Part shown: positions 1 to 43,824 of the stretch, piece by piece | Position numbering within the stretch: position 1 is the stretch's first letter | How the letters are laid out: each line of letters starts with the position of its first letter | Assembly: GCA_905181985.1 (NCBI GenBank) | Contig: CAJIZW010000001.1 | Coordinates: 1-43,824 of the forward strand | Length of the DNA stretch: 43,824 nucleotides | Reading direction: 5' to 3' | DNA from: an uncultured Paracoccaceae bacterium | GTDB lineage: Bacteria; Pseudomonadota; Alphaproteobacteria; Rhodobacterales; Rhodobacteraceae | Made by a program: the position numbers and the translations under genes | The notes under the pieces: model-generated | Seen by the model: the letters and a program-made list of their open reading frames with translations, nothing else | Told to the model about the DNA's origin: nothing | Databases searched by the model: none

Positions 1-2
1 AA

Positions 3-332
3 ATGTACGTTTCAGTGACGGGGCTTAAGCCAAAGGGTTTTATTGGGCGGGTGCGTTTTTGGATTTTTATAACATCAGCATCCCTGAGTGCTCAAAAGGC
101 TGAAGGAATATTGCTTTGTGATTTTAATTCTCGCAATGGATACCAGCATAAATTAACCGTTTGGGAAACCAAAGAGCATATGATGGCTTTCAGAGCATCG
201 CCAGCCCATATAAGAGCTATTAAGCGTATTTCACAGATTGGGATAGGAAAAGTATTCGGATATGAAGCAGATTGCAGTCCAAGTTGGGAGGATGCGTTGT
301 CTGAATTGGATAGAAATGGAAGTGAGTTTTGA
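3..332 (+). CDS. small ferredoxin-like-fold protein (antibiotic-biosynthesis-monooxygenase/DUF3291-like), tentative
   Basis: Intact 109-aa ORF; 'YVSVTGLKPKG...GYQHKLTVWETKEHMMAFRASPAHIRAIK' resembles small monooxygenase-like proteins. Start may lie upstream of the window. Confidence 0.4.
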   Translation: MYVSVTGLKPKGFIGRVRFWIFITSASLSAQKAEGILLCDFNSRNGYQHKLTVWETKEHMMAFRASPAHIRAIKRISQIGIGKVFGYEADCSPSWEDALSELDRNGSEF

Positions 333-339
333 GAGACCT

Positions 340-413
340 TGGAGGCGAGTACCGGAATCGAACCGGTCTACACGGATTTGCAATCCGGTGCGTAACCTCT
401 CCGCCAACTCGCC
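340..413 (-). tRNA. tRNA-Cys (anticodon GCA)
   Basis: Minus strand GGCGAGT...GGATTGCAAATCC...GGTTCGATTCC...ACTCGCC-T-CCA: 7-bp acceptor stem, GCA anticodon, T-loop GTTCGATT, U discriminator, encoded CCA. Confidence 0.95.
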
Positions 414-630
414 TCACGATCGAAACCGCTATACTAACAAGAAACCACAATCAAGCCCTTAAGATTGTATAGATTTATTTTATCACTTAACAAAATACTT
501 AGTTAAATACTTTTTTATAAAATTTTGATGTATTAAAATTAATAGACTATCAATTTACTCTATTTGATATTGTTGTTTCTGGCTATATATGTATGATCAA
601 AAGTCTGCTTATGTAGATATTGGGGCTTAG

Positions 631-1284
631 ATGAATCACTTCGAAACATTAAGAAAAACCATGGTTGACACTCAGGTTAGACCATCCGGTGTTTCACGTA
701 CTGAAGTAATTGATGCCCTAGCTAGTGTGCCTCGGGAGCTTTTTGTGCCTGAACACTTGAAAAACCTAAGCTATATTGAAGAGAACATAGTTTTTGAATC
801 AGGGAGGTTCATGGTTCAGCCACGAATATTAGGTAAATTATTAGAAAATCTACTAATTAACAACGACGACTCAGTTTTGGTTGTTGGTAGCGGTTGTGGT
901 TATATGGCCGCGGTCGTCGGTAAACTAGCAGAGTTAGTTGTAGGAGTGGAAAGTGATAAAGTACTAATTGAGAGCTCTGAACAATCAGTTATTGAAGCAG
1001 GTATTGATAATGTAATTATTGTGGAGAGTGAATTGGCACTTGGTGCTACTCAACATGGGCCATATGATGCAATAATTTTCGAAGGTGCAATCGATAAGAT
1101 ACCAGACATCATACTTTCTCAAGTAAAAGAATATGGCCGTATCGCAGCATTTTTTAGCGAGAGAAACCTTACTGAAGCAAGAATTGGTATTAAGGTTAAT
1201 GGAACACTTTCCTGGCGCTCGTGCTTTAGTTGTGACGTGCCTGTTATGAAAGAATTTAGAAAATTAAAAACATTTTCACTTTGA
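631..1284 (+). CDS. protein-L-isoaspartate O-methyltransferase family protein
   Basis: 217-aa ORF; N-terminal 'MVDTQVRPSGVSRTEVIDALASVPRELFVPE' and SAM-binding 'VLVVGSGCGYMAAVVGKLA' typical of alphaproteobacterial PCMT family; directly upstream of tolC-like gene. Confidence 0.85.
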   Translation: MNHFETLRKTMVDTQVRPSGVSRTEVIDALASVPRELFVPEHLKNLSYIEENIVFESGRFMVQPRILGKLLENLLINNDDSVLVVGSGCGYMAAVVGKLAELVVGVESDKVLIESSEQSVIEAGIDNVIIVESELALGATQHGPYDAIIFEGAIDKIPDIILSQVKEYGRIAAFFSERNLTEARIGIKVNGTLSWRSCFSCDVPVMKEFRKLKTFSL

Positions 1285-1300
1285 TTGGAAAAATATTAAT

Positions 1301-2650
1301 ATGATAAGATTTTTTGTTATAGTTTTTATTTCTTTGACACCTGCACTAGCATTAGGAGAAAGTTTAAATAAGACTTTATTAGATGCCTACACGAATTCTA
1401 ATTTACTAGCCCAAAACCGAGCAATTCTTCGAGCTAGTGATGAAGATGTGGGGGTGGCATTAAGTTCGTTAAGGCCTATTGTGACTTCTAAGTTGACTAC
1501 AAAAAAGTCAGACTATTCTAGAGCGGTTACAAGTTCAACTTTATCTAGCAGTGTAAGTATTTCGGCAGATCTGTTGATTTTTGATTCTGGGAATAAAAGT
1601 TCAACCTTCTTAGCAAAGAAACAGACAGCACTTGGAGCGCGTCAGGCTTTAAAAGCACTCGAACAAAATATTTTTTTAGAAGCTATTAAGTCAAGACTTG
1701 CTGTTACTCGGGATATTGAAATCCTTTCATTGAGAATTAAGAACGTGAAATTGATTAACCAAGAGCTTTTAGCTGTCAAGGATAGGTTTGAAGTTGGTGA
1801 AGTGACACGAACAGAGGTGGCTCAGGCTGAAGCAAGGTTAGCACAAGCGAAGAGCTCATTGGTTGAGGCTGATGGGAACTTGGCAATTTCTAAAGAATTA
1901 TTTATGCTAGCAGTTGGTCGATACCCGGGCGATTTAATAAAACTAAAGGATACCCTTAAATTGCCAGAGACTTTGAGTGATGCTGTCGCCTATGGGTTAG
2001 AGTATCACCCTGACATACTCAGGATTAGGTATGAAGTGAAAGCTAATGAGTATAAATTGAGTGCGGCAAGAGGGTCATTCGGCCCGAGTATGTCTGTTGG
2101 TGCTCAGCTTGGGGATAGCACATCTTATGATTTAAACGGTAGTGTTAGTCTCACCATTAATTTACCGTTGTATAAAGGCGGACAACTTAACTCGCTCTTG
2201 AGAAAGGCATACTCTGCCGTTCATGCATCCAAAGCAAGCCTTAGGCAACAGGGTTTAGTTGTTCACAAAAACATAGCACAAAGTTGGTCTCAATTGTCAG
2301 TTTCTAAAGCTCAACTTTCATCGAATGAACGTCAAATATCTGCGGCTGAGATAGCTTTTTTTGGTGTGCGAGAGGAGGCTAACCTTGGCGCTCGAACAAC
2401 ATTAGAAGTACTGGATGCGGAGCAGGTACTTTTTGATGCTCAGACAAATCGCGTTATATTAGAAACTCAATCGCAACTGGCTGGGTATCAACTATTAGCG
2501 TCTTCAGGTAAATTGACAGCAAAAGAGTTGAATATCGATTTAGAAAACTTCGAAGTAATAGACTATTCAAATTCCGCGCATAAGGCGCCTTCAATTTTCT
2601 CTAAAGAGGGTAGAAAATTAAGTCAAATATTGAAAAGGTACTCCAACTAG
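1301..2650 (+). CDS. tolC: TolC family outer membrane efflux protein
   Basis: 449-aa ORF with signal peptide, 'VGEVTRTEVAQAEARLAQAKSSLVEA' and 'LYKGGQLNSLLRKA' TolC motifs. Confidence 0.88.
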   Translation: MIRFFVIVFISLTPALALGESLNKTLLDAYTNSNLLAQNRAILRASDEDVGVALSSLRPIVTSKLTTKKSDYSRAVTSSTLSSSVSISADLLIFDSGNKSSTFLAKKQTALGARQALKALEQNIFLEAIKSRLAVTRDIEILSLRIKNVKLINQELLAVKDRFEVGEVTRTEVAQAEARLAQAKSSLVEADGNLAISKELFMLAVGRYPGDLIKLKDTLKLPETLSDAVAYGLEYHPDILRIRYEVKANEYKLSAARGSFGPSMSVGAQLGDSTSYDLNGSVSLTINLPLYKGGQLNSLLRKAYSAVHASKASLRQQGLVVHKNIAQSWSQLSVSKAQLSSNERQISAAEIAFFGVREEANLGARTTLEVLDAEQVLFDAQTNRVILETQSQLAGYQLLASSGKLTAKELNIDLENFEVIDYSNSAHKAPSIFSKEGRKLSQILKRYSN

Positions 2651-2711
2651 TTAATAGAAATCTACTAGTATAAAGGCTAATAACTAATCTATCCTAAGTA
2701 AAAATCGGAAT

Positions 2712-4163
2712 TTATAGAGTTTGAGCTAGATTAAGGAATTGCTTGGTATCCATATGCTGATGTAAATATTCAGCCAACTCATCTAATGTGTTATTAACAG
2801 ATCCTTGGTAGTCGCTAAGAACAGATGTGCTATTAAGATCTTGCAGAAATTCGCTTCGAAAAGTATCTGATGCAAACATTCCATGCAGGTAACATCCCAA
2901 AATTTTATTGTTTTTCCCAACTGCCCCGGAACCCTTTCCATCTATCATTAGCAGAGGGTTTTCACAGTCTGGACCAAATGTTTTACCAATATGCATTTCA
3001 TAACCAGAGATTTCTGCTCCACTACTAATGTGTTTTCCAGTAACATTTTGAAGTTTTTTTTCTGGGTGCATTGTTGTGCTGACATTTAGTAAACCTAACC
3101 CAGCGATCTCTGTAACATTCCCCTCTATTTTGTGTGGATCTTGTATCGTGTTTCCAAGCATTTGATACCCACCACATATTCCCAAAATATGTCCACCCCT
3201 TCGAATGTGAGCAAAAATATCAATATCCCAGCCTTGAGAGCGAATAAGTTGTAGATCAGAGATTGTAGACTTTGATCCGGGAAGTATTATTAACTTCGCA
3301 TCCCCTGGAAGTGGTTTTCCAGGTGAAATAATTTCTACTGAGATATTTTTCTCTAAGAGGAGTGGATCAAGATCGTCAAAGTTTGAAATCCTATTTAGTT
3401 TGGGTACTACTACCTTTATGTGACCCCCCTTTTTTTCCTTAATATCCATAATATCTTCTGCTGGAAGTTTCCAGGCAGATTGAAACCAGGGTAGAACTCC
3501 TAATGAACTCCATTTTGTTTTTAATTTTATATCTTCAATGCCATTTAAAAATAAATTTGGATCTCCTCGAAATTTATTAATTATAAATCCAACTATTCGT
3601 TTCCGATCTTCAGGTGAAATAACTACATGGGTCCCTACCAGTTGGGCAATTACACCACCACGGTCTATATCGCCTATTATTATTACTGGCGCCCCGATGG
3701 CTTCAGCGAACCCCATATTAGCGATGTCCCCTTTCCGCAGGTTAGTTTCGGCAGGACTACCTGCTCCCTCAATTATAATTAAATCTGCATTTTTTTTCAA
3801 ACGCGAAAAGCTTTCTAACGCCTTGCCTAGGAGTAAGGGTTTTTGAACGAAGTAATCTTTTGCCTGAAGAGTTGCAAAACGTTTCCCTTGAACTATTACT
3901 TGTGACCCATATTCAGATTCAGGTTTCAAGAGTATCGGGTTCATATCCGTATGTGGCTCACAATTACAGGCCATTGCCTGTAGAGCTTGGGCGCGGCCTA
4001 TCTCACCACCATCGGAAGTAACAGCAGCATTATTTGACATATTTTGAGGTTTAAAGGGACGAACTTTAAGCCCTTTATTTGTAAAAAAGCGGCATAAACC
4101 TGCAACAATCAATGATTTTCCAACGTTTGATCCTGATCCTTGGATCATTATTACTTTTGTCAT
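2712..4163 (-). CDS. cobQ: cobyric acid synthase
   Basis: 483-aa ORF; 'MIQGSGSNVGKSLIVAGLCR', 'PFKPQNMSNNAAV', class I GATase 'GHILGICGGYQMLG', 'CYLHGMF'. Confidence 0.95.
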   Translation of the reverse strand: MTKVIMIQGSGSNVGKSLIVAGLCRFFTNKGLKVRPFKPQNMSNNAAVTSDGGEIGRAQALQAMACNCEPHTDMNPILLKPESEYGSQVIVQGKRFATLQAKDYFVQKPLLLGKALESFSRLKKNADLIIIEGAGSPAETNLRKGDIANMGFAEAIGAPVIIIGDIDRGGVIAQLVGTHVVISPEDRKRIVGFIINKFRGDPNLFLNGIEDIKLKTKWSSLGVLPWFQSAWKLPAEDIMDIKEKKGGHIKVVVPKLNRISNFDDLDPLLLEKNISVEIISPGKPLPGDAKLIILPGSKSTISDLQLIRSQGWDIDIFAHIRRGGHILGICGGYQMLGNTIQDPHKIEGNVTEIAGLGLLNVSTTMHPEKKLQNVTGKHISSGAEISGYEMHIGKTFGPDCENPLLMIDGKGSGAVGKNNKILGCYLHGMFASDTFRSEFLQDLNSTSVLSDYQGSVNNTLDELAEYLHQHMDTKQFLNLAQTL

Positions 4164-4265
4164 TTTTTCACTTTGTTAAAAAGGGGTTTATCTACAGTAT
4201 TTTGGTAATTATTAAATGCCATTTGTTCTGATTTTATGTTAATTTAAAAGTTCATAGAAAATTTG

Positions 4266-4832
4266 TTAAGCGGCTCTTTCAGAGTACTCCAGTGTTTCAG
4301 TATTTATAATAATGTGTTCATCTTGATTTATAAATGGAGGGACCATTACTTTAACACCATTCTCCAGTATAGCTGGCTTGAAACTGCTCTTTGCCGTCTG
4401 ACCCTTAACGACCGGTTCAGTTTCGGCAACCTTACAGGTTATTTTTTGAGGGAGAGTAACTTTTAGCGCTTCATTATCATAATACTCTATTACAGCGATC
4501 ATTCCATCTTGCAGGAAAGGTCTAAGCTCTCCCAATAAATCAGATGAAAGATCAAACTGTTCATAATTTTCAGTGTCCATAAAGGTAAGCATTCCGTTTG
4601 ATTCAAATAAAAATTGTTGATCTTTTTGTTCTAAACGAATTTTTTCAACTTTATCAGCAGATCTAAACCGTTCATTTAGTTTTGAACCATTTCGTAAGTT
4701 TCTCATTTCAACCTGGGCAAATGCACCGCCTTTCCCGGGCTTAACATGATCAACCTTCACAGCAGTCCATATACTATTATTATGCTCTAAAATATTGCCG
4801 ATCTTAATTTCATTTCCATTTATTTTTGGCAT
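4266..4832 (-). CDS. efp: elongation factor P
   Basis: 188 aa; '[30 protein letters not shown]' and '[12 protein letters not shown]' C-terminus. Confidence 0.97.
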
Positions 4833-4931
4833 CTGGATTGTCCCTTATATTGAAATTTCTAAAGCTAATACACGTGATCTAAATGTGATTACTACTAAAA
4901 AGTAGTTATATATTAATATCAGTTAAGTAAA

Positions 4932-4970
4932 AGGTATGCGTTTTATGCATAATAGGTATGCTTTAAACGC
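4932..4970. promoter_or_regulatory. direct repeat AGGTATGC (22-bp period) plus GCGTTT...AAACGC dyad in efp/DUF6280 divergent promoter region
   Basis: AGGTATGC at 4932-4939 and 4954-4961; GCGTTTTA near 4938 and TTTAAACGC ending 4970. Confidence 0.35.
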
Positions 4971-5046
4971 AATGACAAATGAGTTTTTTTATGTCACAAG
5001 AGCATTAACACACTAAATTACTTGTAACTAATCATGAGGATCCTTA

Positions 5047-5361
5047 ATGTCAGCCGATTTTGTAGATAGTAGTGCTTTTAACTTTGAGCAAGGCCAACGA
5101 GCAAGAAAATTGTTTGCAGCCGTTGTATTGGCCGCCCTAGACGATGCAATTGCAGACGACAAAAAATATGGGAATGGGCCGGAGCAAATAGCTAGATGGG
5201 CGCGGTCGCGTGATGGAAGAGAAGTTCTCAGTTGCTCGGGCGTTGATCCAAGTGAAAGAGCAGTATCAGGGTTAATGGCTTTTGTAGAAAATGGAGTTAG
5301 AACTTCTGTAGCGCTTTCTCGTGAGGAGAGTGAGAGAAGATCTCAAGCAGAAGCAGCGTAA
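5047..5361 (+). CDS. DUF6280-like conserved small protein of unknown function
   Basis: 104-aa ORF; '[67 protein letters not shown]'; followed by a strong terminator. Confidence 0.7.
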
Positions 5362-5380
5362 CTGAACTAAAGGTAAGATA

Positions 5381-5412
5381 AAAAAGCGTCTCCTTTGAGA
5401 CGCTTTTTTTTT
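5381..5412. terminator. bidirectional intrinsic terminator (DUF6280-like gene on + / tRNA-Leu on -)
   Basis: AAAAAGCGTCTC-CTTT-GAGACGCTTTTT, 12-bp perfect stem, 4-nt loop, 9-T run on + strand; A-run gives a T-run on - strand. Confidence 0.93.
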
Positions 5413-5497
5413 GGTACCCGCGGCCGGACTTGAACCGGCACGGCCTTTCGGCCCAGGGATTTTAAGTCCCATGTGTCTACCATTCCACCACGCGGGC
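5412..5497 (-). tRNA. tRNA-Leu (anticodon UAA)
   Basis: Minus strand GCCCGCG-TGGTGGAATGGTAGACACATGGGACTTAAAATCCC-long variable arm-GGTTCAAGTCC-GGCCGCGGGTACCA; TAA anticodon, class II variable arm, CCA encoded. Confidence 0.96.
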
Positions 5498-5693
5498 TTA
5501 TCAGGCTAAACTGTTTCACACTTTACAATTTAAATTGTGTGAAGAGCGTTAGCTTAATGATATAGGTCTCGATAACCGATTTATTATTGAGGGCCAAGGC
5601 CCTATTTTAATACACAGCCAGATTTCATCTTTTATTTTACAATTACTTTAATAAGAAAACTTTATGAGATAGTTTATATAATGTTTTAGGTAT

Positions 5694-7412
5694 TTAGGTG
5701 TCATTCCCAGAAAATTTTAGAGCCCACAAATCTCGATCTTCATCACTAATCTTAGTGAATAAATTTTCAGGTGTTCCAAAGGGGTTTCCAGGTTCCAGTT
5801 TTGTAACTTCTTTAGTTAAATCAGTTGGCCAAGATTTATCTGACACCTTTAAACTTTTTAAAATAACTTCAGCGGTGTCTGGAATGAAAGGCGCTGAAAG
5901 AATTGCATAAATACGTATTAAATTTAGTGCTAACCTAATTTGCATTGCTGCTTTTAACGGATCCTCTTTAAAACAAACCCAAGGGCCCACTATTTGGAGA
6001 TACTCGTTTCCTAAAGCCCATATTGCCCGCAGCTCAGCTGCCGATTTTCTAATTTCGATTCCGTCTAGATAAGATTCATAAGTTTTTAATCTCTTGTTTA
6101 GGTTGGAAATTAATTTGTACTCTTCTACGCCATAACTACCTCCGTCAGGCACGGTTTCACCGAACTTTGAACGACAGAATTTTGTGACTCTACTTACAAA
6201 ATTTCCCAAAACATCAGCTAAATCTTTATTTATACTTAGTTGAAAGTTCTCCCACGTGAATTCACTATCTGACGTTTCGGGTGCGTGGCTGAGTAGCCAC
6301 CAACGCCAATAATCAGAAGGTAAAAGGTTGAGAGCTTGGTCCATAAATATACCACGTTTTTGAGAAGTAGAGAACTGTCCACCATCGTAGTTTAGGTAAT
6401 TAAAGGATTTTATGTAGTCTACTAACTTCCATGGTTCTCCGGAACCCATAATCGTTGCTGGAAAACTTAAGGTATGAAACGGTACATTATCTTTGCCCAT
6501 GAATTGAATATATTTAACATCTTCGGCACCCTTATCAGTTCGCCACCAACGCTCCCATGCCTCATCTGGAAATTTGTTACTCTCTGCCCATTCACTTGTG
6601 GCAGCTATATATTCGATGGGGGCATCAAACCAAACATAAAAGACTTTTCCTTCCATGCCGGGCCAAGGCTGATTTCCTTTTTTTACCGGCACGCCCCACT
6701 TTAAATCTCTAGTAATACCACGATCCTGAAGACCTTCTCCATCATGTAGCCATTTCTTTGCAATTGATGTTGTTAGGATTGGCCAATTATTCTTACTGCT
6801 TATCCATGTATCAAGTTTATCTTTTAAAGCACTTTGTCTTAAATATAGATGTTTTGTTTCTCTCGTCTCTAAGTTTTTAGAACCAGAAATGGCAGATCGG
6901 GGGTTTATCAAATCTATTGGATCTAATTGTTTGGTACAGTTCTCGCATTGGTCGCCTCTTGCTTTCTCATAATGGCAGTTGGGGCAAGTTCCTTCTATAT
7001 AGCGATCTGGTAAAAACCGTTTGTCATCTATAGAATATATTTGGCTTTCTGTAATTTCTTCAATCAAACCAGCATCTGCAAGTTTGCCCGCAAAATATTG
7101 GGTTAACTTATGGTTTTGTGGGCTTGATGAGCGTCCAAAGTAGTCAAAAGATAATCGAAAACCGTTGCCTATCTTGGTTTGAATTTTGTGCATTTCTTCA
7201 CAAAACTCGTCCACTGGCTTTCCAGCTTCGGAAGCAGCCAATTCAGCAGGTGTTCCATGTTCATCTGTTGCACAAATAAACATAACTTCATGGTTACGTT
7301 GCCGGAGATAGCGAGAGTACAAGTCGGCTGGTAATTGGCTTCCCACTAGATTTCCTAGATGTTTAATACCATTTATGTAAGGGATTGCGGAAGTAATCAG
7401 GTAACGAGCCAT
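5694..7412 (-). CDS. metG: methionyl-tRNA synthetase
   Basis: 572 aa; '[22 protein letters not shown]'-type HIGH region, Cys-rich knuckle '[17 protein letters not shown]', '[16 protein letters not shown]' signature, '[10 protein letters not shown]'. Confidence 0.95.
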
Positions 7413-7513
7413 TTATAGAGACCTTTAGGTTGTTTGCAGAGATATATAATCAAACAAAGTTAAAAGAGCTAGGCTGATTTATATATAAAACCTTTCTGAT
7501 TGAAACTAAATTT

Positions 7514-8731
7514 TTATTTTTTAGAACGACGGAGTAACCGACCAATTGCAAAACTTGTTCGCGGGATTGAAACATAGGGGGTTCGAACTTCATTAGTTGG
7601 CCTTACTCTTGATCGAGATATGCCGAAAACAATTAATGCCAAATGTCCAATGGAAAAGAATATAAATAGAGATGATGGTCCAAAATACTGTATTAGCTGA
7701 GCCGTAAACAAAGGAGAGGCTATAGCGCCAACTGCATAAAAGAATATAAGTGCTGCTGCGAGTTCTACGCGCTCTTCAGAGTTAGAAAAATCGTTGGCAT
7801 GAGCCGCAGATATTGAAAAAATTGGCCATGTAAAGAAGCCAAAAAGAAAAGAGCTAGTTAAGATATATACAGTGCCGTGTTTAGCAAATACTATTGTTAT
7901 TGTGCAGGCTACGATAGTTGCTAATGAAAGGCTTATTAAGACCCTTCGACGGTCATATTTGTCAGCCAACCAACCTATAGGGTATTGAGCAATAGCTCCG
8001 CCAAGGACAGAAAGTGCAAGGAAATACCCAATTTGGTCTGCTCTTAGGCCTATACTTTCCCCATAAATTGGTCCGACCATCCGAAATGAAGATGCAGTTA
8101 ATCCAGCAATAACAACACCAAATGTTGCGAGAGGGGATCTCTGGAGTGCTAATTTAGGTCGAAGCCTTGGAGTTGCAGGTGTTTGTGGTTGAGAAATTTT
8201 TGTTACAGTTAATGGTAAGATAGCAAGACAACATAAAATAGCTAACAAGTTGTAGGAGATATAGTAAGCAGGTTCTAGCAAGCCAATTAATAGTTGAGCA
8301 AGCATAGCAGCACCCATATCAGCCATTCGGTAGGTTCCCATCGCGCGACCTCGCGTTTGATTGGTGACTTTACCGTTTAACCACGCTTCAATAACTGTGT
8401 AACATCCGGCTACGCATAAGCCAGACGCAATGCGCATGATAGCCCAAGCATATGGATTTGATGTCAGTGTATGAGCTATAATTCCGATTGCCCCTAAGGC
8501 GGTAAAAGCTGCAAATGCCCTACTGTGACCTACTGATCCCATAAGCCTCGGGGCCCACCAACAACCAATAAAAAAACCAAAAAAGTGTGATGATCCTAGG
8601 AGTCCAATTTGAAAATTTGAAAAATTTAATTTCAAACCAGACAACGCGTCGAGAGGACCTATGCCTGAACTACTAAGCTGTAATAGGATCACTGATAAAA
8701 AGAGTGCGATAAAAGAGATAATAATACGCAT
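7514..8731 (-). CDS. MFS transporter (YcaD-like)
   Basis: 405-aa polytopic protein; 'ASGLCVAGCYTVIEAWLNGKVTNQTRGRAMGTYRMADMGAAMLAQL', 'PIGWLADKYDRRRVL'. Confidence 0.88.
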   Translation of the reverse strand: MRIIISFIALFLSVILLQLSSSGIGPLDALSGLKLNFSNFQIGLLGSSHFFGFFIGCWWAPRLMGSVGHSRAFAAFTALGAIGIIAHTLTSNPYAWAIMRIASGLCVAGCYTVIEAWLNGKVTNQTRGRAMGTYRMADMGAAMLAQLLIGLLEPAYYISYNLLAILCCLAILPLTVTKISQPQTPATPRLRPKLALQRSPLATFGVVIAGLTASSFRMVGPIYGESIGLRADQIGYFLALSVLGGAIAQYPIGWLADKYDRRRVLISLSLATIVACTITIVFAKHGTVYILTSSFLFGFFTWPIFSISAAHANDFSNSEERVELAAALIFFYAVGAIASPLFTAQLIQYFGPSSLFIFFSIGHLALIVFGISRSRVRPTNEVRTPYVSIPRTSFAIGRLLRRSKK

Positions 8732-8802
8732 TAGTCTGACCTATTTACACCGATACATTTATTTAAGCTAAACTCTATAAAAGTGTAAAGGTTGTAATAT
8801 AA

Positions 8803-8829
8803 AAAGTAATTTATGTTTAAAATTACTTT
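8803..8829 (-). terminator. intrinsic-terminator-like hairpin overlapping the stop codon of the ImuA-like gene
   Basis: Minus strand AAAGTAATTT-taaacat-AAATTACTTT-TTATATT; 10-bp stem with T-rich tail, AT-only except one GC pair. Confidence 0.55.
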
Positions 8830-9362
8830 CTGACAGTAATCTTTTTTAGATTATTTTCTAATTTCCAAGTTGATGGTGGAGTATGTCGTGACTTAATGCA
8901 CTCTAATTCCCACATAGTTTCCCTTGCAGTATGCTGCATCGACATAGACCAGCGGCTTTCTGCGCCCTGAACTCCTCCATTTTGTGATGTTAACATTAAA
9001 CAGAGGGCATGGTTGTCTCTTTCTTTTCTACCTGTTTCAGCAGCTAAATTTAAACGTCTTACAGATTTTAATGTTGGATGTGTGGTAATTTCGAGAACTA
9101 CTAACTTTGTGATTCCAGACCTTAGTGCTTCTTCCGCAGCCCATAAAATATCATTAGAACACCCCGTACTTATAGTTATTAGGCGTCCAGGATTAACCCA
9201 ACCTATAATTCCATCTGGAAAAAGTTGATCACTAAACCAATCTGGACGAATCCAGACTATTGGACCATTAATTTTTGTTGCTATCCAGAGGGCACAGGTG
9301 CGTCGAGAGTTTCCAAAAATTTCATGTGCCTTTTCAAAGGAGAATACAATTCCTTCGTCCAT
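8823..9362 (-). CDS. ImuA/RecA-like SOS mutagenesis accessory protein (orphan)
   Basis: ORF 8823-9425; internal ATG at 9362 gives MDEGIVFSFEKAHEIFG..., likely start. 'AHEIFGNSRRTCALWIATKINGPIVWIRPDWFSDQLFPDGIIGWVNPGRLITIS...DILWAAEEALRSGITKLVVLEI' matches ImuA-type architecture. Confidence 0.65.
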   Translation of the reverse strand: MDEGIVFSFEKAHEIFGNSRRTCALWIATKINGPIVWIRPDWFSDQLFPDGIIGWVNPGRLITISTGCSNDILWAAEEALRSGITKLVVLEITTHPTLKSVRRLNLAAETGRKERDNHALCLMLTSQNGGVQGAESRWSMSMQHTARETMWELECIKSRHTPPSTWKLENNLKKITVRK

Positions 9363-9432
9363 TATTAAGAATTTTCTATTTAAATTTAGATTACTATTGA
9401 AACTGTTATATTGCATTCTATTCAATTAACAT

Positions 9433-9447
9433 GTTCTTGTTTTGTTC
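9433..9447. promoter_or_regulatory. LexA box, alphaproteobacterial GTTC-N7-GTTC type
   Basis: GTTC(9433-9436) TTGTTTT GTTC(9444-9447), exactly N7; lies between a possible minus-strand -35 TTGAGA (9446-9451) and -10 TAATTG (9423-9428). Confidence 0.75.
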
Positions 9448-9524
9448 TCAATATATTATTAATAATTGTTGTTTATTTTTTATAGGTTTATAAGCTTACA
9501 GATCTATTTAAAAAGGAAAAGAAA

Positions 9525-10565
9525 TTGGAAAAATTATTGCTGGGAGATAGTGAGTTAAAAGTTTCCCAATATTGTCTTGGAACAATGACATTTAATAAAA
9601 CTAATGAGGTAGATTCTCATAATCAAATTGATTTTGCTATCGATAACGATATTAATTTTCTTGATACCGCTGAAATGTACCCAGTAAATCCGATATCTAA
9701 AGATACTATTGGTGTAACTGAAGAGGTAATTGGTAGTTGGCTGAATAAAACAAAGAAACGAGATTCTATTATTTTGGCAACAAAAATTTCTGGTGAAGGA
9801 AATTTAGATATTAGAGGTGGGGAAGCTATTTCATCTGATAGCTTAAGAAGATCCATTGAATCTTCACTACGTAGATTAAAGACAGATTATATTGATTTAT
9901 ATCAACTTCATTGGCCTAATAGGGGAAGTTATATGTTCAGAAAAAACTGGACTTTTGACCCATCTCAACAAGTTAAAGAAAATACGGTATCCCATATTGA
10001 AGATACTCTAGAAGAGTTACAAAGGCAGATACAGATTGGGAACATACGTCATTTTGGCTTATCTAATGAATCTGCTTGGGGAACGTCAATGTGGATTCAA
10101 ATTGCAGAAAAATTAGGTGGCCCAAAAGCTTTAAGTATTCAAAATGAGTATTCTTTATTGTGTCGACTGTTTGATACAGATTTAGCTGAATTATCCGTAA
10201 ATGAAAATGTTTCCTTACTAGGTTTTTCTCCTTTGGCGGCTGGTTATCTTACGGGAAAATATCAAAATAAGAGTATACCAAAAGGCTCTAGAATGTCTAT
10301 TAATAATACGATGGGTGGAAGGTCTTCTCCACGCGTTTTACCCGCCACTCAAGGATATATTGATATAGCAAAAAAATATAATTTGAACCCAATTCATATG
10401 GCCTTAGCTTGGTTTAAATACAGACCCTTCAAGGCTATTCCGATCTTTGGGGCCACGAATCTAGACCAGTTAAGAACTATAATTGACGGAATTGATGTTA
10501 AATTAAATAAAGAAATATTAGATGATATTAGTGAAGTTCATAAAGCTCACCCTATGCCCTACTGA
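9525..10565 (+). CDS. aldo/keto reductase (Tas-like NADP(H)-dependent)
   Basis: 346 aa, TTG start; 'SQYCLGTMTFNKTN', 'FLDTAEMYPVN', 'DYIDLYQLHWPNR', 'PIFGATNLDQL'. Confidence 0.88.
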   Translation: MEKLLLGDSELKVSQYCLGTMTFNKTNEVDSHNQIDFAIDNDINFLDTAEMYPVNPISKDTIGVTEEVIGSWLNKTKKRDSIILATKISGEGNLDIRGGEAISSDSLRRSIESSLRRLKTDYIDLYQLHWPNRGSYMFRKNWTFDPSQQVKENTVSHIEDTLEELQRQIQIGNIRHFGLSNESAWGTSMWIQIAEKLGGPKALSIQNEYSLLCRLFDTDLAELSVNENVSLLGFSPLAAGYLTGKYQNKSIPKGSRMSINNTMGGRSSPRVLPATQGYIDIAKKYNLNPIHMALAWFKYRPFKAIPIFGATNLDQLRTIIDGIDVKLNKEILDDISEVHKAHPMPY

Positions 10566-10656
10566 ACCAATACTTAGATTGGATATAGTCTATGTTGTAA
10601 GATTTTCTTAAGATGATTAGTAATATACAGATAGTATCTTTTAAAGGAGTTAAAAA

Positions 10657-11565
10657 ATGCCGTTACAAATGAATCGGGAAGTTTTTATTACTTGTGCGGT
10701 GACTGGGTCAGGGGGCACTCAGGATCGTAGTCCTAATGTTCCAAGGTCACCTAAGGAAATTGCCGACAGTGCTATCGCTGCTGGTAAGGCAGGTGCGGCT
10801 ATAGTTCATTGTCACGTTAGAGATCCAGATACAGGAGCACCTTCGCGAAATCTCAAATATTATAGAGAAGTGACAGACAGAATACGAGATTCTGAAACTG
10901 ATGTTGTTTTAAATCTTACTGCTGGCATGGGTGGAGATATGGTTTTTGGATCAATTGACGACCCCTTAGCACTTTCAAATAGTACAGACATGGCGGGAGC
11001 CGAAGAACGAGTGGCGCATGTGGCTGAATGTCTACCTGAGATATGTACCTTGGATTGTGGAACGATGAATTTTGCTGAATCCAATTATGTTATGACAAAT
11101 ACGCCTGGAATGTTAACAGCAATGGGAAAAATGATGACTGATCTAGGCGTATGCCCTGAGATTGAAGCGTTTGACACAGGACACCTTTGGTATGCAAAGC
11201 AACTTGTTGAAGATGGAATTTTAAAATCCCCAGGTTTAGTGCAATTATGTATGGGAGTTCCTTGGGGAGCACCAGACGATATGAATACGTTAATGGCCAT
11301 GGTTAATAATGTACCAAAAGATTGGACGTTCTCTGCTTTTTCTTTGGGAAGAAACCAAATGCCTTATGTCGCGGCTAGTGTCTTAGCTGGAGGCAACGTT
11401 CGAGTTGGTCTAGAAGACAATTTATTGCTTGAAAAAGGAGTCTTCGCTACTAACGAAGCTCTCGTTGATAGAGCGGTTAATATAATTGAAAAAATGGGTG
11501 CTAGAGTCATTGGACCTGAAAAAGTTAGAGAGAAGCTGAAGTTGTCTAAAAGAGCACCTCTTTGA
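10657..11565 (+). CDS. 3-keto-5-aminohexanoate cleavage enzyme family (BKACE), probable 3-dehydrocarnitine cleavage enzyme
   Basis: 302 aa; 'EVFITCAVTGSGGT', 'AAIVHCHVRDPDTGAPSRN', 'LNLTAGMGGD', adjacent to L-carnitine dehydrogenase fusion. Confidence 0.9.
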   Translation: MPLQMNREVFITCAVTGSGGTQDRSPNVPRSPKEIADSAIAAGKAGAAIVHCHVRDPDTGAPSRNLKYYREVTDRIRDSETDVVLNLTAGMGGDMVFGSIDDPLALSNSTDMAGAEERVAHVAECLPEICTLDCGTMNFAESNYVMTNTPGMLTAMGKMMTDLGVCPEIEAFDTGHLWYAKQLVEDGILKSPGLVQLCMGVPWGAPDDMNTLMAMVNNVPKDWTFSAFSLGRNQMPYVAASVLAGGNVRVGLEDNLLLEKGVFATNEALVDRAVNIIEKMGARVIGPEKVREKLKLSKRAPL

Positions 11566-11599
11566 AATTTTAAAGCTTTAATTAAAAAATGGAGATTTT

Positions 11600-13048
11600 A
11601 TGAAAAAAATAGCTTCAATCATTGGTGGTGGTGTTATTGGTGCTGGTTGGGCTTCCAGGTTCCTATTAATGGGTTGGAACGTTAATATTTTTGATAGAGA
11701 CCCTGATGTTAATCGAAAAGTGAATGAAATTTTAGGAAATGCTAGACGGTCTTTACCTGGTTTATATGAAGAAAAACTACCAAAAGAAGGAGATTTAACT
11801 TTTTGCAGTTCTATCGAATGTGCTGTGAAAAATGCAACTTGGGTACAAGAAAGTATACCTGAACGATTAGATCTTAAGCATGCTGTATATAATGATATCT
11901 TAAAGTATTCAGATAAAAATGCGATTATCTGTTCCTCGACGTCCGGGTTTAAGCCTTCTGAATTGAATAATGTTACGAGCTCCCAAAATCGTATAATGGT
12001 GGCGCATCCGTTTAACCCTGTTTACCTATTACCCTTAGTCGAATTAGTTCTTACCGTTGACGCTCCTGATAAAGCCAAAGAAAAAGCTAAAGGAATTTTA
12101 TTTGATATCGGTATGTTCCCTTTACTCGTAAATAAAGAGATTGATGCACATATTGCAGATAGACTTTTAGAGGCTGTCTGGCGAGAAGCGCTTTGGCTTA
12201 TAAAGGATGATATAGCTACTACAGAAGAGATAGATAACGCTATTAGATTTGGTTTTGGATTGCGTTGGGCACAAATGGGTTTATTCGAAACTTATCGATT
12301 GGCCGGCGGTGAAGCAGGTATGAAGCATTTTATCGAACAATTTGGCCCAACTTTATCTTGGCCCTGGACCAAACTAATGGATGTTCCAGAACTAACCCCA
12401 TCGTTAATAGAAAAAATTTCGAATCAATCTGATGCTCAATCTGGTAGTCATACAATTAGAGAATTAGAGGTAATTCGCGATAACAACTTAGTAGGTATTA
12501 TGAGATCCCTTAAGTCGCAAAATTGGGGTGTTGGAGCGCACCTTAACGCGCTCGACAAATTTATAGAAAAAAAAGAATATAAATTTGATAAACCAATTGA
12601 AACTATTTCCCGAGTAGTACCATTAGACTGGGTTGATTATAATAATCATATGAATGAGGCGCGTTATTTACAAGCTTTTGGGGATGCTACGGATCGATTT
12701 ATGGAAATTATTGGGTGTGATTCAAATTATATTTCATCTGGAAATAGTTATTTCACTGCTGAGACCCACATAAGACACATAGATGAAGTTTTGGCGGGAT
12801 CATTGATAACAATCTTTACATATTGCTTGGTTGGTGAAGGAAAAAAACTCCACCTCTTTCATATTATGAAAAACGGGGATCGTTATATAGCAAGTGGTGA
12901 ACATATACTTATCCACGTCAACTTAGATACTAGGAGCTCGTCTATGCCTAGTGATGCAATTTTAATCACTTTGAGAAAAATAGCTAAATGTCACTCTAAT
13001 CTACCTCGACCTGATGGGGTGGGGGCATCGATAGGTAATAAGAAATGA
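11600..13048 (+). CDS. L-carnitine dehydrogenase fused to C-terminal hotdog (betainyl-CoA) thioesterase
   Basis: 482 aa; N-term Rossmann 'IIGGGVIGAGWASRFLLMGWNVNIFDRDP', 'PFNPVYLLPLVELV'; C-term 4HBT-like 'VVPLDWVDYNNHMNEARYLQAFGDATDRFM'. Confidence 0.92.
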   Translation: MKKIASIIGGGVIGAGWASRFLLMGWNVNIFDRDPDVNRKVNEILGNARRSLPGLYEEKLPKEGDLTFCSSIECAVKNATWVQESIPERLDLKHAVYNDILKYSDKNAIICSSTSGFKPSELNNVTSSQNRIMVAHPFNPVYLLPLVELVLTVDAPDKAKEKAKGILFDIGMFPLLVNKEIDAHIADRLLEAVWREALWLIKDDIATTEEIDNAIRFGFGLRWAQMGLFETYRLAGGEAGMKHFIEQFGPTLSWPWTKLMDVPELTPSLIEKISNQSDAQSGSHTIRELEVIRDNNLVGIMRSLKSQNWGVGAHLNALDKFIEKKEYKFDKPIETISRVVPLDWVDYNNHMNEARYLQAFGDATDRFMEIIGCDSNYISSGNSYFTAETHIRHIDEVLAGSLITIFTYCLVGEGKKLHLFHIMKNGDRYIASGEHILIHVNLDTRSSSMPSDAILITLRKIAKCHSNLPRPDGVGASIGNKK

Positions 13049-13803
13049 AAAATGTATTAGTAACGGCTGGAGCGGCAGGTATTGGTAAGAAAATAGCTGA
13101 AAGGTTCGCTGATAAAGGTTACAATATATGGGTTTGTGACATTAATGAATCTACTCTTGATGAAGTTCCACAAAGTTGGAAAAGATCCTTACTAGATGTA
13201 AGTGACGAAATAAAGGTTAAGAGTTTATTCGAAGAAATCACTTCTGAGTGGGGTACTTTAGATACAGTTTGCTGTAATGCAGGTAGCGCAGGGCCAACCA
13301 GCTTAACAGAGGAAATCGAACTCTCAGATTGGAAGAATTGTCTGGCAGTAAATTTAGAAGGAGCATTCCTCACTAGTAAATATACAATTCCGTTGATGAA
13401 AAAAAGGTCAGCAGGTTCCATTCTATTTACATCGTCAACTGCCGGTATTTATGGTTATCCTAATCGCGCGCCTTATTCAGCGGCTAAATGGGCAATAATT
13501 GGGTTTATGAAAACCTTAGCAATGGAATTAGGTCCATTTGGTATCCGTGCCAACGCAGTTTGCCCTGGCGCGGTAGAAGGGCCTAGGATGGAACTTGTGC
13601 TAGCTAGAGAGGCTAGGTTAAAAGGGCTCACAAGAGATCAAGTATACCATGGTTACGCTTCGGGGACTTCTATGCGATCCTTTATTGAAGCTGATGATAT
13701 TGCCAATATGATGGTTTTCTTGGCAAGTGATGAAGCAAGATTTGTTTCTGGTCAAGTTATCTCTGTGGACGGGCATACAGAGAATCCTGATCCAAAAATT
13801 TAG
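13045..13803 (+). CDS. SDR family oxidoreductase
   Basis: 252 aa; 'VTAGAAGIGKKIAERF', 'YSAAKWA' active site, 'FVSGQVISVDGHTE'; 4-bp overlap with the preceding CDS. Confidence 0.9.
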   Translation: MKNVLVTAGAAGIGKKIAERFADKGYNIWVCDINESTLDEVPQSWKRSLLDVSDEIKVKSLFEEITSEWGTLDTVCCNAGSAGPTSLTEEIELSDWKNCLAVNLEGAFLTSKYTIPLMKKRSAGSILFTSSTAGIYGYPNRAPYSAAKWAIIGFMKTLAMELGPFGIRANAVCPGAVEGPRMELVLAREARLKGLTRDQVYHGYASGTSMRSFIEADDIANMMVFLASDEARFVSGQVISVDGHTENPDPKI

Positions 13804-13884
13804 TCTATAGCTGTTTTAAGTAATAGTTTGTTCATTACTTATAAATAATATGGAGGTCTAATTATCTAGATATATGAGCGGTTA

Positions 13885-14514
13885 TTAAGTTACAATTGTT
13901 GCTTTGGTTGATTCAACCAACTCTTCTCTTGTTACGCCATCAGCTGTCTCGACAATCTTTAGTCCGCCGTCTACGACATCAAGAACACCAAGATTTGTTA
14001 TTATCCGGTTTACCACAGCTTTTCCAGTTAAAGGTAAAGTACATTCCTTTAATATTTTGCTATCACCATGTTTATTTGTATGATCCATTACTACGACTAC
14101 TCTACCCACACCAGCAACTAAATCCATGGCACCTCCCATACCTTTTACGAGTTTTCCAGGGATCATCCAGTTTGCTAAATCACCAGCTTCACTAACTTCC
14201 ATAGCACCTAGAATTGCCATTGCAATCTTTCCACCCCGTATCATCCCAAAGCTTTGCGCAGAATCAAAATATGAAGTTTGTGGTAATTCGGTGATAGTTT
14301 GCTTGCCAGCATTTATAAGATCAGAATCAAGCTCTTGCTCCGTTGGAAAGGGTCCCATGCCTAACATGCCATTTTCAGATTGTAGTGTAACCTCTATCCC
14401 TTTTGGTATGTAGTTAGATACGAGCGTGGGAATTCCAATACCTAAATTTACATACCACCCATCTTGAAGTTCGTGAGCTGCTCTTGCAGCCATTTGGTTT
14501 CTATCCCAAGCCAT
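13885..14514 (-). CDS. scoB: 3-oxoacid CoA-transferase subunit B
   Basis: '[37 protein letters not shown]', '[12 protein letters not shown]', 'GGAMDLVAG'; the ORF-track start 14565 overlaps subunit A, whereas ATG at 14514 gives one-nt spacing. Confidence 0.92.
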
Positions 14515-14515
14515 A

Positions 14516-15214
14516 TTATTTAACCTCTCGTAAAGTGCGTTGTTCGATACGCTTTTCGTGATCACCTTGGATTAATCTGTGAACATAAATTCCAGGAAGG
14601 TGTATTAGGTCTGGATCAAGTGAACCAGTTGGTACTATCTCTTCAACTTCCGCGACGCAAACCTTCCCACACATAGCAGCTGGTGGATTAAAGTTACGTG
14701 CAGTTTTTCTAAAAACCAGGTTCCCTGTCTCGTCAGCTTTCCAGGCCTTTACTATCGAAATATCAGCAACTAAACCTCTTTCCATGATGTAGGTTTCACC
14801 ATCAAAATCTTTATGTTCTTTACCATCGGCTATTATTGTTCCGACTCCTGTCTTTGTATAAAAAGCAGGAATGCCACTACCTCCAGCGCGCATTCTCTCA
14901 GCTAGTGTCCCTTGTGGATTAAATTCAAGCTCTAACTCTCCCGATAGATATTGGCGCATGAACTCTGCATTCTCTCCAACATATGAGCTAATCATTTTTC
15001 TTACCTGTTTTGTTTGCAAAAGAATACCTATTCCAAAGTCATCTACGCCAGCATTATTTGACGCAAAAGTAAGGTTTTTAACTTTGGACTCTCTTATGGC
15101 ATTTAAGAGTAACTCTGGAATTCCACACAGACCAAATCCACCGGCCGCGATAAATATGTCATCTTTTAAAAGCCCTGAAAGAGCCGCTTCAGCATTATTA
15201 AAAACTTTTTTCAT
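14516..15214 (-). CDS. scoA: 3-oxoacid CoA-transferase subunit A
   Basis: 232 aa; '[21 protein letters not shown]', '[36 protein letters not shown]'. Confidence 0.93.
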
Positions 15215-15285
15215 TTTTTAATTCCCATCATTTCCTAAATTTGTTCTTGCCGCTGATAGCCTTGAAGTCAATTAATAATATTTAT

Positions 15286-16389
15286 TTAAAAGAAAAATTG
15301 TTCAAGTTCAGTAATTAACTCTGAGTAAAAATTCTGAACACGTTGATTAGGTTGCCTACTTTCGAAAAGAAATTTATAGGGATCGTCAGCTTTAATTGAA
15401 CTACTAGAAAGTTCTTGGATCACTCTGTGACCGCAAAAAGGAACATATACTTCTGAATAACCGCCTTCGTGAACCATAGCGAGTCTATCACTACAAAGCT
15501 CATTCGCAGCACCCATTACAAATTTTGTAAGTTGGCCAAAGGTTTCAGATGTAGCTAACATTCTTGCCAAAGGATCAATGGCAGAGGCATCAAAACCACA
15601 GGCGATTATTATAATATCTGGTTGAAACTCTCTTAAACGAGGCAAAATTAGTCGTTCCATAGCTTCTACATAAAGCGCATGGCCTCCACCTGCGGGAAGA
15701 GGTATGTTCATGTTATAACCTTCCCCCATATCAACTCCAATATCTGAAGCTGCACCTGTATCTATAGGGTAGCATCTATCTTGGTGCACAGATATTGTAA
15801 GTACATCTGCTCTATCATAAAAAATTGCCTCTGTTCCATTTCCGTGATGGACATCCCAGTCAACAATTGCGACTCGTTCGGTTAATTTTTCTGCTAATGC
15901 TGCTTCAACAGCGATGGATATATTCGATAGTAAACAAAACCCGTTTGGAAGGTCTCTTAGGCAGTGGTGCCCTGGTGGCCGAGATAACGCATATGAATTT
16001 TGGTTTATGCCTTTTAGTACGGAAAAAACAGCTCCTTTTGCCAAACCAGCAGATAGAGAAGCTATCTCAAAGCCACCTTTTGAAAAAGGTATATTTAGGC
16101 CAATTGTTCCACCATTTTTATCGGACAATGTTTTGAATTTTTCTAAAAATTCTCTTGGGTGTACCCTTAATAGGTCTTCAACAGAGGCCTCACTGTGTGA
16201 TCCTGTATCCAATTCGCTTAATAGGCCTGTGACATCCATTAAATTCTTTAATCGCCGTTTTGTCTCTGGGTTTTCTGGTAGACCTCCGGTAGACATCGGT
16301 TGCACCAAACCTCCAAGTGGGAGAGTGAAAGCAAAATCACCACCTCCATGCCAAAAACATTTCTCATCCCAAAAAAAACCAGTACTCAT
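15286..16389 (-). CDS. class II histone deacetylase-like / acetylpolyamine-type amidohydrolase
   Basis: 367 aa; 'SRPPGHHCLRDLPNGFCLLSNISIA', 'VAIVDWDVHHGNGTEAIFYDR', 'IIIACGFDASAIDPLARM'. Confidence 0.9.
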   Translation of the reverse strand: MSTGFFWDEKCFWHGGGDFAFTLPLGGLVQPMSTGGLPENPETKRRLKNLMDVTGLLSELDTGSHSEASVEDLLRVHPREFLEKFKTLSDKNGGTIGLNIPFSKGGFEIASLSAGLAKGAVFSVLKGINQNSYALSRPPGHHCLRDLPNGFCLLSNISIAVEAALAEKLTERVAIVDWDVHHGNGTEAIFYDRADVLTISVHQDRCYPIDTGAASDIGVDMGEGYNMNIPLPAGGGHALYVEAMERLILPRLREFQPDIIIIACGFDASAIDPLARMLATSETFGQLTKFVMGAANELCSDRLAMVHEGGYSEVYVPFCGHRVIQELSSSSIKADDPYKFLFESRQPNQRVQNFYSELITELEQFFF

Positions 16390-16429
16390 TTTTCCTCTCC
16401 TAGAATTAGGACTAAATATATTTAATAAG

Positions 16430-16813
16430 TTATTGATTACGCATTCTTATGTTCTTTTTTCTACGCACGTGTAAAATATATATATATGGTGCTAATATGT
16501 GATCATAAACAAATGAAGAGACTTGTTTTATAACTGGTTGTTTAAAAATATGAAATAACCAACGATACTTTGGCATCGTATTCCATAATGCCAAAAAACC
16601 ATCCATGCCTACTTTTATTTCTCCGCCTATATCGACATGTAGCTTTCGGGCTGCAAGATCAGCCGAGATGTTCCAATGTGCTAGGAGCGAACTATTCAGA
16701 TCATCGAACTGAATAGGAATTTTCTTGTTGTTAGTATATTTCTGATAATGTTTGATTTCAAAATTACAAATTGGACATTCTGCATTATATAAAACCCGTA
16801 TATTAGTTTTCAT
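16430..16813 (-). CDS. DCC family thiol-disulfide oxidoreductase (DUF393)
   Basis: 127 aa; '[17 protein letters not shown]' CxxC motif; overlaps rimO 3' end. Confidence 0.82.
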
Positions 16814-18200
16814 TTAAGAGTTCACCAAATAAATCATAATCTCCTGCACCGGTCACTCTTACTTTAACTATATCACCTTGTTTTAAGTATTTGATTTTTT
16901 TATCAATAAATAAGTTACCATCAATCTCTGGCGCATCTGACATCGTTCTACATATTGCTAATTCTTTACTTACGCTATCCACAATTACATCACATTTATT
17001 ACCTATTTTCTTTTGTAGTTTTGTATAGGAAATTGATTGAGCCTTGGTCATGAAGCGTTGCCAACGGTCTTCTTTGATTTCATCCGAAATGTGGTCAGGT
17101 AAATTGTTAGATCTTGCCCCCTTAACATTTTCATACTTAAAACAACCAACCCTATCTAACTGAGCCTCGTCTAACCAGTCTAATAGTGTTTCAAACTCTT
17201 TTTCTGTTTCACCTGGAAAACCAACTATAAAAGTAGATCTAATTGATAGATCTGCACACTCTTCTCTCCAAGCCAATATCTCGTCAAGGGTTTTGGCTGA
17301 AGCTGCAGGTCTACTCATCCGCTTTAAAACATCTGGATGCGCGTGCTGAAAGGGAATGTCTAAATATGGTAATACATTATTTCTCTTGTCAGCCATTATT
17401 GGAATTAGTTCACGGACATGTGGGTAAGGATAAACATAGTGAAGTCTGATCCAAGCACCTAATGTTCCAAGTTCCCTTGTTAAATCGGTAATATGGCTTT
17501 TCACCTCTTTATTGTTCCAGAGGTTCTTTTTATATTTTAAATCAAGCCCGTACGCTGACGTATCTTGAGAAATTATTAAAAGTTCCTTCACTCCTGAATG
17601 AACTAGTTTTTCTGCTTCTCTAAGAATTGCATGTGAAGGTCTAGAGTTTAGTTTTCCCCGCATAGAAGGTATAATACAGAATTTGCATTTGTGGTTGCAA
17701 CCTTCAGAAATTTTTAAATAACTGTAGTGCCTGGGCGTTAATGAGACTTGCGGTGTGGGTAGTAAATCAAAAAATGGATTAGGTCTTGCTGGTACAGCAC
17801 TATGCACTGCGTCCAAAACCCTCTCGTATTGCTGAGGGCCTGTTACAGATAAAACATTTGGGTGAGTCTCTTTAATCAAACCTTCTTCCACTCCTAGACA
17901 GCCAGTAACAATAACCTTACCGTTTTCTTCTAAAGCTTCTCCAATGGCTTCTAAACTTTCAATTTTTGCTGAATCTAAAAAACCACAAGTATTTACTATT
18001 ACTGCATCTGCACCGGCATAATCAGGACTGATAGAATACCCTTCTGCGCGTAATCTAGTTAAAATACGTTCACTATCAACTAAAGCTTTAGGACAACCTA
18101 GCGAGACCATACCAATTTTTGGTTGACTTTTTTCAGAGTTAATAGTGATGCCTATTTTCGGGGCAACATCTGGCCGTTTAGATTTTTGATTTAAGGACAT
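16803..18200 (-). CDS. rimO: ribosomal protein S12 methylthiotransferase
   Basis: 465 aa; '[15 protein letters not shown]', radical SAM '[23 protein letters not shown]', TRAM-like C-terminus. Confidence 0.97.
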
Positions 18201-18230
18201 CTGGCTTTTTCATAACTCATCTATTAATAA

Positions 18231-18791
18231 TTAGCGGCGCCTATCTCTTCTGGTGCTCATCGGTTGGAACGCAACGCTTACATGTGCTTCGCAGTAAGGT
18301 TTTCCTGCTTGAGCTGTTAAACCACAGAACCAGAAATCTTCAGTGGCGGGGTCGCCCACAGGCCATTTACACGTTCGTTCAGTGAGCTCCATGACACTAA
18401 GCTTTTTAGCCTTTTTTTCAACTTCTCGTACAGTCGCGAGTGCCTCTGGACTAATTTCATTAGCAGACGGCTGTGGTGGCAGAGGTTGGCCTGCTTTTAT
18501 TATTAATTTTGGTCTAGGGATTGGTTTTGCAAGTGCTGGTACTAAATCAGGTTTTTCCTCTACTTCTATTTTAACCTTAATAGAAGCTTTCTTCTGATCT
18601 GGTGTTGTTTTTTCTTTTAGAGCCTCCTTAGCTGATGAGCCACTTGACCTATTTGACAGGCCTAGTCTATGCACTTTTCCTATAACCGCGTTCCTAGTTA
18701 CGCTTCCCAGCTGTTTGGCTATAAAGGACGCAGATTGACCTTCGACCCATAAGTTTTTTAGTATTTCTACACGTTCGTCTGTCCAAGCCAT
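18231..18791 (-). CDS. gcrA: GcrA cell cycle regulator
   Basis: 'MAWTDERVEILKNLWVEGQSASFIAKQLGSVTRNAVIGKVHRLGLSNR' and C-terminal 'CKWPVGDPATEDFWFCGLTAQAGKPYCEAH'. Alternative start 18797. Confidence 0.96.
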   Translation of the reverse strand: MAWTDERVEILKNLWVEGQSASFIAKQLGSVTRNAVIGKVHRLGLSNRSSGSSAKEALKEKTTPDQKKASIKVKIEVEEKPDLVPALAKPIPRPKLIIKAGQPLPPQPSANEISPEALATVREVEKKAKKLSVMELTERTCKWPVGDPATEDFWFCGLTAQAGKPYCEAHVSVAFQPMSTRRDRRR

Positions 18792-18812
18792 AATCAAAAC
18801 CTTAATTAAATG

Positions 18813-18890
18813 TGGCCCTATTGGGGCCAGTATATAAGTAGCTTCCTACTCGCAATTTCCTTATATGTAAAACAATATAAGGAAATTGCG
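18813..18890. promoter_or_regulatory. array of three adjacent hairpins in gcrA/argD divergent intergenic region
   Basis: TGGCCC-tattg-GGGCCA (18813-18829); AGTAG-CTTC-CTACT (18837-18850); CGCAATTTCCTTATAT-gtaaaaca-ATATAAGGAAATTGCG (18851-18890, 16 perfect pairs). Confidence 0.7.
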
Positions 18891-19022
18891 AATTTTTAAA
18901 TAACGATCAAAATATCGTATAGAAATTAGCTACCTGAGTCACAATATTTTCATAGGCATTGACTATTAAGAATAATATATAAAATATGTGACATTCTTAT
19001 CGGTAATTAAGGAATTTAACTA

Positions 19023-20210
19023 ATGATGACACCAGTTTTGCCAAACTATTCTAGGGCACCGTTGAGGTTTGTTAAAGGAGAAGGTTGTTGGCTTTTTGAT
19101 GAGAAAAATAACCGCTATCTAGATTTGGGCGCTGGAATTGCTGTAACCGCTTTAGGTCACGCTCACCCAGAACTGGTAGCTGCCATTCAAGAACAAGCAA
19201 CAAAATTATGGCATGTTTCAAACCTGTATGAAATTCCGAATCAGGAAGAGCTAGCTGAACGATTGGTTTCTGAAACATTTTCCGACACAGTTTTCTTTAC
19301 TAATTCTGGGGCGGAATCTATGGAGTGTGCTATCAAAATGGCTCGGAAGTATTGGTTTGAAAAAGGTGAACCAAACCGGTCAACTATTATTACATTTGAC
19401 AATGCTTTTCATGGTCGAACTATGGCGACAATATCTGCAGTTGGTTCCGAAAAGCTTACTAAGGGATTTGGTCCTTTGCTGCCTGGTTTTATTCAAATCC
19501 CGATTGAAGAAGACAACTATTCTCAACTTAAAAATAAAATTCAAGATCCAGATGTTGCTGCAATTATTGTTGAGCCAATACAAGGGGAAGGTGGTATAAT
19601 TCCGCTCTCAGATGATTTTTTAAAAGTAATTCGAAATTTTTGTGACCAAACTGGTGTATTACTAATATTTGACGAAATACAGTGTGGCGTTGGAAGGACA
19701 GGAAAATTATTTGCTCACGAATGGGCAGGTGTTTATCCTGATATTATGGCAATTGCTAAAGGTATTGGAAATGGATTCCCGTTAGGCGCGTGCCTTGCAA
19801 CTGAGGAGGCGGCCTCAGGAATGACGGCGGGAACACACGGCTCTACTTATGGAGGGAACCCACTTGCCTGCGCCGTAGGGTTGAAGGTGTTAGACATAGT
19901 ATCCCATCCTGATTTTTTGGCTGATGTCAGTAGAAAGGCTGGTTTTTTCCGTCAGAAATTGGAGAGTTTAATAGCAGAGCATTCGGAAATATTTGAGCTA
20001 GTAAGAGGGGAGGGGCTCATGCTTGGTATGAAGTGCAAAGTGCCAAACATGGATGTGGTTGCAATGGCTTACAAACATAACCTATTATTAGTTCCTGGAG
20101 GTGATAACGTTATTCGGTTGCTACCAGCTTTAAACATTTCTGAAGTAGAACTTACTGAGGCTTTTGATAGGTTAGAACAAACAGCTCTATCACTAGAGGC
20201 AACCCTTTGA
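19023..20210 (+). CDS. argD: acetylornithine transaminase
   Basis: 395 aa; '[14 protein letters not shown]'-like region, '[13 protein letters not shown]', '[14 protein letters not shown]', '[16 protein letters not shown]'. Confidence 0.95.
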
Positions 20211-21148
20211 AACATTTTCTAGATATTGACCAAGTTAGTGCTGAGGATCTGAGTTCTATTATTGATGACGCTTTACAACTCAAGGAATTACGCAAAGGTT
20301 TTCCTAAGGGTCAACTTGATAAAGATGCATCTTTAGCTGGGTATGTTGTAGCATTAATATTTCAAAAGCCGTCAACTCGAACTAGAGTTTCTTTTGATGT
20401 TGGTGTTCGGCAACTGGGCGGTCAAAGTTTAATTTTAAGTGGAACAGACATGCAATTAGGGCATGGTGAATCTGTTAGTGATACAGCCCAAGTTCTATCA
20501 AGATATGTTGATCTTATTATGATACGAACGTTTTCTGCAGAAACTTTAAGGGAGTTATCTGAACATTCGACAGTGCCCGTTATAAATGGTTTGACAGACT
20601 ATTCTCATCCCTGCCAAATTATGGCTGATATATTAACTTTTGAAGAAAAAAGAGGATCAATTTCGGGCAAAGAAGTCCTTTGGATTGGAGATGGAAATAA
20701 TGTTTGTAATTCTCTTATTCAGGCATCAGCAAAATTCAATTTCTCATTAAAGTTTTCTGGACCAAGTGCTTTAGATCCAGATAGAAAAGTAGTGAAAAAT
20801 GCTATCGCCGACGGAGCAGTCTTTGAGGTTCAAAGAGATGTTAGTGCTGCTGTAGAAAGTGCTGACCTAATTATTACCGATAGCTGGGTTTCAATGCATC
20901 ATTCCGAATCTGATCGAAGTTCCCTTCATAATGTTCTTTCCGAATACCAAGTAAATGAAAATTTGATGAAAAAAGCAAAAAAAGAGGCTTTATTTATGCA
21001 TTGCTTGCCTGCTCATAGGGGTGAAGAAGTGACGTCAGAGGTTTTAGATGGAAAGAGCTCTGTAGTTTTTGACGAAGCTGAGAATAGGTTGCATGTCCAA
21101 AAAGCAATTATGAGATGGTGTTTAAATAAAATTAAATTGACTGAGTGA
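20207..21148 (+). CDS. argF: ornithine carbamoyltransferase
   Basis: 313 aa, TTG start overlapping the argD stop; '[21 protein letters not shown]', '[14 protein letters not shown]', '[13 protein letters not shown]'. Confidence 0.95.
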
Positions 21149-21354
21149 TTATTGCTCTTAAGGGAATGGCAGTTTAGTGATGATCCCTCTAAGTTCAAAA
21201 GAGGTATATTAGTAAGTCTATATTTGAAGGATAATGTTTCTTTAAAAACTATAATAAAACCTTCTCAACTCCTTTTTATATAAATGCCGATTGTTCTTTT
21301 AATATCTTAGTCTAGCGGCTATACGCCGGCTAACCATATTAGGGAGTAATAAAG

Positions 21355-22146
21355 TTGCAAGGCAGTGCCAATCTGAATTTAATGATCAAAGCTGCTAGGG
21401 TTGCAGGTAGAAGCTTGACAAAAGATTTCCGAGAAGTCGAAAACTTACAGGTTTCGATAAAAGGTGCAGGAGACTTTGTTTCTAGAGCTGATCGAGCCGC
21501 CGAACAGATCATTAAAGAGGAGTTATTGGAAGCAAGGGCAACTTACGGTTGGTTGGGTGAGGAAAGTGAGCCGATTAAGGGTGAGGATCCAACCCGAAGA
21601 TGGATTGTTGATCCTCTTGATGGAACCACAAACTTTTTACATGGCTTACCTCATTGGGCTATTTCAATAGCCTTAGAGCATAAAAATGAAATAGTTTCTG
21701 CTGTAATATATGACCCTTGCACAGATGAAATGTTTATTTCAGAAAAAGGCCAAGGCGCTTGGCTTAATGATACCAGGCTACGAGTTTCTGGCCGCAAGAG
21801 AATGCAAGAAACTATATATGCCACAGGGGTTCCTCACTCGGGAGATGAAAACCTCTCTATTTCACTCAAGGAATTAGGGCGTTTATTACCAAAGTGCGCA
21901 GGCGTTAGAAGTTTTGGAGCTGCCGCACTTGATCTTGCTTATGTTGCTGCTGGGCGTTTTGACGGATTTTGGCAGAGGGGTCTGTCTCCTTGGGATACAG
22001 CAGCAGGAATTTTAATTGTAAGGGAAAGTGGGGGGTTGGTCGAGAGTATAAGCCCTGAGAAAAATGAACTCGAGGATGGTGAAATTATTGCTGGAAACGG
22101 TGAGATCTTTGAACAATTTTCTACAATTATAAGATCTTCTTCTTAA
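21355..22146 (+). CDS. suhB: inositol monophosphatase family protein
   Basis: 263 aa, TTG start; 'WLGEESEP', 'WIVDPLDGTTNFLHGLPHWAISIAL', 'SPWDTAAGILIVRESGG'. Confidence 0.9.
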   Translation: MQGSANLNLMIKAARVAGRSLTKDFREVENLQVSIKGAGDFVSRADRAAEQIIKEELLEARATYGWLGEESEPIKGEDPTRRWIVDPLDGTTNFLHGLPHWAISIALEHKNEIVSAVIYDPCTDEMFISEKGQGAWLNDTRLRVSGRKRMQETIYATGVPHSGDENLSISLKELGRLLPKCAGVRSFGAAALDLAYVAAGRFDGFWQRGLSPWDTAAGILIVRESGGLVESISPEKNELEDGEIIAGNGEIFEQFSTIIRSSS

Positions 22147-22156
22147 TATAACGAGC

Positions 22157-22909
22157 CTAGTTCTCAATTATAACTGTTGCTTCGCCTGCTTGCATTTTTG
22201 GAAAAGCACGGTCAAGCTTGAGGAAAGCTAGTCCATGTCCATCTGATTGAGAGTATAATACTCCAGCTGGCCGGCCATCAGCTAGTATTTCAGTGCCAAC
22301 AGGGGTTTCACCAATTACTGAAACTTTTATCAAACCTTTTTTTAAGGTAGTTTTGTGTTTCATTCTAGCGGTTATTTCTTGGCCAACATAACAACCTTTT
22401 TTGAAATCAACACCATTTAACTTCTCAAAACTTGCTTCTAGAATATAGGTCTTATCTCGAATTAATTCTATATTTGTTTCTGGAATACCGTGTTTTACCC
22501 GTAGCTTTTTCCAGTCTATATCTTGATTGATTGAGCTGGTTTCATATGATCTCCAACCCAAAGCCGCATGTCTGGGGTCGTTAAAAGCGCCTAAAGGCGG
22601 GTTATCAATTCCTGTAGACACACTTATGTTTGTTTTAATTATATCTACTTTTGTCCTTAAACGGTATATAGACAATTTGGTTTGTAGATCGTCACTAACT
22701 TCTTTGGATACATCAATTAATATACGGCCCTTATAAGCAACAATAAAGAAATCCACGAAATACTTTCCTTGTGGTGTTAACATAGCCGCATAGATAATGC
22801 CCTTATCTAACTTATCTATATCGTTTGTTATAAGCCCTTGAAGAAACTTTAGTGTTTCTTCACCGGAAATTTCAATGATAGTACGGTTTCTTTTAGCGCT
22901 CATAAGCAA
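22157..22909 (-). CDS. ygfZ: folate-binding protein YgfZ
   Basis: 250 aa; 'FKKGCYVGQEITARMKHK' signature, N-term 'ISGEETLKFLQGLITNDID'. Confidence 0.92.
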   Translation of the reverse strand: MLMSAKRNRTIIEISGEETLKFLQGLITNDIDKLDKGIIYAAMLTPQGKYFVDFFIVAYKGRILIDVSKEVSDDLQTKLSIYRLRTKVDIIKTNISVSTGIDNPPLGAFNDPRHAALGWRSYETSSINQDIDWKKLRVKHGIPETNIELIRDKTYILEASFEKLNGVDFKKGCYVGQEITARMKHKTTLKKGLIKVSVIGETPVGTEILADGRPAGVLYSQSDGHGLAFLKLDRAFPKMQAGEATVIIEN

Positions 22910-23189
22910 AGTACCTCCTTATGAATCATAACATTTTTTGGTTTAACTATGCTATGCAAAAAGTAAATGATAGCTTTCTGTCGAAATAATTTAATATTTC
23001 TAAATATTATAATAGACCCTAATATTATTATTTTGTCAGAGATAAAAATTATTTTCTAAAAAACCTGTATATATGTCATATATTGTATTGTTATTTTGTT
23101 GTAGATCGTATCTTTAACTTGTGAACTTATAAAACACTGTCAACTCATTCAGTTTATCAAGAGATTCATATTTAAGGAAACGATAGAAA

Positions 23190-24389
23190 ATGTCATTAGC
23201 TAATGGAAGAAATATTTTAGCGATCCCTGGGCCGTCTGTAATACCTGACCGAGTACTAAACGCGATGCACACTGCAGCACCTAATATATATGTTGGATCT
23301 CTATTAGATACTACTGACAGTCTTGTCCCCGATTTGAAAAAAATTGCTAAGACTGATGGCTATGTTGCTATGTATATCGGTAATGGTCACGCTGCTTGGG
23401 AAGCTTCTCTAGCTAACGTATTGGCTTTAGGGGATAATATCCTTGTGCTGGCAACAGGGCGCTTTGGACATAGCTGGGCAGAAATGGCAAAACAGAGGGG
23501 TCTAGAGGTTGAATTGGTGGACTTTGGACATAGAAGTGTAGTTCAAGGTGAAACTGTTGAACGGATATTAAATGAAGACAAGAAGAAAACAATCAAGGCA
23601 GTACTCGTTGTTCAAGTAGATACTGCCACAAGCGCTAAAACAGATATTTTAAGCATCAGAGAGCTGATTAATAAATGTAATCATCCAGCATTATTGATGG
23701 TAGATAGTATAGCTTGCCTAGGATGTGATGAAATGCATATGGATCAATGGGGTGTCGATGTGATAGTGGCTGGTTGTCAGAAGGGGTTGATGGTTCCTCC
23801 AGGTATGAGTTTTGTTTTTTTTAATGAAAAAGCTATGGAACGCAGGAGGAGTTTAAAGTTAGTCTCAAGTTATTGGGATTGGATCCCTCGGGCTCAACCG
23901 AGTCACTTCTATGAATACTTTTGTGGCACTGCCCCCACGCATCATTTACTTGGGCTGCGAGAAGCTTTGACTATGATCATACATGAAGAAGGGTTAGATT
24001 TGGTTTGGAAAAGACACAAAATCCTTGCGAATTCAATATGGTCAGCTTTAGATAGATGGAGCTCTGAAGGTTCTCTAGAACTAAACATTAAAGAACCAAA
24101 GGATAGAAGCCATGCTGTAACTGCTGTTAGAATTGATCCGTTATTTGGAACTAAGTTGCGTAATTGGTTAACTGAAAACACTGGAGTTACACTTGGTATT
24201 GGTATTGGAATGGCTGATCCTAATGATCCAGCATGGCATGGATTTTTTCGAATTGGGCACATGGGACATTTAAATGCTCATATGGTCTTAGGAACTTTAG
24301 GGGCTATTGATGCAGGCCTGAAATCTTTAAAAATTCCACATGGAGATGGTGCTCTCGAAGCAGCGTCTCTAATTTGTGCGGATAGCTGA
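23190..24389 (+). CDS. class V aminotransferase (serine/alanine-glyoxylate aminotransferase family)
   Basis: 399 aa; 'ILAIPGPSVIPDRVLNAM', 'LMVDSIACLGCDEMHMDQWGVDVIVAGCQKGLMVPPG' (PLP lysine), 'FRIGHMGHLN'. Confidence 0.9.
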   Translation: MSLANGRNILAIPGPSVIPDRVLNAMHTAAPNIYVGSLLDTTDSLVPDLKKIAKTDGYVAMYIGNGHAAWEASLANVLALGDNILVLATGRFGHSWAEMAKQRGLEVELVDFGHRSVVQGETVERILNEDKKKTIKAVLVVQVDTATSAKTDILSIRELINKCNHPALLMVDSIACLGCDEMHMDQWGVDVIVAGCQKGLMVPPGMSFVFFNEKAMERRRSLKLVSSYWDWIPRAQPSHFYEYFCGTAPTHHLLGLREALTMIIHEEGLDLVWKRHKILANSIWSALDRWSSEGSLELNIKEPKDRSHAVTAVRIDPLFGTKLRNWLTENTGVTLGIGIGMADPNDPAWHGFFRIGHMGHLNAHMVLGTLGAIDAGLKSLKIPHGDGALEAASLICADS

Positions 24390-25484
24390 CAGGGCACGAG
24401 GTAATATTTGTTCTAAAAGCTCGAGATCCTTTTTTGTCCCACAGCTAATTCGGATTGCTCTATCTTGTGGCATTACAAACGGCATTCTAACAAATATTCC
24501 ATTATCTATTAACTGCCCAAGAAGTTTACGTGCAAAATCTCCATCTGAATTGCAGTCGATACAAACAAAATTGGCAGAAGACGGAATAGGTTTTAGCCCA
24601 TTGGTCAGTGCTATCTTAGCTATTTTATCCCTGGATTCTTTTACTAATAAAATTGTCTTATCTAAGTGATTTTGATCTAAAAGGGCATGGAGAGCACCAA
24701 TTTGAGAAATTCTACTAACACCAAAGTGATTGCGAATTTTATCGAAACCCTTGATTAGCTCTGGATGTCCAATCCCGTAGCCTATTCGCGCACCCGCAAG
24801 TCCATAACCCTTAGAAAAAGTTCGCATTCGTATCACTTTTGAAGAACTTGGATCTAGTTTAGACGCCACGTCTTTGTCTGCAAACTCTATATAAGCTTCG
24901 TCTAAAATAAGAAGGCACCCATCTGGCACTGAGTTAATTAACTTTGTTATCACATTGCTAGGGTGCCATGTTCCCATTGGGTTGTCGGGGTTAGCAAGGT
25001 AGATAAGTTTTGCACCAACTTCTACAGCCTTATTTATTAAAGCTTCTGTATCTTCCATATCATTTTTGTACGGAACTTTGTGCAAAACTCCACCGTACCC
25101 GGAGACATGAAAATTAAAAGTTGGGTATGCTCCATTAGAAGTTACCACAGTGTCCCCAGGCGTAATTAGCATTCGAGCAAGGTAACCTAATAATCCATCT
25201 ATCCCCTCACCGACTATAATTTCATTTTTATTTATTTGATGATGATCAGCAAGTGCTTCCTTTAAATCATGATTTTCGGGGTCTCCATACATCCAAAGGT
25301 TTTTTGACTCTTGTTGCATGGCTTTTATGGCAAAGGGAGAGGGGCCAAAGACATTTTCATTTGCACCGAGTCTTGCTAAAAACTTAGAAGAACGGAATCG
25401 TTCTTGCGTCTCAGGACCTACAAATGGGACGGAACTTGGAAGGCTGTCTATAAGGGGTGTGAATTTAATAGTATTTCTAGTCAT
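24369..25484 (-). CDS. histidinol-phosphate aminotransferase-like PLP enzyme
   Basis: 371 aa; 'ARLGANENVFGPSPFAIKAM', 'LANPDNPMGTW', 'ILDEAYIEFAD', 'RTFSKGYGLAGARIGYGIG'. 21-bp 3' overlap with the convergent aminotransferase. Confidence 0.87.
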   Translation of the reverse strand: MTRNTIKFTPLIDSLPSSVPFVGPETQERFRSSKFLARLGANENVFGPSPFAIKAMQQESKNLWMYGDPENHDLKEALADHHQINKNEIIVGEGIDGLLGYLARMLITPGDTVVTSNGAYPTFNFHVSGYGGVLHKVPYKNDMEDTEALINKAVEVGAKLIYLANPDNPMGTWHPSNVITKLINSVPDGCLLILDEAYIEFADKDVASKLDPSSSKVIRMRTFSKGYGLAGARIGYGIGHPELIKGFDKIRNHFGVSRISQIGALHALLDQNHLDKTILLVKESRDKIAKIALTNGLKPIPSSANFVCIDCNSDGDFARKLLGQLIDNGIFVRMPFVMPQDRAIRISCGTKKDLELLEQILPRALSAIRTN

Positions 25485-25487
25485 AAT

Positions 25488-28208
25488 TTACGCCTCCTCT
25501 ATATCTTTCAGCCTATTGATAGCATTTGTTATTTTTTCTATTTCTTGCCTCTTCAAATTATAATCAACTTGTGTTTGAGCTACAACGGTCTCGGGAGCAC
25601 TTTCTAAAAACTTATTATTTTCTAAACGTCCTTTGAGAGATCTTATTTCATTTTCAATTTTGGTTAGGTTTTTTTCTAACCTTTTCTTTTCTGATGAAAT
25701 GTCAATAATTTCAGCTAATGGAAGAGCAAATTCACCACCGTTTACTGTTATGTTTACACAACCTTTTGGAAGTTTAGCATTTTCAGTTATTTTTTCAATT
25801 CTAGCTAATTTCATAATTAAGTCAGTATTAAAATTCCAGCCGGGTCTTTTAGAGTTATCAAGACTAATCATTATTAATGGAATTTTTAAACCGGCAGGAA
25901 CATTCATTTCTCCTCTAACAGATCTAATGTTTTCTATCAGATTTATTGCCCAATTCATTTCTTGATCTGCAACGCTGTCAATCAACTCCGTACCATAAGT
26001 TGGCCAATCAGCATGAATTAATAGCTTTTGATGTTTCCCAACAGACGACCATAATTCCTCGGTAATGAACGGCATTATTGGGTGTAGTAGAATAAGGCAT
26101 TGATCCAAAACCCAAGCTAAAGTGTTTTTGGTCTCATCAACTACTGTTTGATCCTCGTTATTTAAAAGGGGTTTTGAAAACTCTACATACCAATCACAAA
26201 CTTTCCCCCAAACGAAGGCGTATAAACCATTAGCCACATCGTTAAATCTGTAGTTAGCCAGTGAGTTATCCGTGAGTTCACGAACTTTCCCTGTTTCGCC
26301 AACAATCCATTTATTAACATTATGTGAAACGTTGGAGGGAGAAAAACTATCTTGAAGTTTGCATCCATTCATCTCTGCAAAACGTGCAGCATTCCAAAGT
26401 TTAGTCCCAAAGTTGCGATAACCGGCAATTCTTTGGGTACTTAGTTTAAGATCTCTACCCATTGCCGCCATTGCTGTTAATGTGAAGCGTACTGAATCTG
26501 CTCCGTACTCTTCTATTAACTCTATTGGGTCTAAGACATTACCTGAAGATTTAGACATTTTTTGCCCTGTCTCATCTCTTACTAACGCATGAACATAAAC
26601 CGTACTGAAGGGTTTTTGATCCATTATGGCGTATTGCATCATCATCATTCTAGCTACCCAAAAGAAGATGATGTCAAAACCAGTTACTAATACATTTGTT
26701 GGGTAATATTTTTTTAATTCTTCAGTGTTTTCAGGCCAACCTAGAGTTCCAATAGGCCATATTCCTGACGAAAACCAAGTGTCTAATACATCTGGATCGC
26801 GAGTGAGGACTTTCCCTGGAGCCATTTCTTGAGCCTCTTCCTCAGTAGTGGCACAGTATTCGTTTCCATCGATATCAAACCACACAGGAATTTGATGTCC
26901 CCACCATAGTTGCCTGCTGATACACCAAGGTTCAATATTTTCTAACCAATGAAAGTAAACTTTTGCATCTCTCTCTGGTATGATGCGTGTCTCACCAACT
27001 TTAACGGCGTCTATTGCGGGTTGAACAATTTTCTTAGTATCCACAAACCACTGATTAGTCAGCATCGGTTCTATAACTACTTTTGACCGATCCCCTATAG
27101 GTTGCATAATTTTTTTATCTTCGATTTTTATAGTTAAATTTAACGCATTCATATCAGTTACAATGTGCTCTCGTGCAACGAACCTATCAAGCCCTTTATA
27201 TTTTTCAGGAACAGTATTTTCTAAAGAATTATCATCTCTTAAATTCCCTTTTGTATCTAAAAGTGGGTAAAGTGGTATATTATTACGTTTGGCGACAGCG
27301 TAATCATTAAAATCATGAGCACCCGTTATTTTTACTGCTCCAGAACCAAAATTAGGATCAGGATATTCATCTTCTATTATTGGAATTAATCTGTCGCATA
27401 AGGGTAAATGTAACTTCTTACCTATTATCTGTTTGTAGCGTTCGTCTGATGGGTGAACAGCTACGGCTCCATCTCCTAACATTGTTTCTGGGCGGGTGGT
27501 TGCTATGGCTATATAGTTACGCTCTTCTTCAAGAATGATTTGTCCGTCTTCGTCTTTTTCAATGAATGTATAGGTTTCGCCATTCTCTAGTAGGTATTTA
27601 AAGTGAAAAAATTTTCCATCAACTTCTATATTTTCTACTTCTAAATCAGATATCGCTGTCTCAAATTTTGGATCCCAATTTACTAACCTCGTACCTCGGT
27701 AAATTAGACCTTTATTATACATTTCTACAAAAACTTTTAAGACCGCTTTTTGAAAGTGCTCATCCATTGTGAAGGCATTTCTGGACCAATCACAAGATGC
27801 TCCAAGTCTTTTTAATTGATCAACTATAGTTCCACCAGACTGCTCCTTCCATTCCCAAACTTTTTTTAGAAAAAGATCCCGACCAAGCTCTTTGCGTGAA
27901 GGCAATTTGTCTTTTGCAAGTTGTCGCTCCACGACCATTTGTGTGGCAATGCCAGCGTGATCCTGTCCTGGCTGCCAAAGAGTGTCGTACCCTCGCATAC
28001 GGTGCCATCTTACTAGAATATCTTGTAATGTATTGTTGAAAGCATGCCCCATATGAAGAATACCTGTGACATTTGGTGGGGGTATCATAATACAGAACGT
28101 TTCATTTATACTGGCATTAGCACCGGCTTTAAAACAACCTTCATCTTCCCATTTTGAGTAAATTCTTCCTTCAACTGTATTTGAATTAAAAGTTTTTTCC
28201 ATCGTCAT
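25488..28208 (-). CDS. valS: valyl-tRNA synthetase
   Basis: 906 aa; '[21 protein letters not shown]', '[18 protein letters not shown]', C-terminal coiled coil. Confidence 0.97.
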
Positions 28209-28516
28209 AATGGGGATCCTAATAGTTATTCCAGGTTTTTTATGTACTCTATATTTTCGTAGTCACGCACTAACATTAATCTGATTATATTTAAACACAT
28301 TAGTTGTTAATTCATACAGACCTGGTAATTAATTATCAGTTGTAATGCCTCTTTTACTCCCATTATGGAAAGATTAGGAGTTTTTATATTTTAATAGGAC
28401 ATCCAAACTAGGCGCACCATACTTTTTCACAGCCACTTTAATTCTTTTTTATTAAAATATTAAATATTTTTAAAACAAGTTAACTATGTCTTTACTTGCC
28501 AATAGCTTATTTAGGT

Positions 28517-29281
28517 TTATCGAGCTTTTCTAGTTAAGACCGCAGTACCGTAAACTGTTTCAATAACGAGTTTTTTTACAGAATATTGATGCTCTCTAGT
28601 TTTTTTATAAAAAATATTAAACGGAAAACGTGTTTTTTCCTCCATATCTTTTTTTGAAAAACCGGCCACTCTTTTATATTCACCTATACACATAATTAAA
28701 TCTTCGCGCTTTTTGAGGCCAGGGAACAAACGAACCTGCGACTTTCGTTTGCCATCAAAAACCTCTAATTTAAGCTGACAAGGTTCTAAACTATTATTAT
28801 CGCGCAATGTGACGTACAAGGCAGTTAGAGGATCTACTGTTCCTCCTTGAGTATTGGGGTCTATTGTATTTACTTTTATTTGTCTTGGTGGATCGTACTC
28901 TCTTATTTGAGGTATGCCGTTTTTATATGTAAGTTTAGCTGAAGATTTTTTTCCTTTTTTATTTCTAAGCTCAGTATATATTACTGGCTTGAAATAACTA
29001 TTAATTAAGGTTCCTGCGGTTGTGGCTTTATATCTTTGTTTGTTAATGAACTTGAAGATTCCCCCACTTTTGAGTTCACCAGATACCGTGTAGTTATTAC
29101 CGTCATGTGTTCCTAAAAAAGATAGCGTTCCTACATTTAAACCCTTTATTTTCAAAGAAAAAACGGCCGTATTACTTTTGGAAGCGTATACCACCGTACA
29201 AGTAAAGATAAAAAATAAGAAAAAACCTAAGATAAAACGCATTAAAAGGTTCCTTTGCAAATTGTTATACAATTGTAGCAT
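28517..29281 (-). CDS. DUF3108 domain-containing periplasmic protein
   Basis: 254 aa with signal sequence; 'FSLKIKGLNVGTLSFLGTHDGNNYTVSGELKSGGIFKF', 'DPLTALYVTLRD'. Confidence 0.75.
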   Translation of the reverse strand: MLQLYNNLQRNLLMRFILGFFLFFIFTCTVVYASKSNTAVFSLKIKGLNVGTLSFLGTHDGNNYTVSGELKSGGIFKFINKQRYKATTAGTLINSYFKPVIYTELRNKKGKKSSAKLTYKNGIPQIREYDPPRQIKVNTIDPNTQGGTVDPLTALYVTLRDNNSLEPCQLKLEVFDGKRKSQVRLFPGLKKREDLIMCIGEYKRVAGFSKKDMEEKTRFPFNIFYKKTREHQYSVKKLVIETVYGTAVLTRKAR

Positions 29282-29334
29282 AATGTATCTTTATATGACT
29301 ATAACTACTAGAGTATTAATTTGTTTATGAAAGA

Positions 29335-30324
29335 TTGAGAGTTTTGGAAGAAATTAGAAGACTTGCCAGTAGGATCTTAAAAAATGATAGGCGAGCAATC
29401 TCAAAGGGAATAACTCTTGTTGAAAGCTCTCGGGCAGATCACAGAGAAGAGGCTGTTTGTCTGATTGATTTATTATCTAAATCTGGCAACAAATCTTTAA
29501 GGATCGGTTTGTCTGGGACCCCTGGTGTTGGGAAGTCAACTTTTATTGAAAAGTTTGGTCTAATGCTGATTGAAAAAGGGTTAAGTGTAGCAGTTTTAGC
29601 GATTGATCCAAGTTCGGTAAAGTCTGGGGGGTCAATTCTTGGTGATAAAACACGTATGGAAAAACTAAGTCGGCAACCGCAGGCATTTATACGACCTTCT
29701 CCAACTCTAACATATTTAGGAGGGGTGTCTCAGCGGACAAGAGAATCTATTACTATCTGTGAAGCAGCGGGTTTTGATGTTGTGATAATCGAGACTGTTG
29801 GGGTGGGGCAGTCAGAGACAATGGTGTCTGAGATGTCAGACCTATTCCTACTTTTATTAGCTCCTGCTGGTGGAGATGACTTGCAGGGTGTCAAAAGAGG
29901 TATAATGGAAATTGCGGATATTATAGTAGTTAACAAAGCAGACGGAGAACTAAAGCCGGCTGCAATGCGCACCCAGTCTGACTATGCGGGCGCTGTAGAG
30001 CTATTTAGAGATAGAGCAGAAGATCCAGTAGGGTTTCCTAAAGTATCGCTAGTCTCGTCGGTTTCTGGTGAAGGGATTGATAAAATTTGGTTGGACATTC
30101 AGTTGGTAATAAATTGGAGAAAAGAAAGTGGAAACTGGTTAAAGCGCCGTGAGGAACAGGCAGTGCACTGGTTTGAAAGTGAAGTCCAAAATAGGATAAT
30201 TAACGAAATGAATAATAAACCTGATGTAAAAAAACAGATGAAGATATTATCTAAGAAAGTAGCACTTAACGAGTTATCACCAGACTCCGCTGCAAAAAAA
30301 ATAATTGAATTGTATAATAAGTAA
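29335..30324 (+). CDS. meaB: methylmalonyl-CoA mutase-associated GTPase MeaB
   Basis: 329 aa, TTG start; 'IGLSGTPGVGKSTFIEKFG', 'AIDPSSVKSGGSILGDKTRM', 'VGVGQSE', 'VNKADGELKPAA'. Confidence 0.94.
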   Translation: MRVLEEIRRLASRILKNDRRAISKGITLVESSRADHREEAVCLIDLLSKSGNKSLRIGLSGTPGVGKSTFIEKFGLMLIEKGLSVAVLAIDPSSVKSGGSILGDKTRMEKLSRQPQAFIRPSPTLTYLGGVSQRTRESITICEAAGFDVVIIETVGVGQSETMVSEMSDLFLLLLAPAGGDDLQGVKRGIMEIADIIVVNKADGELKPAAMRTQSDYAGAVELFRDRAEDPVGFPKVSLVSSVSGEGIDKIWLDIQLVINWRKESGNWLKRREEQAVHWFESEVQNRIINEMNNKPDVKKQMKILSKKVALNELSPDSAAKKIIELYNK

Positions 30325-30351
30325 AATCTCTGAATTTCTGATGCTGGTCAC

Positions 30352-30377
30352 TTGACGAATTAGCTTAGTGCTAGTAA
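30352..30377 (+). promoter_or_regulatory. candidate sigma-70 promoter for rpmB
   Basis: TTGACG (30352-30357), 12 nt, GCTAGTAA (30370-30377), similar to the alphaproteobacterial housekeeping consensus TTGACG/GCTANAWC. Confidence 0.45.
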
Positions 30378-30434
30378 TGGCAACCATCAGTATTAAACAC
30401 ATATTTAAAAAACTTTGAATTTAAGGAAAAGACT

Positions 30435-30725
30435 ATGGCGCGAGTTTGTGAATTTACAGCTAAAGGACCAATGTCTGGTAATAATGTTAGCCATGCTAAA
30501 AATAGGACTAAGAGGAAATTCTTACCTAACCTTAACGATGTCACTTTGATTTCTGAAGCTCTTGGCCGATCATTTAAATTCAGAATATCAGCAGCAGCTT
30601 TGAGAACTGTTGACCATAGAGGTGGTTTAGATAGTTTTATGTCGAAGGCTAAAGCAGAGGTTTTATCTTCAAAAGCTCAAAAAGTTAAAAGAGATATTGA
30701 AAGAGCAAGATTAGCTGTAGTTTAA
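30435..30725 (+). CDS. rpmB: 50S ribosomal protein L28
   Basis: 96 aa; '[33 protein letters not shown]'. Confidence 0.98.
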
Positions 30726-30771
30726 GCCTAATCTAAACTTTATAAATGAATCTGAAAAAAGAATCTATCGT

Positions 30772-31206
30772 ATGTTAAGAGCTATTTTTCTATCAGTTGC
30801 CATTTCAGCTGTGTGCTTTTCTGAAAGTGTAATTGCTGAAATTAGAGTTAGTGATTCATTGATAAAAGTTTCTCGTGGAGCGGGTAAAGCGGCAGCTGTG
30901 TTCATGACTATAAAAAATGATAATGACAATCCTGACAGATTAATGTCTGTTAGAACATTAGTCTTTAAGAAGGCAGTGTTGCATGACACAATTACTTCTG
31001 CTGATGGTGTTGTTAAAATGAAGCACCTAATGATGGGAATCGAGTTTTCCAAGGGAGAAGAAGTCATCTTTACTTCAGGGGGTAAACATTTAATGTTGAT
31101 GGGTCCAAACAAACCAATTTTGACTGGGGATAGCGTAAAGATTTGGCTTAATTTCGAAAATTCTGGTGAAATAGAGATTAACTTAATTGTTGGACAAGAT
31201 AACTAA
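30772..31206 (+). CDS. copper chaperone PCu(A)C family protein
   Basis: 144 aa with signal peptide; 'AAAVFMTIKNDNDNPDRL', 'VLHDTITSADGVVKMKHL', 'GGKHLMLMGP'. Confidence 0.88.
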   Translation: MLRAIFLSVAISAVCFSESVIAEIRVSDSLIKVSRGAGKAAAVFMTIKNDNDNPDRLMSVRTLVFKKAVLHDTITSADGVVKMKHLMMGIEFSKGEEVIFTSGGKHLMLMGPNKPILTGDSVKIWLNFENSGEIEINLIVGQDN

Positions 31207-31326
31207 TAAATTTACCCAAGTGTACGTTTTTTTGTCAAGCACCACCTTAACTTCAATAATATTTTATTTATAAAAGTTAGTGTTGGGACTTGACCCAGAC
31301 TTCCTCATATCTCATATGCGTCGATC

Positions 31327-33126
31327 ATGACAGAAATATCAAAAATTAGAAATTTTTCTATAGTGGCGCATATTGATCACGGGAAATCAACGTTGGCGGA
31401 TAGGCTTATTCAAGAGACTGGAACGGTCAGTCAAAGGGATATGAAAGAACAACTTCTTGATACAATGGATATTGAGAGGGAACGGGGAATTACAATAAAG
31501 GCAAATACGGTTAGATTGGATTATCTTTCTGATGACGGCCAAGATTATGTTCTAAATTTAATTGATACACCCGGCCATGTTGATTTCGCATATGAAGTTA
31601 GTAGATCAATGCGTGCCGTTGAGGGCTCATTATTAGTGGTGGATAGCACCCAAGGTGTGGAAGCTCAGACATTAGCAAATGTTTACCAAGCTATTGATGC
31701 TGATCACGAAATAGTTCCAATCTTAAACAAGATTGATTTACCAGCAAGTGATTGTGACAAAGTTGCAGAGCAAATAGAGGATGTAATTGGGATTGACGCT
31801 TCAGGCGCCATCTTCGTATCGGCAAAAACTGGACAAGGAATTCATCAGACGTTGGAAGCTATAATTTCTATGCTTCCCCCTCCTGTTGGAGATCCAAAAG
31901 CACCTCTTAAGGCTATGTTGGTTGATTCTTGGTATGACGCGTACCTAGGAGTAATTGTCTTGGTCCGAGTAGTAGACGGCTTCTTAAAAAAAGGAGACCG
32001 AGTTAGAATGATGTCAAACAATTCAGTTCATCATGTTGAGAAAATTGGAGTATTCAGACCAGAAATGGAGGCTGTTGACCTGTTAGGGCCTGGAGAAATT
32101 GGTTTCATTACGGCATCGATTAAACAGGTAAGGGATACCAGGGTTGGTGATACGATTACCCATGAAAAAAATGGGACCCTGGTAGCTTTGGATGGGTTTA
32201 AGCCGTCTCAACCTGTCGTGTTTTGTGGGTTATTCCCGATAGATTCTTCGCTGTTTGAGGACTTAAGGGATTCTATAGAGAAATTATCACTGAATGATGC
32301 TTCGTTTTCATATGAAATGGAGACTTCAGCGGCATTGGGTTTTGGATTTCGGTGTGGATTTTTAGGTTTGTTGCATCTTGAGGTTGTGCGAGATCGTGTG
32401 GAGCGAGAATTTGATATTGAATTAATAACAACTGCACCATCAGTAATTTATCATATCTATATGAGAGACGAGAAGTTTATTGAACTACATAATCCGGCGG
32501 ATATGCCGGATTTGACACATGTTGACCATATGGAAGAACCAAGAATAAAAGCAACTATTCTAGTACCTGACGAGTATTTGGGAGATGTGTTAAAGCTCTG
32601 TCAGGATCGTAGAGGAATTCAATTGGAGTTAACCTACGCCGGATCTAGGGCAATGGTTGTTTATGATCTCCCTCTAAATGAGGTTGTTTTTGACTTTTAT
32701 GATAGACTTAAAAGTATATCGAAAGGTTATGCTTCTTTTGACTACCAGATGCTCGAGTATAGAACTGATAACCTTGTGAAATTACAGGTTTTAGTAAATG
32801 ATGAGCCCGTCGATGCTTTAAGTATTATGGTTCATCGAGATAGGGCAGAACAAAGAGGTCGAATAATGTGTGAAAAATTGAAGGATTTGATTCCTCGTCA
32901 TATGTTTAAGATCCCTATACAGGCGGCAATTGGCGGGAGGATAGTGGCAAGAGAAACATTGGCTGCAATGCGTAAGGACGTTACAGCGAAGTGTTATGGT
33001 GGTGATGTGACACGCAAAAAGAAGTTACTTGAGAAACAAAAGGCCGGTAAAAAGAAGATGCGGCAGTTTGGTAAAGTTAATATACCACAGGAAGCGTTTA
33101 TTTCGGCGCTTAAGATGGATAATTAA
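31327..33126 (+). CDS. lepA: elongation factor 4 (LepA)
   Basis: 599 aa; '[23 protein letters not shown]', '[18 protein letters not shown]', '[24 protein letters not shown]'. Confidence 0.98.
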
Positions 33127-33148
33127 CAAACTTTTAACACTAGGTGGC

Positions 33149-33895
33149 TTACTTTTCATTTAGAAATTTATTAGTAATATCTTTGAATTCAAGAGGTTTT
33201 TCTACATGTAACCAGTGCCCAGCATTTTGGATGCCTATAAAACTGCTATTTGGAAATAGCCTTCTAATTTTTGGTTTATGGCTTTCGTGCGTATAGTCAG
33301 ATTTTTCTCCAGATATAAATAAAGTTTTTCCAAGGAAGTTTGTATTAAACTTTGGAAACCCTATGATTTTGCGCATATCTTTTTTTAGAGTTTTTAGGTT
33401 TATTCTCCAAACTTTTTCTCTTATATTTATAGAATGAGCTAAGAATGCTCTAAGGTCAGGTTCAATAGCGTCCATTTGCAAAATCACTTGTGCACGACTT
33501 TCGGTTTTATTTAAGTCAATAGCTAATAACGTGTTGATGATGGATATTTGAGAATAATTATAGCGGATAGGTGAAATATCGGCCACGATTAACTTGTTAA
33601 CTAAGTTTGGGTACCTAAGCGCTAAAACCATGGCAGCCTTGCCTCCCATTGAATGCCCAATTATGTCTGCTGGTTGATCTAGCATCATAGCGACATCAGT
33701 AGCTAAATCGTCATAGCTGTGGGTTGAATGCCAAGGACTGTTCCCGTGGTTTCGTAAGTCTACACAAATTACCGGTCTTTGATTAGACATTGTTCGGGCG
33801 AATGAATTCCAATTATTGGCAGATCCAAAGAGCCCATGGAGAACTATTAATGGAGAACTTTGAGATTTTCCCCCGTAGTATATAGAGTTTAACAA
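33149..33895 (-). CDS. alpha/beta fold hydrolase (YbfF-like esterase)
   Basis: 248 aa; 'LIVLHGLFGSANNWNSFAR', 'DIIGHSMGGKAAMVLAL', 'GHWLHVEKP'. Confidence 0.88.
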   Translation of the reverse strand: MLNSIYYGGKSQSSPLIVLHGLFGSANNWNSFARTMSNQRPVICVDLRNHGNSPWHSTHSYDDLATDVAMMLDQPADIIGHSMGGKAAMVLALRYPNLVNKLIVADISPIRYNYSQISIINTLLAIDLNKTESRAQVILQMDAIEPDLRAFLAHSINIREKVWRINLKTLKKDMRKIIGFPKFNTNFLGKTLFISGEKSDYTHESHKPKIRRLFPNSSFIGIQNAGHWLHVEKPLEFKDITNKFLNEK

Positions 33896-33932
33896 TTTAT
33901 CCTCCTGACAAAGTGAATTGTATTAAATAGAG

Positions 33933-33956
33933 ATACAACTTTAATTAAAGTCGTAT
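33933..33956. promoter_or_regulatory. 24-bp near-perfect palindrome, candidate operator
   Basis: ATAC-A-ACTTTAATTAAAGT-C-GTAT; core 14-bp perfect palindrome at 33938-33951; TATAAT-like box at 33978-33983. Confidence 0.45.
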
Positions 33957-34093
33957 GTTCGTTTCCGATAACACCCATATAATAGAGATTTAATTTCTGG
34001 GTCTATTGTTAATAAATATAAATTCTGTAATCCATAATGTCAGAGCGTAAAAGTTTTTTAAAATGTTAGTGAAATTTGTAGTGAGAGGTTAGC

Positions 34094-35053
34094 GTGATGC
34101 GTATTGGTTTTATAGGCTTGGGAAATGTTGGAGGAAAGCTTGCTGGAAGTCTGCTGAGGAATAACTTTGACTTAATTGTCCGAGACTTAGATCAAGAGCT
34201 GGTTAATGAATTTGTAAAGAAGGGGGCCAAGAAAGTTGATAGCCCTTTAGAGGTTGCAGAGCAATCTGATGTTATAATAACTTGTCTGCCACACCCCACA
34301 ATATCAGCAGAGGTTATGGAGGGAAAAAATGGCGTTTTAGATGGATTGTCAAAAGGTAAAGTTTGGTTGGAGATGTCAACTACAGATGACCGTGAAGTGA
34401 AGAGGTTGGGAAAGAAAGTAATATTGAAGGGAGCAGAGGCGGTTGATTGCCCAGTGTCTGGTGGATGTCATAGGGCGGATACGGGAAATATATCAATATT
34501 TGCAGGTTGTGAACGAGAAACCTTTGAAAAAATTTTACCACTTCTTACCACATTAGGTAGACGCGTTTTACATACGGGAGGGCTTGGTTCAGCAAGTATT
34601 TTAAAAGTTCTAACAAATTATTTAGCGACAGCAAACCTTTTGACATGTGCAGAAGCCCTAACTGTCGCCAAGGGGGCTGGAATGGATTTAAGCACAGCGT
34701 TTGAAGCTATTAAAATATCATCAGGAAATTCATTTGTTCATGAAACAGAAAGCCAAGTAATATTGAATGGGTCTAGAGATATATCATTTACAATGGGTTT
34801 AGTTCACAAGGATATATCTTTGTTTCAGAAGATAGCGGATAACGTAGGCATACCATTAGAAATAAACCCACTTATGATTTCTATATTTGAAGATGGTATA
34901 AGCCGTTTTGGTGAAAATGAATTTTCTCCAAATATCATCAAGCGACTTGAAGAAAAAACTGGATTAGATATTACAACCTCTGGGTTCCCAGTAGAAATGT
35001 TGGATGATGAACCTGAAGAGCCTGGCTATGAGGTTATGCCTATTGGGAAGTAA
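34094..35053 (+). CDS. NAD(P)-dependent oxidoreductase (3-hydroxyisobutyrate dehydrogenase family)
   Basis: 319 aa; 'RIGFIGLGNVGGKLAGSLL', 'DCPVSGGCHRADTGNISIFAGC', 'LTNYLATANLLTCAEALTVAKGAGMD'. Confidence 0.9.
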   Translation: MMRIGFIGLGNVGGKLAGSLLRNNFDLIVRDLDQELVNEFVKKGAKKVDSPLEVAEQSDVIITCLPHPTISAEVMEGKNGVLDGLSKGKVWLEMSTTDDREVKRLGKKVILKGAEAVDCPVSGGCHRADTGNISIFAGCERETFEKILPLLTTLGRRVLHTGGLGSASILKVLTNYLATANLLTCAEALTVAKGAGMDLSTAFEAIKISSGNSFVHETESQVILNGSRDISFTMGLVHKDISLFQKIADNVGIPLEINPLMISIFEDGISRFGENEFSPNIIKRLEEKTGLDITTSGFPVEMLDDEPEEPGYEVMPIGK

Positions 35054-35169
35054 ATTACTGAGTTCAGGGCTAATAGATATATATAACATATATAATTTTT
35101 AAAGATGTGCTAATTGCACTTGTAAATCTTACACTTTATTGATTATCTGCACTAGAACGCAGGAGTACT

Positions 35170-36426
35170 ATGATGAGATATAATGCCTTAAAGATTCTTA
35201 AAGAAGGTTTGACAGGAAATAAGAACTGGAAGCCCGTTTGGAGAGAACCTGAGCCAAAATCAGAATATGATGTTATCATAATTGGAGGAGGAGGTCACGG
35301 GCTGGCCACGGCTTATTATCTCGCAAAAAATCATGGGATAACTAATGTGGCTGTGCTTGAAAAGGGCTATATTGGTTCAGGAAATGTTGGCCGAAATACG
35401 ACTATAGTTAGGGCCAACTATATGATTCCAGGGAATTCAGAATTTTATAGCCATTCTTTAAAGCTCTGGGAGACCATGGAGTCTGAACTTAATTATAATG
35501 CCATGCATTCACAGCGTGGTGTTATTAACCTGTTCCACTCGGATGGTCAGAGAGACGCTGCAGCCCGGCGGGGAAATATGATGATAAGTCAAGGAGATGA
35601 TGCAATACTCTTAGATAGAGATGGAGTACGAAAAGAGCTTCCTTATTTGGATTTTGATAATCACCGGTTTCCAGTGTATGGGGGTCTTTTCCACAAAAGA
35701 GGTGGAAATGCTAGACATGACGCAGTAGCTTGGGGCTATGCGCGGGCTGCAGATCAGCTAGGTGTCGATTTAATTCAAAAGTGCGCAGTTACTGGGATAG
35801 ATATAGTTAACGGAAAGGTTACCGGTGTTCAAACTTCTTTGGGACCTATTCGTGGAAAAAAAGTAGCAATTGTTGTGGCAGGTCGCTCTTCTGAGGTAGC
35901 TGCAATGGCTGGATTGGAAGTACCTATTGAAAGCCATATTTTACAAGCTTTCGTTTCAGAGGGATTAAAGCCGGCCATAAATCATGTGGTAACATTTGGT
36001 ATGGGGCATTTTTATATTTCACAATCTGATAAAGGTGGTCTTGTTTTTGGAGGTGATTTAGACTTTCACGCTTCCTATTCGCAAAGAGGCAACTTACCAA
36101 TGATGGAGCACGTTATGGAGGCGGGTATGAGTTTAATGCCGGCCATTGGTAAAGCCAAGGTCCTTCGAAGCTGGGGCGGAATCATGGACATGACCCCTGA
36201 TGGATCTTTCATTATTGATAAAACAGAAGTTGAAAACTTATATATGGATTGTGGTTGGTGCTACGGCGGTTTCAAGGCTATTCCAGCCTCGGGCTGGTGT
36301 ATGGCGCATCTCATGGCAGAGGATAAGCCACATGAGGTTGCAAAAAAACATACCTTTGATCGATTCAGAACTGGAGTTGGCCTAATGGACGAAGAATCCA
36401 AGGGCTCCCAGCACAACTTACATTAA
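35170..36426 (+). CDS. soxB: sarcosine oxidase subunit beta
   Basis: 418 aa; 'DVIIIGGGGHGLATAYYLAKNHGITNVAVLEKGYIGSGNVGRNTTIVRANY'. Confidence 0.96.
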   Translation: MMRYNALKILKEGLTGNKNWKPVWREPEPKSEYDVIIIGGGGHGLATAYYLAKNHGITNVAVLEKGYIGSGNVGRNTTIVRANYMIPGNSEFYSHSLKLWETMESELNYNAMHSQRGVINLFHSDGQRDAAARRGNMMISQGDDAILLDRDGVRKELPYLDFDNHRFPVYGGLFHKRGGNARHDAVAWGYARAADQLGVDLIQKCAVTGIDIVNGKVTGVQTSLGPIRGKKVAIVVAGRSSEVAAMAGLEVPIESHILQAFVSEGLKPAINHVVTFGMGHFYISQSDKGGLVFGGDLDFHASYSQRGNLPMMEHVMEAGMSLMPAIGKAKVLRSWGGIMDMTPDGSFIIDKTEVENLYMDCGWCYGGFKAIPASGWCMAHLMAEDKPHEVAKKHTFDRFRTGVGLMDEESKGSQHNLH

Positions 36427-36440
36427 GAGGAACCTAAATT

Positions 36441-36707
36441 ATGCGTATTAAATGCCCTTTGTGTGGTGAAAGAGATAGACGCGAATTCTATTACCTAGGA
36501 GCCAAAGATTATTTAACTAGGCCAGAAGAGTCAAATTTGGATGCTATGCATAAGTATCTTCATATCAGAGAAAACCCTTGCGGCCTTACCGAAGATTTAT
36601 GGCAACACGAGGCAGGTTGTAGGGCGTGGTTGTTAATTGAGCGTAATACAGCAACCCACGAAATTTTTAAAGTTGAGCTTGTTAATAACAAAAAGGATTC
36701 AAAGTAA
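36441..36707 (+). CDS. soxD: sarcosine oxidase subunit delta
   Basis: 88 aa; 'MRIKCPLCGERDRREFYYLGAKDYLTRPE'; between soxB and soxA. Confidence 0.95.
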   Translation: MRIKCPLCGERDRREFYYLGAKDYLTRPEESNLDAMHKYLHIRENPCGLTEDLWQHEAGCRAWLLIERNTATHEIFKVELVNNKKDSK

Positions 36708-39643
36708 TGAGAGTTAAAGAGGGTCGCCTAATAAATTCATCTGCGCCACTTAAATTCACGTTCGATGATAAGGAATTCTCAGGTTATGAGGGTGATACAC
36801 TTGCCTCAGCTTTAATAGCTAATGATGTTAAGGTCATTGGGCGCTCGTTTAAGTATCACCGCCCCAGGGGTTTGATGACTGATGGATCTCAGGAGCCAAA
36901 CGGTTTGGTGGAAATAAGGGATGGAAACCAAACAACCCCCAATGTCCGGCTTACTACACAGGAATTAGTGTCAGACTTAAAGGTTTACTCCCAAAACTAC
37001 TGGGGTACGTTAAAGTGGGACTTTTTAGAGTTAAATGACTTGATATCTCCATTTCTCTCTGCTGGGTTCTATTACAAAACATTTATGTGGCCGAAGAAGT
37101 TTTGGGAAGGCCTTTACGAGCCATCGATTAGACGAGCGGCAGGCCTAGGCAGGCTTTCTATGGCTAACAATAGTGATTATTATGAAAAAGCTTATGCGTT
37201 TTGCGATGTTCTTGTAATTGGATCGGGGCCAGCTGGAATTATGGCGGCCTTAACGGCTGCGAACGCTGGTGTTCAAGTTATTTTTTGCGAAGAAGATTCA
37301 ATTTTCGGTGGTAGACTTAATTCAGAAAATTATGATGTTGATGGAAAACCTGGCCATATTTGGGCAAAAGAAAAAATAGATCAACTAAGTCAAATGGAAA
37401 ATGTTCGCTGTATGTCAAGGACAACCGTTACAGGAGCCTATGATGGAGGGACTTACGGTGCAGTTGAGCGGATATCCCATCATGTTAAAGTAAAAGATGA
37501 TGCTCTTCCTGTAGAAATTTTTTGGCGAATTGTGGCTAAAGGTGCTGTTTATGCGGCGGGATCTATGGAAAGGTCTATCGCTTTTCAAAATAATGATAGG
37601 CCAGGAGTGTTTACAGCTTCTGCAATGCGAGGTTACTTGAACCGTTACGGTGTCAGTCTGGGTGAGAAAGCAGTTATATTCGGAAACAATAATGACGCAT
37701 TTAGAACTGCCAAAGATTTACATTCAAGCGGAATAGAAATTGCTGCTTATGTAGATAGTCGAAGTGACACAACCATTCAAGGTGATTTCCCTATTTTTAA
37801 GGGTGCGATGGTGACTAATGTCCGAGGAAGAATGGGAGTTAAAGAAGTCGAGGTGACAGAAGCTAACGGCTCTATTGTGAAAGTAGAAACTGGCATGCTT
37901 GGAGTGTCAGGTGGATGGAACCCTACAGTTCATCTAACATGCCATATGAATGGAAAACCAGAATGGAATGACCAATTAGCGGCATTTATACCGGTGCCGG
38001 GGATGATTCCAGGGCTAGAAGTAGCAGGAGCTGCAACTGGTGTTTTTTCAACAAAAGGATGTATGAAGTCTGGAGTATTTAGGGCAAAAGAAATTCTAAA
38101 GAATCTTGGGGTAAGTTATAAGACTACTTCAGTTCCTGAAGCTGAAAGTGACCCGACAGTGATAGTACCACTTTGGTCAGTTCCATGCAAAGGCCGGTCA
38201 TGGATAGATTTTCAAAATGATGTGACAGTTAAAGATATCAAACAATCTGCAGAGGAAAATTTTAAATCTGTTGAACATATGAAGAGATATACCACTCAAG
38301 GGATGGCTCCAGATCAAGGTAAAAACTCAAATGTCGTAGCTTTAGCTGTTCTTGCTGATGTAACTGGGAGAGCAATACCAGAGACAGGGACAACTACATT
38401 TCGTCCACCCTACACCCCAGTTTCCATAGCGGCCATGGGGGCTTTTGCTCAGGGAGCAGGATTTGCACCGCAGCGCTTTACCACATCTCATCAACTGTCA
38501 GTTGATTTGGAGGCGCCGATGATTGAGGCTGGTTTATGGTACCGGCCATCATATTTTCCGAAAAAAGAAGAGAGTAGCTGGCGTGAAAGCTGTGATAGAG
38601 AGGTTGGATATGTTCGAGATAGTGTCGGAATAGTTGATGTCTCCACATTAGGAAAAATTGATATTCAGGGACAAGATGCCTCTGCTTTTCTTGATTTTGT
38701 TTACATAAATAATTTTTCTAAACTAGCTCCAGGTAAAGTTCGTTATGGTCTAATGTTACGGGAAGATGGACACGTCATGGACGATGGAACAGCCGCATGC
38801 ATAAAGGAAAACCACTATGTAATAACTACAACCACTGCTTCTGCTGGGGAAGTGATGACTCATCTAGAGTTTGTACAACAATGTTTGGTACCACACTTTG
38901 ACGTTACTTTGATGAGTGTTACTGAGCAGTGGGCTCAGTTTGCAGTCGCTGGGCCTAAATCTAGAGAACTGATCAACCAAATAATTGATGAAGAAATCAA
39001 CAGTGATAATTTTACTTATATGGCTTATAAAGAAGTTAGTATTGGAGAGGTTAAAGCTAGATTATTTAGAATTTCATTTTCTGGAGAACATGCATATGAA
39101 ATCGCAGTACCTTCTCGTTTTGGGGAGAGTATGTTTAAGCATTTGAAATCGTCTGCTGAAAATTTAGGTGGTGGGTTGTATGGGATGGAGGCATTAAATG
39201 TCCTTCGAATAGAGAAAGGGTTTATTACGCATGCTGAAATTGATGGTCGTATAACCGCTTTTGATTTAGGGATGCAAAAAATGATGTCATCTAAAAAAGA
39301 CTTTATAGGCAAGACTGCTGCTTTGCGTCCTGGTTTGATTGATCAAGATAGAGATCAACTAGTAGGACTAATCCCTGTAACAGCTGAAGATAAACTTTTT
39401 GCGGGTTCGTATTTCTTTGATATTGATGCGTCAGCTGTAAGGGTTGCGCAACAAGGTTACTCCACATCTGTTGCTTACTCTCCAGAGTTGAATACTATGA
39501 TAGCTCTTGGGTTTTTGAGAAATGGTAAAACTAGGATGGGTGAGAAAATTAAAGTAGTTGATCATCTGAGGAACACAGAAACAATTTGCAAAGTTTGTGA
39601 TCCAGTATTTTTAGATAAAGAAGGAGTAAGAGCCCGTGCTTAA
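36707..39643 (+). CDS. soxA: sarcosine oxidase subunit alpha
   Basis: 978 aa; N-term 2Fe-2S-like 'FTFDDKEFSGYEGDTLASALIANDVKVIGRSFKYHRPRGLM', FAD/NAD domain, C-terminal aminomethyltransferase-like domain; TAATG overlap with soxD. Confidence 0.96.
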   Translation: MRVKEGRLINSSAPLKFTFDDKEFSGYEGDTLASALIANDVKVIGRSFKYHRPRGLMTDGSQEPNGLVEIRDGNQTTPNVRLTTQELVSDLKVYSQNYWGTLKWDFLELNDLISPFLSAGFYYKTFMWPKKFWEGLYEPSIRRAAGLGRLSMANNSDYYEKAYAFCDVLVIGSGPAGIMAALTAANAGVQVIFCEEDSIFGGRLNSENYDVDGKPGHIWAKEKIDQLSQMENVRCMSRTTVTGAYDGGTYGAVERISHHVKVKDDALPVEIFWRIVAKGAVYAAGSMERSIAFQNNDRPGVFTASAMRGYLNRYGVSLGEKAVIFGNNNDAFRTAKDLHSSGIEIAAYVDSRSDTTIQGDFPIFKGAMVTNVRGRMGVKEVEVTEANGSIVKVETGMLGVSGGWNPTVHLTCHMNGKPEWNDQLAAFIPVPGMIPGLEVAGAATGVFSTKGCMKSGVFRAKEILKNLGVSYKTTSVPEAESDPTVIVPLWSVPCKGRSWIDFQNDVTVKDIKQSAEENFKSVEHMKRYTTQGMAPDQGKNSNVVALAVLADVTGRAIPETGTTTFRPPYTPVSIAAMGAFAQGAGFAPQRFTTSHQLSVDLEAPMIEAGLWYRPSYFPKKEESSWRESCDREVGYVRDSVGIVDVSTLGKIDIQGQDASAFLDFVYINNFSKLAPGKVRYGLMLREDGHVMDDGTAACIKENHYVITTTTASAGEVMTHLEFVQQCLVPHFDVTLMSVTEQWAQFAVAGPKSRELINQIIDEEINSDNFTYMAYKEVSIGEVKARLFRISFSGEHAYEIAVPSRFGESMFKHLKSSAENLGGGLYGMEALNVLRIEKGFITHAEIDGRITAFDLGMQKMMSSKKDFIGKTAALRPGLIDQDRDQLVGLIPVTAEDKLFAGSYFFDIDASAVRVAQQGYSTSVAYSPELNTMIALGFLRNGKTRMGEKIKVVDHLRNTETICKVCDPVFLDKEGVRARA

Positions 39644-40178
39644 ATTGATCTCAAAATCTCCTTTGAACGGCATGAAACCTATCAAGGTGGGTTCACTAGT
39701 CTTGAGTGAAATCACGTCAGTAAATATGTTTACTATACAACCTTTCAAAAATAAAACTAAGACAGTTTCAAAGGAATTAAAAAAGCTATTTCATCTAGAG
39801 TTACCTGGTGATGGTAAGAGTTTGGTTGCCAAAGATAATACAATTATGTGGATTGGGATGGGCCAGTACTTGTTTTTGGGAAATAAAGTTGAAAGTATTT
39901 CTGCTGCCATAACAGATCAATCTGATGCTTGGACTGTCGTAGAGTTAGCCGGCATTGATTCGTCTGATGTTATGGACCGACTATGCCCTGTAGACGTAAG
40001 ATCGATGGAAGTTGGTGATGTTATCCGCTCACTTTTGGGGCATATGGCCACCATAGTAAGGAAAACTGATTTAGGATATGAACTGATGGTATTTAGGTCG
40101 TTTTCTAAGACCTTAGTACATGAAGTAGTTGGATGCATGAAGTCCATAGCAGCACAGAATAAATTAAGAGGCTTATAA
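39636..40178 (+). CDS. soxG: sarcosine oxidase subunit gamma
   Basis: 180 aa, GTG start overlapping the soxA 3' end; 'VVELAGIDSSDVMDRLCPVDVRSM'. Confidence 0.9.
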   Translation: MLKLISKSPLNGMKPIKVGSLVLSEITSVNMFTIQPFKNKTKTVSKELKKLFHLELPGDGKSLVAKDNTIMWIGMGQYLFLGNKVESISAAITDQSDAWTVVELAGIDSSDVMDRLCPVDVRSMEVGDVIRSLLGHMATIVRKTDLGYELMVFRSFSKTLVHEVVGCMKSIAAQNKLRGL

Positions 40179-40204
40179 TAACTTTACAGATAATAACTTT
40201 ACAG
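40175..40204 (+). repeat. tandem 15-bp duplication ATAATAACTTTACAG x2
   Basis: Identical units 40175-40189 and 40190-40204, overlapping the soxG stop codon. Confidence 0.95.
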
Positions 40205-40274
40205 AATTATTGTTATTTCTTAAAGTTAAATGTAATGCCTAGACTTTATTTGATTAGAGCATAATATTGTAACA

Positions 40275-42215
40275 ATGAATCTTTCAACAGCATTTCTTGA
40301 TGAATTACGCTCTAGGACCTCTATAGTGCAGGTTGTGGGGCGTAAGGTAACTTGGGACATAAAAAAATCGAATCAAGGTAAGGGAGATATGTGGGCTCCA
40401 TGTCCTTTTCATCAAGAAAAAACTGCTAGTTTTCATGTTGATGATCAAAAAGGATTTTATTATTGTTTTGGTTGCCACGCAAAGGGAGATTCCATTAGCT
40501 TTCTTATGGAAGTAGAGAACTTTAGTTTCATTGAGGCAGTAGAAATTCTGGCTTCTGAAGCAGGTTTACAGCTTCCACAAGTTGATAAGGGGTCTCAACA
40601 AAAAAATGATAAGAGAGCTGAACTTATCAAGGTTATGGAACTAGTAGTTAATATTTTTAAAGATCAATTAACTAGCGTAAATGCTACAAATGCGAGAACC
40701 TATCTACAGTCCCGTGGAACAACTCAGGAATCAATTGACCGATTTGAAATTGGCTATGCATTAGATGGTTATCAGAGTCTTTTTAGTCTTTTGAAAAAGA
40801 AAGATATAAGTGAAGAGCTTATGGTAGAGGCTGGTCTATGTTTGAAACCAGTGGACGGTCGCGGGTTAAATGATAGATTTAGAGATCGTATTATGTTTCC
40901 AATAAGAGACAGACGAGGTAACTGTATTGCCTTTGGGGGTAGAGCGATGAACCCAAAGGCAAAGGCAAAATATTTAAACTCTCCTGAAACTTTATTATTT
41001 GATAAAGGTAATACTCTTTATAATCATAAGCTCGCAAGGCAGTCGTTTGGTAGTGATACTGCATTAATTGTTGTAGAGGGTTATATGGATGTAATAGCAA
41101 TGGATTCACATGGATTTAGAGCTACTGTTTCTACATTAGGAACAGCAATAACAGAAAAACAGCTTTCTCTATTTTGGCAAATATCTGCTGAACCAATTGT
41201 GGCACTGGATGGTGACACTGCTGGTACTAAAGCAGCTTATCGGTTAATGGATCTGGCTTTACCATTCCTTGAGGCACAAAAATCACTTCGTTTCTGTTTG
41301 ATGCCAGAGGGTCAGGACCCGGATGATTTTCTAAGGATCTCTGGGAAGTCTAAGATGACCGAGTTAGTCGAAGGGTCAACACCATTAATCAACCTATTAT
41401 GGAAACGGGAGACCGAGGGAAAAATTTTTGATAGCCCAGAAAGGAGAGCTTTATTAGATAAGACCTTGCGGGCTATCATTAACCAAATAAAAGATAGAGA
41501 GTTACGTAAGCATTACGGAAGTGAATTTGCATCTCTCAGATCAAACTTATTTTATCAATCCAAAGGTTATCAGATAAGGAATCCAAATAAAAAGTATCCT
41601 TATAAAGATGCCAATATAGCAACCGCGTCTTCTAATACAAAAAAATCTATGATTGTTACATCTCAAGATATGGAGGTAAGGTTACGAGAGGCGCTACTTC
41701 TTGCAGTGATTATTCGTAACCCTCGCTTTATTGGAGAGTTTGTTAAAGAACTTGAGTTGATAGATTTTAGGTTAGAAGAGCATAAAAAGATTTTGTCTAC
41801 TGTTTTGGGAAGCTACTATGAAGAAAATAGTAAAGATATAGAGGAATTTTTAAAAGACAAACTTGGAATAAATAATATTTCACGGATTTTTGGACTAAAG
41901 CATTTGATGATTGCGCCAGCAATGTTACCTAAGGCGTCCGACGATACAATTCGTCAAACAATAATAGGAGAGATCACTAAAATTCATGCTCGTCAGGGTA
42001 TCGAAAGAGAAATTAAAGAGGCAGTTGAAGATTTGAAGGGTGCTACAGATGAAAGCCTTACATGGAGGGTTTCTAGGGCTGCTGAGGCTAATGATTCCGC
42101 CAATAAGCTACAAAAAGGCGTAAGTGAGAATGAGTTAGATAATCATAAGTTTCTTTCAGATGGGTTACAGGCTCTTATTGATAATCAGGTTTGGAAAAAG
42201 AAAAAAACTAAATAA
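40275..42215 (+). CDS. dnaG: DNA primase
   Basis: 646 aa; 'WAPCPFHQEKTASFHVDDQKGFYYCFGCHAKGDSISFLMEVE', TOPRIM 'LIVVEGYMDVIAM'. Confidence 0.97.
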   Translation: MNLSTAFLDELRSRTSIVQVVGRKVTWDIKKSNQGKGDMWAPCPFHQEKTASFHVDDQKGFYYCFGCHAKGDSISFLMEVENFSFIEAVEILASEAGLQLPQVDKGSQQKNDKRAELIKVMELVVNIFKDQLTSVNATNARTYLQSRGTTQESIDRFEIGYALDGYQSLFSLLKKKDISEELMVEAGLCLKPVDGRGLNDRFRDRIMFPIRDRRGNCIAFGGRAMNPKAKAKYLNSPETLLFDKGNTLYNHKLARQSFGSDTALIVVEGYMDVIAMDSHGFRATVSTLGTAITEKQLSLFWQISAEPIVALDGDTAGTKAAYRLMDLALPFLEAQKSLRFCLMPEGQDPDDFLRISGKSKMTELVEGSTPLINLLWKRETEGKIFDSPERRALLDKTLRAIINQIKDRELRKHYGSEFASLRSNLFYQSKGYQIRNPNKKYPYKDANIATASSNTKKSMIVTSQDMEVRLREALLLAVIIRNPRFIGEFVKELELIDFRLEEHKKILSTVLGSYYEENSKDIEEFLKDKLGINNISRIFGLKHLMIAPAMLPKASDDTIRQTIIGEITKIHARQGIEREIKEAVEDLKGATDESLTWRVSRAAEANDSANKLQKGVSENELDNHKFLSDGLQALIDNQVWKKKKTK

Positions 42216-42221
42216 ACGTGC

Positions 42222-42273
42222 GAATCATATTGATTCGGATTACAGAGTAGAAAACGAATCGTTTTGGGGAATC
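42222..42273. promoter_or_regulatory. cluster of four GANTC (CcrM-type) sites within two short palindromes upstream of rpoD
   Basis: GAATC 42222-42226, GATTC 42232-42236, GAATC 42256-42260, GAATC 42269-42273; palindromes CGAATCA-TAT-TGATTCG (42221-42237) and AAAACGA-A-TCGTTTT (42251-42265). Confidence 0.65.
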
Positions 42274-42278
42274 ATACA

Positions 42279-43824
42279 ATGGCTGCGAAAGACACAGACG
42301 ACCGCAAACAAGAGCGAGAAGATGAAGCAAATGGCTTAGATATGAGCCAGGCAGCTGTAAAAAAAATGATTACGGAAGCGCGTGCCAGGGGTTATATTAC
42401 CTATGATCAGTTAAATCAGGTACTGCCTCCCGAACAGATAGCCTCTGAGCAAATAGAGGATGTCATGTCTATGCTTTCAGAGATGGGCATTAATATTGTT
42501 GAAAATGAAGAGGGAGAGGAAGAACCTTTAGGAACTACAGATCTGGTTGAGTCTAACCAGACAAAGGAAGTGGCTGTTTCTACGGCGTCTACTGAAGTCT
42601 TAGATAGAACAGATGATCCAGTTAGAATGTACTTAAGGGAAATGGGGTCTGTTGAGCTGTTAAGTCGTGAAGGTGAAATAGCTATTGCGAAAAGGATTGA
42701 AGCTGGACGAAACACTATGATTTCAGGGTTGTGTGAAAGCCCATTAACATTTCAAGCGATTACTATTTGGAGAGACGAGTTATTAAGCGAAGATATTTTA
42801 TTACGTGATGTAATAGATTTAGAAGCAACATTTGTAACGAGTGAGGGTGAAGAAGGTGGCTTAATGGAAGCTTCAAGCGTTCCAGAACCTTCGGTTGTGA
42901 AAGCTACTAAGGCTGAAGATAAGCAAGAGTTAGACGCAGATGGGGACGTGATTGCAACTGACGATGACGATGAAGATGAAGATGAAAAAGAAAATATGAG
43001 TCTTGCTGCAATGGAGGAGGCGTTAAAGCCTAAAGTATTAGAGACATTAGACTTAATAGCAAAAAATTATAATAAGTTGTCAAAATTACAAGATTTTCGC
43101 ATTTCAGCAACATTAAATGAAGAAAAAAAGTTTTCGAAAAAGCAGGAAACTGCATATCAAAAATTAAGAACAGAAATAATGGAATCTGTAAATTCTTTGC
43201 ATCTACACAATAATAGAATTGAGGCCCTTATAGACCAAATGTATGGGATTAATCGAAAGATAATGTCTATAGATAGTACAATGGTTAAGTTGGCCGATAT
43301 AGCCCGCATAAACCGTCGTGAGTTTATAGATGAATACCGTGGTTATGAATTGGACCCTTCCTGGATAGAACGCATATCTCTGAAAACTGGTCGAGGCTGG
43401 ACAGCATTAATTGAAAAAAGTTTAGAAAAAGTAGAACTTCTGAGAACAGAAATGGCTCAGGTTGGCCAATATGTTGGTGTGGATATTACAGAATTTAGAA
43501 GACTTGTTCAGCAAGTTCAAAAAGGCGAAAAAGAGGCAAGACAGGCAAAAAAAGAGATGGTTGAAGCTAACCTTCGCTTAGTAATTTCAATAGCAAAAAA
43601 ATATACCAACAGAGGTTTACAGTTCTTAGATCTTATCCAAGAGGGAAATATAGGTTTGATGAAGGCTGTTGATAAATTTGAGTACCGAAGAGGTTACAAG
43701 TTCTCAACGTATGCAACGTGGTGGATTCGCCAGGCAATAACCAGATCTATTGCAGACCAAGCTCGTACTATAAGAATTCCAGTGCATATGATTGAAACAA
43801 TTAACAAACTTGTTCGTACAGGCA
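42279..43824 (+). CDS. rpoD: RNA polymerase sigma factor RpoD (sigma-70), 3'-truncated by window end
   Basis: Not in the ORF track; translated from ATG 42279: [24 protein letters not shown]..., '[30 protein letters not shown]', '[82 protein letters not shown]'. Confidence 0.97.

Follow-up and report, generated by a model that had tools for sequence, protein, structure and literature searches.

A probable dispersed, LexA-controlled ImuA-ImuB-DnaE2 mutasome with a detached OB domain in marine Rhodobacteraceae

The imuA locus and its LexA box

The window, by which we mean the whole stretch of 43,824 nucleotides that was analysed, carries a short minus-strand gene, imuA, flanked by genes for an MFS transporter and an aldo/keto reductase and preceded by an exact match to the pattern GTTC-N7-GTTC. 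The features of interest are as follows.

8823..9416, minus strand: imuA, encoding a RecA-fold mutasome subunit of 197 aa without the Walker A lysine; stop codon at 8823-8825
9433..9447, no strand assigned: predicted LexA operator GTTCTTGTTTTGTTC, an exact GTTC-N7-GTTC separated from the imuA ATG by 16 bp
9525-10565, plus strand: aldo/keto reductase gene, divergent from imuA and beginning 77 bp from the imuA LexA box
3494-3508: a second exact GTTC-N7-GTTC, within the coding sequence of the minus-strand ORF at 2712-4163 and probably there by chance

When opened from TTG the imuA reading frame spans 8823-9425, while the ATG at 9416, which gives the 197 aa product, is the likely start because the resulting distance of 16 bp between box and ATG is the commonest among relatives (44 of 77 imuA loci, with 15-17 bp in 62 of the 77).

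The sole NCBIfam match of the protein is to the ImuA model NF033429 (E 1.1e-8), with a score under the curated cut-off of 150 bits, and the same model matches all 50 aligned relatives of the protein; a profile comparison by hhalign between window-type ImuA and the ImuA of contiguous cassettes reaches 99.9%. AlphaFold2 predicts the structure with confidence (pLDDT 90.5), and a Foldseek search with the model returns RecA as the top PDB structures (E 7e-10, TMq about 0.66). An hhalign comparison of the ImuA alignment with the single RecA sequence of the window's genome is weak (18%), and it is the fold comparison of the predicted structure, rather than this alignment with the genome's own RecA, that we regard as settling the RecA fold. 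A Pfam match to Transglut_N (E 0.09) was dismissed as chance. The preliminary description of this DNA, which had proposed an ImuA/RecA-like protein with neither imuB nor dnaE2 beside it, is borne out in both respects; family models and structure prediction alike keep the protein inside the ImuA/RecA-like families.

The same description had drawn attention to the sequence GNSRRT, lacking the lysine of GKT, which is indeed present at residues 35-40. Across the aligned ImuA relatives the Walker A site reads HE-x-CG-x-x-RR and not GKT. Loss of both Walker A and Walker B has been described for proteobacterial ImuA (PMC12926913, PMC6511836), and loss of Walker A for the ImuA1 and ImuA2 groups (PMC12926913); the window protein, with its Walker A lost, agrees with the ImuA1 group of Proteobacteria. 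The missing lysine is therefore typical of proteobacterial ImuA and no mark of reduction.

The box upstream of imuA is the perfect operator that had been reported, and its significance lies in its position. The pattern occurs twice in the window against 1.0 expected, and genome-wide 35 times against 52 for a reversed control pattern, so that the count alone was rejected as evidence; of the genome scan that had been suggested, the tally does not exceed chance, while the placement before imuA does. An exact box stands just upstream of imuA in 79 of 80 named imuA loci as opposed to 12 of 1868 other windows from the same loci, which argues that its position is non-random, and it precedes imuA in all 30 sampled relatives. 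The window imuA is, by this pattern of conservation, very probably LexA-controlled. A minus-strand promoter whose spacer would overlap the box had also been suggested and could not be confirmed, a consensus promoter scan around the box having found none. With the aldo/keto reductase gene starting so close on the other side, LexA might touch the promoters of both genes.

The SOS gene set of the window's genome

The window belongs to a metagenome-assembled genome (MAG) of a marine Rhodobacteraceae bacterium, of 1.70 Mb in 140 contigs and 78% complete. On other contigs of this assembly lie five further genes with exact boxes, so that a lexA gene and operators placed before SOS genes occur together in one genome.

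lexA, contig C118: exact box 27 bp upstream; assigned by family model
recA, contig C10: exact box 51 bp upstream; read from sequence
uvrD, contig C71: exact box 29 bp upstream; read from sequence
imuB, contig C87: exact box 18 bp upstream; assigned by family model
dnaE2, contig C6: exact box 13 bp upstream; assigned by family model

The presence of lexA, with a box of its own, answers one of the checks proposed for this locus. The idea of a stand-alone ImuA in a reduced mutasome falls, since imuB and dnaE2 are found elsewhere in the same genome, each behind its own box. ImuB has lost the catalytic acids of the Y-family and still has its RecA-NT and ImuB-C regions, as expected of a mutasome ImuB with a dead active site, and DnaE2 scores 1150.8 bits with NF004225, above the cut-off of 939, which places it in the error-prone DnaE2 subfamily. 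No further Y-family polymerase besides ImuB was found in the assembly. Within the genus, dN/dS is 0.15 for imuA, indicating purifying selection, 0.12 for imuB and 0.07 for dnaE2. What is unusual is the scattering of these genes and the detachment of the OB domain of DnaE2, neither of which is visible from the window alone.

Scattering of the three genes across the Rhodobacteraceae

The mutasome usually occurs as a gene cassette. In a sample of 148 relatives examined for gene layout, with scattered genomes counted by hand, imuA, imuB and dnaE2 lie at separate places in 34 genomes of the same family; contiguous cassettes are found in other genomes of that family and in other families of the class. 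In the scattered genomes no contig has imuA closer than 100 kb to imuB or dnaE2. The distance between imuB and dnaE2 is at most 5 kb in four of these genomes (G034, G046, G060 and G081) and roughly 30 kb in three others (G008, G014 and G076). An assembly artefact can be excluded, because G016, G037, G038 and G048 consist of 1-6 contigs. The arrangement in the window's genome and in these few-contig relatives is therefore one of three loci, neither a contiguous nor a two-part cassette, contiguity being the usual layout of the system and not a condition for its function.

When the ImuA alignment was run against named genomes it gave 80 loci, nearly all from Rhodobacteraceae or Roseobacteraceae by title and including Planktomarina, Shimia, Phaeobacter, Sulfitobacter and other genera, and neither imuB nor dnaE2 was seen in their flanks of up to 3 kb. 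The closest named relative is an uncultured marine Rhodobacteraceae MAG (L143). At the partner genes, an exact box precedes imuB in 29 of 30 scattered-type loci, and dnaE2 in 11 of 31, with one mismatch, mostly a box ending in GAAT, in a further 17; of the three dnaE2 loci left, two have a start that is cut off or unresolved, so that the box cannot be judged there. A search for the canonical beta-clamp pentapeptide pattern found none conserved in scattered-type ImuB or DnaE2, and the ImuB proteins of cassettes in this family failed the same pattern too.

Two individual observations belong here. The near-complete genome G054 has imuA, imuB and a boxed OB gene of the kind described below, with no match to the dnaE2 core. 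In the cassettes of the family (L116-L128), an exact GAAC-N7-GAAC lies inside the coding end of imuA (...NKSGT...), 23 bp before imuB, which could be an internal operator or a coding constraint, and may be coding only.

The break in DnaE2 and the free OB gene

In each of the 31 scattered-type DnaE2 proteins the chain stops just past the motif HP-x-x-LLR-x-x-LTP, before the OB domain, whereas all cassette-type DnaE2 proteins run through this domain and nearly all reach a common SRDFH-like end. In the window's genome, residues 2-946 of the protein align with positions 5-940 of NF004225, and the full chain including the OB domain, which is usual and not universal for DnaE2 (PMC3919608), is lacking.

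A search with the OB domain of cassette DnaE2 located a stand-alone OB gene elsewhere in the scattered genomes. The free OB proteins, at 36 loci, are of 113-153 aa, except for a 393-aa frame in G087, and an exact LexA box stands before the gene in 33 of the 36 genomes, mostly 1-3 bp before the start. They match NF004225 at 948-1039, exactly where the DnaE2 core stops, scoring 106 bits with the DnaE2 model and 34 with the best of the DnaE1 models, and mostly share 50-66% identity with the OB domain of cassette DnaE2; Pfam sees only a generic OB domain in them. The gene is present in 31 of the 34 scattered genomes, and these 31 keep all four parts; G047 and G067, both near-complete, show no such gene. 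Five viral-contig matches of the OB alignment proved to be whole DnaE-type polymerases with a fused OB domain and were discarded. The exceptional G087 frame (C42:83777-84046; L266, L299) combines the free OB domain with a low-complexity stretch, has no exact box, and is possibly an early stage of the split.

The OB gene was not found in the window's own 78% complete MAG. Three genus mates (G001-G003) carry it between htrA and a ferredoxin gene; the box before it is exact in G001 and G002 and has one mismatch in G003. A DNA search run without a positive control gave no match in the window's MAG to the 3.3-kb flanking region of these genus mates, and as the whole region is unmatched there, the absence of the gene is probably a matter of missing sequence.

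Probable order of events and the two apparent systems of Dinoroseobacter shibae

In a tree of the DnaE2 core, the split type needs a single change, and the SH-aLRT value of the split group is 93 with G087 included and 99 without it; G036 forms a long branch whose placement is unsure. The free OB domains form one clade within the DnaE2 OB domains (SH-aLRT 93, from few columns). Just outside the split group branches G007, in which the three genes are already apart and DnaE2 still has its OB domain, which suggests that scattering came first and that the OB domain then moved to its own gene.

Dinoroseobacter shibae appears to carry two systems, a scattered set on the chromosome and a conventional cassette on a plasmid. 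In G038, a conventional imuA-imuB-dnaE2 cassette lies on a contig of 126,304 bp, while the chromosome has the scattered set together with the free, boxed OB gene; on the D. shibae plasmid NC_009957 a fused DnaE2 occupies much the same position as on that contig, and a plasmid cassette of this species has been mentioned (PMC9426580). The two forms of mutasome can thus be compared within one strain.

A proposed mutasome assembled in trans and its alternatives

We consider it highly probable that the window gene is the imuA of an ImuA-ImuB-DnaE2 mutasome that is complete and dispersed, each gene being under LexA control of its own, with the OB domain of DnaE2 detached and the complex assembled in trans. 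What can be read directly from the genomes are the genes, their boxes and their scattering, the intact C-terminal regions of ImuB, the break point of DnaE2 and the free OB gene in relatives that include the three genus mates; from these we infer joint induction, complex formation in trans and a role of the OB protein as a subunit. Briefly, DNA damage would activate RecA and lead to self-cleavage of LexA, whereupon the single boxes before imuA, imuB, dnaE2 and the detached OB gene would be freed together. ImuA would then join ImuB, a Y-family protein with a dead active site, at its RecA-NT region, as ImuB binds ImuA through RecA-NT in other species (PMC11791113), and ImuB would hold DnaE2, which performs the synthesis in other species (PMC3919608) and would here copy past the lesion in an error-prone manner, while the free OB protein would probably provide binding to single-stranded DNA as a separate subunit. 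We would give an even chance to the further proposal that the DnaE2 of a large clade of Rhodobacteraceae is a two-subunit enzyme whose catalytic core and free OB-fold subunit come from distant, separately LexA-controlled genes, and in which the module that binds single-stranded DNA can be set or exchanged independently of the polymerase.

Other readings of the same data have to be weighed against this one. The distance of imuA from imuB and dnaE2 in every scattered genome could reflect functional uncoupling, with ImuA, alone or with the OB protein, acting apart from the polymerase, for instance as a regulator of RecA, and the boxes marking a separate SOS role; G054, where imuA, imuB and the OB gene occur with no dnaE2 match, would fit, as would the report that Myxococcus ImuA is a DNA-enhanced ATPase (PMC12926913). 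We think this very unlikely, given that ImuB retains the region that binds ImuA, that imuA, imuB and dnaE2 co-occur in nearly all scattered genomes, and that the window ImuA has no Walker A motif. About as unlikely, in our judgement, is a degenerate mutasome, with scattering and OB loss as signs that the system is falling into disuse and imuA as a mere remnant: dN/dS of 0.07-0.15 for all three genes, boxes held at nearly fixed spacing over dozens of genera, the retention of the OB domain as a boxed gene and the survival of all four parts in 31 of 34 scattered genomes speak against decay, for which one might cite the streamlined genome, the shortened DnaE2 and the lack of a dnaE2 match in G054, where imuA and imuB remain.

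The origin of the OB protein allows a further alternative, namely that an unrelated OB-fold gene was recruited from elsewhere and DnaE2 merely lost its own domain. OB folds are common and the Pfam result is generic, yet the DnaE2 model is the best match by a wide difference in bits and at exactly the missing positions, the identity to cassette OB domains is mostly 50-66%, and the free proteins cluster inside the DnaE2 OB domains, albeit on few columns, all of which makes recruitment extremely improbable.

Relation to known systems

The imuA-imuB-dnaE2 cassette of Caulobacter, Pseudomonas and the D. shibae plasmid has the same three families, LexA control and an inactive ImuA and ImuB, but it is contiguous and its DnaE2 includes the OB domain, with the SRDFH end in most, whereas here three separate boxed genes encode the parts and DnaE2 is cut before the OB domain. 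The split imuA'-imuB and dnaE2 of mycobacteria likewise place dnaE2 away from imuB, under common SOS control and with assembly in trans of the kind proposed here; there imuA' and imuB remain together (PMC6511836), while here imuA is separate too and the OB domain forms a fourth gene. A truncation of the same type appears in 'several DnaE2 sequences' without an OB domain (PMC3919608), and the passage of that paper on these proteins mentions neither a lineage nor a free OB gene, in contrast to the separate boxed gene found here. Split cassettes are already known, as are some DnaE2 proteins without the OB domain (PMC3919608). Among open-licence papers we came across no description of three-way scattering in this family, nor of a free OB gene; what looks new is that scattered-type DnaE2 stops before the OB domain and that a boxed gene of its own encodes this domain.

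A lineage in which every part is unlinked offers a natural dissection of the mutasome, in which each part, the OB domain included, could be deleted or induced alone in cultured marine bacteria. A further suggestion is that, over dozens of genera, shared control by a single repressor can take the place of operon linkage in a multi-subunit polymerase.

A further boxed reading frame

At G000:C46:10537-10656, on the minus strand (L015, L135), an ORF of 40 aa follows an exact LexA box at a distance of 53 bp; its product has a single hydrophobic stretch, MINDLKYILSSTPYELAKDALGVISIMVIIGVGLYLPNLV. Three ORFs of this type were compared with Pfam and NCBIfam and matched neither. Of 61 relatives, 24 have a similar ORF, and in at least 17 of these an exact box lies upstream. 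The product is a candidate for an SOS-induced inhibitor of cell division like SidA or YneA.
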